Origin: a virus
Direction: 5' to 3' (one strand)
Virus record (IMG/VR): IMGVR_UViG_3300037200_000088
Span: 1 to 64,000 of that record
Length of the DNA: 64,000 nt
In this document: positions 1 through 64,000 of the stretch, in pieces
Position numbering within the stretch: the first letter of the stretch is position 1
Layout: every line of letters starts with the position of its first letter
Program-made: the position numbers and the translations under genes
The notes under the pieces: model-generated
What the model was told of the DNA's origin: nothing
Database searches by the model: none
The model's input: only the letters and a program-made list of their open reading frames with translations

Positions 1-2
1 AG

Positions 3-368
3 ATCGCCACGCTACGGGGCGAGACGACTGAACGAGACGTAATGCTGGCTACAGCCCTCGTCGAAGCCGCCACGCTACGGGCCGCGCTGGAGAAGGCCAA
101 GCAGGCGTTCTTGCTTATCTTGGACGACGACTCCGATCCTGCCGCCTGGAGAGCAATCGACGAAGCACAAGCCGCCATCGCCGGCATGGCTTCGTCGCCC
201 GACCCGCGCGACGAAGCGCTGCGGTTGGCGGCACAGTCTCTGCAAGCCTTGCGCGACCATGTGCAGGCCGGAAGGATTATCGCCGCTTCAGGCGTAGCCA
301 TAGATATTTCCAAATGCGAGGTGGCCCTCGCCGCTCTCTCGAACCTCAAAGAGGGCCGCACGTCATGA
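3..368 (+). CDS. Hypothetical coiled-coil protein, 5' end cut by window edge
   Basis: The frame is open back to the left edge, so the gene probably starts outside the window. An internal ATG lies at 42. The visible part is Ala/Glu/Leu-rich (TLVEAATLRAALEKAK-like heptads) and looks like a short helical protein. It is the first of a chain of small plus-strand genes, and its TGA overlaps the next ATG (ATGA). No family is recognised. Confidence 0.55.
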   Translation: MATLRGETTERDVMLATALVEAATLRAALEKAKQAFLLILDDDSDPAAWRAIDEAQAAIAGMASSPDPRDEALRLAAQSLQALRDHVQAGRIIAASGVAIDISKCEVALAALSNLKEGRTS

Positions 369-742
369 GCGCCAACGAACCGAGCGAAGAGCGGGTCGAG
401 CGGGCGTGCCGCGCTATGTGCGAGGCCGATGGCGTAAATCCAGATGACGAGGGTTATTATCAAAGGGACGGGAAACCAATCATAGATGCCAGATGGAACT
501 CGTACGTGATCCCGGCCCGCGCGGCTTTGCTCGCCGACGCCCCGGAACTTGTCCAGGCGCGGATTGATGGGATGCGGGAGGGGGCGAGCGTCATCCGAGA
601 CAACGGTGTCAGGTATTCCAGAGACGGGACATCGCTTTGCCCGCGACCGGACGGGGACCGGTCGAGCATTCCATACGCCGAAGCGATTGAAGCCCGCATC
701 GCCGCCCTTCAGGCCAATCTCGATAAGGAGCGGGGAACATGA
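365..742 (+). CDS. Hypothetical small protein
   Basis: 125 aa beginning MSANEPSEERVERACRAM. The start at 365 is chosen because it forms an ATGA overlap with the preceding stop, and the same overlap occurs at its own end (739-742). The sequence is hydrophilic with no membrane segment. Proteins of this type (an N-terminal 'VERACRAMCEADG' helix, then a 'YVIPARAAL' stretch) are common accessory genes of alphaproteobacterial phages. The function is unknown. Confidence 0.6.
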   Translation: MSANEPSEERVERACRAMCEADGVNPDDEGYYQRDGKPIIDARWNSYVIPARAALLADAPELVQARIDGMREGASVIRDNGVRYSRDGTSLCPRPDGDRSSIPYAEAIEARIAALQANLDKERGT

Positions 743-999
743 GGACCGCCGACGAAATCCGCGCCGAGATAGAGCACTGGAAAATGCGTGGCGGCGGCCA
801 TCTCCTGCGCAAGCTACTGGAGCGCGGGTGTTTGCTTGTTCCGACGCATATCTCGTGGCGTCGCGCCGATCAGCTTGTCCGCATTGGGCTATGCACGCTG
901 TACCCATTTCATCAACGCTGGCAGGGCAGACTTGATTTGAGCGCCGCTGGGCGTGACGCACTCGCCCCGCCGCCAGTCCAAGGGGAGGGCGTGAAGTGA
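739..999 (+). CDS. Hypothetical small protein
   Basis: 86 aa, starting in an ATGA overlap with the upstream gene. It has a basic helical N-terminus (EIRAEIEHWKMRGGGHLLRK) and a 'WRRADQLVRIGLCT' segment followed by 'RLDLSAAGRDAL', which resembles a small winged-helix-like fold. That is only an impression. It belongs to the plus-strand mini-gene operon. Confidence 0.55.
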   Translation: MRTADEIRAEIEHWKMRGGGHLLRKLLERGCLLVPTHISWRRADQLVRIGLCTLYPFHQRWQGRLDLSAAGRDALAPPPVQGEGVK

Positions 1000-1217
1000 T
1001 CGTTACCTTTAGCGAGCCGGCGCGGCTAAACGATCGCGGCCAATGCTGCGGTCGAAAGCCGCTCGATTACAAGACCGGCAACTTCGCGCCCGGCGGACCT
1101 CACAAGTTCTGCGATCGATGCTCGCGCGCGTTTGATCGGGACACTGGCGAGCAAATCCCTAACTGGGCGTATCAGGCGACCGAGGGCGGCTTTCTTCGCA
1201 GGAACCCGGGCGCATGA
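996..1217 (+). CDS. Small Cys-rich protein, possible zinc binder
   Basis: 73 aa from a GTG start that overlaps the upstream stop (GTGA). Two cysteine pairs, 'QCCGRK' near residue 17 and 'FCDRCSRAF' near residue 40, could bind one zinc ion. The role is unknown. The stop overlaps the next ATG at 1214. Confidence 0.55.
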   Translation: MIVTFSEPARLNDRGQCCGRKPLDYKTGNFAPGGPHKFCDRCSRAFDRDTGEQIPNWAYQATEGGFLRRNPGA

Positions 1218-1267
1218 CCGATCCCCGCCGCGTCTACAGCATCAATGAAGCCGCAGAGGCGATATGA
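1214..1267 (+). CDS. 17-residue mini-ORF resembling the start of an excisionase
   Basis: Reads MTDPRRVYSINEAAEAI and is joined by ATGA overlaps to the genes on both sides. 'YSINEAAEAI' matches the first HTH helix of the next gene ('LTIAEAAAAL'). It is either the stub of a duplicated, truncated excisionase-like gene or a short leader peptide. Confidence 0.35.
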   Translation: MTDPRRVYSINEAAEAI

Positions 1268-1473
1268 CCCTTCCCCCCGAGGCCCAAGCTTTGACGATCG
1301 CAGAGGCGGCGGCGGCGCTCCAGGTCAGCGAGCGAACGATCAAGCGATATCGCGCAACCGGCGTGCTGCCCGCGTCCAAGCGACTGGGCGTCGCGCGGAT
1401 TCCCGTCTCAGCTATTTCTGCACTGCTGGCCGGCGAAGAGGCACAACCGAAGCGCCATGCTGGCCGTCGATAA
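1264..1473 (+). CDS. Excisionase/AlpA-like HTH DNA-binding protein
   Basis: 69 aa. Residues about 10-60 (LTIAEAAAALQVSERTIKR, then a 'GVLPASKRLGVARIPVSAI' wing) fit the HTH_17/MerR-like excisionase fold. Members bind DNA at attachment sites or promoters as recombination directionality factors or regulators. The gene converges on, and overlaps at its 3' end, an integrase remnant on the minus strand, which fits an old integration module. Confidence 0.7.
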   Translation: MTLPPEAQALTIAEAAAALQVSERTIKRYRATGVLPASKRLGVARIPVSAISALLAGEEAQPKRHAGRR

Positions 1474-1765
1474 AATTGGCCCAGGCCCTCATGAGCTCGC
1501 GGCGCCGGTCGAGCGCATCGCCGCGGCGATACGCGGCCTCGGTCTGGTCGCCGAGCGAATGGGCGAGCGCGGCCTCGGCGAGATCACGGGGGAAGGACGT
1601 GGCCTCCCAAACCCAATCGCGAAAAGAGGAGCGGAAGCCATGCGCGGTATAGACGAGCTTACGGCGCCGCATAAACATCGTCAGCGACATATCGCTGATC
1701 GGCGTGCGGGGCTTGCGCCCGGGAAAGACCAGCGGCGAGCGTGGGTGTCTGCCTGGACTATGATT
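1412..1765 (-). pseudogene. C-terminal remnant of a P4-type tyrosine integrase
   Basis: The frame is open from a TGA at 1766-1768. It carries 'PLVFPGRKPRTPISDM', 'TAHGFRSSFRDW', 'EAALAHSLGD' and 'AAYRRGD', the order seen in the C-terminal catalytic half of P4-family integrases, with the His-x-x-Arg, His and candidate nucleophile Tyr still present. The N-terminal arm-binding and core domains and the first catalytic Arg are missing, and no upstream part is found. It is therefore a truncated, presumably inactive gene. A methionine at 1690 could start a 92-aa fragment. Confidence 0.8.
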
Positions 1766-1796
1766 TCAAGCCGCTTGAGCTAAAGGGGTGAGGCCC

Positions 1797-2090
1797 ATGA
1801 AAGCCGGGGAGATCGTGACCGATGACATGGTCGAGAAGGCGTCAAATGCGTGGATGATCGCGCCTCTTAGCTCCGACCGATTCCGCGCCGCGCTCGCCGC
1901 CGTCGCGCCCCTCTTCGCCGAGCAGTTCGCGAAGGTTGCGGAACTCGACGTCGATTGGGTGAACTTCGGCAAGCGCGACATCCCTCAGTGGGACGGCGGC
2001 CCAGACGCGGTGCGAGATTACCGATTAGGGATTGTCGCCGGCCGCGCGATTGCCACCGCCATCCGCACCGCAGGAGCCTCCAATGACTGA
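1797..2090 (+). CDS. Hypothetical protein
   Basis: 97 aa. ATG 1797 is preferred over GTG 1788 because the AGGGG/GGTGAGG-like ribosome site lies just before it. It begins MKAGEIVTDDMVEKASNAWM, followed by 'FRAALAAVAPLFAEQ', a pattern common in small phage accessory proteins of Hyphomicrobiales. Function unknown. Its end overlaps the next gene by 8 nt. Confidence 0.6.
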   Translation: MKAGEIVTDDMVEKASNAWMIAPLSSDRFRAALAAVAPLFAEQFAKVAELDVDWVNFGKRDIPQWDGGPDAVRDYRLGIVAGRAIATAIRTAGASND

Positions 2091-2388
2091 CCAACCCGAC
2101 ATCGAAGCTATCGCGTTGCGGCTGAAAGAGGCGGCAGGCACGCTCACAAGCACATTCCCGTCCGCCCCGCTCGCGAACGACGTCCTCGCTCTTATTAAGG
2201 CATACGAGGGGGCGAAGCGGGATTTGGCTCGGACAGAGAGCGTAAGGCAGATGATGTTGGACGAATGGGACATCATGCGCGCCCGTCTTGCGGAAGTAGA
2301 GGGGGAACGGGACGCGGCGCGGGCGGATTTTGAGCTCTACCGCAGAAACACGGAAAAGCCGTTTCTCAACAAAGGGGATACCCCATGA
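2083..2388 (+). CDS. Hypothetical coiled-coil protein
   Basis: 101 aa starting MTDQPDIEAIALRLKEAAG. Two helical stretches, including 'RARLAEVEGERDAARADFEL', predict a short coiled coil. It overlaps both neighbours by a few bases, so it is probably co-translated. Function unknown. Confidence 0.6.
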   Translation: MTDQPDIEAIALRLKEAAGTLTSTFPSAPLANDVLALIKAYEGAKRDLARTESVRQMMLDEWDIMRARLAEVEGERDAARADFELYRRNTEKPFLNKGDTP

Positions 2389-2573
2389 CCAAGCTTGACA
2401 TGAAATCGAGCATCGAAGTCGACAAGGATGAAATCGAGCTTTTGTTGGTAGCCTTGGCGGCCTTCGTTGACGACCGTTGCACAGGGAGCGAGGGCGACGA
2501 CGCGAAGGCCCTCGCGGCTAAGCTCGAATCCATCCTCGCCGAAGCGCCAGAAACGACGATAGGCTCCCGATGA
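2385..2573 (+). CDS. Hypothetical small acidic protein
   Basis: 62 aa, MTKLDMKSSIEVDKDEIELL. The ATGA overlap with the upstream stop fixes the start. It is acidic and helical with no recognisable domain. Confidence 0.55.
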   Translation: MTKLDMKSSIEVDKDEIELLLVALAAFVDDRCTGSEGDDAKALAAKLESILAEAPETTIGSR

Positions 2574-2610
2574 TATGCCCGCTACTAAAATAACAGGATA
2601 GGAGAGAACA

Positions 2611-2766
2611 ATGCATGGAATTGAGCTTTATGAAGCAGCGTTGCTAATTGTGCTAGCAGCTATAGTCTTGTGTATCAGAATTCATCTTGCAATTAAATTT
2701 GTTAATTCCAAGCCTCTCTTTGAGGAAACCCCGCCAGAAACGCCAAAAAGCGCCAGCCAGCCCTAG
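2611..2766 (+). CDS. Small single-pass membrane protein
   Basis: 51 aa, MHGIELYEAALLIVLAAIVL at the N-terminus: one hydrophobic span (residues about 8-30), then a short Pro/Ser-rich tail. It is preceded by a good ribosome site (GGAGAG, 10 nt upstream). This stretch is more AT-rich than its surroundings. Function unknown. Confidence 0.5.
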   Translation: MHGIELYEAALLIVLAAIVLCIRIHLAIKFVNSKPLFEETPPETPKSASQP

Positions 2767-2831
2767 GGCCAGCCGGCGCGAAAGTGAGTAGTTTGTGAGC
2801 TGTTTCTGAGCGGTTTGGAGGTCAGTCGGCG

Positions 2832-2912
2832 ATGGTTCTCCGGAAAACAAAAAAGTCCGCCGGAACGCCAACTAAGGCGCGCCGGCGGCTGGATGAGGAG
2901 ATGGGAAGATGA
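2832..2912 (+). CDS. 26-residue basic peptide
   Basis: Reads MVLRKTKKSAGTPTKARRRL and a short acidic end. It is strongly basic, has a GGAGG-like site upstream, and its TGA overlaps the ATG of the next gene (2909). It may be a real small protein or a coupling leader for the downstream gene. Confidence 0.35.
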   Translation: MVLRKTKKSAGTPTKARRRLDEEMGR

Positions 2913-3262
2913 GCATGTCGGTTGACGAGAAAACGGTCCGCGAACGCATCGAGGCCCGAGAATACGATACCAAAATTCCTTACGAGTTTGTGGCGACGCC
3001 GGCCAACGACGATATGACCGTCCGGCAAGCCCTCGAGCACGAGGCCGAGCAGAAGCGGCTGCGCTCAGAACATTCTGCGCGGCGGCGCGCCGACGATAGG
3101 CGCCTTGAGGAAAAATTCAGGGCAGATCTTGCGGCACAGCACCGGATAACCGGCCACCCGAAAGAGGAAAGGGTCTGGGAAATGGCGTGGGAACGCGGCC
3201 ATTCCTACGGCTGGTTGGAAATCGCTTCGGAATATGAGGACCTCGCGGAACTGGCTCGCTGA
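2909..3262 (+). CDS. Hypothetical charged protein
   Basis: 117 aa, charged and helical (VRQALEHEAEQKRLRSEHSA). The C-terminus 'EERVWEMAWERGHSYGW...YEDLAEL' resembles small phage proteins of unknown function. It is the last plus-strand gene; the next gene (3304) converges on it. Confidence 0.6.
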   Translation: MSMSVDEKTVRERIEAREYDTKIPYEFVATPANDDMTVRQALEHEAEQKRLRSEHSARRRADDRRLEEKFRADLAAQHRITGHPKEERVWEMAWERGHSYGWLEIASEYEDLAELAR

Positions 3263-3303
3263 TCACCCCCTCGGTATCCACCGCACGTAGAGAGCGGTCC
3301 CCG

Positions 3304-3618
3304 TCAGTGATTTCTTTCCTCTTCCGGCGGTAGTTTAGGAGGAAAAGGGTCTTGGCGACCCTCCAGCCGCCTGACGATATCCAAGATGGATTCCGTGTGA
3401 TCCTCAACTCGCGTCAGACGCGTTTCGTTGGCCGAGCCCGTCTGCTGGATTTTCTCTATGCTCTGGTTCGTGTGAACGCCATCCTGCTCCAAATAGCTGA
3501 TCCGGCTGTCGAGCTTAGACGCATACCATATGCCCAGCCCCGCGTTGAGTGCGAGCCCCAGCATGAGTCCGATCGGGACCTTCTTGTCGAGGTGCCAGTT
3601 CCCGTCGTCGGCGTCCAT
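3304..3618 (-). CDS. Small membrane-anchored coiled-coil protein, holin-like size
   Basis: 104 aa from ATG 3618 (ribosome site AGGAAAAAAGG). An alternative GTG at 3687 with AGGGGA before it would add 23 residues. One membrane span (about residues 13-32, 'VPIGLMLGLALNAGLGIWYA') is followed by a coiled coil with 'LEQDGVHTNQSIEKIQ'. Its position near the 3' end of the lysis region would suit a holin or an envelope-anchored lysis accessory, but no family is certain. Confidence 0.55.
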   Translation of the reverse strand: MDADDGNWHLDKKVPIGLMLGLALNAGLGIWYASKLDSRISYLEQDGVHTNQSIEKIQQTGSANETRLTRVEDHTESILDIVRRLEGRQDPFPPKLPPEEERNH

Positions 3619-3729
3619 GACCTTTTTTCCTAGCAGTCCTGGTGAGGCCCGCGATATACCAACTTCTGGTGAATCCATAGGTTTCACACGTTCCCCTGAG
3701 AGAAAATCAAATTGAGGTTTTCGGAGAGG

Positions 3730-3816
3730 CTAATCAGGGTAGTCGCCGACGAAATCGCAGAGCAGCCATATGACGACGAACAGCCCCGCGCCAGTGAGCG
3801 ACCCGAGATATGCCAC
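3730..3816 (-). CDS. Candidate 28-residue membrane peptide
   Basis: From GTG 3816, in a different frame from the overlapping 62-aa ORF, the sequence 'VAYLGSLTGAGLFVVIWLLC' forms a clear transmembrane segment ending DFVGDYPD. Either it is a tiny membrane protein or it is the true C-terminus of the 3734-3922 gene after a frameshift. Confidence 0.3.
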   Translation of the reverse strand: MAYLGSLTGAGLFVVIWLLCDFVGDYPD

Positions 3817-3922
3817 GCCCGACCGCTCCGTTATTTCTGAAGAAATCCATGCTGGACCATACGATGACGAGAAGCACGCCCGCAGTAAACGTCCCAGCCA
3901 TGGCCTCAAAATAGACCATCAT
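3734..3922 (-). CDS. Small membrane protein, possibly frameshifted
   Basis: 62 aa. Residues about 10-27 ('TFTAGVLLVIVWSSMDFF') form one membrane span. The Arg-rich tail after it looks unlike coding sequence, while a second hydrophobic span appears in another frame (3730-3816). This suggests a two-span protein broken by a frameshift, or two overlapping tiny genes. The start overlaps the stop of the glycosyltransferase by 4 nt. Confidence 0.4.
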   Translation of the reverse strand: MMVYFEAMAGTFTAGVLLVIVWSSMDFFRNNGAVGRGISRVAHWRGAVRRHMAALRFRRRLP

Positions 3923-4647
3923 GCGCGATAGTCCCTGTGAGACAAGGTGATGGGTCTTCCCAGAAAGTGTATGCTGAAATAATTCAGAGAATACAGGAAG
4001 GCGGTTTTCAAGTAACCGCCTCGATTAAAACGCCTGGCGCTAGAGTTGCACCAGAGAGCGGGCAGAAACTTGACCTTCCCGACCCTGGATAAGCGCAATC
4101 CCGTGAGCGTATCTTCGCCAAAAAAATCAACTTCCAGCGGAAAGCCGCCAACAGCAAGCAACGCTGAACGTTTCAGGACGAAGTTTCCGCCTTGAAGCGA
4201 TACCCCGATGTAGCGATGTGCGAGCCGCTGAGCCCAAGTGAACGCCGCTCCCGCTGCCTTGGCGATCGGACCCTGCTGATCGAACCAGACCGGGCCGGAG
4301 ATCGCGACGCACTGCGGATCGTCAGTCAAAGCCGAAAGGTTATCGAGCCACGCCGGCGGAATGCGGTTGTCAGCGTCTATGAACGCTTGCGTGCCGTGCC
4401 GTGCGGCCAGCATTCCCGCCTGTCGCGCCCGGGTAAGGCCCCGCTCTTTGCAGGTGATCACCCGCGCCCCGTGCAAAATGGCCAGCAAAGCGCTTTGATC
4501 CGCGCTGCCGTTATCAACCACGATCATCTCGTACTCGAAATCCTCGTGGTCTTTGGCGTACGTGAAGGCGGCGATCTGGATTGCGATCAGGCACGACGGG
4601 AGCAAAAGCTCTTCATCCAGGCACGGGACAATGAAGCTTACACGCAC
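3919..4647 (-). CDS. Glycosyltransferase family 2
   Basis: 242 aa, a complete GT-A catalytic domain. It starts 'MRVSFIVPCLDEE', has 'IVVDNGSAD' at about residues 42-50 and the metal-binding DAD at 91-93, then 'GGNFVLKRSALLAVGGF' and 'GEDTLTGLRLSRVGKV', the acceptor-side elements of GT2 enzymes. It should transfer a sugar from a nucleotide-sugar in the cytoplasm. Targets could be host surface glycans (superinfection exclusion) or phage DNA or protein. It lies beside lysis genes, and a second glycosyltransferase is at 9011-9955. Confidence 0.85.
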   Translation of the reverse strand: MRVSFIVPCLDEELLLPSCLIAIQIAAFTYAKDHEDFEYEMIVVDNGSADQSALLAILHGARVITCKERGLTRARQAGMLAARHGTQAFIDADNRIPPAWLDNLSALTDDPQCVAISGPVWFDQQGPIAKAAGAAFTWAQRLAHRYIGVSLQGGNFVLKRSALLAVGGFPLEVDFFGEDTLTGLRLSRVGKVKFLPALWCNSSARRFNRGGYLKTAFLYSLNYFSIHFLGRPITLSHRDYRA

Positions 4648-4648
4648 G

Positions 4649-5452
4649 TCAATGCGTCATCGCGTGCAGCAATCCTGCGATTCCGCCAACCATGCCGACG
4701 AACCCGAATACGACGGCGGTGATAGAGACGTTTTTGGCGAAACCGTCGGCCGCCTGTTGGGTTCGGCCGGTGCCTATGTTCGCGCCGGCCGAGAGGCGAT
4801 CAATGGCCGTCGCCATTTCCGCAAGAGCGCGCGCGGTTGCTGGATCTGAAACGCTGCTTCGCCCTTCGTTGGCCAGCACGCGCTCTTTGAGGTCGCTGAT
4901 CTTGTCATCGGTGTTTTTGACGATCGATTTTACGCTGTCGGCGAGCTGATCGATTTGCTTGGTGAAGGCGGTTTCGCTTTTGGTGATCGAGAGCGCGTTG
5001 GACTTGTTCTGCTCTCCGACTGCCTCTTTCGCTGCTGCAAAGGCCGCGTCAACCGCGCTCTTGACGTCGCGCGCCGCCTTTTCGGTCTGGATATCGCTGA
5101 GCTGAAAACGTTCGTTGACCGTCGTCTTGAAAACGCTGACGGTCTCGGCAAGCGCAGCGAGCTTGATTTCGGTCTGAGAATACCTGCCCTCGACATGCTC
5201 CAGCAAGCGTGCCCGCTTGGCCTCGTTGAACTCACCGGCGGTTTGGAGCGCCTTATCGAGCGCGGTCGGGACGCGGGTCAGGTTTTCGCTGAAAATCTCT
5301 GTCGCTTTGTCGATCGCGTCAAAGCGCGCCACGACGGTGTCCTTGAATGCGGCGATGGAGTCCTTAATGAGCGCTACGGTCGCGAGTGTCGGGTCGGGAT
5401 CAGGACGGCGCATGCGCGCTTCGTTGGTCTCGGGTACTTCAGAGGTTAGCAC
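4649..5452 (-). CDS. Coiled-coil protein with C-terminal membrane anchor
   Basis: 267 aa from GTG 5452, overlapping the endonuclease stop by 14 nt; ATG 5413 is an alternative. Most of the length is heptad-rich coiled coil, and residues about 240-265 ('NVSITAVVFGFVGMVGGIAG') form a membrane anchor. Family not identified. The topology suggests an inner-membrane-tethered rod, possibly linked to lysis. Confidence 0.6.
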   Translation of the reverse strand: MLTSEVPETNEARMRRPDPDPTLATVALIKDSIAAFKDTVVARFDAIDKATEIFSENLTRVPTALDKALQTAGEFNEAKRARLLEHVEGRYSQTEIKLAALAETVSVFKTTVNERFQLSDIQTEKAARDVKSAVDAAFAAAKEAVGEQNKSNALSITKSETAFTKQIDQLADSVKSIVKNTDDKISDLKERVLANEGRSSVSDPATARALAEMATAIDRLSAGANIGTGRTQQAADGFAKNVSITAVVFGFVGMVGGIAGLLHAMTH

Positions 5453-6149
5453 TTATCGAGCCCGTCAAAAGCCTCTGTTTCTCACGCCAGGCCACTCCGG
5501 CCGCCTGCACCTTCGCAATATGCTCTGGCGTTTTCTTGTGTGCGCTCATCTTGGCGCGGGTCTCAGGTGATCGTTTGATTCCCACTAGCGCGGCGCTCCT
5601 TTTGGCTCGAGCCTTTGGGTCAGACATGATCTTCCGTTGCGCTTGGCTTAATTGCTCTCGGTGGCCATCGGATAGCGCGCGGCCTTTGTTCTTTTCCAAC
5701 GCTTTCGCTCGCGTGACGTCGCTGGGGATTCGCCCTTTAAGCGCCTTACTCAAATTGTTTCTGTGACTAGCGGATTTTATGTGACCCGTGAGAGACTTGC
5801 TCAGGTTCGCGCGATGGGCGGCAGACGCGATCAGGCCAAACGATCCTTCCCCGCCGTCGGTGAGATTGCATAGCGATCCGGTCTGACTATTGACCCTACC
5901 GAAGTGCGCGATCAGCGCCATCTCGGTCTCAAACGCCTCGGGCTCAGTCAGATTTTCTCTGACAGTCACAAAAGAAATAGGCCCGTGCTTTTTGACTATG
6001 TTGTTCATGTGCGGATTATGGTGCGTGCCGCGCGCGGCCTCTCTGTTGTGGAACATGATCCGGCGTCGTTGCCCCTTTCCCACGTAACACGGCTCATCGG
6101 TCCTCGGATGGAAGCCAACGTAGACGTAGAATTTTTGTTCATCGCGCAT
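5439..6149 (-). CDS. GIY-YIG homing endonuclease with NUMOD3 repeats
   Basis: 236 aa from ATG 6149. The N-terminal GIY-YIG nuclease has 'FYVYVGF' near residue 7 and 'CYVGKGQRRR' near 21, with the conserved Glu-containing 'NLTEPEAFETEMALI' near 70. The rest is a series of 'S.ETRAKMSAHKKTPEHIAK'-type NUMOD3 DNA-binding repeats. It is a free-standing selfish endonuclease, one of three similar ones here (also 32760 and 42886). A TATA-like box sits just upstream. Confidence 0.9.
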   Translation of the reverse strand: MRDEQKFYVYVGFHPRTDEPCYVGKGQRRRIMFHNREAARGTHHNPHMNNIVKKHGPISFVTVRENLTEPEAFETEMALIAHFGRVNSQTGSLCNLTDGGEGSFGLIASAAHRANLSKSLTGHIKSASHRNNLSKALKGRIPSDVTRAKALEKNKGRALSDGHREQLSQAQRKIMSDPKARAKRSAALVGIKRSPETRAKMSAHKKTPEHIAKVQAAGVAWREKQRLLTGSISANL

Positions 6150-6155
6150 GGTGCA

Positions 6156-6164
6156 ACTATAGCA
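6156..6164 (-). promoter_or_regulatory. Candidate extended -10 box for the homing endonuclease
   Basis: On the minus strand TGC-TATAGT ends 6 nt before the ATG at 6149. This is an extended -10 look-alike at a distance that would place the transcript start at or next to the start codon. Similar boxes precede the other free-standing homing endonuclease genes. Confidence 0.4.
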
Positions 6165-6190
6165 CAATCAACCGACGATTGCCTGACCCG

Positions 6191-6595
6191 TCACGACTGC
6201 CACATGGTGGAATGCCCGTCGCCCTGTATCCCGGTCGCTGCCGGCTGAAACATCCCGAGCCCACCGATCACCGTCGGCAGCCAGCTATCGGCCGCAGCAA
6301 GCCCCCCAGGGCCAGCGCTGAGCGCTGTGTCGAGTTCGGTCGCCCATGTGAAGCCTTGCGCGCCGAGCTCAGTCAGGATGCGCCCCGCGGCCCGTATAGC
6401 GCCGGGGTGAGCTTTGACCCACGCGTCGAGCGCGGCGATCTTTGGCTGCGCGGCTGTGAGCGCAGCCAATGCGTCCGCTTCTGACATGGGCGCTGCTGGC
6501 GGTAGCGGCAAATTCGCCGCGTAATCCGCTTCGGCCTGTTCGAACGCGCGCACGAGCGCCATGAGGTCAAAGCGCGTGGCTACGGAAGCAATCAT
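6191..6595 (-). CDS. Hypothetical phage protein
   Basis: 134 aa, with AGGAA as ribosome site. Ala-rich and helical ('ALVRAFEQAEADYAANLPLP', 'ALTAAQPKIAALDAWVKAHP'), with a Gly-rich end. No domain is recognised. It lies between the endonuclease and the plus-strand cassette. Confidence 0.55.
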   Translation of the reverse strand: MIASVATRFDLMALVRAFEQAEADYAANLPLPPAAPMSEADALAALTAAQPKIAALDAWVKAHPGAIRAAGRILTELGAQGFTWATELDTALSAGPGGLAAADSWLPTVIGGLGMFQPAATGIQGDGHSTMWQS

Positions 6596-6619
6596 TGCTT
6601 TTGAGTTCCTATTTGTCTC

Positions 6620-6648
6620 TTGACATTTTGTTTGATACGTGGGCTACT
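6620..6648 (+). promoter_or_regulatory. Sigma70-type promoter of the plus-strand cassette
   Basis: A perfect -35 hexamer TTGACA (6620-6625), a 17-nt spacer, and GCTACT (6643-6648) as a plausible -10, with the downstream start codon at 6695. The local sequence is AT-rich. It faces away from the flanking leftward genes and would drive only the 6695-8385 cassette. Confidence 0.55.
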
Positions 6649-6694
6649 CACTTCAGCCGCGCGCCTCGGCGGTATCTGGGGCTGGAGAGATAGC

Positions 6695-8308
6695 ATGATT
6701 TCGCATTCCGGTCGCCGTGCCCGTGCGGCAAATCCCGAACAATCGAAAACCTCCAAGACGAAAGTTGGCCGTTATTCCGAGTTGGAATACGGCGTTCTCG
6801 TTTCGTCGCCGCGCGAACGCTTCGAAGCGGCGACTTGCGATAGCGCAAAAGTCTTCAAGACAGATGCGACGGGGCTTTGGGAATTGTATCTGAAGGGGCT
6901 TCCGGCGCCTGAGCGGCAGTATCACAACTGCCATTGCTGCCGGACCTTTATTGAGCGGTTCGGCTCTCTTGTAGTCATTGACGACAAGGGCATCGCTTCG
7001 CCCGCTCTTTGGACTGAGGATTGCGCCGGGCTGTACCATGACGCATTCGCTGCGATGTTTCACGCTGTCAAGTCCGCTAGGGTTACCGGCGTTTTCCTTT
7101 GCAAGAAAACGACGTGGGGTATCCCCGAAACGCCGGGCTGGACGCACTTGTCCGCCTTTCCTCCGGCTCGCCTTGTCTATCGCGAAACCGCCCTCACCGC
7201 CGGGCAAAAGATGGCCGCCAAGCGCGAGGATTACATCACCATTTCGCGCGCGCTTTCCGAATACCCTGCGGAAATAATCGATCAGGCGATTCGCTTGTTT
7301 GATGCGGATGCATTGGCTCGTTCTGAACGGTTCCTTGAACCAGCAAGATGGTTGCGCCGACTGCATGATCGACCGCGCGGTCGCCTAGGCGAAAACATCT
7401 TGTGGCGCGAGGTCGCGAGCGCCCCGGACGGCTTTTGCCATATCAAGTCCTCCGTTATCGGTCCTCTATTGGATGCGATCAGAGAAGGAAAGCCCTTCGA
7501 CGAAATTCGCCGCTCGTTCGAATCCATGCTGCACCCGCTTCGCTACCAGCGCCCAACCGAAGCGCCGAACGCCGGGAATATCCGCGCGGCGGAACTTTTG
7601 GTCGAGAAACTCGGCGTTTCGCGATCTCTCGAACGAAGGTTCGCGCGGCTCGACGAAGTCCCTCGCGCGTGGACCCCGAAGCCTTCAAAGGAGCCCTCGA
7701 ACGAAGGCGGCGTTTTTGCTCACGTCAAAGCCAAAAGCGGCGGCGCATCGGTTCGTCCCGTCGAAATCGGCGAGACCGTCGTAACCGCCGTTAAGTTCCT
7801 AGACAAGGTTTTGCCGAGCGCCGAAAAAATCGAATTGTTGGTTCCGGGGCACGGCAACTTCATCGCCATGCTGACGGCGGAGCACGCTGACGCGCCTGTA
7901 ATCCACAAGTGGGGAAACGCGTTTTCTATCTATGTCTACCACAACGGAAGCCCCGCTTCGACTTGGAAGCTAGCCGCGCACGCATGGGCTGAGGTTACGG
8001 CGTTCGTTCGAATGCCGTCGATGTGGGGAGAAACCCCCTCGCCACATCTCGGAGACGGCTACGTTATCGCTCTCAAAGGCGCGGTCGATGTGAGTGAAAA
8101 CCAAGGCAACGCTCTTTTTCCAGAGACGCTAATTGGCGAGCTTCATGGGGCAAGATCGGTGGTCGAGGCGTATTCCAAGGCCGCGAAAATCGGCGGTAGG
8201 GAAAACGCTTCGGTCTGCGGATATGCCTTGCGAGGGGGCGGTGACGTTCGCCTGAGAGTGCTTGCCAACGGCGGGACAGCGTTGTACAGGATCGACCGTT
8301 GGGATTGA
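6695..8308 (+). CDS. Conserved phage protein with a Cys/His cluster, unknown function
   Basis: 537 aa from ATG 6695, preceded by GGAGAG; the frame is open further up to 6620. A compact cluster near residue 77, 'YHNCHCCRTFIERFGSLVVI', looks like a zinc knuckle. I recall related sequences in many unrelated phages without an assigned role. The C-terminal third includes 'IELLVPGHGNFIAML' and 'GYVIALKGAVDVSENQG'. It is the only large plus-strand gene in the late region and has its own promoter, an adjacent tRNA-Gln and a terminator, so it behaves as an inserted, independently expressed cassette. Confidence 0.7.
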   Translation: MISHSGRRARAANPEQSKTSKTKVGRYSELEYGVLVSSPRERFEAATCDSAKVFKTDATGLWELYLKGLPAPERQYHNCHCCRTFIERFGSLVVIDDKGIASPALWTEDCAGLYHDAFAAMFHAVKSARVTGVFLCKKTTWGIPETPGWTHLSAFPPARLVYRETALTAGQKMAAKREDYITISRALSEYPAEIIDQAIRLFDADALARSERFLEPARWLRRLHDRPRGRLGENILWREVASAPDGFCHIKSSVIGPLLDAIREGKPFDEIRRSFESMLHPLRYQRPTEAPNAGNIRAAELLVEKLGVSRSLERRFARLDEVPRAWTPKPSKEPSNEGGVFAHVKAKSGGASVRPVEIGETVVTAVKFLDKVLPSAEKIELLVPGHGNFIAMLTAEHADAPVIHKWGNAFSIYVYHNGSPASTWKLAAHAWAEVTAFVRMPSMWGETPSPHLGDGYVIALKGAVDVSENQGNALFPETLIGELHGARSVVEAYSKAAKIGGRENASVCGYALRGGGDVRLRVLANGGTALYRIDRWD

Positions 8309-8312
8309 GTTT

Positions 8313-8385
8313 CAGGTTATAGCTCAGTGGTAGAGCGTCGGAATCTGGTTCCGAAAGTCGCTGGTTCGATTCCAGTCTAACCTGA
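8313..8385 (+). tRNA. tRNA-Gln (anticodon CUG), slightly non-canonical
   Basis: Acceptor arm CAGGTTA pairs with TAACCTG. D-arm GCTC/GAGC, anticodon stem TCGGA/TCCGA around loop ATCTGGT (anticodon CTG at loop positions 3-5), and T-arm GCTGG-TTCGATT-CCAGT are all present. One extra C sits between the T-stem and the acceptor strand. No CCA is encoded. It starts 4 nt after the 537-aa gene and is followed by a terminator, so it is probably co-transcribed. It would read CAG codons. Confidence 0.8.
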
Positions 8386-8395
8386 CCTTCTTGAG

Positions 8396-8428
8396 ACGCC
8401 GCCAATCGCACTGGCGGCGTTTCTATTT
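8396..8428 (+). terminator. Rho-independent terminator of the plus-strand cassette
   Basis: A perfect 9-bp stem (ACGCCGCCA at 8396-8404 with TGGCGGCGT at 8412-8420) and 7-nt loop, followed by TTCTATTT. It ends the transcript carrying the 537-aa gene and tRNA-Gln. Confidence 0.75.
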
Positions 8429-8838
8429 CAGGACTTGGCGGTTCCGGGCGCGGGGGCGAGCGCAGTCGTCGCCGGGACTGTCGGCGCAGTTGTGGTTGGA
8501 GCCAGAACCACCGTCTGACCGACCACACCCTTGCTGAACAGCGTACCAAAGATTGTGCTTAGCCTCGCTCCAGCCGGCCCCAGATCCGTCATGATCTGGC
8601 GTCCTTCCGTGACCAACGCCTGCACGTCCGTGATGGCAGTCGGAGCGACATTCGTGAGCGCGGTCGCCGCCGCTTGCGCCCCAGCGACGAACGGCGCTGC
8701 GCCGGGGATCAGCCCCACGGCCGGCAAGATCTCTTCCCCGAGTTGGACAGCGGGCGCGATGAAAGGCTGCACTTTCGTGTAGGCGTTCTCGACGTCCGTA
8801 AACAGACCTTCTAGAAAAGTCTCGGCTGCATTGCTCAT
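8428..8838 (-). CDS. Hypothetical phage protein
   Basis: 136 aa, MSNAAETFLEGLFTDVENAY, with GAGGT 9 nt upstream. It has an Ala/Pro/Thr-rich C-terminus and a mildly hydrophobic middle ('AVGLIPGAAPFVAGAQAAAT'). The family is unknown. It resembles small proteins near holin/lysin genes of Hyphomicrobiales phages. Confidence 0.5.
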   Translation of the reverse strand: MSNAAETFLEGLFTDVENAYTKVQPFIAPAVQLGEEILPAVGLIPGAAPFVAGAQAAATALTNVAPTAITDVQALVTEGRQIMTDLGPAGARLSTIFGTLFSKGVVGQTVVLAPTTTAPTVPATTALAPAPGTAKS

Positions 8839-8867
8839 TTGGATTTTACCTCAGCCTCGTGATTGAC

Positions 8868-8895
8868 GTGAGCACCGCGAGGCAGCAGTGCTCAC
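8868..8895. repeat. Perfect inverted repeat in intergenic gap
   Basis: Arms GTGAGCAC (8868-8875) and GTGCTCAC (8888-8895) with a 12-nt loop, between the 8428-8838 gene and the glycosyltransferase. There is no T-run on the minus strand, so it is not a classical terminator. It could be a protein-binding site or an RNA hairpin. Confidence 0.45.
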
Positions 8896-9010
8896 GATCC
8901 CCTCGTGGCGCCAGGGAGCCAGCGCCCGTCATAGGGAATTCGGATTGGAATTTAGGGGAAGGATTTTCAGACGAACGCAAAAGCGCCGAAGGCTTCTAGC
9001 GCGCGCCGGC

Positions 9011-9955
9011 TCAAGCCAGCGAATTTATATCCTCATTTCGAGCCCTCAAATAGCGATCGAAGGCGCGCTCCAGGTCCGGTTTATTGCCGGAAAACTCGAG
9101 GACGCCGTCAGTATTGCGCTTAAGGTCTGTCGTCGGATCGAACCCGTGCTCAAGGAACATATTCCAGCGGCTTTCGTAGCTACGGTCGCCCTTCCGGCCG
9201 TGGAAGGGATGCTCGATCGTGTGCTGAACGAACCCGAGTTTGCCGTTGATCTCAGTCGCCGCCCTTTGCCCCCAGGCTACGACCGCGTTGCGATAGTTGG
9301 CCGACACCGGCGTTGGCAATGAGGTTTCCGCTTTCCCGATTAGGCCAAGCGCCATATGAAAGTCGCCCGCCCCCATGCCACCGAGATCAAACAGGCCTCC
9401 GATGCGATCTAGTGTCGGGCGCGTCCATGCCCATGCGTAGCCTGGATGCGGGTAGTCGTAGTTTCCGCCTGACCACCGCCACAAGCCTTTCTCGCCGTTG
9501 ACGGGATTCCCCGAATGCCACGCAAAAGCGAACGAACGAAACAAGCTCATGCTCTCGTCGTTTGGACCAAGATCGTAGGCCGTGTCCCATGGTTGAACAA
9601 CCGGGTAGAGGTCTAGCGCCTTCAGCGTCGCGTCCGCCCAGTGACCGCGACGAAATTTTATGTCGGCGTCGAGCGTCGCTATCTTCATTGCCGAGCGCGG
9701 CAACCTGGAAATGCCGATGTTAAGCAGGCATTCCTTTGACCAAGCGAGCGTCGTCGCGCGCACGCCGATGTGGGTGACGCGCGCGCTGGCGAGATCGGCG
9801 AGCGCGAATGCTCGCGAGCCGTATGCCGCCTCGACTAATGTAACGTCGACTTCGGGGGCTTTGAGCCAGTCCGCGATTGCCGCGCGCGCTAACGCATCGC
9901 GCGTTTTCCAGCCGAGTGGATTGGCTACGCAAGTGATGACGTGCAAGGTTTCCAT
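9011..9955 (-). CDS. GT-A fold glycosyltransferase-like protein
   Basis: 314 aa. 'WSKECLLNIGISRLP' precedes the metal-binding 'IATLDADIKF' (DAD at about 96-98). The later 'GYAWAWTRPTLDRIGGLFD' and 'GDFHMALGLIG' fit the acceptor half of GT-A enzymes, and 'HPFHGRKGDRSYESRW' is the His/Arg-rich tail typical of phage members. It probably glycosylates an envelope or phage component. GAGGCGG is the ribosome site. Confidence 0.7.
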   Translation of the reverse strand: METLHVITCVANPLGWKTRDALARAAIADWLKAPEVDVTLVEAAYGSRAFALADLASARVTHIGVRATTLAWSKECLLNIGISRLPRSAMKIATLDADIKFRRGHWADATLKALDLYPVVQPWDTAYDLGPNDESMSLFRSFAFAWHSGNPVNGEKGLWRWSGGNYDYPHPGYAWAWTRPTLDRIGGLFDLGGMGAGDFHMALGLIGKAETSLPTPVSANYRNAVVAWGQRAATEINGKLGFVQHTIEHPFHGRKGDRSYESRWNMFLEHGFDPTTDLKRNTDGVLEFSGNKPDLERAFDRYLRARNEDINSLA

Positions 9956-10000
9956 GAGCCGCCTCTTGCTCTGGGGGTGGGGGAAGGGTGTCGGACGCGC

Positions 10001-10237
10001 TCAGCGCTCCGCTTCAATCTGCCTGTCGATTGCGACGCGCGCCTTTTCGTGGCCGTGAAAGCCGAGGGCGTTGATCGCGGCTTGCTGCCCCGACCGGCGC
10101 GCCTCCATGAGGATAGGCAAGACGCCCGCGGCAATCCTGCGCTTTGTCTCGCGCGGGCCTTTCTTGGCGCGCGCAGCCTCGAGCGCGAGATCGGCTATCC
10201 TGTCGGCGAGCGGAGTGAGGCCGACGTCTTCGCTCAT
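10001..10237 (-). CDS. Hypothetical small protein coupled to the endolysin
   Basis: 78 aa, highly charged and helical, starting in an ATGA overlap with the endolysin stop. The coupling suggests co-expression with lysis genes. No membrane segment and no recognised family. Confidence 0.55.
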   Translation of the reverse strand: MSEDVGLTPLADRIADLALEAARAKKGPRETKRRIAAGVLPILMEARRSGQQAAINALGFHGHEKARVAIDRQIEAER

Positions 10238-11091
10238 GCCGCGAGCGCTTTCTCGTAAGCGTCGCGCGTGAGCGGCCCGTAGACGCCATCAATCTCGGCG
10301 AGGCCGACCGCCTCCTGAAAGGCTTCGATCTCCGCCTTCAGTGCCAGCGCGGCCGCGCGGACGGGCGTAGGCGCGCTGGCGACGCCTGCTGGGGCCGACG
10401 TCGGCGCTGCGGGGCTCGCCGGACCTGGAGCGATGCGGCCGGGCGTCGCGGCATTGATCGGAAGCATCTTACGGGCCTCGGCGAGCGCCGCCTGGTGGTT
10501 TGCAAGGTTGATGATCTCGCCCGTCGCGCGGCCGCTGCCCACGAGCGCCCAGACCGCGTTGAACTCGCCTTCGTCGCAATAGCTGAGAATGCCTCGATAT
10601 TGGACGAACAGCGCGACCGTGCATTCGAGCATGTGCTCGGCCGAAGTGACGATCGCCGGCGTCCGTAACAGCGGCAGCCCGGTCGCCTTTTCAAGGTCGG
10701 AAAAATTATCCCTGCCGGTGATTTGGATCAGACCTTGACCGCGGTAGAGCCATCCGTCATTCGGACCCGTGTTGCCCATTCGGCCGCCGTAGACCCGGTC
10801 ACAGAACGCTTGCGGATTGTGCGCGTAAGGGACCGCGCTTTCAACCGTGGGAAAATACTCATGAAACACCACATGCGCGCGAGCAGCGTCGTAGTTGTCG
10901 TTCTCCGTCAGGACGGTTAGGCCGCCAGTTTCCTCCAGGACGGTCGACATGAGACCGAGCACGCGGTTCTCGTTATTGAGCGCATACTTCGCAAAAACAG
11001 CTTCGGATTGATCGGCGATGGCCGCGACGATATCGACATGACCGTGCGGCGCGGCGCGGCGAATCTGATCCGCGGTGAGACAGAGCGACAT
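10234..11091 (-). CDS. Endolysin, GH19 (chitinase-like) with C-terminal peptidoglycan-binding motif
   Basis: 285 aa from ATG 11091 (GAGG upstream). The catalytic domain has 'LEETGGLTVLTENDNY' (candidate acidic residues near 53-54 and 63) and 'YRGQGLIQITGRDNF' near 115-130, the hallmark of GH19 phage lysins that cleave peptidoglycan glycan strands. An Ala/Pro linker leads to 'FQEAVGLAEIDGVYGPLTRD', a peptidoglycan-binding-like repeat. There is no signal peptide, so release would need a holin. Confidence 0.9.
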   Translation of the reverse strand: MSLCLTADQIRRAAPHGHVDIVAAIADQSEAVFAKYALNNENRVLGLMSTVLEETGGLTVLTENDNYDAARAHVVFHEYFPTVESAVPYAHNPQAFCDRVYGGRMGNTGPNDGWLYRGQGLIQITGRDNFSDLEKATGLPLLRTPAIVTSAEHMLECTVALFVQYRGILSYCDEGEFNAVWALVGSGRATGEIINLANHQAALAEARKMLPINAATPGRIAPGPASPAAPTSAPAGVASAPTPVRAAALALKAEIEAFQEAVGLAEIDGVYGPLTRDAYEKALAA

Positions 11092-11164
11092 GGGGTGCCT
11101 CATTCACTTTGGTTGAGGATTAGGCGCGGGGTCGCGTTTGCCGAACTACCGACGTCCGCGATGG

Positions 11165-13282
11165 TCAGAAGCTTTCAACAATGATCGCGTACCCGCTCGC
11201 GCCAGCGCCACCTGCGCCCGCAGTCCCGCCGTTATCAGCGCAGCCACCTCCGCCACCACCGCCGCCAAAGGTGCCGCCAGCACCGCCTGCACCCGCGGCG
11301 GTTAGCGATGAACCACCTCCGGCACCGCCCGCTCCCGCTAGTTGTGTGTAGGGTTTTGCGCTCGTAAAAGACGCGCCGGCGCTACCAGTAACTCCCGCAG
11401 CGCCGCCTGAGGCTTGTGTCACGCCAAACTGCGGAAAACCGCCTGCGCCACCGCTGAATACAGCGTTAATGGCAGATATTCCCCCGCCTGCGCCAGCGCC
11501 CGATGCGCCGTTGTTTGGAGTAGACCAATCGGCGTTGCCGCCATTTGGCCCTGCACCACCATTCAGACCGCCCGCGCCGCTACCACCCGAGTTGAAAGAT
11601 CCGGAATTTGCAGCGTTACCGTTTGCGCCATAACCTCCGGCCACCCCCGCCCACGCGGCAGACCCTCCCGCGCTACTGCTGCCGTTACCCGCAGGCGACG
11701 TACCATATGCCCCGCCGCTTCCGCCACCGCCGGAATTTGAGGCAAGCTGACCGCCGGCCCCGCCGCCGCTTCCGTTAGCATAGAGTAAAGTTCCGAAGCT
11801 TGTGGTGCCTCCTCCAGCTCCATTGCCTCCGGCTGTGGTAGAACTTGTCGCGGCCGCACCGGCTGAGCCACCGCCGCCAATGGTAACTGTTAGAGATGTG
11901 CCGATTGCGGATATTGCAAATGTCGCTGCATTGGCTCCTCCTCCACCGCCGCCGGAGCCGCCCGAACAGGCGGCTAAGGATGCTTGAAGTGCGCCACCTC
12001 CGCCACCGCCTCCACCACCAACTAAAAATACGTCGACTTTCGCTGCACCGACGGTTGGAGTGTAAGTTGCCGCGCCGCCCGATGTCGTGAGTGTACAGCC
12101 ACTTGCGCATACGGTTATGATGTTCGTTTTATGGGACCACGTAATGTTTGCCTGTCCTGTCCCACAAAAAACAGAATTTGGCGAAGCAAATGCGATAAGC
12201 TTGTTGAGTGGGCCGATAGTTGTGCTTAGCGCGGTTAAGTCAATGTCCATCGCGCAAGTTCCACTCCCGGATTGCTGGAACAGCGTATTGTCAACGCTTA
12301 TATAGGGAGCGCTTATTCTTATGTTTGCTATTGTCGCAGTGTCGACCGCAACGCCATCAACAACATCAGAGTATCCATTGAGTTGCATATCATACTGTGG
12401 ATATAAACCGGATACGGCTTGCCAAGTGTGGGTCCCAGGACCAAAGTGGTTATTACCCGTTGCATTATCTATGATGTTAGATATCGACGCGCTGGTAGCT
12501 ATCAGCCCGGTAAAATCGCTGTCACTAGCGCCGTTTTCGAGATCGTGTGGGGGCAGATCAGCTAAAACACTGTAGCAAGTATGGCCGGTATCGTTTACGT
12601 TTTGAATGAGATTTCCGGTTCCAAGAGACTCTTCATAGCCTCCACTAGCTGTTCCATTTTGAGTTGCCGTTTGAAACCTAACGTTCGATCCCGTCATGGA
12701 AGCGTTTGCTACGTTCCGATAGACTACATTGTATGACGTAAAACCGCGAGAATAAGCGATGTCGAGATCATGAGCCGCAAGGCAGTAACCGTCTACCCGC
12801 AGGTTATTGAGACTAATCTGGACAAGTGTGCTGGCAACACCCTCTGTTAGAACCGAAGCGGGCGGCGTCGCACATCCCGGCATGACTCGTATCGTCGCCC
12901 CAGCAGAAGCTCCATTTATCACAAGCGAAACTGTCGTCGGGAGACTTACCGTGGCGGCGCATACGTTATACGCCCCGCTCGGCGGCGGCGGCAGATACAA
13001 CGTCCCTCCGCCGTCCGCAGTCAGTTGCGTGATCGCCGCGTTGATCGCCGCGCTATCATCCCCACCCGTTCCCGCCGATGCGTTGAAGTCCATCGGTGTG
13101 CGCGTCCACGCGGATCGTGTCGACGCGGAAGCTGCTGCCGAGCCGCCGTTCGCCGTGTACGGAACAGACGCCGACGGACCATTGAAATCCGCGAACGCGG
13201 GCGCGATGAACAGCCAAACAAACGCGAATAGCGCGAACCCGGCGCGCATCCTCGAAGCCGCGCGAGAGAGCAAGCCGCGCAT
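11165..13282 (-). CDS. Tailspike/fibre with pectate-lyase-like N-half and Gly-rich C-half
   Basis: 705 aa. An N-terminal hydrophobic segment ending 'WLFIAPAFA' looks like a Sec signal peptide. 'DDSAAINAAITQLTADGGG' near 80 is the pectate-lyase-superfamily start of a right-handed beta-helix. From about 425 the protein is an extreme Gly-rich region ending 'GYAIIVESF', as in phage fibre tips. It overlaps the next gene by one base. It probably recognises or degrades host surface polysaccharide. Confidence 0.7.
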   Translation of the reverse strand: MRGLLSRAASRMRAGFALFAFVWLFIAPAFADFNGPSASVPYTANGGSAAASASTRSAWTRTPMDFNASAGTGGDDSAAINAAITQLTADGGGTLYLPPPPSGAYNVCAATVSLPTTVSLVINGASAGATIRVMPGCATPPASVLTEGVASTLVQISLNNLRVDGYCLAAHDLDIAYSRGFTSYNVVYRNVANASMTGSNVRFQTATQNGTASGGYEESLGTGNLIQNVNDTGHTCYSVLADLPPHDLENGASDSDFTGLIATSASISNIIDNATGNNHFGPGTHTWQAVSGLYPQYDMQLNGYSDVVDGVAVDTATIANIRISAPYISVDNTLFQQSGSGTCAMDIDLTALSTTIGPLNKLIAFASPNSVFCGTGQANITWSHKTNIITVCASGCTLTTSGGAATYTPTVGAAKVDVFLVGGGGGGGGGALQASLAACSGGSGGGGGGANAATFAISAIGTSLTVTIGGGGSAGAAATSSTTAGGNGAGGGTTSFGTLLYANGSGGGAGGQLASNSGGGGSGGAYGTSPAGNGSSSAGGSAAWAGVAGGYGANGNAANSGSFNSGGSGAGGLNGGAGPNGGNADWSTPNNGASGAGAGGGISAINAVFSGGAGGFPQFGVTQASGGAAGVTGSAGASFTSAKPYTQLAGAGGAGGGSSLTAAGAGGAGGTFGGGGGGGGCADNGGTAGAGGAGASGYAIIVESF

Positions 13283-13935
13283 CAGTTCGCCCCCACGCTA
13301 ACGGGCGTCGAAGCCGCCGAGGCAATAGCGTGCACAGCGCCTGTAGGAACCAACGTCCCGCCGTCGGGCCACGACCTATGCCAGAGCGGCGGGAGGGTGA
13401 TTTCGCCCGCGGCGCATTGAGTTCCCGTGATCGTTGCCGCCGCGCCGAAGTTGATGCAGACCGTCGCGGAAGGACTCCCGCTGATCACGTCGAGATAGTT
13501 GGTGACCGCGTTCGCCGCGAGGATTGTGACGTCGGAGGTCCCTACCGTCTGCGCCGTATAGGGCGACGCGGACTTCGACGGCGTCAGGCTTTCGACCGAA
13601 GCCGCCGCCGCCCCGACCGCCCCCGACGAAACCACCGCGCTTGCGCCATTCGCCCCAAGCGCCCAAATATGCGAGGTCGTCTGAACCGGCGCCGGCGGAT
13701 CCCCGAACCGCTGCACATGGCCGCCGGAATTGTTGGCCGGCTGCGAATCCGCGACCTGATAGATCACGTTGCCACCGACCGCGCCGAGCAGGATCGGGCC
13801 GGGGCCAAGGTCGGTGTAGGTGGTCGAGCTCAGCGAGACGACATTGGTCACCGTCGCCGCGTCGGCGGGGACCGCGGACGCGAGCCATAGGCACGCGATC
13901 GTCGCCGCAAACCACCGTTTCGACATTTCAAACAT
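13282..13935 (-). CDS. Secreted-type tail appendage protein, unknown
   Basis: 217 aa from ATG 13935 (GAGG 8 nt upstream). 'FAATIACLWLASAVPADAA' is a signal-peptide-like start. The body is rich in Ala/Val/Thr beta-strand sequence, including 'ATVCINFGAAATITGTQCAA' with two cysteines. It lies between two beta-helix proteins and is probably part of the same receptor-binding set. Confidence 0.55.
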   Translation of the reverse strand: MFEMSKRWFAATIACLWLASAVPADAATVTNVVSLSSTTYTDLGPGPILLGAVGGNVIYQVADSQPANNSGGHVQRFGDPPAPVQTTSHIWALGANGASAVVSSGAVGAAAASVESLTPSKSASPYTAQTVGTSDVTILAANAVTNYLDVISGSPSATVCINFGAAATITGTQCAAGEITLPPLWHRSWPDGGTLVPTGAVHAIASAASTPVSVGAN

Positions 13936-13949
13936 CTTGTAAGCCTCGC

Positions 13950-16538
13950 TCAGATCCCGCCGTCAGCTGTGTAGTGGGCGCACAACAGATCGCCGATGCC
14001 GCTCACCGTCGCGCCGGCCTGGATCGTAAAGCCGTTGGCGCTGACGCCAGCCGCGGGAACCGAGGCCGTCACGCTGGCGCCGGCCGTCACGTCCCACCAA
14101 TTGGCGTTGGCGGCATCCGGATTGAATATCGCGATCGTCGGCGCCTTCAGCATGGGCGTCTCGAACGGGACCGTCAGCGAAGGCTCGCCGTTGGCAATCG
14201 GGTTGCCGACACACGACGCGCCCCCCGTCGCGCCTGTCGCTGTGAGGGTCCCCGTCGCCGGCGATGTTCCGCCGCCAAATGTATAGGTGAAGGTCGTCGG
14301 GCTCGTGACCGTGACCGCGTAGGACCCATTGTAGGCGCTCGGCGTCGCGCCCGCGATAGTCAAGGTCTGGCCGTTGGCGATCAGCGCGGTGTTGGCGACC
14401 GTCGCCGTCGCCGTAGTCGAAGACGATGTCAGGCTGCTGATTGAGAGCGATCCGGCGTTTTGAGCCGGCAGCACGCCTTGCGGGAAACTCGACCGATAGA
14501 ACAGCCGTACGCGGCCAAGCTCTTCGGCATAGCTGCGCTGCTGCCAGCCGTTGTCCGCCTCCGCCGCCACCAGACGCACAGAGCTATAGTCGAGCGACGA
14601 ACCGTTCGGCTCCGAGACGAAGGGCGTCGCGCTCGCCGCCGCATTGGCGTTGCCGCCGATCCACTGCCGATAAGTTGATGTCTGCGAGCCTGTTCCGCTT
14701 CCGGTGTCGAACACGACCTTGAGCGAAGCCAAGCCAGGCGCAGTGATTGCAAAATTCGCGTTCGGCGCGGTCTGGTTGTAATTGTCGTAGGGAATTCGGA
14801 AAGAGAAGGTCTGAAGCGTTCCCGCTGCGGCTGTGTAAGTGAACGGGATGACATAGTCGGTCGTGGCGTTGATATTCTGGATCGACACGCTCTGGGTGAG
14901 CGGCGTCACCGAAGACTTCATCTGGAACGACAGCACCAAATCGCGCGGCGTCTGATTACCGCCAGACGTCCAGTTCAACTCTTGGGCGAAGGCGCCGGGG
15001 ATATCTTGAACGATGCCATGAAGTTCGCCTGAGGCCGGTGAACCGCTGGTCGAGACAACGGCATGCAGGCTCGACGCGCAAAATCCGAAGTTGTTGGCGA
15101 CGGTCTCGAAAAATTCAGAGCCGGTCGATTGATACGTTCCCCATTGATCCGGACCAAACCCCGCGGAGAACGCCGTGCGGTTTTTTCGCTGGTCGAAGTA
15201 GAAGCAAGGATTGGTGATCAGGTTGCCAGATTGCGGTGTGGTGAAATTGCTGCCGCCGACGATGTTGGTCGCACCCTTCAGCCCGTTAAAATCGTTCGGA
15301 CCGAGCCCCACGTTGAGTACATTTCCGACGTCCGAATAGCCGTAGCTGGTGTTGCCTCCGCCGTCGTCATAGACGGTGTTGCCCTCGAGATAGCTGCCGT
15401 TGGCGACATTCGACGGCTGCCCCGGGACCGAAGCGACAAAGCCAGAGTTGTAATAGTCGGAATGGTTGCAGGTGCCCGCGTCGACGGCGCGGTTCCCGAG
15501 CAGCGAGACCTTGCCGTAAAAGGTAAAACCCGCGCCACACGTCTTGTAGGACGTGTTGCCCGATACGACGACGCCGTTGTAGCCGATCTCGTAGCCGTCC
15601 AGCCAAGTGTTGCTGGCGTCGGCCGATGTCATCGAATTCTCGACCTTGTTGTCCTCGACGGTCACGTTCTTGGTGACAGGGTCCGACCAGCCGACGACCT
15701 CGAAGGTAATCCCGGCGCCATACCCCCAGCCGTTGACTCGGTTGCGGTCGATGTGGTGATTGTCGCCGACGCCGAAGACGCCGACGCCGGTATTGACCAG
15801 CCAATTATCGGTGACGTCCAAATTCGACGATGGAAAACTCTGGTTGCCGCAGTTGACGCCCTCGTTGAACTGGTTGCTCGGCGCGGTCAGCGAGAAATAA
15901 TTGCGCGCGATATGCGCGCTGGTCATGCCGTAGCACTGGATCAGATAGAGCGCGCCGCCCGTGGTGAGAGAGCCGTTGACAACCGCGCTATCCTCGAAAT
16001 CGAGAGCGCCGCCCGGCGAGGCATAGATTCCGCCGGCGTAAACCGAGGCCGTGTTGCCGCCTAGATCGAGCGTGAAATGTTCGAAATGATGCGTCTGCCC
16101 GTTGCCGGCGAGGGTCAGAATAACGCCGTTTGGCGTCTGTCCGGAGGCCACCTTGAGGCCGCCGCCGTGGATGCCTTCGAAACGGAAATTCTGATTGATG
16201 GTCGGGAAGTTCGCCCAGTTGACCAGGCACGTCCCGGGAAAGGTGACCTCGAAGCCGCCGGACGTCAGATTGAGCTGGTTGATCATCGCCGTGACTTTGG
16301 CGGTGTCGTTGGTCGCGCCATCGCAGGCGAGACCAAAATCGAGGCGCGCGTCGAGTTGCGCGCCATCGTGGGTCGCGCGCCGCGCCGGCGACGCCGGGAA
16401 CAGGCCCGGGCCAACGCCGGTGAACGGCACGAGCGGCCCCGAGGGTGCGCCCGTTCCGGCAGGAACAGCAAGCGCCGCGGTAGACAGCGCTCCCCCAAGC
16501 GCGAAAGCTAGATAGCCGGCGAGAAGTCGCTTGATCAT
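13950..16538 (-). CDS. Large tailspike-like protein, beta-helix
   Basis: 862 aa. A signal-peptide-like start ('LLAGYLAFALGGALSTAALA') precedes 'FGLACDGATNDTAKVTAMIN', the start of a pectate-lyase-type right-handed beta-helix (about 70-430) full of Asn-rich rungs. A jelly-roll-like carbohydrate-binding part follows (about 480-650). A repeat near 750 ('NGQTLTIAGATPSAYNGSY') is a motif common in phage structural proteins. It probably binds or cleaves surface glycan. Confidence 0.75.
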   Translation of the reverse strand: MIKRLLAGYLAFALGGALSTAALAVPAGTGAPSGPLVPFTGVGPGLFPASPARRATHDGAQLDARLDFGLACDGATNDTAKVTAMINQLNLTSGGFEVTFPGTCLVNWANFPTINQNFRFEGIHGGGLKVASGQTPNGVILTLAGNGQTHHFEHFTLDLGGNTASVYAGGIYASPGGALDFEDSAVVNGSLTTGGALYLIQCYGMTSAHIARNYFSLTAPSNQFNEGVNCGNQSFPSSNLDVTDNWLVNTGVGVFGVGDNHHIDRNRVNGWGYGAGITFEVVGWSDPVTKNVTVEDNKVENSMTSADASNTWLDGYEIGYNGVVVSGNTSYKTCGAGFTFYGKVSLLGNRAVDAGTCNHSDYYNSGFVASVPGQPSNVANGSYLEGNTVYDDGGGNTSYGYSDVGNVLNVGLGPNDFNGLKGATNIVGGSNFTTPQSGNLITNPCFYFDQRKNRTAFSAGFGPDQWGTYQSTGSEFFETVANNFGFCASSLHAVVSTSGSPASGELHGIVQDIPGAFAQELNWTSGGNQTPRDLVLSFQMKSSVTPLTQSVSIQNINATTDYVIPFTYTAAAGTLQTFSFRIPYDNYNQTAPNANFAITAPGLASLKVVFDTGSGTGSQTSTYRQWIGGNANAAASATPFVSEPNGSSLDYSSVRLVAAEADNGWQQRSYAEELGRVRLFYRSSFPQGVLPAQNAGSLSISSLTSSSTTATATVANTALIANGQTLTIAGATPSAYNGSYAVTVTSPTTFTYTFGGGTSPATGTLTATGATGGASCVGNPIANGEPSLTVPFETPMLKAPTIAIFNPDAANANWWDVTAGASVTASVPAAGVSANGFTIQAGATVSGIGDLLCAHYTADGGI

Positions 16539-16548
16539 CGTAGGTCTC

Positions 16549-16902
16549 TCAAACCAGATTGTAGACAGTTGCCGTGGCGGCGTTCGAACCTGGAAAGTTG
16601 AACTGCGTGCATTGGAACGGGTAAGTCTGCCAACCGACTCCCACCGGCAGCGTCAGCGCCGACGAATCTGGAAATGTGAACGTCAGATTGCCAGCAACAG
16701 ACGCCAGCACGCCGACCGATCGTTGCGGCTGATAATTCTGCCCTGCTGACATCGCGACCGCGCCAGCAAAAGCCGCGCTTTGCATGTCGGAGGTGACAGG
16801 CACAAACGGCCCGGCGCCGACACCGCTCTGATCGATGAAGGCAACCGGCTTGATGACCGGATCGGCGGTCCGCGCGTTGAGCGTGGTCAGGATTGCGGGC
16901 AT
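16549..16902 (-). CDS. Small phage structural protein
   Basis: 117 aa, all-beta composition ('TLPVGVGWQTYPFQCTQFNF'). Short proteins of this kind accompany tail-fibre genes and may be fibre accessories. No family can be named. Confidence 0.5.
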   Translation of the reverse strand: MPAILTTLNARTADPVIKPVAFIDQSGVGAGPFVPVTSDMQSAAFAGAVAMSAGQNYQPQRSVGVLASVAGNLTFTFPDSSALTLPVGVGWQTYPFQCTQFNFPGSNAATATVYNLV

Positions 16903-16914
16903 GTGGTCAAATCC

Positions 16915-17172
16915 TCACAGCAGATAGCCGGGCAAGCTCATGTCGAGCGTTAAGGTCACCAGAATCGATCCAGGCAGGCTCATGTCGAGCGTCAGCGTCA
17001 CGGGGGCAGGATCTGGCACGCCTTCCGTTAAGCTCGCCAAGGCCGCTGCCTGCGCCGCGCTGGCCGTTGCTGCGGTTGCAGCCGCCGCCGACGCCGCCGC
17101 ACTCGCCGCGGTCGCCGCAATGGTCATGGCAAGGCTCGGCACGGCGGAAGGTTGATGGCCGCCTCCGCGCAT
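16915..17172 (-). CDS. Ala-rich small protein with duplicated C-terminal motif
   Basis: 85 aa. A long Ala helix leads into two copies of 'VTLTLDMSLPG' at the C-terminus. The same motif ends the neighbouring protein (17184-17741). It may be a fibre-associated peptide or the broken-off end of a longer protein. Confidence 0.45.
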   Translation of the reverse strand: MRGGGHQPSAVPSLAMTIAATAASAAASAAAATAATASAAQAAALASLTEGVPDPAPVTLTLDMSLPGSILVTLTLDMSLPGYLL

Positions 17173-17228
17173 GGCGCAAAATCCTAAAGCAGGGTGTAGC
17201 CGGGAACGCTCATGTCGAGCGTTAAGGT
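16936..17228. repeat. Three copies of a 21-bp coding repeat
   Basis: Copies lie at 16936-16956, 16978-16998 and 17208-17228. The first and third are identical; the second differs in three bases. They encode the LTLDMS(L/V)PG motif at the ends of two adjacent proteins. Confidence 0.8.
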
Positions 17229-17741
17229 GATCGGGAATTCGTCATCGTATACTGAGACGAGCGTCGCCACGGCTGCAGCAGCAGCGCCAGCCGAGACCGC
17301 CGCCGTTACCGCACTGCCCGCCGCTGCCGCGATGGCGCTGGCGACGCTCGGCATGGCAAAGAGCGGTTGTGCCCCAGCCATCCTCCAGGTGTCGTCGGCG
17401 CCCGTAGGAGCGCTCGGCGATCCGCCCACGGCAGCCTCGGTTACGCCGCCGTGGAAGGCGATCGATCCCCAGCCCGCAAGTTCGAAATCGCAGCCCGGCA
17501 GGATAAAGCCGAAATCGTAAGTCGCGGGCCCTGGCGTCAGCGCCGCCAGGGCCGCCTCGGTCCACCGGAAAGTCACAACCGGCGCAATGCCGCCAGTATA
17601 GATCTGGTCCCCGCTGTCCGAGTCAAGCAAGAGTTGATCGGACCAATTGCGGATTTGCATGCGCCATGTCGCGCTCGCGAGCGAGGGGTAGAGTGTCGCA
17701 AAATCCACGACCGCGAAGCTGACCTGCTGGCGTTGGTTCAA
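17184..17741 (-). CDS. Tail protein sharing a module with the adjacent tailspike
   Basis: 185 aa. Residues about 10-120 ('FATLYPSLASATWRMQIRN', ..., 'FILPGCDFELAGWGSIAFHG', 'APTGADDT') align by eye with the N-terminal 140 residues of the 17769-19658 protein. A beta-rich module is followed by an Ala helix and the 'LTLDMSVPG' end. It probably represents the particle-attachment module without the large receptor-binding domain. Confidence 0.6.
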   Translation of the reverse strand: MNQRQQVSFAVVDFATLYPSLASATWRMQIRNWSDQLLLDSDSGDQIYTGGIAPVVTFRWTEAALAALTPGPATYDFGFILPGCDFELAGWGSIAFHGGVTEAAVGGSPSAPTGADDTWRMAGAQPLFAMPSVASAIAAAAGSAVTAAVSAGAAAAAVATLVSVYDDEFPITLTLDMSVPGYTLL

Positions 17742-17768
17742 GGATGCGACATATTTGATGATCGCCTC

Positions 17769-19658
17769 CTAGATGTTGTTGCCGCCGTTGACGACGCCGT
17801 TGAGGCTGCCTCCGGTCAGCAGATATCCACCGCCGCTGTTCAACGAGATGTTATTGACGACTAGACAGTTCCCCCCCAAGCCAGCGGTCTCTACATCATA
17901 GAGCGTCGCGTCGATCGCTACGCTCTCCGCCCCCGTTCCGTCGAAGACGTTGTTTGTAACGATGCCAGGCAAGAAGAAATCGTTCGAGCTCATAAGAACC
18001 AAGCCAGGCGGGCAAGCCACGCCGCCAGTGCCTCCCGGGGCAGCCGCCGTTGCGGTAAACGTCGTCCCTACCGTGTTGTTTGGCGATCCTAGCGAGGTCC
18101 AACTCGTGCTGCCGGCGGTGATGATGGTGTACCGATCTCCGACGGTGAGATACTGTGGATCGAGGTTGCTGGTAATCACCGTATTTCCTACGAAGCGGAT
18201 ACCCCCGCATCCATTGAACTTCGCGGTTCCCAACGAGCAGCCCTGCACTCTCCACTCAACGTTATCCTGATCGGTTGCAGCCATGTCGATAGACCGAACA
18301 GATTGACCGATGATCAAACTGTCGAGGACAAAAACCCCTTGCGGGTCCTGGTTAACACCAGTCCCGCCGCTCGCATGAAATTGGACTCCGAAACACCCAC
18401 CGAGCAATGTGCACTTCTCAAAATAGATGGCGGTAGGAACGTTTGGCGAAGAACCCGACAAGGAGGTTTTATGCACGACGCAGGCCGATTGACTTCCTAG
18501 AACCGCGTCGGCGGCGGCGCTGAAGTTGATGTAGCAATCGTTCATATCCTGCAAGAACAGGCCAACGAAAGCAAACTTCTGTCCATAGGTTGCTGACGCG
18601 GTATACAGCGAGACGTTGTCGATGACGCACGACCGAACGCCCGCGCCTGGCGCGCCGGCTATGCCAGTCATTTTGACGTTGATGGCGCCGACTATTGTTC
18701 CGACCGCGCTTCCGATTGAGTCCCCGACAGGGCAATCTATTACGACCTTGAAGTCCCTGAGCAGAAGCGAGCCGCACTGGCCGTCGTAGGAGTTGGCGTC
18801 TGCAATGGCGAAATTGAGCGTGGCGCTCGCGCTTCCGAGAATGATCTTCGACTGGCCGCCGACGCCGAACATACTGACGGCCTGGTTGATTGCGATCGTT
18901 GCCCCGACCTGGGCTGTGATCATGTACTCGCCCGCCAGCAGGGCCATCTTGCCGCTGTTGATGGCGCCCTGGAGGGGTATGGTGTCGTCGGTCAGGCCTA
19001 GGCCGCCGGCTTCGAACATTTCCGGTGTGACAAAGGCCCCGGAAAACAAGACGCCGCTAGGGCCGACCAACGCAGCGCCGAGAGCGATTGCGCCCGAGCC
19101 CTGGAGTACATGCGGGGTGGGCGAGTAAAGCGCGAGTTGCCCAGCGCTGCCAAACCCTATAGCCGCCGCGACCGCCGCATTGATCGCGGCGGTGACTGTC
19201 GCATCCAACGTGACCGTCGCCGCTGGCGTCGGGTTGGCGCCGCCGATAACCGTGTCATCAGCGCCCGTCGGCGCCGCTGGTGTCCCGGCCGCTGGCGGGA
19301 CAACGACGCCGGCCAAGAAGGCGATCGTCCCGCCGTCGACTCGCTCGTAATCCGCGCCCGGCAACGTGAAGCCAAGTTCGGCTGAATATGTCAGGGTCGC
19401 CACGCCGATCAGCAGCGAGGCTGGACATCTGACGACAACCTGCGCCGGAGGCCCCGCAAGGAAGGCCACCGTCGCATTCGCATTTTGCGGCGAGCCGCCG
19501 GTGCGAAAATCCAGCGTTATGACCGGCGACCCCGCCATCGGACGGATCTGGAAAATCCAGACCGCCTCAGCGAGGTTCGAATAAATGCTGGCGAAGTTGG
19601 AGACGTTGTAGGTGAACTGGAAACGCTCGTTGAGATAAGCGGTGAGGCTTAATGTCAT
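17769..19658 (-). CDS. Tailspike-like beta-helix protein with attachment module
   Basis: 629 aa. ATG 19658 is chosen because it forms an ATGA overlap with the upstream stop. An N-terminal beta module (to about 140) is shared with 17184-17741. It is followed by an Ala helix and 'GGLGLTDDTIPLQGAINSGK', a pectate-lyase-type beta-helix entry, then Asn/Val-rich rungs to the end. It is likely a receptor-binding or depolymerase protein. Unlike the three spikes downstream it has no signal peptide. Confidence 0.7.
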   Translation of the reverse strand: MTLSLTAYLNERFQFTYNVSNFASIYSNLAEAVWIFQIRPMAGSPVITLDFRTGGSPQNANATVAFLAGPPAQVVVRCPASLLIGVATLTYSAELGFTLPGADYERVDGGTIAFLAGVVVPPAAGTPAAPTGADDTVIGGANPTPAATVTLDATVTAAINAAVAAAIGFGSAGQLALYSPTPHVLQGSGAIALGAALVGPSGVLFSGAFVTPEMFEAGGLGLTDDTIPLQGAINSGKMALLAGEYMITAQVGATIAINQAVSMFGVGGQSKIILGSASATLNFAIADANSYDGQCGSLLLRDFKVVIDCPVGDSIGSAVGTIVGAINVKMTGIAGAPGAGVRSCVIDNVSLYTASATYGQKFAFVGLFLQDMNDCYINFSAAADAVLGSQSACVVHKTSLSGSSPNVPTAIYFEKCTLLGGCFGVQFHASGGTGVNQDPQGVFVLDSLIIGQSVRSIDMAATDQDNVEWRVQGCSLGTAKFNGCGGIRFVGNTVITSNLDPQYLTVGDRYTIITAGSTSWTSLGSPNNTVGTTFTATAAAPGGTGGVACPPGLVLMSSNDFFLPGIVTNNVFDGTGAESVAIDATLYDVETAGLGGNCLVVNNISLNSGGGYLLTGGSLNGVVNGGNNI

Positions 19659-20242
19659 GGCGCTGGCCACGCTGCGGCGTCAATCGCGGCTTCTGTCGTG
19701 ATCGTCGCGGCGGTAATCGCGGCCATGACTGTTTCGAGCGCGGCGAAGGTCGACTGAACCCAATCTGCGATATTGTCGGCGGTCGTTAGGAAATCAGCAG
19801 CGGAGATCGTCACGAAGGCGCCAGTCGAAGAGAATTGCCAAAGCACGCTGGTCGGCGCGCCGGATTGTTGTAGGCGCAGCGCGTTGCCGGTGATCAACGC
19901 CAGCGAAGTCGGGTCGGTGGCGAATAGGTAGGAGGTTCCCTCGATCGTTACGTTGTGGCCGCCGGTCGCTAACGTCCATTGCTTCGCGTTGGCGTAGGCT
20001 AGGAGTTGCGCGGTCGTTGGAGCCGGAAGCGTCGGGGCTGCGGGCGCGATCAGCGCGCCGCCGGAGAGCGTCCATCCAATCCCGGCGCCGGGCTGGATCA
20101 TGAAAGACGACCCGGTCGGCGGCGACATCGTTGCACCGCCGGGCAGCGAAAGAACGCCGCCGGATAGCGTCGCCGCGGCGTCGACCAGCAGCGTGTTGAC
20201 GACGACGCCGCCCACGACTTCTTGAACAATTTGCGTAACCAT
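19655..20242 (-). CDS. DUF4376-type tail fibre accessory protein
   Basis: 195 aa from ATG 20242 (MVTQIVQEVVGGVVVNTLLV); the open frame upstream is not coding-like. The C-terminal part 'LLAYANAKQWTLATGGHNV', ..., 'ALRLQQ', ..., 'WQFSSTGAFVTISAADF', ..., 'IDAAAWP' matches the DUF4376 layout seen in tail-fibre-associated phage proteins. Confidence 0.65.
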   Translation of the reverse strand: MVTQIVQEVVGGVVVNTLLVDAAATLSGGVLSLPGGATMSPPTGSSFMIQPGAGIGWTLSGGALIAPAAPTLPAPTTAQLLAYANAKQWTLATGGHNVTIEGTSYLFATDPTSLALITGNALRLQQSGAPTSVLWQFSSTGAFVTISAADFLTTADNIADWVQSTFAALETVMAAITAATITTEAAIDAAAWPAP

Positions 20243-20253
20243 CCGCGCGCCCC

Positions 20254-21765
20254 TCAGAATTTGATAATGACGAAGCCATTGGCGCCGGTCCCGCCGTTGG
20301 CCGTGCCGCTGGCGCAGGCGCCCCCGTTTGACCCGCCGCCTGGAAACAGACCGGCCGCACCGACAGGACCGATGACCCCCCAATTTGGCGCGCCACCCCC
20401 GAATGGTGAGCCGCCGCCCGCGCCGTTGACAGGGAGCGCGCCAGATCCCGTGCCGGTGGCTGAGCCGATACCGCCCTGCTCGCCGTTCAACTCGATTTGA
20501 GCACCGAAGCCGCTGCCACCGACGCCCGGAACGTTGATCGCGTTAGGCGACCCGCCGCCGCCGCCGGTCGCATAAACCGGCGTGGTTGACCCAAAGGTGG
20601 TCGTGCCGCCAGCGCTGCCGTAATTGGCGCCGATGCCCCCGGTGCCGCCGGCTCCCACCGTGACGGTGATCACCTGCCCGGGCGTGACCCCTACGTCGTA
20701 CGCGTGCGCGTAACCACCGCCGCCGCCGCCGCTCGATGATGCGTTGGTCCCGGAGGAGCCGCCACCAGCGCCGCCAGCGCCCCAGAGTTCAACCTCTTTC
20801 AGGTTGTAGAGTCCCGCCGGAACCGTCCATGTGGTTGAAGAAAGAAACGGTATTACCTGCGATATGGCTTGGCTGTCGGTGTAGACGCCTAGCAACTGAG
20901 CCGACGACCCGGTGTTGGAAAAGAGAGTGTTCGCGCTGGCCTGAATGTCGTTTTTCTGGCAAGGCGTCCCATCCGCCCGGGTAATGGTCAACTGGCCGAG
21001 CGATCCGATCTGGATCGTGGGCGTCGTTGTCTGGTTATTGTGAGCGACGTCCACCAAGTAGAGTTGGCCCTGCTTGTAGGCCGTGATCGCCGGCGCAAGA
21101 TTGGTGACCTCGATCGCGTCGGCCGCGCCACTGTCCGCGCCGAAATACGGGCCGACGCCATTGACGCTGGCGCTGGTGCTGTAGGCGTCGATCAGTTGGA
21201 CGCCCGAACCTGTATCGGCGAACAGCGTATCCGCGCCGGCCTTGATGTCGTGCGGCTGGCAAGGCGTCCCGTCCGCCCTGGTGATCGTTTGCACGCCGAT
21301 CGAATTGATCTCGAATGTCGGCGTCGTGGTCAGATTGTCGTGCGCGACGTTGATCAGGAAAAGCTGGCCGGCGACATAACCGGTAATCGAGGGCGAGAGA
21401 TCGGTAACGTGGATAGCGTCCGCCGATCCGCTGTCGATCCCGTAGTAGGGGCCGAGGAACCCGGTAGGCGGCGCGGGAAGATTGGCGGCGATGACGGCTT
21501 CGAGCGCCGCCAGAAACTCCGCCTCAAGCGTCGCAACATTGCCATCGTCGTTGACGTTGGCCGACTGATGATCGGCGGTAAATTGCGCAATCATGGTCGC
21601 GACGACGCTCGCTTGGCGCATCGCATTGTTGAAGGTCACCGGGTCGGCAATGCCGATTTGCGCACCGAGTTGGCGGATCGTCGCCGCAGCATAAGCCGCT
21701 GGTGTCGCAGGTATATTCGCGCCAACCCCAGTCGCCCAGGTGACAAATTCGTTGGTGGGAGGCAT
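20254..21765 (-). CDS. Tail fibre with tandem repeats and Gly-rich tip
   Basis: 503 aa. An N-terminal helical part (to about 95) is followed by two tandem repeats of about 75 residues, each with 'GP(Y)(Y/F)G.DSG.ADAI.VT' and 'TITRADGTPCQ'. The 'FLSSTTWTVPAGLYNLKEVE' strand leads into a Gly-rich domain ending 'GFVIIKF'. This is the architecture of a phage fibre with a Gly-rich receptor-binding tip, like 11165-13282. Confidence 0.75.
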   Translation of the reverse strand: MPPTNEFVTWATGVGANIPATPAAYAAATIRQLGAQIGIADPVTFNNAMRQASVVATMIAQFTADHQSANVNDDGNVATLEAEFLAALEAVIAANLPAPPTGFLGPYYGIDSGSADAIHVTDLSPSITGYVAGQLFLINVAHDNLTTTPTFEINSIGVQTITRADGTPCQPHDIKAGADTLFADTGSGVQLIDAYSTSASVNGVGPYFGADSGAADAIEVTNLAPAITAYKQGQLYLVDVAHNNQTTTPTIQIGSLGQLTITRADGTPCQKNDIQASANTLFSNTGSSAQLLGVYTDSQAISQVIPFLSSTTWTVPAGLYNLKEVELWGAGGAGGGSSGTNASSSGGGGGGYAHAYDVGVTPGQVITVTVGAGGTGGIGANYGSAGGTTTFGSTTPVYATGGGGGSPNAINVPGVGGSGFGAQIELNGEQGGIGSATGTGSGALPVNGAGGGSPFGGGAPNWGVIGPVGAAGLFPGGGSNGGACASGTANGGTGANGFVIIKF

Positions 21766-21777
21766 TCTGAAGTCCCT

Positions 21778-22587
21778 TTAGGAGACGATGTTCTGAGCGA
21801 CGAAGTCGGGCGGTTCGCCCCAAGAGCCGACTTCCCAGCCGGAGACGAATTCGTTCATCAGGCCCCAACCAAACAAAGGCGTGTTGTCGACCGTGACGAC
21901 CTTGATATCGAGATAGACGCCAGCGGGACCGATCGGGATCAGCTTTTGGGCAAGGATTTCGAGATCAACGACGCTCGGTATCTGCCCTGAGACGCCTATT
22001 TCCCAGTGCATCCCGATCGTCTGCAGCGTTGGCTGCGTCTGACCCAAGAACTCGCCCGGCGCGCGCCAGTAGGCCTGCCCCCAGCCATTGGCGGGAACGC
22101 CCCACGAGAACGGCTGGATGACACCGACGGCGCCGGAGACATCCTCAACGAACACATGGGTTGCCGGATTGATGAAGTACGCGTTGAGCGCGGCTTGCGC
22201 CGAGTCGGTTTGACCGTCGCCGTAGTTGGCGATGATCTTGGCGTAGAGCAGCCGGCGGTAGGTGTCGTCGTCGAGGCTGTCGATGTAGGCCGCGTTGATA
22301 TTGGGGCCTTGCCAGTAGCCTTGCGACCAGCCGCGAAGCGGATCGCTCCAAGTGAACCAGGGCTGCGCTACCGGGATCGTGACCTTGCGCGATTGCCCGA
22401 CCCATTGACCGACTACATCGAGCTGTGCACCGACCGCGACGTTGAGATCGAACGCCTGCGAGAGATTTGCGAAAAAGCTCTGGACATCGGCGAACGAAGC
22501 GACAGAGGCGGCGATCGTCGCATTGAAGTTAGGCTTGTTGGCATAGAGCGGCGGGATGAGCGCCAGATAGTCGTTGGTGGCGCGCAT
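21778..22587 (-). CDS. DUF2612 baseplate/tail protein
   Basis: 269 aa. The sequence 'FFANLSQAFDLNVAVGAQLD', then 'VVGQWVGQSR' and 'DDTYRRLLYAKIIANYGDG', matches the DUF2612 family that follows baseplate J in myophages. A 'W..GWGQAYWR' pattern occurs three times. It probably links the baseplate wedge to the fibres. Confidence 0.75.
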   Translation of the reverse strand: MRATNDYLALIPPLYANKPNFNATIAASVASFADVQSFFANLSQAFDLNVAVGAQLDVVGQWVGQSRKVTIPVAQPWFTWSDPLRGWSQGYWQGPNINAAYIDSLDDDTYRRLLYAKIIANYGDGQTDSAQAALNAYFINPATHVFVEDVSGAVGVIQPFSWGVPANGWGQAYWRAPGEFLGQTQPTLQTIGMHWEIGVSGQIPSVVDLEILAQKLIPIGPAGVYLDIKVVTVDNTPLFGWGLMNEFVSGWEVGSWGEPPDFVAQNIVS

Positions 22588-22636
22588 CAGGTTTTGCCTC
22601 TATAGGCTCTCAAAGAAGTTCTGGAGGATCGAAGAG

Positions 22637-22858
22637 ATGACCGTTGACGAGCTGCGCACCGCACTTGAGGGCGTGCCGGGCGAGCTGGAAGTGCAAATGT
22701 ATTGCGATCAAACGCTTGCGGAGGTGGACGTCGCGCACGTCGCTCGTCTGGACAGAAACTCGCGCATGAAACTTGGCGAGCCGTTATCCCCGAGGGGGAC
22801 ACCCTTCTTTGCGGTCGGCGATAAATATCCTGATAAATCCAAGCCTACGGATTGCTGA
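22637..22858 (+). CDS. Small plus-strand gene inserted between tail genes
   Basis: 73 aa from ATG 22637 with GGAGG 8-12 nt upstream. MTVDELRTALEGVPGELEVQ resembles the small phage family beginning 'MTV.EL...L...P.DAEV', whose role is unknown. It is on the opposite strand from all its neighbours. It starts in the gap after 22587 and runs 14 nt into the 3' end of the baseplate J gene, which is the position of a moron gene. A TATAGG at 22599-22604 could be its -10. Confidence 0.6.
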   Translation: MTVDELRTALEGVPGELEVQMYCDQTLAEVDVAHVARLDRNSRMKLGEPLSPRGTPFFAVGDKYPDKSKPTDC

Positions 22859-24044
22859 CGATGACCGAGACGTTCCCCGGCACGCACAGCGGCGCTTCGT
22901 TGAAGTTGATCATTACGTCGGCTTGCGTGGGCGTAAGACCATCGCGCGCGACGGCGATCGATTGGATTTCGAACGTCTGCGATTGCAAGCCGCCGAACAG
23001 ATAGGCCGCAGCGTAGGCGCGGGTCCATTGGATGCCGTTGCCGATCCCGATATTGTTGGTCCAATTGGCAAGCGAATTCTGGATCAGCGCCTCGACATCG
23101 GTCGTGAATCCGTTCAGCGATTTGATCGTCACGGCATAGGTGATCAGCGGTTCGAGCACCGGGAAATAGTTGACCGTCGAGGGAATGCCATAAGCGTCGG
23201 TGAGGATAACCGACGCCGAGCCATAGGTGCCGCAGCCGCCCTTTTTCGCCTTGATGGTCGCCGCGATCGAAGCCGCAACGCCTCCGTCGACGACGACCGC
23301 GATGCAATGGCCGGGAACGCCGTTCGCGTCGGGCAGGTTGCCCTCGTTCTCGTAGCAGCGCACGCGCGCAACGCCGGGCAGCGCCTCGATCGCGCCCTGT
23401 ACGCCTTGCAGGATCGCGGTAGAGGAATTCATGGTCGAAACCGACTGGCGCTGGCGTAGCGTCGCGTCGTCCTCAACCGGCAACCCTGCAGTGGCGTCGG
23501 AGATGTTGATCGCCGACTGCCAGCCTGGTTGGCTGTTCGATATTTCGTTGATCGTACCTTGCGGCGCCAGGATCGCCCCCGGCGTCGTGCAAATCGCGGT
23601 GACGACGATCTGCCCCGAGTAGGGGATCGTGACATTCGCCGGCAGCGCCCATGTGAAGCCGCCCTCATCCTCGAGCAGGCCGTTGATGATCGGCGAGAAC
23701 GCCTGACCGACGATCAGGATTTGCGCGTTCGAGTAGGAGGGGATCAGGCGTGCAAGACCGTTGATCTTGACGACGCTGGAAAGCCCGACGCCTTGCGCTG
23801 TAGTTGGTGAGAACGCGTTGTACGCTTGGACCGCCATTGCGTTGGTGTCGTCGATCGCGGAAGCAATCAACCCGACCCATTCTCCGTCTTGCGTCGAGGA
23901 ATCTAGACTTACGTCGCTGCCGTAAATCGACTGAAACTGCGCCACGACCCATGCCAGAACGGTCGCCAGCGTCGGCCGGCTGATCCCCGTAGGCGTGATC
24001 GTGCAAACCGGCGTCGTGCCGGCCTGGATTGACGACGTCGCCAT
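22845..24044 (-). CDS. Baseplate J-like protein
   Basis: 399 aa. The N-terminus 'VLAWVVAQFQSIYGSDVSLD', 'EWVGLIASAIDDTN' and 'LPVEDDATLRQRQ' followed by 'GVQGAIEALPGVARVRCYEN' are characteristic of the baseplate J/gp47 family forming the wedge of contractile tails. The position between gp25-like and DUF2612 genes fits. Confidence 0.9.
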   Translation of the reverse strand: MATSSIQAGTTPVCTITPTGISRPTLATVLAWVVAQFQSIYGSDVSLDSSTQDGEWVGLIASAIDDTNAMAVQAYNAFSPTTAQGVGLSSVVKINGLARLIPSYSNAQILIVGQAFSPIINGLLEDEGGFTWALPANVTIPYSGQIVVTAICTTPGAILAPQGTINEISNSQPGWQSAINISDATAGLPVEDDATLRQRQSVSTMNSSTAILQGVQGAIEALPGVARVRCYENEGNLPDANGVPGHCIAVVVDGGVAASIAATIKAKKGGCGTYGSASVILTDAYGIPSTVNYFPVLEPLITYAVTIKSLNGFTTDVEALIQNSLANWTNNIGIGNGIQWTRAYAAAYLFGGLQSQTFEIQSIAVARDGLTPTQADVMINFNEAPLCVPGNVSVIVSNP

Positions 24045-24045
24045 T

Positions 24046-24435
24046 TTAGATCGGACCTAGGAAGACATATTGGCCGAACGACGTGTCGACCTTGGCGGCG
24101 ACATTCCACTGGCGCGTCTGCCGATTGAGCTGCGAATTGTAGCCGTCAATCCCGTTCACGTTCGGCGTGGCAAGGATGCGCTGTTGGATAGTCGCGTCGC
24201 GGAAGTCCTCGGTGTATTTGCCAAGCACGCGGGTCAACCAAGGCGTGCCGTCGTCGACATTTAAAAACCATTGCCCGAGCCAAAGTAAAAGACGCGTCTC
24301 GACCAACTGACCGACGCCTTCCGCCTTGTTGATGTAGTAGTCAGACGCGCCATGGCCGAAGACCATGTCTCCGCCGCCGGCGCCGGTGATAGCGACGCCG
24401 CCGGTAACAGGAGGACTGAGTTTTCTGATCCTCAC
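24046..24435 (-). CDS. Baseplate wedge protein, gp25/gpW-like
   Basis: 129 aa. 'AEGVGQLVETRLLLWLGQWF', ..., 'GTPW', ..., 'IQQRILATPNVNGI', 'VDTSFGQ' fits the small baseplate wedge protein that sits beside baseplate J (gp25-like or Mu gp46-like; the two are hard to separate by eye). It lies 1 nt from the J gene. Confidence 0.7.
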   Translation of the reverse strand: MRIRKLSPPVTGGVAITGAGGGDMVFGHGASDYYINKAEGVGQLVETRLLLWLGQWFLNVDDGTPWLTRVLGKYTEDFRDATIQQRILATPNVNGIDGYNSQLNRQTRQWNVAAKVDTSFGQYVFLGPI

Positions 24436-24438
24436 GCC

Positions 24439-25941
24439 TCAAAGCCCCCCTGTCGCCCCGGCGCTGTCCGCGTCCGCGTCGGGGAAGGATTGGATCGCAA
24501 CGATGTCATCCGCCGTCGGCTCGATTTCCGCCGCCATCGCGGCGATCAGCGCTGCGATTTGCGGTCCGGCCAGCGTGGCGGCGACGGCGAGTTCGTTCGG
24601 ATCCAGGCTGACGCCCATCGAGCCGGCGAGCGCCGCGAGCTGTAGCGCGGGCAGCGCGGCCTGCAACGTCGCAATCGCTGAGTTGGCGTTGGTCATCAGC
24701 GCGTTGATCTGCGCCGTCATGGCGGTGAAAGCCGCCATAGCCACGGCTTGGCTAGTTTCCGTAGAGAGCACGCCGGCCGTCAACCCCGTGACCTGGGCTT
24801 CTATCGCCGCGAGCGTCGAGGCGCTTTGCAGCGGTGCGAGTACGGCTGAGAGCGAAACCGGCGTCGGCGGATCGATTCCGAAATATTGGGTTATGTTCTG
24901 CGCCTGCGCCACGACGTCCGTGAGGCCGTACGCGCCTCCGGTTGGCGTCGTAGCCCCGGAAAGGGCCGATACGCCCGTCTCCAGCGCCCCTACGGCCGCC
25001 GAGAGGCCTCCCGAGCCGGTTAGCGCCGAGACGAGGCCAGCGCCGGCCCCGCCGAGCGTCGAGGTCAGTGAGGAGGCGGCCGAGGTAATCGCCGAGGTCA
25101 GGGAAGACGTCGCGGCTGCGGTCGGGCTCGAAAGCAGCGAGCTTATACCGACCGACATCACCGTCGACATAATCGAGGAGATCTGGCTCGATCCGGACAT
25201 TGGCGGCGGTATCGGCTTGGTCGCGACCAGTTTTCGGTTGGCGAAGGTCATTCCCGGCGAAGGCAGCGGGCTTTGCTGAATCGTGTTGATCAAAACCTTG
25301 GCGGCGTTTTTGATGATGTTGCCGCTGGGAAGATGGATGGTCCCCGCCGCACCGCTGCCGCCAGTCGCGCCGCCGCTGCTAACCCCGCCGCCGCCGCTGC
25401 CGACGATGACCAGGTGCTTGACCGTCGAGGAGTGCGTGATCCCATTCGAGGGGTGGACATCGCTGACGTGGTTGCCGTTGTCGGAGCGGTTTTGCTGCGA
25501 GGTGGTCGACGGCGGCGGATTGAGCTTGCGCGGGTCGGATCGGCCGCCTGGCAACCAGCGAGAGTCGGCGAGATGGTGCGTCCTGTTGTCGATCGGGTCC
25601 TGAATACCGCCTTTTTGGTGCCAGAGATCCTGGGCCCGGCTGAGAAACTGGACGATCCCCTCGTCGCCCTTTTTTACCGGGTGGGTGTGCGATACGCCGC
25701 CCCCGTTGGGAAAGTGCACGGGGCTGGTATCGAGCGGGGGGAACGCGATCATTTTGACCGTGCCGTCCAGCATGGTGATCGCGAGATTGACGGCGGAGCT
25801 CGCGGTCGCGATATGCCCATTGCTATCCTGCGAGATGATCGCTGGCAGTGAGGTCCAGATACCCTTCAGCGCGCCGTTGACAGCCTCCTCAACCGCGTCC
25901 ATTTCCTGCGCGGCGTTCATCTTGATGCGCAGGACGTCCAT
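24439..25941 (-). CDS. Baseplate spike, Gp138-type N-terminus, long Ala-rich tail
   Basis: 500 aa. Residues about 1-130 ('MLDGTVKMIAFPPLD', 'GGGVSHTHPVKKGDEGIVQF', 'RTHHLADSRWLPGG') match the OB-fold Gp138 N-terminal domain of tail spikes. Residues about 230-500 are an unusual low-complexity Ala/Ser/Thr region of short helices, probably a long coiled or bundled tip. Its ATG overlaps the hub stop. Confidence 0.75.
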   Translation of the reverse strand: MDVLRIKMNAAQEMDAVEEAVNGALKGIWTSLPAIISQDSNGHIATASSAVNLAITMLDGTVKMIAFPPLDTSPVHFPNGGGVSHTHPVKKGDEGIVQFLSRAQDLWHQKGGIQDPIDNRTHHLADSRWLPGGRSDPRKLNPPPSTTSQQNRSDNGNHVSDVHPSNGITHSSTVKHLVIVGSGGGGVSSGGATGGSGAAGTIHLPSGNIIKNAAKVLINTIQQSPLPSPGMTFANRKLVATKPIPPPMSGSSQISSIMSTVMSVGISSLLSSPTAAATSSLTSAITSAASSLTSTLGGAGAGLVSALTGSGGLSAAVGALETGVSALSGATTPTGGAYGLTDVVAQAQNITQYFGIDPPTPVSLSAVLAPLQSASTLAAIEAQVTGLTAGVLSTETSQAVAMAAFTAMTAQINALMTNANSAIATLQAALPALQLAALAGSMGVSLDPNELAVAATLAGPQIAALIAAMAAEIEPTADDIVAIQSFPDADADSAGATGGL

Positions 25942-26915
25942 CAGGTTCCACCCAATTGGGCGGAAGAGAAGGTTTCGGCGGGCGTCGGCGCCTGGCCGAG
26001 CACGTTCATCGCGAGGTCCTGATACCAGGGCGTCCCGCGCGTGTCGGCGTCGACGTCGATCCGATAAATCCTGTAAATTCCGTCGCCGGCAACCGCCGCC
26101 ATGTTGATCGCATTGGGCAAATAGTTGGGGTCAATCGATCCGTCCGAGAGAAGCTGCGGAAGCATGCCTTGGACCAGCGACTCATCAATATGCACCAAGC
26201 TATGGAACTTTAGTTGTGGATTGATCAACGACCTTGCGTACAGGCCGCCGGTTTCGAGCGTCGGCATGCCGATCAGGCCAGTCAGCGTGTTCAATTCGGT
26301 CGCGCCGCCGGGGATCGCATCGTTGGGCGTGACCAGGTGCACCAGCGCATTTTGGATCGAAGCCGTCGCGCCCTTGGATTTGGCGACGTCGTTCATCAAT
26401 TTCCACGCCATGCCGAACAGCGCGATCGAGCGCGGGTAGACCGGCGTCGAGAGCTGAACCGACGGTCCAACAAAGCCGAGGCCAACGCCGAACTGTTTCA
26501 AGGCGGCGATCGACGTGTTGACGATATCGTTCGGCGTCGAGCCGGGCGGAAGCGTCTTGTTGACTTGCGCGTAGGTCTGCGCCTGCCCGCCGTCCGAGGC
26601 TAGGATCGTCGTCATCGTGTCGGTCGGGTTCTCGCGGCCGTAAATCGCCTTGCGCAGATCGCCTTGAAAGATCAGCCCCATGTTCCCGACGTAACCGGCG
26701 CTGATCGAAACGTTGCTGCCCTCCGCCTGCGGGGCACAAAGCGCCTTCGCAAGCCCGGGGTTCTGGTTGGTCAACAGGATCGTCGCCGTATTCGGCTGGT
26801 TGAGCGTCGATTGCTTGATCTTGAAACGGACGCGGATGCTGCCTTCGTTGGCGTCATAGGTTTTGCCGATATAGGCGAAGGTGACCGCGCATTGGCGGAT
26901 GTAGTTGGCACTCAT
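25941..26915 (-). CDS. Baseplate hub / tail protein
   Basis: 324 aa from ATG 26915 (MSANYIRQCAVTFAYIGKTY). The sequence 'IRVRFKIKQSTLNQPNTATI', 'VSISAGYVGNMGLIFQGDLR' and 'YRIYRIDVDADTRGTPWYQD' matches the hub family upstream of Gp138-type spikes (gp27/Mu gp44 role). It forms the channel base onto which the spike attaches. Confidence 0.75.
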   Translation of the reverse strand: MSANYIRQCAVTFAYIGKTYDANEGSIRVRFKIKQSTLNQPNTATILLTNQNPGLAKALCAPQAEGSNVSISAGYVGNMGLIFQGDLRKAIYGRENPTDTMTTILASDGGQAQTYAQVNKTLPPGSTPNDIVNTSIAALKQFGVGLGFVGPSVQLSTPVYPRSIALFGMAWKLMNDVAKSKGATASIQNALVHLVTPNDAIPGGATELNTLTGLIGMPTLETGGLYARSLINPQLKFHSLVHIDESLVQGMLPQLLSDGSIDPNYLPNAINMAAVAGDGIYRIYRIDVDADTRGTPWYQDLAMNVLGQAPTPAETFSSAQLGGT

Positions 26916-27223
26916 GCCGCTATGTACAAATGAGCGGAACTTCCTAGATTGAAGAAACGCGGCACGGCGTCGGGATCTGCATCGGTAGCGCAGTACATTT
27001 GGCAACCGAAGTTCAAATACTCATATTGAGCCAGCAAGTCTGCCCCGGTAACCAACGGAATGCCTTGCACCAGAGGATTGTCGTCGCTGTCGGCGATATC
27101 CAACTCCCAGCAATCATTTGGCGTGAAGAGATAGATCAGCCTCAAGTTATAACTCTGCCCATTGGGGAAAACGACCGAAAGCGTTTGAGGCTGCGGCGTC
27201 AGCGGGACTTCGTAGACCGTCAT
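26912..27223 (-). CDS. Baseplate plug protein (DUF6983-like)
   Basis: 103 aa from ATG 27223, which overlaps the Dit-like stop (ATGA). 'YEVPLTPQPQTLSVVF', 'WELDIADSDDNPLVQGIPLV' and 'TGADLLAQYEYLNFG' then 'NLGSSAHLYI' are the characteristic blocks of the phage baseplate plug family. It fits between Dit and hub. Confidence 0.85.
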   Translation of the reverse strand: MTVYEVPLTPQPQTLSVVFPNGQSYNLRLIYLFTPNDCWELDIADSDDNPLVQGIPLVTGADLLAQYEYLNFGCQMYCATDADPDAVPRFFNLGSSAHLYIAA

Positions 27224-27909
27224 GGCGAATAGGCCGTGGGCGCCCCAGCGCCGGCTGGGACGAGGCTTTGCGTGCCGGCCCCGGTGACGTCGTTCGGAAA
27301 CGTCATCGCGCCGAAAGCGTCGGGGGTGACCGAGCCGGCCGGAATCGTCGCGACGCCATTGCCGACTTGCGGCGTCGGAACGCCGCTCGGGTTGTTGGTA
27401 ATCGATCCGATTTGGCTTGACCCGTTGGTGTTGGCGGGCGTCGTCGCGCTCATCGTCGTGTTGGTGATGACGATATGCTGCGCGGTCGCGACGCACATCA
27501 GCGTATATTCGGAATCCGGGTCGGTCTTGACCAGGAGCGTGCGCAGCAACATCGAGGAATATTGGCGTTTTCCAGTCGAGATGTTGAACGGCGTTTTCGA
27601 GGCTTGCAGCGCGAGAAATGCCGCATAAACCGCTTGGACGTAGCCGGAGGTTTGCGCGTTCGAGTCCGACCAGCCGCAACGGATTTCAACCGTGTAGGGC
27701 TGAAGGAAGGCGTGGTCGGTGACTGGCGTCCCGTATTCGACGGGATGCTGGGTGATCGCCAATTCGTCGTTGTGTGTCTCCTCGACGACGACGTGGGGAT
27801 AGAGGTCGCCGATCGAGCGGACGCCAGGTTGAATCAACGCGTAATTTGCCGAGGTGTCGCCGATCAGCGGGCCGAATGTCGACGCAGCCGAAACGATGTT
27901 GTTTGCCAT
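27220..27909 (-). CDS. Dit-like distal tail protein
   Basis: 229 aa. ATG 27909 is used because it overlaps the upstream stop (TGATG). 'GDLYPHVVVEETHNDELAIT', 'EYGTPVTDHAFLQPYTVEIR', 'GYVQAVYAAFLALQASKTPF' and 'TGKRQYSSMLLRTLLV' match the N-terminal domain of Dit-like proteins. The C-terminal 70 residues are a low-complexity Gly/Pro/Thr tail. Confidence 0.85.
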   Translation of the reverse strand: MANNIVSAASTFGPLIGDTSANYALIQPGVRSIGDLYPHVVVEETHNDELAITQHPVEYGTPVTDHAFLQPYTVEIRCGWSDSNAQTSGYVQAVYAAFLALQASKTPFNISTGKRQYSSMLLRTLLVKTDPDSEYTLMCVATAQHIVITNTTMSATTPANTNGSSQIGSITNNPSGVPTPQVGNGVATIPAGSVTPDAFGAMTFPNDVTGAGTQSLVPAGAGAPTAYSP

Positions 27910-29771
27910 CACGGACTCGCCGCTTGCAGGGCTTGGCTCAAATCATCGTTGACGCCCTTTTGCGCGCCGTGAACAAGCCGCGCGACGGCGACTGGGTCGC
28001 CGGTTCCGTCGACGTGGATCGTAGTTTGCGTCGGCGCGTTGATATGCGTGTCGCCGCTGGCCCCGCCCAAGATCGGCGGGCTCGCCATTGCGCCCGAAAT
28101 GAGCGGTCCACCAAACGCCGGGATTTGCATAGGCGGTGTGGGCGCCGCGTTCGGCCGACTCAGCGATCCTGCAAGAGCGCCGTAATCCGGGTGAACGTCC
28201 GTTCCCGGCGGGAGCGCCTGAAAGTTGGCCCCGGCGCGAGCGGCTTCGCTTCTCAGCGTCGAGTTTACCTCGGCGGACGCGCCCGGATAGTTGCCCAGGG
28301 CGCTTGAGAGCGACCCGACGCCAAGGACTGTGATCCGTTTCGGATCGGCGCCCTTGTCGATTGCGGCCTGAATTTGCTGGCGGATCGTGGCCGCGGCGTG
28401 CGGCTCGTTGGATGCACCGCTCGAGATGACGACGTCTTTGCCGGCGAGGCTTTGCCGATAGGCGGAGATTCGCTTGGCGACCCAGTCGGGCGTCTTCCCG
28501 ACCACCGCGTTGTCGCTATCGGCGTGAAGCGCGCCGGCCAAGCCCGCGCCGATGCTATCGCCGAAGATGACCGTGCCGCCGCCGAGCGGCGCGCCGCTCC
28601 TGGCCGGCGGGGCGTTGGCGTCCGGCGAGGCGCCGGAAGGCACACGCACGGCTGGCGTAGCGGGCTCTCCCCCGCCAGCGCCGACCAGACCCTTAGCCCA
28701 ATTCCAGGCTTTCGACGCACCGCCTTTCCAGTCCCAGGCCGGCGCATCTTTCTGGTCATTTAGGCCCTTGACTATATCGGCGGCGGGCGGGTTTACCGCA
28801 CGGTCGGCCTGATTGAGCATGCTGCCCGGCGTGTTGACCGAGCCATTCATCCAGACCAGCCAACCGACCAGGCTGTGAAACCGCATCGCGATATCGGCGA
28901 TCGAGTCCGCAAGTCCTTTGACCAGCATGCGGAAGTCGCCCAATTCGTCTGGCTGGCCCAGCACGGCGCCAAAATCCTTGACCCATGCCGCTGTCATATC
29001 AGCGAGCGCTTTGGTTACCTCGCCGATCGCCTCGCCGATCTGAGCGCCGTTGGCGGTAATGAAGTCGTCGAAAGCCTGCATAGGCGCGGTGAAATCACGC
29101 TCTAGCGCCGAGCCGATCATGTCGGCGATGGCGCTGAGCTTGTTCGAGACGTCGCGCCAGATTGTCTGAAAGTTCTTACCGTCGATCGCCGCCTGCTCGA
29201 TATTGAAACCAAGCGACTTGCGATAGGCCTCGAAACCGGCCAGATCGGGCAAGACCTCGTCCAAGTGCCGCTTCATCAGCAGGATCGGCTGCGCGGAAAT
29301 GCCGACGACGGAGGCGAGGTTTTCGACCTGCTGGACGCTCAAGTTTCGCAGGTTCTCCAGCATCTCCTGCTGAATTTCGAGCTTTCCGGTAGTCGCGTCG
29401 AGGCCGAAGCCAAGCTTATTGAGTACCGAAATGTTGTTGCGATTTTCGCGAAGCTTTTGCGCAGCCGCCTCGAGTAGGCTGCTCGCCTCAGCCGCATTGC
29501 CCCCGTATTTCTTGATCAGCAGCGGAAAATCGTGGGCTAGCCCCGCCGAGCTATTGGCGCGCTGCGCGGCGAAGTAGAGATCGTCGAATTTAGTCGCCGC
29601 CTCCTTGACCGCCTCGCCGACCTTTTTGGCGATTTCAACCAACAGATCGCCGAGCAGTTGAGCCTTGAGCGTCGCGCTCGTAATCGCGGCCTCAAACTGA
29701 TGCTGGTCGCGCTTGCCCCTCTCGGTATCCCAGCCGAGCGCAATCAGGAATTCGCGCAATGTTTCGGCCAT
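27909..29771 (-). CDS. Tape-measure-like protein 2 with C-terminal SGNH hydrolase
   Basis: 620 aa. Residues 1-320 are a helical tape-measure-type domain clearly paralogous to the next gene upstream ('EFLIALGWDTERG', 'TSATLKAQLLGDLLVEIAKK', 'LGFN', 'FQTIWRDVSNKLSAIADMIG'). A Gly/Pro linker leads to an SGNH/GDSL hydrolase: 'TVIFGDSIGAGLAG' (GDS at about 404-406), 'SGASNEP' (452-455) and 'DVHPDY' (525-530, Asp-x-His). This domain could remove acyl groups from the cell envelope during DNA entry. Confidence 0.75.
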   Translation of the reverse strand: MAETLREFLIALGWDTERGKRDQHQFEAAITSATLKAQLLGDLLVEIAKKVGEAVKEAATKFDDLYFAAQRANSSAGLAHDFPLLIKKYGGNAAEASSLLEAAAQKLRENRNNISVLNKLGFGLDATTGKLEIQQEMLENLRNLSVQQVENLASVVGISAQPILLMKRHLDEVLPDLAGFEAYRKSLGFNIEQAAIDGKNFQTIWRDVSNKLSAIADMIGSALERDFTAPMQAFDDFITANGAQIGEAIGEVTKALADMTAAWVKDFGAVLGQPDELGDFRMLVKGLADSIADIAMRFHSLVGWLVWMNGSVNTPGSMLNQADRAVNPPAADIVKGLNDQKDAPAWDWKGGASKAWNWAKGLVGAGGGEPATPAVRVPSGASPDANAPPARSGAPLGGGTVIFGDSIGAGLAGALHADSDNAVVGKTPDWVAKRISAYRQSLAGKDVVISSGASNEPHAAATIRQQIQAAIDKGADPKRITVLGVGSLSSALGNYPGASAEVNSTLRSEAARAGANFQALPPGTDVHPDYGALAGSLSRPNAAPTPPMQIPAFGGPLISGAMASPPILGGASGDTHINAPTQTTIHVDGTGDPVAVARLVHGAQKGVNDDLSQALQAASP

Positions 29772-31780
29772 CAGAACGTCGCGCCCTGAAGGTTTCGCGT
29801 CAGGTCCGCAGGCTGTTGCGTAATGCCAGCCGCGACCATGTGCGGGCTAGGGTTCGCCTCGCTACTGAGCCCGTCGATCATGATCTTCGTGTCCATCGGC
29901 GCGTGGATCGTCGTGCCAGCCGTTCCGGCCGCGCCGCCTAGCGTAGGTGTCTGGCCGCCCATCAGGCTACCCGTTAGGGCACCTTGCGGCTCCCAATTAC
30001 CCATCCCTTTCCAAGGATTTGGCAGATTGCTCACCGCGGGAGCGCGTGCGGGTTCACCTGCGGGCGCGTGCTGTGCTGGCTCATCGAGCGCGCCGAGCCG
30101 CCGCCCGATCGGCCCGAAATACGCAGTGCCGCTTGTACCCCAGGCGTCGGTACCGGCGGCGCCGGTATTGAGATATCGATTTGCACCGCCTACGCCCTGA
30201 TTGTGCGCATAACCCAACATTTGTAGTTGTTGCGGTTTCGACATCGCCGCGAATTTTGGATTTCGCATCAATTGGTTGTAGTGATCGAGCGTGTAGTTTT
30301 CGAAAAACCGCTCTTGCATCGCTGGATCGGCGAGAAACTCAGCGGTGCTAGGCCTCGGGACGCCGAGGCGCGCGGCGGTTTCGGTAATTTCCGCTGGGCC
30401 CATCTGGTAGCGGCCAGCGAACCGTCCGCCAGCGCCGCCCATGCGGTCGTAACGCTTACCCTCAATATCGGTCAGCCCCTCTTTGAAGGCCCCGTATTGT
30501 TCGGCACTAAAGCCGGTTCCGGTCGTCATCGAGGTCGCGTCATACGGGACGCCAGTGGGGCCCGTCGCCGCCGCGGCGGGGGCTCCCCGCAGCGGGGACG
30601 CACTCGCACCACCCCCAGGCGCGGCTTCGGCACCGCCTCCAGCCGCCGGAGGGCCGCCACCAGCCCATCCAGGGGCGTGCCTGCGATAGAAATTCTTTGC
30701 CGCGCCCCACACACCGGTCGGCGCCGAGCCATCAGCGTTCGCCTGACCGCCCGCGCCTAGCGCGCCTTCGATCGCCGCACCGCCGCGGTTGTAACTGTCC
30801 AGGTCAGATTTGTTGCCGGATAGGCGATTGAGGATATCGGCGAACTTGTCGCCGTAGCTCAACAGCAATTGGATATCTTTGATGAAGCCGTGGAAGTTGT
30901 CGGCCAATTCCTTGATCGACACCGCGAAATCGCGCATGCCATCGCGAAACGAATCGAACGACTGCGGATCGTTCATGATCTTCTGGAAGTCGCCGACCCA
31001 AGCCGTCGTCATCGCCAGCAGCGCCTTGCTGATGATGTCAATGTCGGCGCCGATTCCCTTGCTGTTCGCCGTAAGGAACTGGTCGAACGCGTTGAGCGGA
31101 CCGATCAGCGCCTTTGTCAACCCGCTCCCGATATCATCGCTGATCGCGGTGATCTTGTTGTGCGTATCGCGCCAGATCGTCGCCAGCTTATTCGCGTCGA
31201 TTTCGGCTTGCGGCAGATCGAAGCCAAGCGTCTTGCGATAAGCGGCGAGTTTGTCCATCTGCTCGAGGATGTCGTCAGCGTTCCGGCGCAGCGCCATCGC
31301 GACGTTGTCGGACATGCCGACCTGGTGTGCGCCCTGGATCAGCAGCGCCGTGCTCATGTGAGACAGGTTTTTCAGATACTTCTGCTGCAACTCCATTTGG
31401 CCGGTGATCGGGTTCAACCCGAAGCCCATCCGGTTGATGTCTTGCACCGCGATCGAGCCGGCGCGCAGCTTGGCCGCCATGCTCTCGATCGAGCCGGCCG
31501 CCTCGCCCGCGCTGACGCCAGCCTGCGCCATCACTTTGACGAAATCGCTTACCGTCGCCGCAGCTGTATTCGTCCGCTGCGCCTGGAAGTAGAGGCGGTC
31601 GAAGTTGGTCGCGACGTTCGAAACGCTATCGAGAACCTTGCGGGCGAGCTCCTCAAGGCCGTCGCCGAGCAGCCTCGCCTTGAGGGTGGCGCTTTCGATC
31701 GCCGCCTCGAACTGTTTCTGGCCGGTTTGATTGGACGCCCAGCCCAGCGAGATCAGAAACTCCTTGACGGTATCGGTCAT
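29771..31780 (-). CDS. Tape-measure-like protein 1 with lysozyme-like domain
   Basis: 669 aa. Residues 1-330 are helical and paralogous to the downstream gene ('EFLISLGWASNQTGQKQFEA', 'ESATLKARLLGDGLEELARK', 'LATIWRDTHNKITAISDDIG'). After a Gly/Ala linker (about 335-420) comes a lysozyme-like domain (about 421-570: 'FKEGLTDIEGKRYDRMGGAG', 'GRFAGRYQMGPAEITETAAR', 'MLGYAHNQGVGGANRY') with Glu near 440 as candidate catalytic residue. It would digest peptidoglycan locally at infection. Confidence 0.8.
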   Translation of the reverse strand: MTDTVKEFLISLGWASNQTGQKQFEAAIESATLKARLLGDGLEELARKVLDSVSNVATNFDRLYFQAQRTNTAAATVSDFVKVMAQAGVSAGEAAGSIESMAAKLRAGSIAVQDINRMGFGLNPITGQMELQQKYLKNLSHMSTALLIQGAHQVGMSDNVAMALRRNADDILEQMDKLAAYRKTLGFDLPQAEIDANKLATIWRDTHNKITAISDDIGSGLTKALIGPLNAFDQFLTANSKGIGADIDIISKALLAMTTAWVGDFQKIMNDPQSFDSFRDGMRDFAVSIKELADNFHGFIKDIQLLLSYGDKFADILNRLSGNKSDLDSYNRGGAAIEGALGAGGQANADGSAPTGVWGAAKNFYRRHAPGWAGGGPPAAGGGAEAAPGGGASASPLRGAPAAAATGPTGVPYDATSMTTGTGFSAEQYGAFKEGLTDIEGKRYDRMGGAGGRFAGRYQMGPAEITETAARLGVPRPSTAEFLADPAMQERFFENYTLDHYNQLMRNPKFAAMSKPQQLQMLGYAHNQGVGGANRYLNTGAAGTDAWGTSGTAYFGPIGRRLGALDEPAQHAPAGEPARAPAVSNLPNPWKGMGNWEPQGALTGSLMGGQTPTLGGAAGTAGTTIHAPMDTKIMIDGLSSEANPSPHMVAAGITQQPADLTRNLQGATF

Positions 31781-31947
31781 TTCCTTTCCGCCGCCTTGCG
31801 CGCCCGCGCGTCATTCTCCGCCTTGACGGCGAGCGCGTCATTCATGATCGCGATGTCGAGCAGGTCGAGCGTGCCGTCTTTCAGGCTTTCGTATTTGCAC
31901 CAGTTCGCCGCGACCGGCGCCAACAGCCAGTCTAGGTTATCCGGCAT
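31777..31947 (-). CDS. Small tail assembly chaperone-type protein (DUF6889-like)
   Basis: 56 aa (MPDNLDWLLAPVAANWCKYE, then 'SLKDGTLDLLDIAIMNDALA'). Its ATG lies 2 nt after the chaperone stop and its TGA overlaps the tape-measure ATG. The 'W.LAPV..W.CKYESLKDGTL' pattern matches a short family found between tail chaperone and tape measure, filling the gpT-like slot. Confidence 0.7.
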   Translation of the reverse strand: MPDNLDWLLAPVAANWCKYESLKDGTLDLLDIAIMNDALAVKAENDARARKAAERK

Positions 31948-31949
31948 CC

Positions 31950-32432
31950 TTACTGGATCGAATGTGAGGCGGCCGGATTCGCGCCTGTCAAACTTGACAG
32001 GCCGGCGGGCAAAAAACCACCGAAGGTCTCCTGGAAGACGCCTAGCGCAATGCGCAGCATGACGGTGAAATCGTTGTTGATGTCATCGAACATCGAGCGC
32101 CCGGCGTCTGCCGACCAGACCTTTGCCCAACCGATTTCGCCGTCTCGCTTGCGTTCAACCGTCGCCAGGCAAGTGCCGATAATGAACCTGCGGTCCCCGG
32201 CCGACATTTTAGCCAGCTCGCGCGCGACCGGCGTTGCGATATGCCCCAACTGCTCCAGGGAGGTCTCGGCAAGATTGCCAACCCCCTGCTGGCGCATTTG
32301 CACCAAGAGCGGCGCGAGTTCTCCGAACCCGGAGGCGAGCAACGGCGAGATTTTAGCGATGATCTCGATTTGGTCGAACGCGTTGATCCGCGACGTCTGG
32401 CGATAGACACAGTCGCCTACCCTGAATTCCAT
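31950..32432 (-). CDS. Tail assembly chaperone
   Basis: 160 aa from ATG 32432 (GGAAAGGG upstream). 'VYRQTSRINAFDQIEIIAKI', ..., 'SAGDRRFIIGTCLATVERK', ..., 'WSADAGRSMFDDINNDFTVM' is typical of the tail chaperone upstream of the tape measure in sheath (DUF3383) phages. No slippery site joins it to the next ORF. Confidence 0.65.
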   Translation of the reverse strand: MEFRVGDCVYRQTSRINAFDQIEIIAKISPLLASGFGELAPLLVQMRQQGVGNLAETSLEQLGHIATPVARELAKMSAGDRRFIIGTCLATVERKRDGEIGWAKVWSADAGRSMFDDINNDFTVMLRIALGVFQETFGGFLPAGLSSLTGANPAASHSIQ

Positions 32433-32459
32433 TCGCGTCACCCTTTCCAAAGTAAATCG

Positions 32460-32663
32460 TCAATCTAGCCGCTTCCATGTCGGCTCTCTCGATACGCATC
32501 TAGCGAACGATCCGCCGCCTTCCGACGCGTACATTCGGTTCAGCTTATCCTCTCGCCGGCGGCAATCCTCAACGCTGGCGAAATAGGTCGGCTGGCCCTC
32601 AAGCACGCAAACCTGGGCTGGCCCGGGTGCGGTGCAAAGCATCAGCGCGATGATTGTGTTCAA
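32460..32663 (-). CDS. Small cysteine-containing protein with hydrophobic N-terminus
   Basis: 67 aa. 'MNTIIALMLCTAPGPAQVCV' could be a short signal or lipoprotein-like start. The four cysteines and 'FASVEDCRRREDKLN' resemble the small protein at 52554-52742. It was possibly displaced here together with the adjacent homing endonuclease. Confidence 0.5.
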   Translation of the reverse strand: MNTIIALMLCTAPGPAQVCVLEGQPTYFASVEDCRRREDKLNRMYASEGGGSFARCVSREPTWKRLD

Positions 32664-32759
32664 CGGAAGCCCCTTTCGCGCTCCGGGATTGGAGCTACGA
32701 AGGAGTTATTTTACATCACAGTATTACGCAACTCGTTCCCTAAAGTATCTTCTGGCGGC

Positions 32760-33542
32760 TTAGATCGACGCCATCAGGAGGCCCGCTGCTAAGCCCTTTG
32801 GTCTGGCACTCCTGTTCTGAGCAATTTTGCTCATAAGGGCGCAAGATTCAGGAGATCGCTTTTTGCCACGGTTTTTCGCAGCAGCCTTGGCGCGTGCCTC
32901 AGGGGTGTGAATAAGCGCGACGCACTTGGCTATTGTTTGAGCGGAGGGCGGCGGACGGTTGCGCGCTGCGACACTTCGTCTATCGCGCGTCTCATCGCTT
33001 TGATTGAGAACGGCTTGTCTGATCAGCTCGCAGGTTTCTTTGGAATGCGCGTACCCGCTCTTAGCGCGCCTTCCGGCTACAGCCGCCGCGATATGCTCAG
33101 GCGTTCGGTTGAGAGCGGCGACCCGTTTTCTTTCCCGCGTTTCGGGCGAGTCGATACGTCCCTTTAGGGCCGCGCTTCGCTTTGTCTTTGTGAGGGGCGC
33201 CGTCCGTCTCGATATTTCCCCAATGAGCCGCTTTCCAGCCTCGGTGTGTTTATGCCCAGACGCGCCCTCGCCACCGTCCGTCAGATTGAGCAGCGGGCCA
33301 CCATGCCGATTGCGACCGATTGAAGCAATCAATGCCACTTCTAGTTCGTAGGCGGCAGCCTCGGTTAAGTTTTCGCTGACCTTCGCGATGGGAAGCTCGC
33401 CATATTTCCTAATGAGGTTGCGAAGATGCTTGTTGTGATCGCGGCGAGGCGTATAGCATCGCCGTCCGACGCCCTTTCCAACGTAGCATGGCGCGCCATT
33501 TGGGCGGAAAATCACATACACGTAGAACCGAGAATCGCTCAT
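32760..33542 (-). CDS. GIY-YIG homing endonuclease with NUMOD3 repeats
   Basis: 260 aa. The nuclease has 'RFYVYVIFRPNGAPCYVGKG' at residues 5-24 and 'NLTEAAAYELEVALIASIGR' near 60. Then 'LLNLTDGGEGASG' and at least four repeats of 'TPE(H/A)..A....R' type for DNA binding. It is inserted between the tail tube and tail chaperone genes and is paralogous to 5439-6149. Confidence 0.9.
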   Translation of the reverse strand: MSDSRFYVYVIFRPNGAPCYVGKGVGRRCYTPRRDHNKHLRNLIRKYGELPIAKVSENLTEAAAYELEVALIASIGRNRHGGPLLNLTDGGEGASGHKHTEAGKRLIGEISRRTAPLTKTKRSAALKGRIDSPETRERKRVAALNRTPEHIAAAVAGRRAKSGYAHSKETCELIRQAVLNQSDETRDRRSVAARNRPPPSAQTIAKCVALIHTPEARAKAAAKNRGKKRSPESCALMSKIAQNRSARPKGLAAGLLMASI

Positions 33543-33549
33543 GCCCGCA

Positions 33550-33558
33550 CTTATAGCA
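33550..33558 (-). promoter_or_regulatory. Candidate extended -10 box for the homing endonuclease
   Basis: TGC-TATAAG on the minus strand, 7 nt before the ATG at 33542. It has the same TGCTATA core as the box at 6156-6164. It would give a leaderless or nearly leaderless transcript. Confidence 0.4.
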
Positions 33559-33570
33559 TGATTGTCTCAG

Positions 33571-34062
33571 CTATTGGGCGATCGGGAGTCCTGCTGAAAG
33601 TCCGGTGTTCATTAATCCGTTCCCCAATACTTCCGACGTCGCGATGAAGTCGAAGGCCCAGACATTGAGGCCGCCCTCGGTAGAGTAGCCGATGTCTGAT
33701 TGTTTGATGAAAGCCCCGGCGGTCGCAACAATCGCGTCGCCACTGACCGGATTTGCGATCGTCAGGATATTCTGCCCCCAGTATGCCGCCGATTTTGATT
33801 GATAGGCGTAAAGCTGGTTCATCAGCGCATTGCCCGTCGCCGTCTTCAAGAGCGAGATCGTGATGCGGCTCGCCGTCGTCGCCTTCAGCGAGTGCATGCC
33901 GTCGCCATTCGCGCCGATCGTCATCGTGTTTTTGTCAGAGGACATCGCAATGCGAATGCTCTCATCCGAGACGCCAGACGAGGCTATATCGAAGTTTCCG
34001 CCAGGGCCTGAGATAGATGCCTGAACGTCAAAGAACGAATAGACGCCACTTTGGACGGCCAT
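33571..34062 (-). CDS. Tail tube protein (DUF3277)
   Basis: 163 aa. 'GVYSFFDVQASISGPGG', ..., 'ESIRIAMSSDKNTMTIGANG', ..., 'SRITISLLKTATGNALMNQL', ..., 'NVWAFDFIATSEVLGNG' is the DUF3277 pattern. It sits directly downstream of the sheath, the normal place for the inner tube of contractile tails. Confidence 0.85.
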   Translation of the reverse strand: MAVQSGVYSFFDVQASISGPGGNFDIASSGVSDESIRIAMSSDKNTMTIGANGDGMHSLKATTASRITISLLKTATGNALMNQLYAYQSKSAAYWGQNILTIANPVSGDAIVATAGAFIKQSDIGYSTEGGLNVWAFDFIATSEVLGNGLMNTGLSAGLPIAQ

Positions 34063-34116
34063 GTTACTGTCTCCGGCGAGTTAGTGTGATGTAGTATTCA
34101 AGAATAGGCGACAGTA

Positions 34117-35634
34117 TCACGGGTTGATGTTCAAAAGTACGTCAGCTATTTGCACGGCACCTGCCAACTTCGCGGCCACCTGAAATGGAACGCTGATACG
34201 TTCTTCTCGCAAGTTCTCGGCCTGCGTAGCAACAGGAGGATAATATATGTAGTACCCCTTTGTAAGTATCTGCCCGTTCTGCAATTGGCCGAAGCCATCT
34301 GCGTTCCATTGTCCCGGCGCCATCAGCCCATTGTTGATACCGGCCTCGCAGCCTGCCGCAATCGCGGTCGCGATCTGGTTAGACCCGGCATCGGTCTGCG
34401 GAATCTTCGTGCCGGTCGTGTAGAGCAAGTTGAACACGTCGGTTTGGATTTGGTTCTGCAGCCAATCGACGCCCTGGACCTCATCGAACCAGTAGCCGTT
34501 GGTCATCTGGCCGTTCCAAATCATCACCGCGCCGTTGGACACTGTGATGTTGACGTTGCCGCCCTTGCCGATCAGCGTCGCGAACTGCGTCTCGTTGAGT
34601 TGTTCGGCCTGGAGGCCCGGCGCCTGCTTGTAGGCCAGGGTCAGCGTCGTATCGTTGCCCTCGAAATCGACGGTGAAGCCGCGCCCGAACATCGTCGCGA
34701 CCGCGTAGGGGTTGAACGCCGAATACATCCAGAACATTTTGCGGTTGTTGAGCGATTGTAGCACGCTCCCCAGGTCGGCCGTTTGCGTCGGGTCCATCAC
34801 ATTTGTGTTTTGGATCGTCGTGCCGAACATGCGCTGGCGCTGGCCGGCGAGGATATAGGCGCTGATCGCGATGTAGTCGGCCTGGACGAGCTTGACGGTC
34901 GTGGCGTCCATCAACCCGTACCACTGCGAGGAGGTCGCCACGCAGGCCTGTACGCCGCTCAGCGCGCTCTCGGCGTTCTGCCCCGGGATCAGTGGCGAGG
35001 CGCCGGAGGCGGACGTAAGGCCGAGCAAGGTCGAAATGTCGGTGGTGCCGCCGATCGCCGATGACGTTGAGCCGAACGAAACCGAGGAAGCCGGGCCGGT
35101 CGTGTTGCTGGTGATGACGAATTGGGTTTCGGCGGAATTCCAGACGCAGGTAACGCCGGAGGTGAAAGCAGCGACCAGCGCGGTTTGAATGATCGACGCC
35201 ACGCCGTTCATGTTCAACGCGGCCGAGAAGTTCAGCGGTTGGATATTGGCCGCGACGCCGTTGACCGAAATGCGAAATGATCCATCCGTGATCGCGGTGA
35301 AGTTCGAGAGCAGCGCCTGAAGCGGGTTGAGCGTCGCGGCGCCCAGCATGCCGGCGGTTGCCGTGCTGGCCCAGCGGCCGATATAGACGATCGCGGGCTG
35401 CGGCGACTGTTCAAAAAACAACTCCGCCGCCAGATATTCTGGAGTGTTCGAGGCGAAGTCAACCGCGACCTCCTCAAAGCCGGAATACTGGCGGATGCGT
35501 TCATTGGTGTTGATGACGTTGGAGTCTCCCAAGATCAACAATGTACCAAAGTTCTCGAACGGGACTGCCGTCGGCGTGAACGAGACGGCTACGTTGACGA
35601 AGTCCGAGACGTCGACCGCAATCACGTTTGCCAT
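34117..35634 (-). CDS. Contractile tail sheath protein (DUF3383)
   Basis: 505 aa. The DUF3383 signature includes 'TLLILGDSNVINTNERIRQY', 'NTPEYLAAELFFEQSPQPAI', 'WYGLMDATTVKLVQADYIAI', 'LAYKQAPGLQAEQLNETQFA' and the conserved C-terminus 'GYYIYYPPVATQAENLREER'. It shows this is a contractile-tail (myovirus-like) particle. Confidence 0.92.
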   Translation of the reverse strand: MANVIAVDVSDFVNVAVSFTPTAVPFENFGTLLILGDSNVINTNERIRQYSGFEEVAVDFASNTPEYLAAELFFEQSPQPAIVYIGRWASTATAGMLGAATLNPLQALLSNFTAITDGSFRISVNGVAANIQPLNFSAALNMNGVASIIQTALVAAFTSGVTCVWNSAETQFVITSNTTGPASSVSFGSTSSAIGGTTDISTLLGLTSASGASPLIPGQNAESALSGVQACVATSSQWYGLMDATTVKLVQADYIAISAYILAGQRQRMFGTTIQNTNVMDPTQTADLGSVLQSLNNRKMFWMYSAFNPYAVATMFGRGFTVDFEGNDTTLTLAYKQAPGLQAEQLNETQFATLIGKGGNVNITVSNGAVMIWNGQMTNGYWFDEVQGVDWLQNQIQTDVFNLLYTTGTKIPQTDAGSNQIATAIAAGCEAGINNGLMAPGQWNADGFGQLQNGQILTKGYYIYYPPVATQAENLREERISVPFQVAAKLAGAVQIADVLLNINP

Positions 35635-35646
35635 TTGGTTGGTCCC

Positions 35647-36273
35647 TTATTCGACGAGCGGGTTGACGCTGAACGGTGTCTGCAGCGGATCGGTCAGATC
35701 GCCGTCGTGCTGATCCGTGAGGATCGTCCCCTGCATTTCCAGAATGTTGAGGATCGGCCACACCAGCGTCGTGCGGCGCCGGAACATGATCTGAATATCG
35801 GCGCGGCGCAGCGTTTGGTTGTTTACGATCTCAGGCAGAAACACCGTCTTGCCGGGTATCTCCATAAGCGCGAGGCCGGAGTTGTAGAGCGTCTCGCGGT
35901 TTTGCGGGATCATCAGGCCGGTGCGCAGTAGCTTGGCGTTGCCGCGCGCGGTGGGTCCGTAGAAGCTCGCCAGCACGGTCACGGTGTCGACGTCGTAGGA
36001 GATCGTCGAGCCTTGGCCCGCGCTCAGGTGGACCTGGCTGATGTTGGGCTCGGGGTCTTCGTCGGTTATCCCGATCGCGCACCAGTCGACGGACGGCTCG
36101 GGAACGGGCGGCGGACGTGGCTGCCACCGTGGTCTGATCAGATTGCCCGGGAGCCCCGTGACACCCACGACGAGAGCCTGAAGGATCTCGTCAAGGGCAG
36201 TATCTTCAGGCGGAAGACCGGCCGGCGCCGGGCTGAGAAACCCGCCAGTAGAACTGTCGTTAGTGTTGGCCAC
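35647..36273 (-). CDS. Tail terminator / neck protein
   Basis: 208 aa. 'LDEILQALVVGVTGLPGNLI', 'RPRWQP', 'DWCAIGITDEDPEPNISQVH' and 'RADIQIMFRRRTTL' match the neck terminator family placed before DUF3383 sheaths. It closes the head-proximal end of the tail. Confidence 0.75.
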   Translation of the reverse strand: MANTNDSSTGGFLSPAPAGLPPEDTALDEILQALVVGVTGLPGNLIRPRWQPRPPPVPEPSVDWCAIGITDEDPEPNISQVHLSAGQGSTISYDVDTVTVLASFYGPTARGNAKLLRTGLMIPQNRETLYNSGLALMEIPGKTVFLPEIVNNQTLRRADIQIMFRRRTTLVWPILNILEMQGTILTDQHDGDLTDPLQTPFSVNPLVE

Positions 36274-36582
36274 TTACGCCTTGACGGCTTTCTTCAGCGC
36301 GACCCCGAACTTGGTCCCGTCCCAAACATGCGGCTTTTTCATGCGTGGCTTCGGCGCGCCCATTTGCGCGAGAATGTGCGGCGCGCCGAGATTGAGCTTT
36401 GGCTTGGTCAGCATGTGCATCACGTAGTTAACGCGACCGCGGTCGGCCATCGCTGGCGTCTTGAAGCGTGAGTCTGGGAAGCCAAGATTTGCTGCCTCAA
36501 GGAAAGGCGCGGCTTGCTCCGCGGTGAACGCCTTCGCCTCGGCAGGGAAGGCGGCGCGAATGTCGTCAAAGCTGATAGCCAC
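36274..36582 (-). CDS. Head-tail region protein, unknown
   Basis: 102 aa. 'AAFPAEAKAFTAEQAAPFLE' and a basic C-terminus. The position between terminator and head-closure genes suggests a neck or connector component. No named family is certain. Confidence 0.5.
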   Translation of the reverse strand: MAISFDDIRAAFPAEAKAFTAEQAAPFLEAANLGFPDSRFKTPAMADRGRVNYVMHMLTKPKLNLGAPHILAQMGAPKPRMKKPHVWDGTKFGVALKKAVKA

Positions 36583-36592
36583 GGTGGCTCCT

Positions 36593-36985
36593 TCAGGATG
36601 TGGGGTTCAGCGGCAAGAGGTCGCAGCCCGCTTTCACGAAGCCTGGACCGAACGCCGAATAATCCTCGACGCTGATCACCGTAAAAACGCGCGAGTGCCA
36701 ACAAATCGTATCGGCGTCACGGTACGTCGAGTCGTTGGTCTTGTATCCGGCGCTCAGCGGGTAGGCCGTGAACACTTCGATGTAGGCGACGACCCGCGAG
36801 CCATCGTCGCCGCGGCGTAGATTGGACTTGCCTGGCACAACGATCGCGGTGACCGTCTCTGGAAAGTTTGGCGTCACGACGTCTTCACCGCCCGTGCCGA
36901 TAACGCCCTGATTGACGGTGACGGTTATCGTGTCGGTGAATTCCGGACTGTCGAGTACATCCTCAAATGAAAGGCTCGGGGGCAT
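36593..36985 (-). CDS. Head closure / connector-type protein
   Basis: 130 aa, beta-rich ('DTITVTVNQGVIG', 'ETVTAIVVPGKSNLRRGDDG', 'CWHSRVFTVISVEDY'). Size, composition and place fit a head-closure or head-tail adaptor protein. The assignment is by context. Confidence 0.5.
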   Translation of the reverse strand: MPPSLSFEDVLDSPEFTDTITVTVNQGVIGTGGEDVVTPNFPETVTAIVVPGKSNLRRGDDGSRVVAYIEVFTAYPLSAGYKTNDSTYRDADTICWHSRVFTVISVEDYSAFGPGFVKAGCDLLPLNPTS

Positions 36986-36991
36986 CTTTCG

Positions 36992-37219
36992 CTATTCGCC
37001 CCCGATTGAGAATTCGTAGCGACGACCGCCACGGTCTATGACGCCGGCAACCGAGCGCTCAGCGCTTGAGACTGTCGCCGCCGCCAAGCAAAGCTCACCG
37101 CCGATCAGCGTGGCGCCGTTCAAATTGGCGATATAGTTTCGCAGCGCTGACGGCGGTTCGGCGAACAGATCGCAAAGCGCCTCATGTTGCTTGCGGTCTA
37201 GCGCGTCTGTGCCTGCCAT
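36992..37219 (-). CDS. Hypothetical small protein
   Basis: 75 aa, MAGTDALDRKQHEALCDLFA, with beta-strand C-terminus 'GRRYEFSIGG'. Small unknown genes of this kind occur between connector genes. No function can be proposed. Confidence 0.45.
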   Translation of the reverse strand: MAGTDALDRKQHEALCDLFAEPPSALRNYIANLNGATLIGGELCLAAATVSSAERSVAGVIDRGGRRYEFSIGGE

Positions 37220-37275
37220 AGGGTTTCTCGCTATTTCGGGCGAATGACGAAAGTCACCGCGGCATGTCTCAGTTT

Positions 37276-38055
37276 TCAGTATCCCCGAATTTTCCTCAGC
37301 GCCGCGGCGATCATTTCGTGTTCTTCGGCGGTGCCTGAATTCTTGATCGAGTTGGCCCTCCTGCCGACAATCCAGACATTGCCGGGCTCATAGCCGCGAG
37401 ACGAGTCGATGCGATCGATCGACGGGGAATAGATACCGTCGCGAACTTCTGGTGCCGGCCAAGGATGGCCGAGCAAAGGACAGTAATCACCCATCGGAGG
37501 AATGTCGCCTAGAACAATAGTAAATGTTCGGCCCATCCGTTTAGACCGGTGCTTAGCCTCTGCATACAGGAGCTTCACTATATTATTGGCTCGGTACCTG
37601 CGCGCTCTTGCCCGAAGAACTAGGACAGGTGTGTTTTTACGGCATTTTTTGTTTGATTCTTTCGCCCGTTCGGGGTGTCGCTCGCGATACTTCTTGGCAT
37701 GAGCAATGCGACGAGCGGCGAACGCGACCGGATCGCCCGCCCTTAATTCGGCCTCATATTGCCGCTGCCGCGCAACCCTGCGCTCACGAAGCTCGCCGTC
37801 AGTCTTTGTCTTCGGTCGCCCGGTTCGCTTTATTTTCTGGTATTCGCGCAGGTCTTCGGCCGTCTTTATCTCAGGTGGGACAGGATTAAGCTCGCGATAG
37901 CGCCGCCTTCGTATGGCTGCCTTCTCGGCTTCCCTCTTGTTATGCCCCACCGGATCGATCGCTTTTCGCTCAAGATAATACTCGTGCGCGCGCCTTAGTT
38001 TACGTTCTCGCGCCTCTTCAACGCTGTATTTTCTGGGCCGTCCGGTTTTTGACAT
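37276..38055 (-). CDS. HNH / endonuclease VII-like homing endonuclease
   Basis: 259 aa from ATG 38055. A long Arg/Lys-rich N-terminal part with repeated 'GRPRK' and 'RRR.YRE' segments probably binds DNA. The C-terminal nuclease has 'GDYCPLLGHPW', 'SPSIDRIDSSRGYEPGNVWI' and 'RRANSIKNSGT', the usual layout of endonuclease VII-like HNH enzymes. It is inserted between the gp10-like gene and a connector gene. Confidence 0.8.
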   Translation of the reverse strand: MSKTGRPRKYSVEEARERKLRRAHEYYLERKAIDPVGHNKREAEKAAIRRRRYRELNPVPPEIKTAEDLREYQKIKRTGRPKTKTDGELRERRVARQRQYEAELRAGDPVAFAARRIAHAKKYRERHPERAKESNKKCRKNTPVLVLRARARRYRANNIVKLLYAEAKHRSKRMGRTFTIVLGDIPPMGDYCPLLGHPWPAPEVRDGIYSPSIDRIDSSRGYEPGNVWIVGRRANSIKNSGTAEEHEMIAAALRKIRGY

Positions 38056-38063
38056 ATACAAAC

Positions 38064-38069
38064 GTTATC
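38064..38069 (-). promoter_or_regulatory. Candidate -10 box before the HNH endonuclease
   Basis: GATAAC on the minus strand, 8 nt before the ATG at 38055. It is placed like the TATA boxes of the other free-standing endonuclease genes but matches the consensus less well. Confidence 0.25.
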
Positions 38070-38070
38070 A

Positions 38071-38625
38071 TCACTTGGCCCGTATAACAAATGATATGCT
38101 GTTTCTCAACGCCCCCGTGTCAATCAAAGGACTGAAGTCTCCGCCCATCCATTTCGCCATCATCGTCGATTTGCGCGCGTCGCTGGCGTTCTGATAGCCG
38201 ACCTTGCGCCGCAGCCGAGCGGCCTTGGTCGCATCCTTAATCGGGACGAACGGCCCATCGGTGATCTTCAATTGGACCGCGGCGGCGGCGGCTAGACCTA
38301 CCGCAACCAGTTGCTGTGTGACGTCGCCGACGCTCTTGAAGTCTAGCGCGAGCTCGCCGGCCTTTTTCAGCTTCGGCAGCAGCGCTGGCATTGCGCCTTG
38401 AACGCCGGGGACGAGGAATGGCCGCGCCGGGATGTTCTTGATCGGCGAGCCCGTTTCCATGATCCAGCCGAGCTGTGCGTTGTTAATCGGGCTCGGCTTG
38501 GCGCCTGGCGCGTCTTGGCGCTCAGCGTTCTCGGCCGGGATCCCCACGAGGACTTCGTTTTTTGTGAGAGTGCGAACAGCCTTGAGGACTTCCTCGACTT
38601 TGTCTTTCGTTATACGAACGCCCAT
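38071..38625 (-). CDS. Phage gp10-like neck / virion morphogenesis protein
   Basis: 184 aa from ATG 38625; TTG 38634 is an alternative. 'EVLVGIPAENAERQDAPGA', 'NNAQLGWIMETGSPIKNIPA', 'RPFLVPGVQ', ..., 'PLIDTGALRNSISFV' is the typical pattern of the HK97-gp10-like or virion morphogenesis family that completes the neck. Confidence 0.75.
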   Translation of the reverse strand: MGVRITKDKVEEVLKAVRTLTKNEVLVGIPAENAERQDAPGAKPSPINNAQLGWIMETGSPIKNIPARPFLVPGVQGAMPALLPKLKKAGELALDFKSVGDVTQQLVAVGLAAAAAVQLKITDGPFVPIKDATKAARLRRKVGYQNASDARKSTMMAKWMGGDFSPLIDTGALRNSISFVIRAK

Positions 38626-38634
38626 CGGTTGCAA

Positions 38635-39060
38635 TCACCGCAGGAACCGATTGCCAAACCCAAACACAGTCCGGCGCGGCGGCGGCGCAGCATAGAGCCC
38701 GCCCATCGCGGCCTGCTCGATAAGCTTCCAGAGCCGCTGCCCGTAGGACGTGGCGTTGTAGATCCCCGCGCCTTCCGTCGTCGCTACGTTGACGTCGTAG
38801 GACGCTGAGAGGCCGCCTGCAGCCTTGGACGTCAGCGGAGCAACGGTGGCGCCGGGAGTACCGCCCTTGGAGGCTGCGGCGGCCGTCTGCATGCCCAGCA
38901 CGATGTTGTGCGCCGCGAACAGCATTACCGCGAGATCGAAGCTAGTCCCGAGGCGCGCTGGATTGAACGTCGCCTGCGTGAACCAATAGGCGACCTGGTC
39001 ATCGCTGGCGGTTTCCGCAAATTCCGGAAATACGATCCGAAATGTCGGAACGTTAGGCAC
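38635..39060 (-). CDS. DUF4054 head-tail connector protein
   Basis: 141 aa from GTG 39060, overlapping the preceding stop. 'PTFRIVFPEFAETASDDQVA', 'DLAVMLFAAHNIVLGMQ' and the C-terminal 'WKLIEQAAMGGLYAA' match DUF4054, a family located between capsid and neck genes and probably part of the connector. Confidence 0.8.
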   Translation of the reverse strand: MPNVPTFRIVFPEFAETASDDQVAYWFTQATFNPARLGTSFDLAVMLFAAHNIVLGMQTAAAASKGGTPGATVAPLTSKAAGGLSASYDVNVATTEGAGIYNATSYGQRLWKLIEQAAMGGLYAAPPPRRTVFGFGNRFLR

Positions 39061-39637
39061 CCTGGAAACCGGCGGCGGCGCGCTGCTCGGACTCGGGAAC
39101 CTTGGCGAGGCCCGGGCCTGGCTTGTCCGAGTTGAGCGGCTCGGCGCCGGTCTTGAGGTCGCGCTGTGCGTCGGCATGGGCGAGCGCACGCGCGCGGTTC
39201 GGCTCGGCGAATATCGCGCCGGACTTCAGCGCCTTGAAATGGGGGTTGGCGGCGACCCAGGCTTCCCAGAATTCGGTCGGAACCTGAGTAATGCCGTAGC
39301 CGCCTACGATATTGGACGAGTTGCGCCCCTTGAGGGTGATCGAGCCGTCGAGCGGAATATGCTTGACGGTATTGTCGGGGGCTGTCTGCGCCCGGAACAA
39401 AGTCAGCTCCAGGCCGTGCGGCAATTTGCAGCCGATGTTAACGAAGTTGTTTGCAGGCGGCGGCGCCTCAACGAAGCGCGAGCGGGTTTCGGCCGGCCCT
39501 CGGCCCTCGTCGGCCTTGGCGGCGGCGAGCGCAGCGGCGCGGGTATCGGCGGCGGATTTGGCGTCTGCCTTATCCTTCTCTGCCTTGTCCTTGGCGTCCT
39601 GGGCCGCCTGGGCATTGTCGTCGTCTTTGCCGGCCAT
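39053..39637 (-). CDS. Capsid-region protein, unknown
   Basis: 194 aa. A charged Ala/Lys/Asp helix (about 1-50) precedes a beta-rich part with 'CKLPHGLELTLFRAQ', 'DGSITLKGRNSSNIVGGYGI' and 'FWEAWVAANPHFKALKSGAI'. Proteins of this type lie directly after the major capsid gene in related phages. The role is unknown. Ribosome site AAGGAA. Confidence 0.6.
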   Translation of the reverse strand: MAGKDDDNAQAAQDAKDKAEKDKADAKSAADTRAAALAAAKADEGRGPAETRSRFVEAPPPANNFVNIGCKLPHGLELTLFRAQTAPDNTVKHIPLDGSITLKGRNSSNIVGGYGITQVPTEFWEAWVAANPHFKALKSGAIFAEPNRARALAHADAQRDLKTGAEPLNSDKPGPGLAKVPESEQRAAAGFQGA

Positions 39638-39715
39638 GTCGCAGTTTCCTTCACGGTTTGAGGGCTATTTCGCGAATTTGCGTAAAGCCGGATTCCGGTC
39701 CTGTTTCTTTGCGCG

Positions 39716-40741
39716 TCAGACTCCGAGCATCTGAGCGATGGCAACCGGGCGGGGAATGATCGCGCCCCATCCGCCGCCGATCTTCTTTTGCTTGTAGGAG
39801 CTGAGATCAGAGACGATACGGCCGGCGCGAAGTTTCTCGGTAAATGCCGTGTAGGCCGTCCTCTGACCGTCGTATTCGTCGACGTAGAGTTGGATCAGCT
39901 CACCAGCGGCGGTGTTGTATTCGGGAACGGTCACGATCTTCAGGTTGGGCCAATTCTCGTAAATCGCCTTGCGAACGCTGGCCATCGTGTAGGCAGTCAC
40001 CGCGCTCATGTAGGGCTCGACGATCGGGGATAGGGCCATCGTCAACGGCGTGTCGCGATCAATCATCGCCGGCATTTGGCTTTGCAGCTTGGTATAGAGC
40101 AACTGGACATCTTGGAAGATTTCACTCGCGAGCGCGACCGCCCAAGTTGTCCCGCCGGCGACCTTCGTCACCGGGGTAATTGGAGCCAAAAGCGCCGGAT
40201 CGTTGAGCAGCCCGTAATTCTGCAATGAGCCGATGCCGAACAGATACATCTGATTCTGGAATTTGCTCATCGTCAAGGCGGACGAAAAATTCAAATCCGA
40301 AACATAGTTGATCTGCGCGAGGCCGAACATCTCGGTTTCACGATCGCCGTATTGGGTGATCGTCTGGTAATGGTAGGACTGCCGCGGTTCCCACTGATAG
40401 TTGGACCCGGTCGAGCCGTTGTTGCTATAGTCGTTATAGCTCGCGACTTCGCCAGTGGCCTCGACCATCGGGAACTGAGCGGTCAGTGTTACCCAATCGC
40501 CCTTTTTCTGTTCCGGGGCGACCATCGCGGCTTTCATCGGCGTGGTCAAAACGCGGATGGTTTTCGGGTCGAGCAGATTCGCCATATAGGCGGGAATGCC
40601 AACGTTCTGTGCGGTGATCATCGTCGGCTGGGCGTCGAGCGCCAGTTGCGGATTGTCCCGCCAATCCTCAGCCATGTACTCGGCAAATTCGGGAACGATG
40701 ATGCCTCGGCGTTCGAGCACCCGTAGCTGATCTGCACGCAT
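39716..40741 (-). CDS. Major capsid protein (DUF2184 family)
   Basis: 341 aa with AAGGACG upstream. 'WVTLTAQFPMVEATGEVASY', 'QTITQYGDRETEMFGLAQIN', 'FGIGSLQNYGLLNDPAL' and 'RAGRIVSDLSSYKQKKIGGG' match the DUF2184/encapsulin-like major capsid family. The gene order with cement, scaffold/protease and portal fits. A 150-nt gap follows it downstream with no clear gene. Confidence 0.85.
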   Translation of the reverse strand: MRADQLRVLERRGIIVPEFAEYMAEDWRDNPQLALDAQPTMITAQNVGIPAYMANLLDPKTIRVLTTPMKAAMVAPEQKKGDWVTLTAQFPMVEATGEVASYNDYSNNGSTGSNYQWEPRQSYHYQTITQYGDRETEMFGLAQINYVSDLNFSSALTMSKFQNQMYLFGIGSLQNYGLLNDPALLAPITPVTKVAGGTTWAVALASEIFQDVQLLYTKLQSQMPAMIDRDTPLTMALSPIVEPYMSAVTAYTMASVRKAIYENWPNLKIVTVPEYNTAAGELIQLYVDEYDGQRTAYTAFTEKLRAGRIVSDLSSYKQKKIGGGWGAIIPRPVAIAQMLGV

Positions 40742-40891
40742 TTTATTTCGTCCTTTCTTGGCGGTAAGCGCACGGAAATTCAGCCGCTAGGAGGTGCCTG
40801 CGGAGCCGCACTCAGGGGTTCGGATTTGGTTGGAGGTCTTTGGTTCGCGCTGATTGTCAGGCGCGCGCGTCCTGGGGGACTGAGGGGTTTT

Positions 40892-41827
40892 TTAGTGCGG
40901 GCTGATCTTGGCCAGTTCGCCGGCCGCCGCGTAGGTGTCGACGTACCAAGCTGTTTCGATCGCGCCGGCCGAGGTGAAAGAGGTGCTCGAAACCACCGTC
41001 GCGTTGTTGACGATGTATGTCCCGAGGCCACCAGTCCCGGTCCCGAGCGCGGTGATCTGCGTCGCGCCGGAGCCACCGGTCAGGGTGTCGCCCACCGCGA
41101 ACGTGCCGGTGAGGCCAGACGCGGCGGTGAAGACGCCGTAGGCCTGCGTGATCGCCTCCGAGGCGAGGGTCTGCGCGATCGACACCTCGTACGTGCCGAC
41201 GCCGCCAGCGGTCCCGGAAAGTTGGCTGAGCACCGTTTGGCCCGAGACAACGTTGGTGCCGGAGAGCACGCCGCCCGGCTGGATGACGCCCGGGCTACCA
41301 GTCGGCGCGGTCGTGACCGTCATAATGCCGCCTTCCTCGTCCAGATTGAACGGGTTGGCTGGTGCGATAGAGGCGGTGAACGAGGCGGCGCCGGCGGCGA
41401 TCGAACCAGTGACGGCGCCCGCGGCCGGTGGCGTAGCCGTCGCTGCGGCGTAGCAACTCCCGTCCGCATAGTTCGCATAGACTTTTTGGCCAGGGGTCGC
41501 GCCGGCGGCAAAGCGAGCCCAAAAGTCGCCGGACGACATCAGGTTGATTTCATATCCCGGGACGACGATCATGGTTGAGCGACCCAACCATTGCGTGATC
41601 AGCGCGACGTTGTCCCTATGGACAAAGCCGATGCGACCATTGCCGCCGCCGCCGATGTTGCGAACGACGCCATCGTTATCGGCCCAAGCGAAGCGCCCGA
41701 CGGTGACGCCAAGCGGCCCAGCGACCAGGCCTCCGGCGCTGGTGAGCATGCTCGATCGCGGATTGGACGAAGCGAAATCGCCCTCGATGGCCTGGGCCGG
41801 CTGAGCGTTGACGACTTGCTGAAACAT
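40892..41827 (-). CDS. Structural cement / capsid decoration protein
   Basis: 311 aa. 'AQAIEGDFASSNPRSSMLT', 'VGRFAWADNDGVVRNIGG' and 'MIVVPGYEINLMSSGDFWAR' match the Gp24-like structural cement family. The C-terminal half contains a repeat 'GVLSGTNVVSGQTVLSQLSG' typical of phage structural proteins. It stabilises the capsid shell. Confidence 0.8.
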   Translation of the reverse strand: MFQQVVNAQPAQAIEGDFASSNPRSSMLTSAGGLVAGPLGVTVGRFAWADNDGVVRNIGGGGNGRIGFVHRDNVALITQWLGRSTMIVVPGYEINLMSSGDFWARFAAGATPGQKVYANYADGSCYAAATATPPAAGAVTGSIAAGAASFTASIAPANPFNLDEEGGIMTVTTAPTGSPGVIQPGGVLSGTNVVSGQTVLSQLSGTAGGVGTYEVSIAQTLASEAITQAYGVFTAASGLTGTFAVGDTLTGGSGATQITALGTGTGGLGTYIVNNATVVSSTSFTSAGAIETAWYVDTYAAAGELAKISPH

Positions 41828-41864
41828 TGGATTCTCCTATTTGCGCGAGGGCGACAGGCGGGCC

Positions 41865-42845
41865 TTAGGCGAAGTGCCGAACTGGGGCGGCGTTCGGAAA
41901 CATCTTTTTGAATTCCGCCTCGGCGTCGTCGGTGCGAACCGCTTTTGAATCGCCGACCAGCGTCGTTTGGCGCTCGCCCGGCTTCGGCGTCATCTTGATC
42001 AGCGATCGGAGCGCGCTTGCGTGAACCTTGTCCGCATCGGGGATTTTGAGCATGATCGCGGCGGCGCGCTCGATTTCCTCGGCGCTGTCGTAAGCGATGG
42101 CGAGGGTTCCGACCCACGGGCGGACGAACGCTTCAGCGTCACGGGCGCCGCGCATTTTCGCCATGATACGCGCCTCGGTTGCTTTGGAGGCGGCTTGAAC
42201 GGCCTCATCCATCGCCCCTTGGTTGATCGGCGGGTCAGCGGCGTCGCGGGCGGCTTTGTCCTTGGCGGCCTTGTCCTCGGCCTCCTTTTTCTCCTTGGCC
42301 TCGCGCTTCTCCTTTTCCTCTTCGGTCTCGTCCTTGGCTGCCTTGTCCTTGGCGGCCTTGGCGTCGCGAGCCTTCTTGTCCTTGGCCTCTTTTTCCTTCT
42401 TTTCGCGGGCCTCTTTTTCTTCCTCGGTCTCGTCGGCCTCGTCTTTGGCCTTTGGCTTTTCCTCGGCCGGGTCCATCTCATCGAACGCGCCGAGGAACGC
42501 GGCGAAGTCATCCAGCTTGGCGTCGCTCGCCAACTTGCCCTTGGTCGCCGCCGTCACGCCCGCGATGATCGCCGGCTTGCTGGCCTTGAAATTCAAATGG
42601 GTGATCTCGGCAAAGACAGGCGTCAGATCAGGCTTGGCGTCGGCGGCCAGCTTGCCGGCCAGATACCCAATCGACGCGCCCTGAACAAGGAGCGCCTTGC
42701 GGCTTAGAACTGCGGTGGTCATGGTTGGCTGCTCCTTCGTTGACTGGTCTTCTGCGAGCAAGGACTCGTCGAGTCCAAGCGCTTTCAGGGCCTCTTGCGG
42801 CGTTTTGAACTTGTTTCGGAGCGCGGCGGCGAGCGGCGATTTCAT
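41865..42845 (-). CDS. Scaffold half of a split DUF2213 protein
   Basis: 326 aa. 'LSRKALLVQGASIGYLAGKL', 'DLTPVFAEITHLNFKASKPA' and 'GKLASDAKLDDF' are the blocks normally found in the C-terminal half of DUF2213 prohead proteins. A Lys/Glu-rich coiled coil (about 130-205) is the scaffold. The protease half lies at 43657-44271, separated by a plus-strand homing endonuclease. No strong ribosome site is seen before ATG 42845, and the frame opens only at a TAG 33 nt upstream. Confidence 0.75.
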   Translation of the reverse strand: MKSPLAAALRNKFKTPQEALKALGLDESLLAEDQSTKEQPTMTTAVLSRKALLVQGASIGYLAGKLAADAKPDLTPVFAEITHLNFKASKPAIIAGVTAATKGKLASDAKLDDFAAFLGAFDEMDPAEEKPKAKDEADETEEEKEAREKKEKEAKDKKARDAKAAKDKAAKDETEEEKEKREAKEKKEAEDKAAKDKAARDAADPPINQGAMDEAVQAASKATEARIMAKMRGARDAEAFVRPWVGTLAIAYDSAEEIERAAAIMLKIPDADKVHASALRSLIKMTPKPGERQTTLVGDSKAVRTDDAEAEFKKMFPNAAPVRHFA

Positions 42846-42873
42846 TGGAGTGGCATTCCGAAAACCCTTCGGC

Positions 42874-42879
42874 TATCGT
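42874..42879 (+). promoter_or_regulatory. Weak -10-like box before the antisense endonuclease
   Basis: TATCGT within GGCTATCGTG, 6 nt before ATG 42886, aligning with the TGCTATA boxes of the two paralogous endonuclease genes. It departs from consensus at two positions. Confidence 0.2.
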
Positions 42880-42885
42880 GGGTTG

Positions 42886-43710
42886 ATGGCGATCATGACC
42901 GCGCAACCGAAGACGGATTTCTACGTTTACGTGTTATTTGACGCTGACGGCGTCCCCCGCTACGTCGGTAAGGGACGGCTCGGCCGCTGGAATGGGCATG
43001 CGCAGAAGCCGTTCGTGGCTGCCTCCATTGCGGCCTTTGGCGATGTACCGAAGGTCAAGGTCCGGGAGCAGCTTTCCGAATACGAGGCCTACTCGATCGA
43101 GCACGCGCTGATTTGCTCACTGGGACGCGCGCCTGATGGGCCGCTTGTGAACCGCACGGACAAAGGAAGTGGTCCGAATAGTCGGCAAGTTGCCGACTGG
43201 CACGCGTCGAGGCCGTTCGAAGACCGATCGGCAATCGCGAAGAAAGCGCGCGCGACGTGGCGGGAGCGCACTACGCCCGAGCAGCGTAGTGCGACCGGCC
43301 GGGCGAACGCGTTAGCACATGGAAGCGAGGCGATCAGTGAGCGTTCGCGGCGGACGCGCGCGGCCGAAACGCCAGAGGAAAAATCACTTAGAGGACGGGC
43401 AGGCGGTCTTGCCTCAGCAACCGCGCTCACTCCCGAACAGCGGAAGGGCCGCCGCAAGGGCCTCACCGTATATTGGGAGAACACAACACCTGATGAGCGA
43501 CGCTCAATTGCGAAGAAAACCGGACTGGGCAGAGCGGCAGCTTCCGACCTTAGCGCTTGGGGCAAGCGCGGGGCCACCTCTCTTAACGGTTCACGAACGC
43601 CCGCGGAACGATCTGCGCTCGCGAGAAAGGCCGCGCTAGCCGGCGCAGCGAAGCGCCTACAGGCCGCGCAGCGCGCTCGAGATCAACTCCCACTCGCGAT
43701 CGAAGATTGA
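42886..43710 (+). CDS. GIY-YIG homing endonuclease inserted antisense in the prohead gene
   Basis: 274 aa from ATG 42886. 'DFYVYVLFDADGVPRYVGKG' near residues 11-30, 'EYEAYSIEHALICSLGRAPD' near 67, then repeated 'TPE(E/Q)R...ARKAA' units, which are divergent NUMOD3-type repeats. It lies on the opposite strand between the two halves of the DUF2213 gene, and its last 54 nt overlap the 3' end of the protease half. Confidence 0.88.
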   Translation: MAIMTAQPKTDFYVYVLFDADGVPRYVGKGRLGRWNGHAQKPFVAASIAAFGDVPKVKVREQLSEYEAYSIEHALICSLGRAPDGPLVNRTDKGSGPNSRQVADWHASRPFEDRSAIAKKARATWRERTTPEQRSATGRANALAHGSEAISERSRRTRAAETPEEKSLRGRAGGLASATALTPEQRKGRRKGLTVYWENTTPDERRSIAKKTGLGRAAASDLSAWGKRGATSLNGSRTPAERSALARKAALAGAAKRLQAAQRARDQLPLAIED

Positions 43711-44271
43711 CGCGTCACCAATCAATACGTCAGGCCCCGCCCTTCCTTCGACCACTATCGCGACATGATTTCCTACGATAGCCGTCATTCGGCCATCGTA
43801 GGATTCACCCTGAAATGCGCCGGGCTCCATGATTGGTTTGTAAGCATAACTGCATGACAACTCTCTTTTGAGTCCTTCCTCGATCTTCTCGATATCTGAG
43901 GCTGGCCAGACGACCAGGCTGTTGTCGAGGTAGGGGAACGTGAACTTGGCGTCAGTTCCGGTTGACCCAACGACGAGGTCCGGTTTGTGATCCTTGGCCG
44001 TGTGAGCGACGTGACGGCTCATCAGCGGAATGTTGTTGAAGCTTTCGGCGGCGGCTTCCAATTCTCCGGGATCTCTAAACATTTTGTAGGCGCGGTCGCG
44101 GTCGAGCCCCAACTCTTGCCAATGCGGAATTTCGCGACCGAAGTATGTATTGACCACGGCCTTGCTGATATGCGCCGAGCCAACGTGCAGCCGGCCGTAA
44201 ATGTCATAGCGGCGCGTCGACTCGCCTGGCTGCGGCTGGCGGTCGAACGCCAGAGCCGGCTCAGTCGTCAT
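43657..44271 (-). CDS. Prohead protease half of a split DUF2213 protein
   Basis: 204 aa. 'RRYDIYGRLHVGSAHISKAV', 'NIPLMSRHVAHTAKDHKPDL', 'LSCSYAYKPIMEPG', 'YDGRMTAIVGNHVAIVVEGR' followed by 'AGPDVLIGDAS' is the DUF2213 protease region that processes the head. After 'GDAS' it diverges and ends within sequence antisense to the endonuclease, so the native linker to the scaffold half is lost. His and Ser candidate catalytic residues lie in 'LMSRHV' and 'LSCSY'. Confidence 0.8.
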   Translation of the reverse strand: MTTEPALAFDRQPQPGESTRRYDIYGRLHVGSAHISKAVVNTYFGREIPHWQELGLDRDRAYKMFRDPGELEAAAESFNNIPLMSRHVAHTAKDHKPDLVVGSTGTDAKFTFPYLDNSLVVWPASDIEKIEEGLKRELSCSYAYKPIMEPGAFQGESYDGRMTAIVGNHVAIVVEGRAGPDVLIGDASIFDREWELISSALRGL

Positions 44272-44283
44272 GTCGGTTTGTCC

Positions 44284-44484
44284 CTATTGATGCGCCCAGT
44301 ATTTGACGGCGAGGCCGAAGAGATTCCAGCCGATGACCGCCAAGCCGCAAGCGATGATCGCGACCCCGCCGAGCCAAGCGATCGGAACCAAGGCGGTTCT
44401 GCGGGTCGGGTCGGCTCTATTTACGGCGACCCCCATGCTCAGCGCGCCGACAATGATGAAGCCGGACGCGACAAGCCAGGGCAT
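44284..44484 (-). CDS. Small two-span membrane protein
   Basis: 66 aa from ATG 44484 (MPWLVASGFIIVGALSMGVA); the second span is 'GGVAIIACGLAVIGWNLFGL'. It lies between MuF and the protease half. It may be a moron or an envelope-modifying protein. Function unknown. Confidence 0.55.
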   Translation of the reverse strand: MPWLVASGFIIVGALSMGVAVNRADPTRRTALVPIAWLGGVAIIACGLAVIGWNLFGLAVKYWAHQ

Positions 44485-44497
44485 TTGCGGTTGGTCC

Positions 44498-45262
44498 TTA
44501 GTCGGGAATGAGCGGCGCGCCGTAGCACCTGCAATTCCAGGTAGTGCCAGGATTTCCACGAATGTCTGGCGCGTCGCAAATTGGCGGGTCGTCGTAACGA
44601 AACGTCTTTCGATTCAGCGCGCGGTGCGACGGTCGCACATTGCTGTCGCCCGCCGTGACCCACGTGTAGTGGGTAACCCCGATATGCTGCGCCCGCACTT
44701 GGGTCAGCGTCGCTGCCGTCCGCGCTGTTTCCGTCCGGGCTATGAGCGTCGCCCGTGACCGCGTAACCTCGCCCGTCTCCATGATCCGCGCCGCGATCTC
44801 CCCCGGGCGCGTCCCCTGGATGAGCCCTTCTTGCGTGAGTTCGCGAACTCGCACTGCAGCCTCGGTCGGCAGGCTCGTGATCAGCGCCACTTGCTCCGCC
44901 AGCAGCCTTCGCATCGCGGCCCCAGTCGGCGCGCCTTCGATCTCCTTGCGCAGCGCGCGGCCCATCTTGACGGCGACGGAGGCCCAATTCTGTTCGTCGC
45001 GGGCCGCGGTTTCACGGATCATCCGCCATGCGACAGAACCGGCCCAGGGCTCAAGCAGGCGCCCGTATTCGGTCAGCGCGGTCTGGACGAAAACATTGCC
45101 CTCAAGGTTTTCGACGTCGAAGCCGGCAACCAAGTCGCCGACATGTCTCGCAACCGATCGCAGCTTAGCCGCGTAGTAGGCTTCGATCCTCTTGGCGCGG
45201 GCAAACGGGGCTTTGGCTTCGTTGGCCTTGCGGTCGATCGCGAGGCCGCGGAGGTGGATCAC
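44498..45262 (-). CDS. MuF-like minor head protein
   Basis: 254 aa from GTG 45262, which overlaps the upstream stop (GTGA). 'PGEIAARIMETGEVTRSRAT', 'LIARTETARTAATLTQVRAQ', 'YTWVTAGDSNVRPSHRAL' and 'GTTWNCRCYG' are the hallmark of phage head morphogenesis (Mu gpF-like) proteins, which sit in the head near the portal and often act as injected or assembly factors. Confidence 0.9.
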   Translation of the reverse strand: MIHLRGLAIDRKANEAKAPFARAKRIEAYYAAKLRSVARHVGDLVAGFDVENLEGNVFVQTALTEYGRLLEPWAGSVAWRMIRETAARDEQNWASVAVKMGRALRKEIEGAPTGAAMRRLLAEQVALITSLPTEAAVRVRELTQEGLIQGTRPGEIAARIMETGEVTRSRATLIARTETARTAATLTQVRAQHIGVTHYTWVTAGDSNVRPSHRALNRKTFRYDDPPICDAPDIRGNPGTTWNCRCYGAPLIPD

Positions 45263-45567
45263 GCCGCCAGGCGCTTGTCGAGCATTGGTCCAAACGGAGT
45301 GTAACTCATCTTGGGAAAGAACTTCGGGTCGTAATCCGGGCTCCATGGGCGCATCTTTCGAAGGACGTCCTCGGGCCACATCCCCATCCCAGGGCACATC
45401 TCCGGCGGATATTTGGCCGCGAAAGCGCATGCGCCTGCGAACGTAGCGTCTACCATGTCATAGTCAGGCGATGGATTGATGATCCGCCAAATCCCCTGAT
45501 ACGGCATTATGTGCGGCCGATTTCGCTGGCGGGCGATCTGCCGCTCGCGCGCAAAGGGATCACTCAT
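45259..45567 (-). CDS. Hypothetical small protein between portal and MuF
   Basis: 102 aa, MSDPFARERQIARQRNRPHI; unusually rich in Met, Pro and aromatic residues ('YPPEMCPGMGMWPEDVLRKM'). Joined by short overlaps to both neighbours. No family is recognised. Confidence 0.5.
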   Translation of the reverse strand: MSDPFARERQIARQRNRPHIMPYQGIWRIINPSPDYDMVDATFAGACAFAAKYPPEMCPGMGMWPEDVLRKMRPWSPDYDPKFFPKMSYTPFGPMLDKRLAA

Positions 45568-45932
45568 TTTGGCGTCCCCTTGTAGCCGCCCAGATAAGCT
45601 TTCCGTATTTCCGCCAGTTGCGCCGCCACACGGTCGAATTCCTCAAGTGACACGCCGCCGAACATCTTGCCACCAATCAACACGGCGATCTTGCCGGGCC
45701 GCGGGGGGTCCGTCATGAAGCACTCAACTCCGAGGGTTATGCCGTCCACGTAGTCGGCGTGCCGCTCCGCCGTGGGGAACGGAGGCATGCCAATAGGAAT
45801 AAACGGGGGCACCGGCTTCTGCTCCTTGTCTATCCGCGGTGGCCCTTGGTTCATCCACTGCAGAAAGGGTTGCGCTGCCGGCGGCGCCGCTGAGATTGGA
45901 TACGCGCGGCCGACAACTAAGGGCTCACTCAT
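45564..45932 (-). CDS. Hypothetical small protein between portal and MuF
   Basis: 122 aa, Pro-rich N-terminus, then 'YVDGITLGVECFMTDPPRPG' and a helical end. It overlaps the next gene by 4 nt. Not recognised. Confidence 0.5.
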   Translation of the reverse strand: MSEPLVVGRAYPISAAPPAAQPFLQWMNQGPPRIDKEQKPVPPFIPIGMPPFPTAERHADYVDGITLGVECFMTDPPRPGKIAVLIGGKMFGGVSLEEFDRVAAQLAEIRKAYLGGYKGTPK

Positions 45933-46161
45933 CGCGCTTCTCCCGTTCCGTGTAGTGGCGCCTTACGACCTTCCACGCCCAGAAATCGGGGTCGCCGACC
46001 AACGCCATTCCGAGATGCAGCCCTTGATCGTACTTGAAAATCAACGCCATCTCATAAGGCGTTATGTCCGCAAGAGGATTGAAGAAAAATCGTTCCCCTA
46101 CAATGTGCTCATCCGCCGTTTCGTGGCTGAACCACGTTTTGAAGCCCTCAATCATACTCAT
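45925..46161 (-). CDS. Hypothetical small protein between portal and MuF
   Basis: 78 aa, aromatic-rich ('MSMIEGFKTWFSHETADEHI'; 'DPDFWAWKVVRRHYTEREKR'). It lies 24 nt after the portal stop. Not recognised. Confidence 0.5.
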   Translation of the reverse strand: MSMIEGFKTWFSHETADEHIVGERFFFNPLADITPYEMALIFKYDQGLHLGMALVGDPDFWAWKVVRRHYTEREKRDE

Positions 46162-46185
46162 CGGTCGCCTCCGCCGACTGGAATA

Positions 46186-48081
46186 TCACACGTCCGGCTT
46201 CGATCCAACCGTATCCGGCGGCCGTATCGGTCGCGTCGGCGACTTTGGCATAGCCCCGGGAGCGCCCTTTGCCGGCCCTCCGGCGGGCGCCAGTTTGGCA
46301 AGCGCAGGATCGGCGTCAGGATCGCCCGGCAGCAGTTCGCCCGGCTCAGGCGCGTTCGCCTCGTCCTCCTCAGCCTCGGAGATCATCTCGTCTGTGATCC
46401 CTTCGCCAAAGCCAGAGACCGCCGAGGCGGCTCGGATCTCGCGAAGCGCCAAGGATTTCTTGATAATGTCCTCTGCGACCAGTGTCGCGGCCGTTGTCGC
46501 GATCTTGGCGGAGACGTCGGCCTTTTCGTTTTCGGTCTGCGGGAAGACGACCTCGGCTTTGGGATCGAGGTCTTGATAGGGCCCGTCGGTATCCTTGACG
46601 ACGCGCGCACGCTCTTCGGCCGACGACACCGCCTTCGCGCGCACCAGAATTTCGCCGGTTTCCGCGTTGGTCTTGCGGAGTTCGGCCTCTTCCTGCTCCG
46701 TCGCCTCGACCAGCTCGCCGAATTCGAAACCGATATGTGGGTCGACCTCGCCAAAGAGCGAAAGCTGAACTATGCGAAGCACGGTGGTCAGGTTGGGCCG
46801 AAAGAAGTGCTCTTGGTAGGCTTTGATGTGGTCGGCGAAGACCTGCAACTCGCCTTCGCTGCTGGCGTTCAGGCCAGAGGGCGTGATGCCAGTCAGCTTG
46901 ACCAGAGGGATACGCGAGACCGCCGCCATGTGCTCCTGGCTTTGGGCCTGCAAATGATCAAGAGTTCCGAGCGGCGCCGAGACGTTTTTGAAGTCTTCCT
47001 TTTCCTTGTCGATCCCCAGCACGCCGCGGTTGTCGCGGATCGCGTTGAACAAATCGAGCCGATTGAGGAACGTCGTGCCGGACCCACCGGCGAGAACATC
47101 GGTCGCGTTGGTCGACAGCACAAAGACGCTGAACGCCTTGATGATGTCGGTGACGCCCTGGCGCACGTCGAGCCAGTTGGTCACATACGGAATCGCCATC
47201 TGCGTCATCGACAGCCCGGCAAAGGCGTAGGCCGGCTTGAGGATATCTGGGACGTCGCGTCCGATAAAGGTCAACAGCCGAGTGCCGTGGACCATGCGGC
47301 CGAAGACGTACCAAACAAGCGGCTTATACCAATCGGCCTTGAGCGGGTTCGTCGAGTTATAGTTTTGCGGATAGATCCACATCGGCTCGATGACCCGCAT
47401 CGATTTCAGCGAGCCCTTGGCGATCTTCTCCTTGCTGACCTTATCGTCGCTCCCGTCGCCGATCGAGGTGCCGAGCTCGTCGCCGTCGTCATCGCCAAAG
47501 TCGAGAAACAAATGCGAGCGACCGAAAAACCCGTCCTGCAGCGCCGCCTCGCCGAAGCATTCGCGGACGCGCAGGCGTGTGAATTCCGCCTCGATCTTCT
47601 TGATCTTGTCGCCCTTGTCGCTGCCGTCGAGCGCTTTGATCGTGATCCACTTGCGGACCATCTCGGTAGCGATGACTTCCGAGATAATCCGATATTCGGC
47701 GCGCAACGCCAGAAGCGCGAGCGCCGCGAAGCCGGGGAACGCCTGCCCCTCCGCGTAGGCCCCACCGGGGTCGGCTAGGCCGGAGCGCAGCCAATCCTGG
47801 CTGCCAAAACTCGAGGCGTCGTCCATCGCCAGGACAGGATCGTCTTTCGGTACGACGCCAGGCGGTGGCTTATAGGGCGCGAAGGGATTGCGTGACGCGT
47901 TGAACTCGGCCGACAGTCGGCCCCGCCGCGGCGGCGGGATTCTGGCGCGCTGGACAGTCTCGGCCGAGACACCTGCCCTTGGTGCCTCCCTAGGAGGACC
48001 GGAGAGCGGCTTCGTCGGCGTTGCCGTCGTCCGGCCGCGCGATCGGGGCTGGAGGCTCTTTTTCACGCGGCCCCTTACCAC
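46186..48081 (-). CDS. Portal protein (DUF1073 family)
   Basis: 631 aa from GTG 48081, overlapping the large terminase stop by 7 nt; a second GTG is at 48066. 'YRIISEVIATEMVRKWITIK', 'PLVWYVFGRMVHGTRLLTFI', 'GVLGIDKEKEDFKNVSAPLG' and 'AVSRIPLVKLTGITPSGLNA' match the DUF1073 portal family. The C-terminal tail is Pro/Ala-rich. It forms the DNA gate of the capsid. Confidence 0.88.
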   Translation of the reverse strand: MVRGRVKKSLQPRSRGRTTATPTKPLSGPPREAPRAGVSAETVQRARIPPPRRGRLSAEFNASRNPFAPYKPPPGVVPKDDPVLAMDDASSFGSQDWLRSGLADPGGAYAEGQAFPGFAALALLALRAEYRIISEVIATEMVRKWITIKALDGSDKGDKIKKIEAEFTRLRVRECFGEAALQDGFFGRSHLFLDFGDDDGDELGTSIGDGSDDKVSKEKIAKGSLKSMRVIEPMWIYPQNYNSTNPLKADWYKPLVWYVFGRMVHGTRLLTFIGRDVPDILKPAYAFAGLSMTQMAIPYVTNWLDVRQGVTDIIKAFSVFVLSTNATDVLAGGSGTTFLNRLDLFNAIRDNRGVLGIDKEKEDFKNVSAPLGTLDHLQAQSQEHMAAVSRIPLVKLTGITPSGLNASSEGELQVFADHIKAYQEHFFRPNLTTVLRIVQLSLFGEVDPHIGFEFGELVEATEQEEAELRKTNAETGEILVRAKAVSSAEERARVVKDTDGPYQDLDPKAEVVFPQTENEKADVSAKIATTAATLVAEDIIKKSLALREIRAASAVSGFGEGITDEMISEAEEDEANAPEPGELLPGDPDADPALAKLAPAGGPAKGAPGAMPKSPTRPIRPPDTVGSKPDV

Positions 48082-49694
48082 CGGCGGCGCCGGTAACCGC
48101 CAACAGGCACACCCGCGAGGCGCAGCGTCTCAGCGCTGATTGCCATCGGCAAACTCAGCGGAGCAAGCCGGATCATCAGAGCGTCCGCGAGGTTTGGAGA
48201 CTTCGCACCATCGGGGGCCTTGTCGACGAGGATTTTACCCGCCGTGCTGATCGAATAAGTCGGCTGCGAAAGTTCCATGCAGAGTTTCGCAAGGTTTTTC
48301 AGACCTCTCGGAATCGAGATCAATTCATCGGCGCTGATGACCGCTTTTTCAACCACAGCGCGGTATGTTTTCTGAAACCTCACCCGCAGCGACCACCACG
48401 ACTGCGCCTTCAGATTGGCGAAGAAGTCTTCGTTCTTCCGCCCCTTCACGTCCTCATCCTCAGGGTGCATCACGCCAGCGGACCCGCGAAAGGACTGTAC
48501 ATCCAACTTCCTGTTTGGCCGGCTATCGTTGATGATTCGGGCATCGCCCCTTACCCCGGCCCCGAGCCCGTCGGCATCATATCGAAAGCCTGGATATCCT
48601 AGATCGTCGCAAAGCATGAACGCGCGTTGCACGGTCCCGAAGATATCGTCACCCTTTCCTGACCATTCCTCGATCGTCTCGACGACAACGCCATGCGCGC
48701 CGCAGAACGCGTTGAGGTCTTTCCCCTCATCCGCTACGTCCAGCGCGCCGAGTCTCGATCCTGTCGGCACGAAACCCAAAACGATATGAGCATCAATCGC
48801 GGCTTGAACCCATGCGCTCGGAATGAGGACGCCCTCAACCGAGGCGGAAAAGTCAATGTCGAGCTCTTGCGCGATCGTGACCGGGTCAAGCTGCGCACAC
48901 TGCTTCGCGTACCAATCCTCGTCTTTTCTAGGATCGTCCCGCCAATGAAAGCGGAATATTCTCTCCGCTGGCCACTCGGTCACCTTGCGATGAAACGGGT
49001 TGCCGATCCCGCGCGCGGTCGAGATATCGATGCGGCAATTCGTTGTCGAGGCGAGAGAGGCCTCTACCATCTCAGGGTGTTCAAGCGCCGATGACTCGTC
49101 TACGAAATAGATGGCGGACCTACCGCCGCGGCCGATATCGTCGCCACCCTCGCCTTGGATGACACTTCGCGTCTGCGGGAATTTGATCAGCCCGAAAGGC
49201 GCATCCTCCGACGTCCAACCGCCTCTGAACTCCGGCGGCAGCGTCGACATGAAGTACCGCGCCTTCCAAAAGAGCGAGTCAGGCTTTCCGATCTTGTCGA
49301 CGAGTTCCAACTTGCGAGAGCCGAAGCCGATCGTCAAACTTTCGTGGAAAAGGCATAGCGTGCACGATAGAGCAATGGCGAGCCAGGATACACCCGACTC
49401 TCGAGACTTCGGCGTCGCGCCAGGCCGGCGGGATCGCCAGCTTTCAAGTACCCAATCGACCCACTCGGTCTGCCGCGGAAACAGCACGAACGGGACGTCG
49501 GCGGGTAGCCCGATTTCCACATTACGCGGGTCGACGGTCGCGCCCCAATCCGAGATAAACTGCGCCGGATGGTCCCGGTAATACGCCTTCAGCGCTGGGA
49601 GACTTTTCGGGTCAGCCCGGATGCGTGATAGAGCCTGTAGGCGGTGATTGAAGACGGCGACATAGTCAGGAGACTTGAAGTCGAAGTCGATCAA
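48075..49694 (-). CDS. terL: Terminase large subunit
   Basis: 539 aa. A degenerate Walker A 'SRESGVSW' (about 97-104), Walker B with the DE pair in 'AIYFVDESS' (199-200), a motif-III-like 'ISTARGIGNPF', and a C-terminal RuvC-fold nuclease with Asp in 'LDVADEGKDLNAF' (about 318), 'YDADGLGAGV' and 'SPNLADALMI'. It packages DNA through the portal, which is the next gene. Confidence 0.9.
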   Translation of the reverse strand: MIDFDFKSPDYVAVFNHRLQALSRIRADPKSLPALKAYYRDHPAQFISDWGATVDPRNVEIGLPADVPFVLFPRQTEWVDWVLESWRSRRPGATPKSRESGVSWLAIALSCTLCLFHESLTIGFGSRKLELVDKIGKPDSLFWKARYFMSTLPPEFRGGWTSEDAPFGLIKFPQTRSVIQGEGGDDIGRGGRSAIYFVDESSALEHPEMVEASLASTTNCRIDISTARGIGNPFHRKVTEWPAERIFRFHWRDDPRKDEDWYAKQCAQLDPVTIAQELDIDFSASVEGVLIPSAWVQAAIDAHIVLGFVPTGSRLGALDVADEGKDLNAFCGAHGVVVETIEEWSGKGDDIFGTVQRAFMLCDDLGYPGFRYDADGLGAGVRGDARIINDSRPNRKLDVQSFRGSAGVMHPEDEDVKGRKNEDFFANLKAQSWWSLRVRFQKTYRAVVEKAVISADELISIPRGLKNLAKLCMELSQPTYSISTAGKILVDKAPDGAKSPNLADALMIRLAPLSLPMAISAETLRLAGVPVGGYRRRRW

Positions 49695-49705
49695 GGAAGT
49701 CGGAC

Positions 49706-50233
49706 CTAATCCTCCGCACCGTTTATCAAACGCTGATACGCCTTAGCGGCTTCAACAGGGTCGGTTGTGGTAATGCCGACGGTCTGCATCGGACCGCCGT
49801 TCGGGCCGGAATGCTCGACCGCAACCTTCTCGCGCCACGCCTCTGGTCGGCGATTTGCAAGCCAATGCTTAGCCGCTCCTGGATCAGGCGGCACATGCTC
49901 AACGAGATCAGCGCGGACTATCTGGCCATTGTTTTGAAAGACTTTCTCGCTTTCAAAGCTGTAGCCGACCGCGCGCTGATACATCGCGCGCTCAACCCGA
50001 TTGTCCGCAGCCTCTTTTCCGACCACAGATGCATTACAAAAATCTTCATGTTCGATGCGCCACCGGTGGATAGTAACGGTAGAAACATTGAAGAAACCAG
50101 CTATTTCGTAGTCGGTTGCGCCAAGCTCGCACAGCTTGCGGATTTGCTCGACGAATTCCGGCCTGTAGCTCGTCGGCCTGCCGCGGCCTCGGGGCTCCTC
50201 GGCTTCCTGGAGGATAGGCTCGTCGGCGATCAC
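49706..50233 (-). CDS. terS: Terminase small subunit
   Basis: 175 aa. GTG 50233 is chosen because it overlaps the stop of a 45-aa gene (GTGA); the open frame reaches further to 50290 but that part is not coding-like. 'GRPTSYRPEFVEQIRKLCEL', 'GATDYEIAGFFNVSTVTIHR' is the HTH of small terminases, and the C-terminal 'DPGAAKHWLANRRPEAWREK' segment is typical of the TerL-contacting end. It recognises the packaging site. Confidence 0.85.
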   Translation of the reverse strand: MIADEPILQEAEEPRGRGRPTSYRPEFVEQIRKLCELGATDYEIAGFFNVSTVTIHRWRIEHEDFCNASVVGKEAADNRVERAMYQRAVGYSFESEKVFQNNGQIVRADLVEHVPPDPGAAKHWLANRRPEAWREKVAVEHSGPNGGPMQTVGITTTDPVEAAKAYQRLINGAED

Positions 50234-50367
50234 GCTTTGGCTTTCTGCAGGCGATGCCAAGTCGCCTTGCTGACACCCTCGGCCAGCCAAGGGGCAACGT
50301 CGTGCTTGCGAGGTCGGCTCAGCGTGGCTAGCCTTGGATCGCGAGAGGAAAAAACCGTCGATACCAT
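50230..50367 (-). CDS. 45-residue HTH mini-protein
   Basis: From ATG 50367 (AAGG upstream) inside the end of the GIY-YIG gene. 'LSRPRKHDVAPWLAEGVSKA' followed by 'TWHRLQKAKA' closely matches the C-terminus of that GIY-YIG protein ('NGRPRKYEEMPWNEVGVSKA', 'TWYRR'). A GTGA overlap joins it to terS. It may be a stand-alone DNA-binding module or an additional packaging-site factor. Confidence 0.6.
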   Translation of the reverse strand: MVSTVFSSRDPRLATLSRPRKHDVAPWLAEGVSKATWHRLQKAKA

Positions 50368-50921
50368 GTCGCCTTACTCACCCCGACTTCATTCCACGGC
50401 ATTTCCTCATATTTGCGAGGGCGGCCGTTCTTGCGCTTCGGCGGCGGGAGGATCTCCCCCTCCAGCGGAAGCCGATGCTCATGCTCACGCATCGGAGGCC
50501 CAGCCATTGCGCGTTCGCCACCAACGATCGGCGCGACGCCATGATACGCCTCGACCAGGCGAGCCAGTTCTGGCGTTCGGCGAAACCATTCGCCGACCAT
50601 TCTTTGGGTCGCGAAAATAGCGTGAAAGGCCGTCTCAAGTCTTTGACTCCCCGGCGTCTTCGCGAGAACCTTGAGGCGCTCTGGATTGCCGGTTTGAATT
50701 TCCTTAACCCGCTGCTCGGGTGCCTTGGATGTGTATCCGATCTTGATCGGACCATCGGTGGCGCCGATGAAATAGACGTGGCCGATTTCCCGGTGCTCAG
50801 GCTGCAAAATCTCGACGTCATCGCCGCACCCACAGCATCTCAGGCAAGCAGATCGTTCAAAAATCTCGGTCAAGAAATCAGAGCCAGAACACCGCTTGCA
50901 CGTCATTTCTAGTTTCGCCAT
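50328..50921 (-). CDS. GIY-YIG (T5orf172-type) nuclease with zinc and HTH ends
   Basis: 197 aa from ATG 50921. An N-terminal zinc ribbon ('MTCKRCSGSDF', ..., 'CLRCCGCGDD') is followed by 'GHVYFIGATDGPIKIGYTSK', 'PEQRVKEIQTGNPERLKVLA' and 'LETAFHAIFATQRMVGEWFR', the T5orf172 version of GIY-YIG nuclease. The C-terminus is an HTH ('GRPRKYEEMPWNEVGVSKAT'). The place before terS suggests a role in genome cutting or homing-like targeting. Confidence 0.75.
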   Translation of the reverse strand: MAKLEMTCKRCSGSDFLTEIFERSACLRCCGCGDDVEILQPEHREIGHVYFIGATDGPIKIGYTSKAPEQRVKEIQTGNPERLKVLAKTPGSQRLETAFHAIFATQRMVGEWFRRTPELARLVEAYHGVAPIVGGERAMAGPPMREHEHRLPLEGEILPPPKRKNGRPRKYEEMPWNEVGVSKATWYRRFFPLAIQG

Positions 50922-50935
50922 CACCACGAATCCCC

Positions 50936-50975
50936 TATGAGGGATATATGAGGGCGTCTATAGCACTTATGCGGG
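50936..50975. promoter_or_regulatory. Three-copy candidate operator in a divergent promoter region
   Basis: TATGAGGG at 50936-50943 and 50947-50954 and TATGCGGG at 50968-50975, spaced 11 and 21 nt, so on one helical face. It lies between the divergent GIY-YIG (start 50921) and HTH regulator (start 50985). A TATAGC at 50959-50964 could be a plus-strand -10. The adjacent regulator is the obvious candidate binder. Confidence 0.45.
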
Positions 50976-50984
50976 ACGAATGGA

Positions 50985-51179
50985 ATGAGCGACGCGCAGT
51001 TTTCTGCCTTTGTCAACTACGCCCGCGACCGCCTCGGTTGGTCTCAGGCCGCGCTTGCGCGGCGCCTTGGATGCGGCCGAAATCAAATCACCGCTTGGCG
51101 AGTTGGCGGCTGTCCGCCTTACATTGCCCTCGCCTGCTCCGCACTCGTCTGTAAGCTTCCACCCCTTTACATGCCGTGA
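50985..51179 (+). CDS. Small XRE/Cro-like HTH regulator
   Basis: 64 aa. 'LGWSQAALARRLGCGRNQIT' is a Cro/CI-type helix-turn-helix, followed by 'AWRVGGCPPYIALACSALV', a common extension in phage XRE proteins. It is divergent from the leftward operon with a repeat-rich upstream region, which suggests a repressor or Cro-like switch. Confidence 0.75.
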   Translation: MSDAQFSAFVNYARDRLGWSQAALARRLGCGRNQITAWRVGGCPPYIALACSALVCKLPPLYMP

Positions 51180-51294
51180 GGCCGCGCGCTACGCCAGTCT
51201 TCACCTCTCGCGACGCGGGCCGGACCTGCTGAACGGGCTCGCGTTTCAGCTTCGGGTCGTGCGATTCGAAGGGGACGCCCGCAATTCGGATCAT
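51088..51294 (-). CDS. Possible small basic protein, antisense to the HTH gene
   Basis: 68 aa, MIRIAGVPFESHDPKLKREP. It begins 2 nt after the stop of a small membrane gene with AAGTAAGG before it, but its second half is antisense to the plus-strand HTH gene. One of the two may be shorter than annotated. Weak support. Confidence 0.3.
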   Translation of the reverse strand: MIRIAGVPFESHDPKLKREPVQQVRPASREVKTGVARGLTACKGVEAYRRVRSRRGQCKADSRQLAKR

Positions 51295-51296
51295 CC

Positions 51297-51401
51297 TTAC
51301 TTTGCCATCTCGTTAGAGAGATGCACGACCCATATCCATTCGGCTAGCCCAGCGACCATCAGCGCCGTGACAGCGCCAGCAGCGAAGCCCTTCCAGAACA
51401 T
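51297..51401 (-). CDS. 34-residue single-span membrane protein
   Basis: MFWKGFAAGAVTALMVAGLA then EWIWVVHLSNEMAK: one membrane span with charged ends. Its ATG overlaps the upstream stop (TGATG). The three adjacent small genes may form a membrane or lysis cassette. Confidence 0.45.
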   Translation of the reverse strand: MFWKGFAAGAVTALMVAGLAEWIWVVHLSNEMAK

Positions 51402-51616
51402 CACGGGATAGAACTCGGTGGATCGACCCGATCGACGAGCCAATGGATGCCCGCGACCGGTCCTTGAATTGCTCCTATCGCTACCGAAGCGACGGAAGGC
51501 CTACGGCCGCACAAAGAAATCGCGGCCCCCACAATCATCCATTCGAGAATGATCGCCGTCAAAGTCCACCACGAGGCCAAGAGCCCAGTGTGCGCCCCGG
51601 CAGGGACGCCGCGCAC
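51401..51616 (-). CDS. Small two-span membrane protein, holin-like
   Basis: 71 aa from GTG 51616, or 53 aa from TTG 51562, which would overlap the upstream stop as TTGA. Spans: 'TLTAIILEWMIVGAAISL' and, weaker, 'VASVAIGAIQGPVAGIHW'. Size and topology would allow a holin. No family was identified. Confidence 0.45.
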   Translation of the reverse strand: MRGVPAGAHTGLLASWWTLTAIILEWMIVGAAISLCGRRPSVASVAIGAIQGPVAGIHWLVDRVDPPSSIP

Positions 51617-51744
51617 TCCGCCTCACGCCGCTCCTGCTGTTCCCGCTCGCGACGGCGGCGATCTTCCCAAGCCTCAGTGTTCGGCAGGATGCGAGCCGGA
51701 ACCGTCAGGCTGTAGACGGGGGGAGATCGGTATGCTCTTGCCAT
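51559..51744 (-). CDS. Hypothetical small charged protein
   Basis: 61 aa, MARAYRSPPVYSLTVPARIL followed by a very charged helix 'DRRRREREQQERREAE'. It lies just after 51758 and overlaps the next gene. Unknown. Confidence 0.45.
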   Translation of the reverse strand: MARAYRSPPVYSLTVPARILPNTEAWEDRRRREREQQERREAECAASLPGRTLGSWPRGGL

Positions 51745-51757
51745 ATCCGGTTTCCTA

Positions 51758-51970
51758 TCAGACGACGCCGCGACTGTTCGCGTTCGCCGCGATAAACGCC
51801 TTGCCGGCGTCCGTGATGACGTAGCCAGCGCCGACGGCGCCAGAATCAGGCGCGATCAAGTTCATGCCGGCGAGCTTTGCGGTCGCGTCAGCATCGATCT
51901 TCTCGATCTTGGTGTCGTCGCCGCTCGCGGAATAGAGCATCGCCAGTTCGTATTCGCTCAGCATCGGCAT
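51758..51970 (-). CDS. Hypothetical small protein, winged-helix-like
   Basis: 70 aa: MPMLSEYELAMLYSASGDDT, then 'KLAGMNLIAPDSGAVGAGYV' and 'ITDAGKAFIAA'. The 'G.Y.ITDAG..F' ending is common in small winged-helix phage proteins. Function unknown. Confidence 0.5.
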   Translation of the reverse strand: MPMLSEYELAMLYSASGDDTKIEKIDADATAKLAGMNLIAPDSGAVGAGYVITDAGKAFIAANANSRGVV

Positions 51971-51980
51971 GGCTGGCCTC

Positions 51981-52271
51981 TCACGGCTTACGTCTCGATT
52001 TTGCAGGTTGAGCGCGCTCGCCCGTCAGCAGCCGAACTTTGAGCGCCTCGAACTCGCGGCGCAGTTTGCTAACTTCGTTAAGCGCGTTCTGCGCCGTGGC
52101 GTGCGCGATCGTCGCCTTGTCGAAGGCAGCAGCAGCGTCGCCGGGATGGTCTTTCACTTGATCCGCCACGGCGGTTTGACCGGCTCGCCCATGATCGCCA
52201 CGAGACAAGCAGCACAGCGCCAAGCCGATCAATACCGCTGCGGCAGCGTCAGTCGGCGGAAGGCTATCCAC
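51981..52271 (-). CDS. Small protein, hydrophobic N-terminus and coiled coil
   Basis: 96 aa from GTG 52271. 'AAAAVLIGLALCCLS' near residue 10 may be a signal anchor. The C-terminal half ('ALNEVSKLRREFEALKVRLL') is a coiled coil. It overlaps the upstream gene by 8 nt. Confidence 0.5.
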   Translation of the reverse strand: MDSLPPTDAAAAVLIGLALCCLSRGDHGRAGQTAVADQVKDHPGDAAAAFDKATIAHATAQNALNEVSKLRREFEALKVRLLTGERAQPAKSRRKP

Positions 52272-52557
52272 GTTTGGCTCTCTTGCGCGTGGCGACGACC
52301 TTGGGCACCTTGGCCTCGCGCGGCGAGCCCTCTAGCGCGGTGATGCGCGCGACCAGTGCGGCCATTTCGGTGACGATTTTCTGGCCTAGCGTCTCAAGCG
52401 CGAGAATCTTGCGGCCGAGTGCCTTGATATCGTCGCTGGCCATCGCGAGCTGCGCGATCTCGCGGCGAGATTCCGGCGCCGCAGCGATCGGCGCGATCTT
52501 CAGCTTTGGGTCTTGCGGAGGTTCCGCGTGGCCGTATTGGCGGGCGGCGGAGGTCAC
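52264..52557 (-). CDS. Small coiled-coil protein
   Basis: 97 aa from GTG 52557, chosen for its GTGA overlap with the upstream stop. It has a long heptad stretch 'LGRKILALETLGQKIVTEMA' and a basic tail. Unknown role. Confidence 0.5.
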   Translation of the reverse strand: MTSAARQYGHAEPPQDPKLKIAPIAAAPESRREIAQLAMASDDIKALGRKILALETLGQKIVTEMAALVARITALEGSPREAKVPKVVATRKRAKRG

Positions 52558-52742
52558 TTTGGCTTGCCCCAGCACTCAACCGCCAGCTTTTCCGCGTTCA
52601 AGTCGCGCACCGCCTTGCAGGTCGCCTCATCCGGCATTTCGATTGTAACCGGGTAGGGTGTGAAGGGACATGTTGTCGTTGACGACGATGGGCACGGTCC
52701 ATGCTGCAGCATGACGACGATAACCCACGTAAGCTTGTCCAC
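52554..52742 (-). CDS. Small Cys-containing protein with hydrophobic N-terminus
   Basis: 62 aa. MDKLTWVIVVMLQHGPCPSS may be an export signal. The later 'MPDEATCKAVRDLNAEKL' resembles the 'SVEDCRRREDKLN' of the 32460-32663 protein, so the two look related. Possibly periplasmic. Confidence 0.5.
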   Translation of the reverse strand: MDKLTWVIVVMLQHGPCPSSSTTTCPFTPYPVTIEMPDEATCKAVRDLNAEKLAVECWGKPK

Positions 52743-52745
52743 GGC

Positions 52746-52988
52746 TTAGGTGACCGGTGGACGCGGGCCAGGTCCGGGGCCGAACCATCCACCGCCCCAA
52801 GTCCCGAGATAGCCGCCGAAGAAGCGCCACGCCATCAGAAGGATTATCAGGACGGCGAGGATCATCAGGCATTTCATGACCATCGCCGGGATGACAATCC
52901 CGAGTTCCCCCATGACCCACACGCAGAGGAAGAACAGCAGGGCGATTACGACCAGCGTAATTAGGAATCGAAACAGGGCCTCGACCAT
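52746..52988 (-). CDS. Small two-span membrane protein
   Basis: 80 aa from ATG 52988 with AGGAGA upstream. Two strong spans ('FLITLVVIALLFFLCVWVMG' and 'VMKCLMILAVLIILLMAWRF') and a Gly/Pro-rich C-terminus. The topology would fit a class II holin, but this is unproven. Confidence 0.55.
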   Translation of the reverse strand: MVEALFRFLITLVVIALLFFLCVWVMGELGIVIPAMVMKCLMILAVLIILLMAWRFFGGYLGTWGGGWFGPGPGPRPPVT

Positions 52989-53420
52989 TTTTCGTCTCCT
53001 AGAGGCTCCGAGCGGGGCGACGCGCAACACGGCGGCGGGATGAAACCGCCAGCGCACTCTCCGAAGCGGCGGCGGCAACTTGCGTCACATCATTTTGCTC
53101 AACCGAGGGATATGATGGGACGGGCCTCTCAGCTTCAAGGTGTGGCGCTGCCCGTTCGGGCGAATTGTCGCGCTTTCAGCCGTCGACAGACGCGCCTAGC
53201 GCGCTGGTTTCTAGATGTCGCCTCGCCGATCGAACACCAGAAAACGATCAGGTTGCGCGCCCCGCCTGCCGGCCGGGATGTACGAGCCGGATTATCGCAA
53301 CAGCGCGTCCAGCATATCAATTTCATGCCACAAATCAGGGGGCATTGTCGCCCCCCTTTTTGGCGCGCTGCGAGCGCCAGCGACAGGTTTCCCTTGTAAG
53401 TGTCGCTACGAAATGAAAAA
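52989..53420. other. 432-bp gap without a convincing gene
   Basis: No ORF here looks well supported. A minus-strand 99-aa frame (53135-53434) is Arg/Cys-rich and unlike the neighbours. A 17-residue minus-strand peptide (53292-53345, MPPDLWHEIDMLDALLR, with GGGGGG before the ATG) is conceivable and may be the stub of a decayed gene. The gap contains a plus-strand terminator-like hairpin. Confidence 0.5.
53338..53361 (+). terminator. Terminator-like hairpin in the gap
   Basis: GGGGGC (53338-53343) pairs with GCCCCC (53350-53355) and is followed by CTTTTT on the plus strand. No clear plus-strand gene precedes it, so it may stop antisense or readthrough transcription. Confidence 0.45.
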
Positions 53421-54218
53421 TCATTCGTCAGCATCGGTGGAAATGTGCTTCCCCGCCTCCCGAACAGCTATTCCAGCCCTGTTGAGCGCATCGGAAATAG
53501 TCGCTGCGGCCTCTTTCCGGCGCCTGTCGATGGCGTGCCAGCGGAAGTTGCGGCCCGGCATGACGTCCGGCCTACCGACCCTGACTTGTCGCTCGACAAT
53601 CGCCCCCTCCCTAACCGCGCGCGCGAATTGGATCGAAGCCCCGGCGCGGATGCGCGACACCTCGCCAGCCTCGGTTGACCTCGCCATCGCGACGTTTGCC
53701 CGCGCCACGATCTTTTGCGCCGCAGCCTGCGCGTCGTCGGTGTAAATCGTCACGATGTCGGGGATGTCCTCTTTCGCACGCTCGAGCATGGCGTCGGCGC
53801 GGATGCAGCGCTCGCGTATCGCCCGGCGCAGAGATCGCCGAAGCCCAAGGCATGCCGCCCATAGGCTGATGGCGTCGGCGACAAGCGGCTGGTCCGCAAG
53901 GTAGCGTGCGCACCAGTGAATCGCCTCTTCGCTGCGGCTGACCTCTTCTGCCGTCGGCGCGTTCGCCCGCCGCGTTACCCGCCGTTCCCATTCCTCCCGG
54001 GCGTCTAGCCACATTTGGAGCTCGCCGAGATCGGGGGCGTCGCGGAAGAATTCAGGCATCGAACTTCCGAACCCGGACGGCCAGATACGCATCGGCGTTC
54101 GGCGAAGCACGTCGTAGGACTCCACCATTCGGCGGCCGACGGCTTCAGGCGTCCAAAAGATCAGGCGCCCATCGCGATCGAAGGCGTTGGCGCGGTCGAG
54201 CAAATCCGGGTCGGTCAA
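53421..54218 (-). CDS. DUF6362-like phage protein
   Basis: 265 aa from TTG 54218, which overlaps the upstream stop as TTGA with GGAG 8 nt before it. 'RLIFWTPEAVGRRMVESYDV' then 'LRRTPMRIWPSGFGSSMPEF' and 'EEVSRSEEAIHWCARYL' resemble the DUF6362 layout, a family of unknown function in early regions of alphaproteobacterial phages. The C-terminal 100 residues are helical and basic. Confidence 0.55.
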   Translation of the reverse strand: MTDPDLLDRANAFDRDGRLIFWTPEAVGRRMVESYDVLRRTPMRIWPSGFGSSMPEFFRDAPDLGELQMWLDAREEWERRVTRRANAPTAEEVSRSEEAIHWCARYLADQPLVADAISLWAACLGLRRSLRRAIRERCIRADAMLERAKEDIPDIVTIYTDDAQAAAQKIVARANVAMARSTEAGEVSRIRAGASIQFARAVREGAIVERQVRVGRPDVMPGRNFRWHAIDRRRKEAAATISDALNRAGIAVREAGKHISTDADE

Positions 54219-54973
54219 ACGAGCGCTCCAACAGTCGACGCGGACCAATCCCATTTGGCGAAGTCGGCCTTGATCTGTTCGTAATTGATGGGATGCTGAG
54301 CGCTGAAATTCGGGAAAGCTTCCCCCTTCACGTAGCCTTCCGTGGTCAACTTCAGCCATCCGAAAGCCGGGGACGTCCAACGCGTCGGATCAATGCCGGC
54401 CGCCTTGAAGTCGCGCCGCGTCACGGGCCGGCGCTCGAGCATGATCTCGATCTTGATCGCTCGGATTTTCCAGGACGTCAGTTGAACCGGAGCGGAGGAG
54501 CCGGCCGTGACATCGGGGACGTATTCGGGGAGGCGATGTCGGCGCGCCGGCGCCCATTCGTGCCAGGTTGGTGGTGCAATGCTGGCACCTGGGAGACGCG
54601 GGTTGTAGTCATAGGGCGCAAGGTCGCGCCCTCGCTCGTGGGGATTCCTGGATATAGTGATGATGCCGATGCCCAGCGCGGCGCAGATCGTCTCGAGTCC
54701 GTTCTGTGTCCCCCCGGCAGGAACCAAGACAGCGCGGAAGTCCGGTCCGAGACAACCGCCGCCCCAATAGCTCGGCAGCGCTTGGCAAACGACTTGCGTG
54801 TTGAGGCTGAGCTTCGCCTCGATGCCGAGTTGGGCGCCATCAGCGCGGACCGCCAAGATATCCCAGCCCTCCGTTTCGGGATAGAACGTCCAGGCGTCGC
54901 GCTCGCGCTTTGCAGCCGCCATGAAAGCGGCGCAGAGGTCGCTTTCCTTCGCGAATAGCTTCGCGGCTTTCAA
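54215..54973 (-). CDS. Possible PD-(D/E)XK-type nuclease
   Basis: 252 aa from TTG 54973 (TTGA overlap, GGAG 8 nt upstream). 'ESDLCAAFMAAAKRERDAW' then 'GWDILAVRADGAQLGIEAKL' gives the D-x(n)-E-x-K arrangement of PD-(D/E)XK nucleases near residues 35-57. The rest is not recognised ('LKLTTEGYVKGEAFPN' near the end). A tiny peptide gene and a C5 methyltransferase precede it in one coupled unit. Confidence 0.5.
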   Translation of the reverse strand: MKAAKLFAKESDLCAAFMAAAKRERDAWTFYPETEGWDILAVRADGAQLGIEAKLSLNTQVVCQALPSYWGGGCLGPDFRAVLVPAGGTQNGLETICAALGIGIITISRNPHERGRDLAPYDYNPRLPGASIAPPTWHEWAPARRHRLPEYVPDVTAGSSAPVQLTSWKIRAIKIEIMLERRPVTRRDFKAAGIDPTRWTSPAFGWLKLTTEGYVKGEAFPNFSAQHPINYEQIKADFAKWDWSASTVGALV

Positions 54974-55044
54974 AACGCCAGCTCCAATTGCTTGCCGATC
55001 TCTTCCCGAGGCTCTCTGCGGTGTATGCCGTAGGAGAGATTCAT
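54970..55044 (-). CDS. 24-residue coupling peptide
   Basis: MNLSYGIHRREPREEIGKQL then ELAF. It is joined by an ATGA overlap to the methyltransferase and by a TTGA overlap to the nuclease-like gene, so it bridges the two without a gap. Real peptide or translational relay. Confidence 0.45.
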   Translation of the reverse strand: MNLSYGIHRREPREEIGKQLELAF

Positions 55045-56006
55045 GCTGCAGAACTCCCCACGCCGTACCCGCCTGGCAGAAAGGTCCGGGCAATGTGCGT
55101 GCTGAGCGCGAGCGGTATCTTCGCGATCATGGCGCTGGCCGCTTTGCGGGCGGTTCCCTTCGACGTCGTCGTGGGAGGCGACCAGCCGAACGGGTGATCG
55201 TGGTTTCTGCCGCGGCCGGTTCCGTCTGCCTTGCGGCCGTCGGCGGCGTGCTTGCCCGCAATGCGTGTGAAATCTTGTCCGCGCCTAGATCGATCGATCC
55301 AGTTCATACCCGGCGCTTTCACGCCGGTTTCCGCAACCGACGCGCTTTGAAAGCTTCGCCCGCTCCCGTCGAAGCGAAAGCCGGGAACCTTGCGGCCGTC
55401 AGGGTTTTGACTGTGGCCCGAGGTCGTGTTGTGCGCGACAGCGAACCAAGAGCCGCCATCGTTCTTGTTGCCGGTCTCGTACGGCTTTCCCTTGACGCCC
55501 CGGATGGTCGCCGGCATCAATGCCGGAACATCGCCCCAAAGGTGATAGCTCCCGAAATTCCAACGTGACCGGCCAACCCACGGGATTGCACCCTTCACGT
55601 TCTCGACGACCAGAGGGATATGCCGCCCCGCCGCCTCGCAAGCCTCGCGCTGAATGCGAAAGCAGGCGTTGAACAGGCGATTTAGCCGTTCAAGCTCGGC
55701 GCCCGTCTCGTCAGCGCGGATCGCGGCGGCGGCTGCCTTGGCGCGAGACCAGGGCATAGCCATCCACGAATACCGCTGGCACGGAGGCGACGCGGCGATG
55801 CAGTCGGCGTTGCGAAACTGTGATCCATGAAGCGTCATGGCGTCCTGGATCACCAGCCGAAACTCCGGCGCCCGCGCTATCCCAAGCTTGGCGTGCATGT
55901 CCTCCAAGTCAAACCCGACGACGTCCCAGCCCTCTTGAACGAAGCCTGCCGACCAGCCGAAGAGGCCGCAGAACAGATCCACGCAGAGCGGACGTTCTCG
56001 GGACAT
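55041..56006 (-). CDS. DNA (cytosine-5) methyltransferase
   Basis: 321 aa from ATG 56006, the first start after the upstream stop. Motif I 'VDLFCGLFGWSAGF' (about 9-22), motif IV 'IAASPPCQRYSW' with the catalytic Cys near 76, and motif VI 'PLVVENVKGAIPW' near 135-147 are clear. The C-terminal 'RKAASAMIAKIPLALSTHIA' block is typical of phage members. It would methylate cytosines in phage DNA, giving protection from host restriction. Confidence 0.88.
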   Translation of the reverse strand: MSRERPLCVDLFCGLFGWSAGFVQEGWDVVGFDLEDMHAKLGIARAPEFRLVIQDAMTLHGSQFRNADCIAASPPCQRYSWMAMPWSRAKAAAAAIRADETGAELERLNRLFNACFRIQREACEAAGRHIPLVVENVKGAIPWVGRSRWNFGSYHLWGDVPALMPATIRGVKGKPYETGNKNDGGSWFAVAHNTTSGHSQNPDGRKVPGFRFDGSGRSFQSASVAETGVKAPGMNWIDRSRRGQDFTRIAGKHAADGRKADGTGRGRNHDHPFGWSPPTTTSKGTARKAASAMIAKIPLALSTHIARTFLPGGYGVGSSAA

Positions 56007-56014
56007 CGCGCCGC

Positions 56015-56317
56015 TCAAAAGTCGGAATCCGGAGGCGGCGCAATCGCCGACAGCGGAACGTGCACGCCGACGTTCTCCAGCGCGAGGCGGCTCAACGGCG
56101 CCGGCTCCAATACGAACCGGCTGCCCAGCGCCTGCGCAGCCGCAAGGTTCGCCGAGACGACTGCCGCATACTCCTCGCTCGCGCATTCTCGGCAATCCAT
56201 CTCGTGAAGCTCCTTTCGAGGCGCGGCGATCTTGAGGTTTGCGGCGAGATCGTCGCGCCATTGCCGGATGAAATCCTTGCGACGCTGCGCGTCGGAAAGC
56301 TCCCAGATATTGGTCAC
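56015..56317 (-). CDS. Hypothetical small protein
   Basis: 100 aa from GTG 56317 (GTGA overlap). 'MTNIWELSDAQRRKDFIRQW' then a 'CRECASEEY' Cys pair. Part of the replication operon; unknown. Confidence 0.55.
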   Translation of the reverse strand: MTNIWELSDAQRRKDFIRQWRDDLAANLKIAAPRKELHEMDCRECASEEYAAVVSANLAAAQALGSRFVLEPAPLSRLALENVGVHVPLSAIAPPPDSDF

Positions 56318-57066
56318 GCGGTTTTAGAGACCTCCGCAAAATGCCACCCCTCAACAGAACGACCGCCGACCATCCCTCGAGTCCGAAGTGACGCCTTGTG
56401 GCCGTCTCGCACGCGAGCGTCCCACTCGGGCGTCCCGGCCTCAATGAAGACCGTTGGCGGCCCCGTTGATTTGGGCTCGTAGTCGAGGAAAAGCCGGTCG
56501 CGCACGAAGCGGTCCAGCGCGCGCGGATGGGTCGTAGGCTTGGCAGCGTGGCGCGTCGCGTACAGCCGCGCCCCAGCGATCAGCAGCGGCCACTCGGCCT
56601 CCGGAATGCCCGCAATCGCCCTTTCAACCAAAACCTGGGGATGATCGCCCTTGGGGTAGGCGGCCACCAATTCTTGAAAACATTTAGAAACATTCCCTCC
56701 CTCCTTCCCGTAGTCGGCGTCACCGTCACGCCCGTTGCTTGAGGGGGGTAAGGGGGGAAGAGTATATATATTACTTTCACAGGGGAGAACGCGCGCGCGA
56801 GAGGATGCCTCAGGCTCGGCGTCACGCGTTATGTTTGTTGCGTTTGTTACGTCACGTGACGGTTGTGACGTAACAGTTACGTCATCGTTACGCGCTTCCC
56901 GCTCCCGCGCAGCCTTATTCTCGCGATATCGACGTTGGCGCCCGGCGGCGCTGGACCGGGCGGCCGGCTCCTTGGCCGCGTCCTCCATAGCGTCAATAGC
57001 AATTAGCGCCTGCTCCAATGTGAGGCCGCTGGCGAGCATCGCGCGTATGGCCGCTCCGGTACTCAA
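56314..57066 (-). CDS. Replication-region protein, possible replisome accessory
   Basis: 250 aa from TTG 57066 (TTGA overlap with GGGGGG upstream). An N-terminal helix, a basic 'AAGRQRRYRENKAARERE' segment, a low-complexity linker, then 'CFQELVAAYPKGDHPQVLVE' and 'THPRALDRFVRDRLFLDY'. This arrangement resembles phage replisome organisers or loaders located next to replication initiators. The assignment is by context. Confidence 0.5.
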   Translation of the reverse strand: MSTGAAIRAMLASGLTLEQALIAIDAMEDAAKEPAARSSAAGRQRRYRENKAAREREARNDDVTVTSQPSRDVTNATNITRDAEPEASSRARVLPCESNIYTLPPLPPSSNGRDGDADYGKEGGNVSKCFQELVAAYPKGDHPQVLVERAIAGIPEAEWPLLIAGARLYATRHAAKPTTHPRALDRFVRDRLFLDYEPKSTGPPTVFIEAGTPEWDARVRDGHKASLRTRGMVGGRSVEGWHFAEVSKTA

Positions 57067-57689
57067 GCGCCCCCCAACCACTCTTCAATAGTCTTGGCCC
57101 CCTTTGAGCGATTACACTGTGCGCATGCGGTTAGCAGGTTACCCTCATCATTGGAGCCGCCGCGCGACACGGGAACGACGTGGTCGACATCAAACGGGCC
57201 AGCGGTTGAGCCGCAGTAGCCGCAGGTGAAATTATCGCGACGAAGAATAGCCATGCGAAGTACCGGAGCCATCGCCGGCCTCTCAACACCAATCGAACTT
57301 ATGAATGCGAAACTCTCGTGAACACGCAATCGTCCGTCGTTGATTTCTATCAAGCCCAAGTCTACAAATCTAAGCTTAAGACGCGGCCAATCGCTGTCCT
57401 TCTCTATCCCGAGCACACGAGGAAAAAACTTCCAATTCTCATCCCGTCCGCTCTCATCAGGCGGAGAATAGGTCCAAATGCGCTTTATCGCCGACCATCG
57501 CACCAACCGCATAAAAATACGATGTTCGTGATCAGACAATTCCTCCAGTCTTGAGTCGTCCAAAAGAGAATGCGCGTAGCGAATATCGCAACTCGCCGGG
57601 CGCAAATCGCTGTAGGCCCTTTCCGGTCTTCTCGAGCGGGGCGTGAACTCCTCAAAGAGGCGATCAATCTGATCGGATATGCCAGTCAA
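57063..57689 (-). CDS. Winged-helix replication protein fused to HNH endonuclease
   Basis: 208 aa from TTG 57689 (TTGA overlap; GGGAGGG upstream). Residues about 25-140 ('[20 protein letters not shown]', '[20 protein letters not shown]') look like a winged-helix initiator. The C-terminal HNH nuclease is '[15 protein letters not shown]', '[20 protein letters not shown]', '[12 protein letters not shown]' with CxxC pairs and the DH motif. It probably acts at the replication origin or on replication intermediates. Confidence 0.75.
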
Positions 57690-58126
57690 GAGTCTTGTCC
57701 CTCCCGGCCACATTGCGCGGCAAGCTTCCCTTCAAGCGCCAAAACGACCGACGCAACGAAAATATCAGACGCCAACAATCGCTCGATCTTCCGCACCGCG
57801 TGCAAAACCGTTGTGTGATCCTTCCGGCCAGTCGCGCGGCCGATCTGCGGCATGCTCTGGATGGTGAGATGCCTCGCCAGATACATCGCGATTTGCCGCG
57901 GCAAGACGACGTCCTTGGTCCGGCGCTGAGAAAGGAGTTCGGTTTGGCTGATCCGGTAGTGCGAGCAGACGACGCGCCTTATCGATGGCAAGGTCGGGCA
58001 ACCAAAGCGTGATTCGACGTGAGGCGCTGGCGGCGGGAGCAGGTAGAGGTTTCGCGCTCCGAGCGCGTCTCTGATCGCGCCGCAACGCCAAGCCTCATAG
58101 GAATCGTGGCCAACAAACGGGATCAA
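57686..58126 (-). CDS. DnaA domain IV protein
   Basis: 146 aa from TTG 58126 (TTGA overlap, GGAGG 6 nt before). Residues about 51-120 match the DnaA C-terminal DNA-binding domain, with the signature '[16 protein letters not shown]'. The ATPase domains are absent. Known analogues bind DnaA boxes and can act as phage initiators or as inhibitors of host DnaA. Confidence 0.85.
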
Positions 58127-58458
58127 ATGACGCCTCCGCTCTTACGTGGCCTGCCCCGCCTGCGCTTCCCCTTGGGCTTCGTCAGCGCCGGGTGATCCGC
58201 TCCCCAGACCATGAGCGTTTCAGCCGCAGAGGCTTCAGCGAAGTAGATCGGCACGAATTTGACGGCCGCGCTCTCGCCGCGTTGGCGTCTGTAGCGATCG
58301 ACGTGGCGAACGTCGAAATCAAAAGACGCATTCCGTACGATAACTCTCAGCGGCTCCGGCAATGCGTCGAACGTGTCCATGGTGACTTTTTGCTCGACCA
58401 TGTTTTTGCCGACGTGGTTGCCCCCTGTCTGGTTCATTCGGCTGCCTCCGGCGTTCAT
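58123..58458 (-). CDS. Hypothetical basic protein (DUF6525-like?)
   Basis: 111 aa, ATGA overlap at its start. '[20 protein letters not shown]' followed by '[18 protein letters not shown]' is reminiscent of DUF6525 proteins. The C-terminus is strongly basic ('[13 protein letters not shown]'), so DNA binding is possible. Confidence 0.5.
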
Positions 58459-59483
58459 CGAACGCCTCTTTGGTCAAGCGCCGACCTGCCCGGCGCAGGC
58501 TCACCGGCAACCGGAATGACAACTGCCCCGCGCTCATGGGCCGGGCGGTCTGGCTTGAACGAGGTGACGCCGCGGTCGCGTTCGGCGGCGAGCGCGCGAG
58601 CGAGCGGGTTGATCGGGCGCCGTTCGTCGACAAGGGCATTGATCGGCGCGGCTGGAGGTTTTGGCTTTGCCTTCGTTGCGCGCATGTCTCGTGCGGCGCT
58701 AGCGATGGACACGGCTGCGGCAGACGGTTGACAAATCGGCGATATTTTCGGGTTTGGTTGCGCAGGCGCTCTGTCAACCGGGGCAATGTCCCGTTTTTCT
58801 GCATCACCTGATGTCGAAGAATGAGACATGGCGACCGGGGGCTTTCCAACGATGCGACAACCTGCGCCGATCTCCACTTCCGCGACGCGCGGAGGATCGC
58901 CAGCGGCCCAAGCTTTCATCCTGGCAGCGGCGGCGGCCCTATCGTCTGCCGGCGGCGACAAAAAATGCGCCGCGGCGATCGGCGCAGGATTGCTGGCCAC
59001 AGCGGGATTTTCAGGCTCAGAAACGGCAGTTTCGGCGCCGCCGGTTTCGAGGAGCGTGACGGTGAAAAGCGCGGGCGGGTCTGCCGCGGGCGCGGCGTCC
59101 ACGATAACTTTCTCGGCCTCAAGCGAGGGCGTCAAAATTTCAGACACCGAGCGATCAGTCTCCGCAATCGCGCGCGCGAGCGCAGCTTTTACGATTCGGA
59201 GATCGGCCTCAATCCACCATTTCCAAGAGCCCTTGGCGCGGGCGCTCGCCATCTCCGCACGGGAGTTGACCCGGCGTTGCTCTACTGTAAAGCCGCACAA
59301 AAGCGCGATCTTCCGATAGTCGACAGCGGGGAACGCCTCGATCAGCGCCGCGAACGCCAGCCACCGCGCCCGGCTTCCCATCGCGCCAGAGGCGATGTCG
59401 AGCGGGTCCTCATCGTGAAGCGCGGCGGCGGCGACGATTGTCTGCGCAATCTCGATCAGCGTTGGGTTGACAGGGCTCGTCAC
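58455..59483 (-). CDS. Replication-region protein with long disordered tail
   Basis: 342 aa from GTG 59483 (GTGA). The N-terminal 115 residues are helical ('ARWLAFAALIEAFPAVDYRK', 'KGSWKWWIEADLRIVKAAL'). The remaining 200 are Pro/Ala-rich and disordered. Not recognised. The tail may tether partners in the replication complex. Confidence 0.5.
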   Translation of the reverse strand: MTSPVNPTLIEIAQTIVAAAALHDEDPLDIASGAMGSRARWLAFAALIEAFPAVDYRKIALLCGFTVEQRRVNSRAEMASARAKGSWKWWIEADLRIVKAALARAIAETDRSVSEILTPSLEAEKVIVDAAPAADPPALFTVTLLETGGAETAVSEPENPAVASNPAPIAAAHFLSPPADDRAAAAARMKAWAAGDPPRVAEVEIGAGCRIVGKPPVAMSHSSTSGDAEKRDIAPVDRAPAQPNPKISPICQPSAAAVSIASAARDMRATKAKPKPPAAPINALVDERRPINPLARALAAERDRGVTSFKPDRPAHERGAVVIPVAGEPAPGRSALDQRGVR

Positions 59484-59965
59484 GCGGCGGACCTTTCTTC
59501 GATCCGGGCGCCGGGCCTTTTTGCAGGCAACACCATGCGCCGCGCGATATGCGCCCCGTCAGCAAGCGCGTCGGCGAGAATTCGCTCAAGCACCTTCTCG
59601 CGAGACACCCCGGCCTCGAGCGCGAGTTTGTCGAGCTGCGTCACATGCCGATCGGCGACCCACGCGGAGACACGGCGGAACCCGGCGCGTTGCACGAGCG
59701 CGTGGCCCCAACGCTTGGCGTGGCGCTGAAGACTGCGAAGGGAAATTTTCAACCGGGCGGATATCTCCTCTGGCTTGTCGCCGATCGAAAGCCGCTGATT
59801 GACCAATAGCGCTTGCGCAACGCGCTCCCGGCGCCGGAGAGTCCGCCCAGTGGCTCGCGCCGCGTCTGCGGCGATCCGCGCGGCGTTCTCTTCAGGCGTC
59901 ATTAGGGCGATCGTGGCCAAGCGCGCCGCGCGAAGCATCTCCCTCCAAGGCGCGTCAGGCTGCAT
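59480..59965 (-). CDS. HTH DNA-binding protein
   Basis: 161 aa from ATG 59965. 'SIGDKPEEISARLKISLRSL' then 'QRHAKRWG' is a helix-turn-helix. The C-terminal 'FRRVSAWVADRHVTQLDKLA' and 'GVSREKVLERILADAL' resembles a ribbon-helix-helix or dimerisation segment. Probably a regulator or accessory of the early operon. Confidence 0.6.
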   Translation of the reverse strand: MQPDAPWREMLRAARLATIALMTPEENAARIAADAARATGRTLRRRERVAQALLVNQRLSIGDKPEEISARLKISLRSLQRHAKRWGHALVQRAGFRRVSAWVADRHVTQLDKLALEAGVSREKVLERILADALADGAHIARRMVLPAKRPGARIEERSAA

Positions 59966-60305
59966 TCTTCGCGCACTCCGTTCCGAGACCTGACGCAAAA
60001 GCCGGACGCAACGCACCTGCAAAGATTTGGGCGATCTCGGCGTCGAACTCTTGCCGGATCGTCGAGATAAACTTGGGCTTGCCGTCTTTGTCCGCAGCGC
60101 GATCCTCGAGCCTGATCTCAGCGCGGGACTTGATGAGCTGGAGCGCCGTCGCCAGGCCATCCCAAAGCTCGGCGTCGAGCAGGACCTCGCGACACTCAGT
60201 ATCTTCGTAACAGCCTGCGGTATCGCGCCCGTGCCGCGCGCGGTCCTGAAGGCGCGCTATCGTTGCGGCGAGGACTTCCCGGCCTGGCGCGGTGGCGAGG
60301 CTCAT
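59955..60305 (-). CDS. Hypothetical protein
   Basis: 116 aa from ATG 60305 (ATGA overlap). 'LLDAELWDGLATALQLIKSR' and an 'EIRLEDRAADKDGKPKFIS' segment. Unknown; part of the operon. Confidence 0.5.
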   Translation of the reverse strand: MSLATAPGREVLAATIARLQDRARHGRDTAGCYEDTECREVLLDAELWDGLATALQLIKSRAEIRLEDRAADKDGKPKFISTIRQEFDAEIAQIFAGALRPAFASGLGTECAKNAA

Positions 60306-60613
60306 GCCGTCCCCTGCACTCTGCGGAGGGTCGCCCAGACCTCGCGTATCGCCTCGCTGTCTTCCAAGGTGGACTCGGCCGGATCGCGCTGGTCTCGTTT
60401 GACGCACCGCATCACGGCCCAAACCGCGTCCGAGTGCGCCTGTGCGTCCTTCAGAGCCCGATCCATGGTTTCGATGAGGTTGGCGCTCGGTCTGCGCGGC
60501 GGGGCCGGTCGATCTGGGATAAACGCCGCCCCGGCGCCGCCGGCTGCATCTTGCCTATGCCGCTCTTGCTCCTCCACGTTCGCCATTGCGGTGCTCAATG
60601 CGGAATCGGTCAC
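60302..60613 (-). CDS. Hypothetical protein
   Basis: 103 aa from GTG 60613 (GTGA overlap). A disordered Pro-rich linker between two helical parts ('IETMDRALKDAQAHSDAVWA'). Unknown. Confidence 0.5.
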   Translation of the reverse strand: MTDSALSTAMANVEEQERHRQDAAGGAGAAFIPDRPAPPRRPSANLIETMDRALKDAQAHSDAVWAVMRCVKRDQRDPAESTLEDSEAIREVWATLRRVQGTA

Positions 60614-61197
60614 GCCGCCCTCCGTTCGCGCTTCTGGCGCGCCGTGTTGAAATCGAATGGGTTGAGCCCGAGAGAGATCGGGTCGAGATGCGGGACGGCG
60701 CGCGGCGCGACTTCGTTGCAGGCCCAGAGGAACAGACCGGCCGCATCGGCTTCGTCGTAATTCTTTGGTTCCCAGCCGAGCGCGCGGCAAACCTGCATGA
60801 CCGCCGGCTTGGCGATCTGACTGCGGACGTTGCCCTTCCCAATCACAAATTTGCGGACGCGCTGAATATTCCCGAAGCGGAGATCAATCGACCGAAGTTT
60901 GCACGCGCCGCCGATCGCTCCGATCAGGGCGAACTTGAGTGCCGTCGCCCAGGCGTTGGTTTGCGAGCCCAGCGCCTGCTCCGGTATCGGGGCCTCGATG
61001 ACGACGCGATCAAATTTCTCAACCCGAGTGAGATCGGCAAACCACTGGATCGCGCGCGCCGTCGCCTCGGCAACGCCGTCCATCGATGCGCCTTCGCCTT
61101 CGCGACTGAAGCGGATCGATCCCAAAACAGGCTTGCTTCCTGGCTCACCGTGGGCGGACCCCGTGTTTGTAGCTACGTCAAGCGCGAGTATCCTCAT
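60610..61197 (-). CDS. RuvC-like Holliday junction resolvase
   Basis: 195 aa from ATG 61197 (ATGA overlap). RNase H fold acidic residues lie in 'ILALDVATNTG' (Asp 7), 'DRVVIEAPIP' and 'DEADAAGLFLWACN'. The size suits phage RuvC-type resolvases that trim branched DNA before packaging. Confidence 0.75.
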   Translation of the reverse strand: MRILALDVATNTGSAHGEPGSKPVLGSIRFSREGEGASMDGVAEATARAIQWFADLTRVEKFDRVVIEAPIPEQALGSQTNAWATALKFALIGAIGGACKLRSIDLRFGNIQRVRKFVIGKGNVRSQIAKPAVMQVCRALGWEPKNYDEADAAGLFLWACNEVAPRAVPHLDPISLGLNPFDFNTARQKRERRAA

Positions 61198-61829
61198 TGG
61201 CTGAGCGCCCGCTCGATCGGCCATCCGAGACGGACGTGGCGGGAATAGACTGTCTGATAAAATGAAGTTTTTGAGCCGCCGCAAGCATCGGCCAGACTCA
61301 TGTGCTGTCCGTTAATCGTCACGTAGACATTTCTTCGAGTGTTGTTTGCCTGCTCGACTGTTGTGGCCCAACGACAGTTTTCCGGCTCATAGTTTCCGTT
61401 GGTGTCGATGCGCTCTATCGAGTGCGCTCCGCTCGGGCGCCGCCCCATGTCTGAGAGAAAGTTTGCGAAGTCGTCCCACCGTGAGCAAACCTCGATGCCG
61501 CGGCCCCCGTACATATGGAAGTGGCTGTCGTTTTCGTTGCGACAACGCTTTCGAAGCCCTTCCCACACTGAATATTCTGCGGTCTTTTTTCCCGCCGCGT
61601 CCCCATGCTTCGTGTACATCAAGACTGTCTTTTCTGAGTTGTAACACCCGCAACTCAGTGTCAGTCCCGAACGGATGGATGCAATTATGATGGATTTTTC
61701 TATGCCGCAGTCGCAACGGAAAAGCCCAACCGACTTCCCTGACGGGCTATGATCTTCCGCCTCCAAATAGGTGAGACGAGTGAATCGCTCGCCCACGGCT
61801 GGATAGATGCGCGGCTTGTATTTGCTCAT
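61194..61829 (-). CDS. HNH-type homing endonuclease
   Basis: 211 aa. 'FRCDCGIEKSIIIASIRSGL', 'SCGCYN', then 'YGGRGIEVCSRWDDFANFLS', 'DMGRRPSGAHSIERIDTNGN', 'YEPENCRWATTVEQANNTRR' match the phage HNH-like family, with a C-terminal 'SLADACGGSKTSFYQTVYSR' HTH-like part. It is fitted into the operon with ATGA overlaps on both sides. Confidence 0.8.
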   Translation of the reverse strand: MSKYKPRIYPAVGERFTRLTYLEAEDHSPSGKSVGLFRCDCGIEKSIIIASIRSGLTLSCGCYNSEKTVLMYTKHGDAAGKKTAEYSVWEGLRKRCRNENDSHFHMYGGRGIEVCSRWDDFANFLSDMGRRPSGAHSIERIDTNGNYEPENCRWATTVEQANNTRRNVYVTINGQHMSLADACGGSKTSFYQTVYSRHVRLGWPIERALSQ

Positions 61830-62353
61830 TGAAGAGCGCCACCAGCAAGATCGTCGAGCGCGCCGGAGCGCTTCTTGCGTGAGGCCTTGGCCTTTTCCGC
61901 CGTGTCAGCCTTCATGCCGGCGAGATTCGCTTGCGCGTCGGCTTGACGCTGCGCCTCGCGGTCCCTCTGGGGTCTGCTGCGAAGGTCTTTGTCGTCGTCA
62001 GGCGAGCCGCCAGCTGCGGCGCCGAGCCCGGTTCCAGCCAAGCCCCTATCGCCGCCAAGCGCGTCGTCGATCATGTCGGCGGTCTCGACGACTTCGGGCT
62101 CGGCGTCGTCTTCGTGCGCCTTCAGTTTGCCGGAAAGGACACGGCGTTTCAGCAGGTGATTGAGGCCCCGGCGCGGGACGCCGGCATTCTCAGCGGCTTT
62201 TTTCAACTCCCCGATCTGATCTCGGACCCCCTTGCAGCGGTTCATGTAAGCGCCGCGCAAGGATTCCAATTCATCGAACTTGGACTCGATCTCGCCGACC
62301 CATCGTTTCGCGACTGTCGGATCAATGCCGTTCGTTTGCTGATCTTCGCTCAT
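61826..62353 (-). CDS. GapR-like (DUF2312-type) phage protein
   Basis: 175 aa. 'KFDELESLRGAYMNRCKGVR' and 'DQIGELKKAAENAGVPRRGL' (residues about 25-70) resembles the DNA-binding core of GapR/DUF2312 proteins of Alphaproteobacteria but is diverged. The C-terminal half is charged and disordered. The relation to GapR is an inference from the spacing and charge pattern. Confidence 0.5.
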   Translation of the reverse strand: MSEDQQTNGIDPTVAKRWVGEIESKFDELESLRGAYMNRCKGVRDQIGELKKAAENAGVPRRGLNHLLKRRVLSGKLKAHEDDAEPEVVETADMIDDALGGDRGLAGTGLGAAAGGSPDDDKDLRSRPQRDREAQRQADAQANLAGMKADTAEKAKASRKKRSGALDDLAGGALQ

Positions 62354-62955
62354 GCGTGGCTCCTTGCGATGCGTAATGTGGTTGATGTGACGCCAACAGG
62401 CAGCCGCTCACCGTAACGGCCGCGCGGCCTGCGATATTTTGGCTGAGTTCCGAGATCGGCGTGTTCGTCGCAAAACGAAGCGCGGAAATGGGAGCGCGCG
62501 CCGCAGTAAAGCTGCTCGTCGTCATCCGAACGCGCGAGCGGCCATCTGCACATGCACTTTTCGAGCTGGAAGAATGTGACGGGATTTGACCCAGCGATCG
62601 GCTGCGAGCTGGAGACTTCCTTCGCGGGCGGCACGGCGTCAGAGTTTGGAATTGCCGGCGCATCCTTGCCCGCAGGGCCGGCGTCTACGGACAGAGCAAC
62701 CAGGGGCGTCGCTTGAGGCTTCGCCTTGACGGTCGCGCAAGCTTTGGGTTCGGGTAAGACGTGAGGGGCGGACGACCGAAGCGGCAGGCGGGGCAACTCA
62801 ATGTCGTTGCCCTTCAGCCTCACGCCGGGCAAGCGCGAGCACTTGGCAACGATCGCGCTACGCGACCGATCCATGATGGCCGCGATCTTTCCTGACGAAA
62901 GCCCATCGTCGGCAAGTTGACGGAGCCTTTTCTCGGATTGCGCGTCCCAACTCAT
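62350..62955 (-). CDS. GcrA-like cell-cycle regulator
   Basis: 201 aa from ATG 62955 (ATGA overlap at its end). The N-terminal 'SEKRLRQLADDGLSSGKIAA' and 'RSRSAIVAKCSRLPG' matches the GcrA HTH. The C-terminal 'CMCRWPLARSDD', 'YCGARS', 'FCDEHADL' Cys/His pairs match GcrA's end, including likely metal ligands. Host GcrA acts with methylated GANTC sites and sigma70. A phage copy may redirect host transcription. Confidence 0.8.
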   Translation of the reverse strand: MSWDAQSEKRLRQLADDGLSSGKIAAIMDRSRSAIVAKCSRLPGVRLKGNDIELPRLPLRSSAPHVLPEPKACATVKAKPQATPLVALSVDAGPAGKDAPAIPNSDAVPPAKEVSSSQPIAGSNPVTFFQLEKCMCRWPLARSDDDEQLYCGARSHFRASFCDEHADLGTQPKYRRPRGRYGERLPVGVTSTTLRIARSHA

Positions 62956-63023
62956 GCTACCAGCCCATCCTCTCAACTATCGAGCGCATCAGCCGCGCGA
63001 TCCAACGCAAAGCGGCAACCAAT

Positions 63024-63212
63024 TCACCGCTCGAACAGAAACCCGCGGAACCGCCAGCCCATCCAAACAAGCTCCGTGATCCACACGGCCTCGACGACGC
63101 GAAGGGCCGCCATCATCTCATCTCCGAATAAAGAGGCGACGCCGAAAGAAAGGAACGAAGGCGCCGCCAGTGAACGGACGCCGTGGGGTGTAGCGTCCGC
63201 AAGCTTGTTCAT
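63024..63212 (-). CDS. Hypothetical small protein
   Basis: 62 aa, ATGA overlap with the upstream gene. Hydrophobic middle and end ('MMAALRVVEAVWITELVWMG'), possibly membrane-associated. Unknown. Confidence 0.45.
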   Translation of the reverse strand: MNKLADATPHGVRSLAAPSFLSFGVASLFGDEMMAALRVVEAVWITELVWMGWRFRGFLFER

Positions 63213-63520
63213 GCGTCGACGGGCTCGCGGTTGCTCAGCGGTTCGAGAAGCTTCGTGAAAACGGAGATATCGGCGTTTTGGTCGACGACAGGTCGGAAGA
63301 CGCGCTCATTGAAATCCGGCTCACAAATGCCAAAGTTTCCGTATCGCCGGCGTCTGTTTCTGATTTCTTCGAGCATGAACCCGACGAACCCCTCGTACGG
63401 GCGGATTTCCCGGATCGTGTAGACATGCCCGTCAACCGGAAGTTTCTCAGTTCCGTGGCCGAGCGCGGCCCAAGGACCGCGAACGTGAACGACCTTCTGC
63501 CCGACGTACCAATCGCTCAT
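63209..63520 (-). CDS. Conserved phage protein, SH3-like
   Basis: 103 aa from ATG 63520 with GAGGG upstream. 'WYVGQKVVHVRGPW', 'DGHVYTIREIRPYEGFVGFM' and 'FRPVVDQNADISVFTKLLEP' are blocks of a small beta-barrel protein that recurs in Hyphomicrobiales phages. Function unknown. Confidence 0.65.
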   Translation of the reverse strand: MSDWYVGQKVVHVRGPWAALGHGTEKLPVDGHVYTIREIRPYEGFVGFMLEEIRNRRRRYGNFGICEPDFNERVFRPVVDQNADISVFTKLLEPLSNREPVDA

Positions 63521-63572
63521 TGCGTCACCCTCGCAGCCCGAACTCGCGCCAGACGCTCGGAAGCGGCGGCGC

Positions 63573-64000
63573 TCACGCTGCCTGCTCCGCATCAAACAAA
63601 GGCATTCCGTGCATGACTCTTTGTAGCGCCGGCAGGGGATCAGGCATGTCGGCCGGCTCCAGTCGAAGCGCCAACAAGCCACCCTTGGTCTCGCCGACTT
63701 CACGGAAGCCGGCCTTCCGATACGTCCAACCGAAGGTGCGCTGCCCGTGAACCATCGTCGGCCTTACCTTCGTCCGATCAACGAAAGTGACCATGCCGAG
63801 TTCGGGCGGATTGCCGTAGTGCGCGAGGGTCGCCGCCACCGCGAGGCGTATCAACTCGGAAGCCCTTTCGCCGCCCTCATTGCGAAAGGCCGAGCAAACC
63901 CAAGCGCCGGCCCAAGCGTGTTTGACGAATTGAGCGAACGGCGCCGAAGTGATCCAGAACGCCTTCGCGTCCCCAGTGATAAGCACGACGCAGGAACCGG
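63573..64000 (-). CDS. GNAT-like protein, 5' end cut by window edge
   Basis: The frame is open to the right edge; GTG 63986 would give 137 aa. 'WAGAWVCSAFRNEGGERASE', 'GMVTFVDRTKVRP' and 'GWTYRKAGFREVGETKGGLL' resemble a phage family with an acetyltransferase-like fold. A substrate cannot be inferred. Confidence 0.55.
   Translation of the reverse strand, partial: GSCVVLITGDAKAFWITSAPFAQFVKHAWAGAWVCSAFRNEGGERASELIRLAVAATLAHYGNPPELGMVTFVDRTKVRPTMVHGQRTFGWTYRKAGFREVGETKGGLLALRLEPADMPDPLPALQRVMHGMPLFDAEQAA

Follow-up and report, generated by a model that had tools for sequence, protein, structure and literature searches.

Why should a virus with a contractile tail encode two tape-measure proteins side by side, each with a different hydrolase towards its C-terminal end? 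The question is raised by two consecutive genes in the window, which is the whole 64,000-nucleotide stretch analysed here (G+C content 61%), taken from the 75,113-base record of an uncultivated virus. A preliminary description, made from the sequence alone, had placed at 27909-31780 two tape-measure genes sharing a helical N-terminal half, one ending in a lysozyme-like domain and the other in an SGNH esterase, and had proposed that both could line one tail lumen and deliver a glycan-cutting and a deacylating activity together. The span agrees exactly with two open reading frames, which we call TMP-L and TMP-S after their lysozyme-like and SGNH domains (Table 1).

Table 1. Positions in the window of the two tape-measure genes, their parts and the neighbouring tail genes, with the basis for each assignment.
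Feature	Position	Strand	Basis
TMP-L, first tape-measure paralogue, carrier of the lysozyme-like domain	29771..31780	(-)	669 aa ORF; PHROG 2276/12506, phrog_5867
TMP-S, second tape-measure paralogue, carrier of the SGNH domain	27909..29771	(-)	620 aa ORF; similarity to TMP-L
TMP-L conserved N-terminal segment, predicted helical, residues 1-300	30881..31780	(-)	
TMP-S conserved N-terminal segment, predicted helical, residues 1-300	28872..29771	(-)	
TMP-L lysozyme-like domain, residues 410-555	30116..30553	(-)	phrog_5867; alignment with L009 and S-WAM1
TMP-S SGNH-hydrolase domain, residues 390-548	28128..28604	(-)	22-sequence alignment, AF2, Foldseek against PDB and BFVD, motifs
TMP-L C-terminal element, residues 623-669	29774..29914	(-)	conserved in the family; likely hub anchor by analogy
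TMP-S C-terminal element, residues 575-620	27912..28049	(-)	BLASTP, family alignment
Single tail assembly chaperone (gpG-like)	31950..32450	(-)	phrog_1688, E=6e-19
Probable -1 frameshift extension (gpGT-like)	31777..32016	(-)	T TTT TTG heptamer, three-frame translation
Tail sheath (contractile tail)	34117..35634	(-)	phrog_205, E=9e-106
Tail tube protein	33571..34062	(-)	position and synteny; phrog_280, E=1e-27 ("virion structural protein" in PHROG)
Baseplate hub	25941..27005	(-)	phrog_196, E=4e-52

Both genes lie where a tape measure belongs, after a frameshifting chaperone and before the hub genes of a sheathed tail. The minus-strand module runs from sheath through tube, an endonuclease-like ORF, chaperone, TMP-L, TMP-S and a phrog_817 gene to the hub, beyond which come a spike-like gene, a gp25-like wedge and baseplate J, and it is syntenic with the tail modules of the related loci L010, L011 and L012. 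The ORF between tube and chaperone has a weak NUMOD3 match. The chaperone contains a T TTT TTG heptamer at 32016-32010, and three-frame translation shows the -1 frame staying open until a TGA that overlaps the TMP-L ATG; this is probably the usual G/GT arrangement, comparable to the annotated chaperone frameshift of Klebsiella phage Mulock. The TMP-S start in turn overlaps the TMP-L stop on the same strand (TGATG), which implies coupled translation. A search of the entire 75-kb record turned up no tape-measure candidate besides these two loci.

Are the two proteins really paralogous? BLASTP aligns the first 300 residues of TMP-S with residues 1-302 of TMP-L at 131/302 identities (43%, E=2e-79) with a single 2-residue gap, and TMP-L and TMP-S both match the tape-measure profiles phrog_2276 (E=9e-13 and 5e-14) and phrog_12506. 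Generic coiled-coil similarity was rejected on these grounds, namely the level of identity, the nearly gap-free alignment and the PHROG matches, together with globular motifs common to both proteins; a single gene broken by a frameshift was rejected as well, since both copies are complete with a start, an N-terminus and a C-terminus of their own. The claimed homology over more than 300 residues thus stands, with the common segment measuring about 302 residues rather than roughly 320. To call it a half is inexact, as both proteins consist of a ruler region of about 400 residues, then the hydrolase, and then a further common element, which the preliminary description had missed. This C-terminal element of about 45 residues (E=0.002 between the two proteins by BLASTP) is found family-wide with the consensus xIxVxGxxDPxxTAxxVxxxQ...QGA, from which TMP-L has diverged, and TMP-S retains DPxxVAxxV. 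We therefore regard it as confirmed, at the level of sequence, that TMP-L and TMP-S are paralogous members of the tape-measure family, encoded in tandem, whose C-terminal hydrolases have been exchanged.

AF2 modelled full-length TMP-L poorly (pLDDT 52.5), with residues 2-343 nearly all helical at low confidence. Neither full protein found a match in viral contigs as a single-sequence query, so that profile scans were needed, and PDB sequence searches with each single protein gave no matches. Ruler lengths are more alike within tandem pairs than among unrelated tape measures only suggestively, as a permutation test over three pairs, with boundaries set by hand, did not reach significance (p=0.075).

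The hydrolase domain of TMP-L matches the endolysin profile phrog_5867 (1.9e-23) and also phrog_27932 (0.002), and by this measure it is placed in the lysozyme-like (muramidase/transglycosylase) superfamily, as had been proposed. It contains DIEGKRYD at 438, GRYQMG at 456 and AHNQG at 525, and in a tblastn search against phages it was about 40% identical to a domain of gp012 from Synechococcus cyanophage S-WAM1. The glutamate of DIEGKRYD, the candidate catalytic residue, is aligned in S-WAM1 and in L009, with no confident fold match for the domain. Pfam returned no match, and in the PDB there was none by fold (given the poor full-length model) and none worth keeping by profile, which leaves PHROGs and the motif layout (IEG, GRYQMG, AHNQG) as the basis of the assignment.

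The corresponding part of TMP-S carries the SGNH blocks GDSIG (404), VGKTP (424), SSGASNEP (450) and DVHP (525), with the codons of Ser406 and His527 beginning at 28556 and 28193. A single-sequence Pfam search with TMP-S gave no SGNH match. The AF2 model of the domain is, however, confident (pLDDT 87, pTM 0.83), and Foldseek against the PDB put OatA, TesA and GDSL lipases near the top at probabilities of 0.97-1.00 (1.00 to OatA and TesA), with E-values >1e-3 and TM-scores of 0.5-0.6, PatB also being among the fold neighbours; among the viral models of BFVD the best match had E=4e-6. A profile of the domain picked out GDSL and PAF-acetylhydrolase enzymes from PDB sequences weakly (E about 0.006) and 34 loci in viral contigs. 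The predicted alpha/beta/alpha fold is that of SGNH hydrolases.

The catalytic residues call for more caution. In 22 aligned sequences the serine, SGxSN with the block III asparagine, and the histidine are invariant, and the block II glycine nearly so, but the canonical DxxH aspartate of block V is missing in TMP-S and is not conserved in several relatives. Block V of TMP-S reads GTDVHP, with threonine at -3 and aspartate at -2 from the histidine, one residue nearer than usual. The fold, Ser and His of the proposed SGNH esterase with its GDS, GASN and DxH blocks are therefore borne out by model, fold search and alignment, the canonical Asp is not, and the Ser/Asp/His triad of TMP-S is unproven. 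Because the Asp is shifted and not conserved in the family, catalysis is not assured.

What could such a domain do on a tape measure? An indication comes from its company elsewhere. Among 19 non-redundant viral SGNH proteins, excluding the window, 15 clearly combine SGNH with a glycan-cutting domain on one polypeptide (Phage_lysozyme, Phage_lysozyme2, SLT/transglycosylase, Hydrolase_2, or an endolysin or tail lysozyme profile), 3 have a probable wall-hydrolase profile and 1 is truncated. TMP-S itself contains no glycan-cutting domain in Pfam and PHROG searches, and it is the tandem paralogue that carries the lysozyme. The closest case is L010 (IMGVR_UViG_3300038412_000035), the nearest syntenic virus known to have a single tape measure: its tail module matches that of the window gene for gene (identities of 71% for sheath, 61% for tube, 55% for chaperone, 58% for hub and 64% for baseplate J), and the only tape measure in its whole 67.6-kb record has Phage_lysozyme2 (4.5e-9) and SGNH in one chain. 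Parts that are fused in one genome and split in another are a classic sign of joint action, and the earlier idea that a glycan cutter and an esterase act together is strongly suggested by these fusions. The pairing is not peculiar to this ruler, since many of the carriers are large virion-type proteins without a match to the tape-measure profile. Nor need the partner always be a glycan cutter, as one viral fold match, in Synechococcus phage S-H38, has an M15C peptidase annotation instead.

By analogy with these fusions we infer that the SGNH domain of TMP-S would be a peptidoglycan O-acetylesterase. It could instead act on other esters, such as those of lipopolysaccharide, capsule or membrane lipids, a question of substrate only that is compatible with co-assembly of the two proteins; the fold neighbours do include TesA, GDSL lipases and PAF acetylhydrolase besides OatA and PatB, and phage SGNH folds often sit on tail fibres or other tail proteins. 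However, the domain's fusion partners in most carriers of this subfamily are peptidoglycan glycan hydrolases, and release of a tape measure should take place beneath the outer membrane, so we consider such a substrate rather unlikely.

How often do tape measures occur in tandem, and how did the pairs arise? Profile scans of viral and genome contigs located this tape measure at 216 loci, with enough sequence downstream for a judgement at 208. Tandem pairs occur in 3 of 74 clusters at 90% identity (L009, L012 and L142, the window not being counted), a rough frequency since Enterobacterales are over-represented in the collections and second copies that have diverged strongly would escape the scans. 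A single tape measure is thus the norm in this family, as had been assumed. Among 199 genomes drawn from the family of the Xanthobacter genome, 2 have the tape measure, both in tandem, and the second Xanthobacteraceae pair (G167) is orthologous to that of L142 (59% and 48%). Among 397 genomes of the order of Chelatococcus (G005), 5 have it and no strong adjacent second copy was seen.

In a tree of the N-terminal region made with IQ-TREE from 32 rows, the copies of the window and L009 group together (98/96), TMP-L being the orthologue of L009_a (65%) and TMP-S that of L009_b (61%). Since orthologues of both N-terminal halves persist in L009, the duplication in the window predates the split from it. 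The two L012 copies group together (93/90) and the L142 copies group with a single-copy relative from Kaistia (87/99), but these placements are less sure owing to the long branches of L012_b and L142_b (1.84 and 1.92). The simplest reading of the tree is that tandem tape measures arose at least three separate times. In comparison with L009, dN/dS is about 0.23 and 0.22 for the two window copies, at a dS of about 1.5 that is near saturation, showing from the sequence comparison that both are under purifying selection.

The junction is TGATG in L012 and L142 as in the window, and in L009 the genes are about 11 bases apart. In no tandem pair were recognisably like domains found between the two copies: one copy in L012 has lysozyme2 and SGNH and the other an M15-like domain (by eye; no Pfam match), and the L142 and G167 pairs combine Peptidase_M15_4 (3.5e-14 and 6e-13) with a second domain that resembles a cell-wall hydrolase by eye. 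As the C-terminus of L009_b is lost at the contig end, a single genome shows the lysozyme/SGNH split between paralogues.

On this basis we propose, with belief and doubt about evenly balanced, that the two paralogous tape measures co-assemble in one contractile tail and that tandem duplication split a two-enzyme cassette between them. Duplication of a single tape-measure gene would have given TMP-L and TMP-S, each of them still with the putative helical ruler and with the kind of C-terminal element that binds the hub in other phages, and the cassette would have been split and partly replaced, leaving the lysozyme-like domain on TMP-L and the SGNH esterase on TMP-S. Made by coupled translation and served by the same chaperone, the paralogues would be packed next to each other within one tube, forming a mixed, hub-anchored bundle, and contraction of the tail would expel both into the periplasm. 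There the SGNH domain would strip O-acyl, probably O-acetyl, groups that block muramidases from the peptidoglycan, and the lysozyme-like domain would cut the freed glycan strand, opening the way for DNA. O-acetylation of peptidoglycan is described as protecting against lysozyme (PMC5697884). One tail would in this way probably deliver both enzymes at once, judging from the fused or split arrangements in related phages.

Could such a mixed bundle be accommodated? In Mu, JBD30 and A-1(L) the C-terminus of the tape measure touches the hub, spike or other baseplate proteins (PMC11915804, PMC11445458, PMC10966104). In A-1(L) a six-fold bundle occupies the lumen, yet no more than three C-terminal helices show at the hub (PMC10966104), so that two chain types could be accommodated, whereas the tape measures of Mu (PMC11915804) and JBD30 (PMC11445458) are described as trimeric, and an equal mixture of two paralogues fits a trimer less easily. 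That the lumen bundle is heteromeric, for example with three chains of each paralogue, so that tape measures can be obligate hetero-oligomers, is a tentative extension of the model, plausible but one we would not presume. A two-plus-one mixture and separate homotrimers are further conceivable arrangements. In the literature searched we found no description of tandem tape-measure paralogues, although absence there is not proof of novelty. SuMu, Shady, phiCbK and Bt 0305phi8-36 came up as "two tape measure" precedents and were discarded, not being paired tape-measure genes; the apparent precedents, including a study of repeats inside tape measures, proved to be database homologues, chaperone forms, split chaperones or internal repeats.

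Alternatively, only one paralogue, probably TMP-L, would be the ruler and the other a virion cargo or pilot protein that has borrowed the tape-measure N-terminus for entry into the tube and the C-terminal element for reaching the hub. With this element diverged in TMP-L and consensus-like in TMP-S, the hub sites of the two need not coincide, and the long branches of L012_b and L142_b are as expected of copies freed from a ruler role. However, the window copies are equally constrained and their N-terminal halves are in register except for the one short gap, so we hold this to be unlikely, if a serious contender. The paralogues could also be alternatives, with a homo-oligomer of one or the other in each tail and so two virion types that differ in their wall-cutting enzyme, and neither protein lacks a part, each having ruler, hydrolase and C-terminal element; but the coupled TGATG junctions predict near-equal synthesis, and in other carriers both enzymes are in one chain and so in every virion, which makes this improbable. 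That one copy is redundant or decaying after the duplication and of little importance, as the unusual position of the SGNH Asp might suggest, is very hard to credit when the copies are merely 43% identical, L009 still has orthologues of the two N-terminal halves at 60-65%, dN/dS is about 0.22, and the Xanthobacteraceae pair likewise persists in diverged orthologues.

Co-assembly in one tail, the reading we prefer, bears on a wider problem, since the number and equivalence of tape-measure chains per tail are unsettled between the trimers of Mu and JBD30 and the six-fold bundle of A-1(L). For counting them, a phage that encodes two distinct chains matched in N-terminal length amounts to a labelling experiment set up by nature. 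The fused and split arrangements point to esterase and glycan hydrolase as a functional pair that phages apparently deliver together, and the SGNH domain thereby gains a testable substrate. If the bundle is indeed heteromeric, duplication would be a repeatedly used route for loading two peptidoglycan enzymes per tail without lengthening any single chain.

How, then, does the locus compare with known systems? The tape measures of small myophages (Acinetobacter Ab105-1phi/AP22, Klebsiella Mulock, Elizabethkingia EKP1 and Salmonella SEN34) have an N-terminal ruler homologous to that of the window, sit in the same position between chaperone and hub and often end in lysozyme or SLT, but there is one gene in each and no SGNH domain in those aligned. 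The L010 tape measure, 39-40% identical to those of the window, shares the SGNH domain and has a lysozyme of a different family from that of TMP-L. In the Helicobacter pametensis prophage BK070131 a tape measure of about 890 residues carries an SGNH domain 39% identical to that of TMP-S followed by a T4-type Phage_lysozyme in the same chain, a single gene unlike the pair in the window. SGNH peptidoglycan O-acetyltransferases of the OatA/PatB type have the predicted fold and the GDS serine, SGxSN and histidine blocks in common with TMP-S, which is only about 15% identical to them and has the canonical Asp out of place. The closest parallels in organisation are the virus L012 and the Xanthobacteraceae prophages L142 and G167, where adjacent paralogues bear different C-terminal domains just as in the window, by duplications that appear to be independent of the one described here.

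The −1 frame that leaves the slippery heptamer of the chaperone gene extends to the tape-measure start, and from the sequence it is likely that heptamer and frame together constitute a G/GT programmed frameshift serving the two tape measures. Since nothing matched the endonuclease-like ORF at the same place in two syntenic viruses, one with a single tape measure (L010) and one with its own tandem pair (L012), this ORF is probably a mobile homing endonuclease. The HNH-like ORF, for which Pfam gave no match, lies in the head-tail region and may be another mobile endonuclease.

Features in and around the tail genes
Feature	Position	Strand	Basis or content
Endonuclease-like ORF	32760-33542	-	weak NUMOD3 match; N-terminus GIY-YIG-looking by eye; between tube and chaperone
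T TTT TTG slippery heptamer, inside chaperone gene	32016-32010	-	sequence motif
HNH-like ORF, IDRIDSSRGYEPGNVW...	37276-38061	-	appearance of sequence
Tail-fibre-type gene	20254-21765	-	C-terminal glycine-rich domain PF21722
Tail-fibre-type gene	11165-13282	-	C-terminal glycine-rich domain PF21722

The two tail-fibre-type genes, with their common C-terminal domain, possibly represent a second example of tail-part duplication with swapped ends.

The viral loci matched in the SGNH-domain profile scan (L221-L254) belong to a mostly unnamed subfamily that is widely distributed among large phage proteins and is adjoined by a peptidoglycan glycan hydrolase in nearly all cases; PHROGs covers it partially, via the unannotated phrog_19273 (4846 residues). 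At 3423-4211 in the relative L009, the orthologue of the lysozyme-bearing paralogue TMP-L carries a further domain C-terminal to the lysozyme; by eye it resembles an NlpC/P60- or CHAP-type amidase, but neither Pfam nor PHROG matched it. In Synechococcus phage S-WAM1 (L008, 687-6906), two large successive hypothetical genes adjoin the baseplate hub, the second containing a TMP-L-type lysozyme-like domain.
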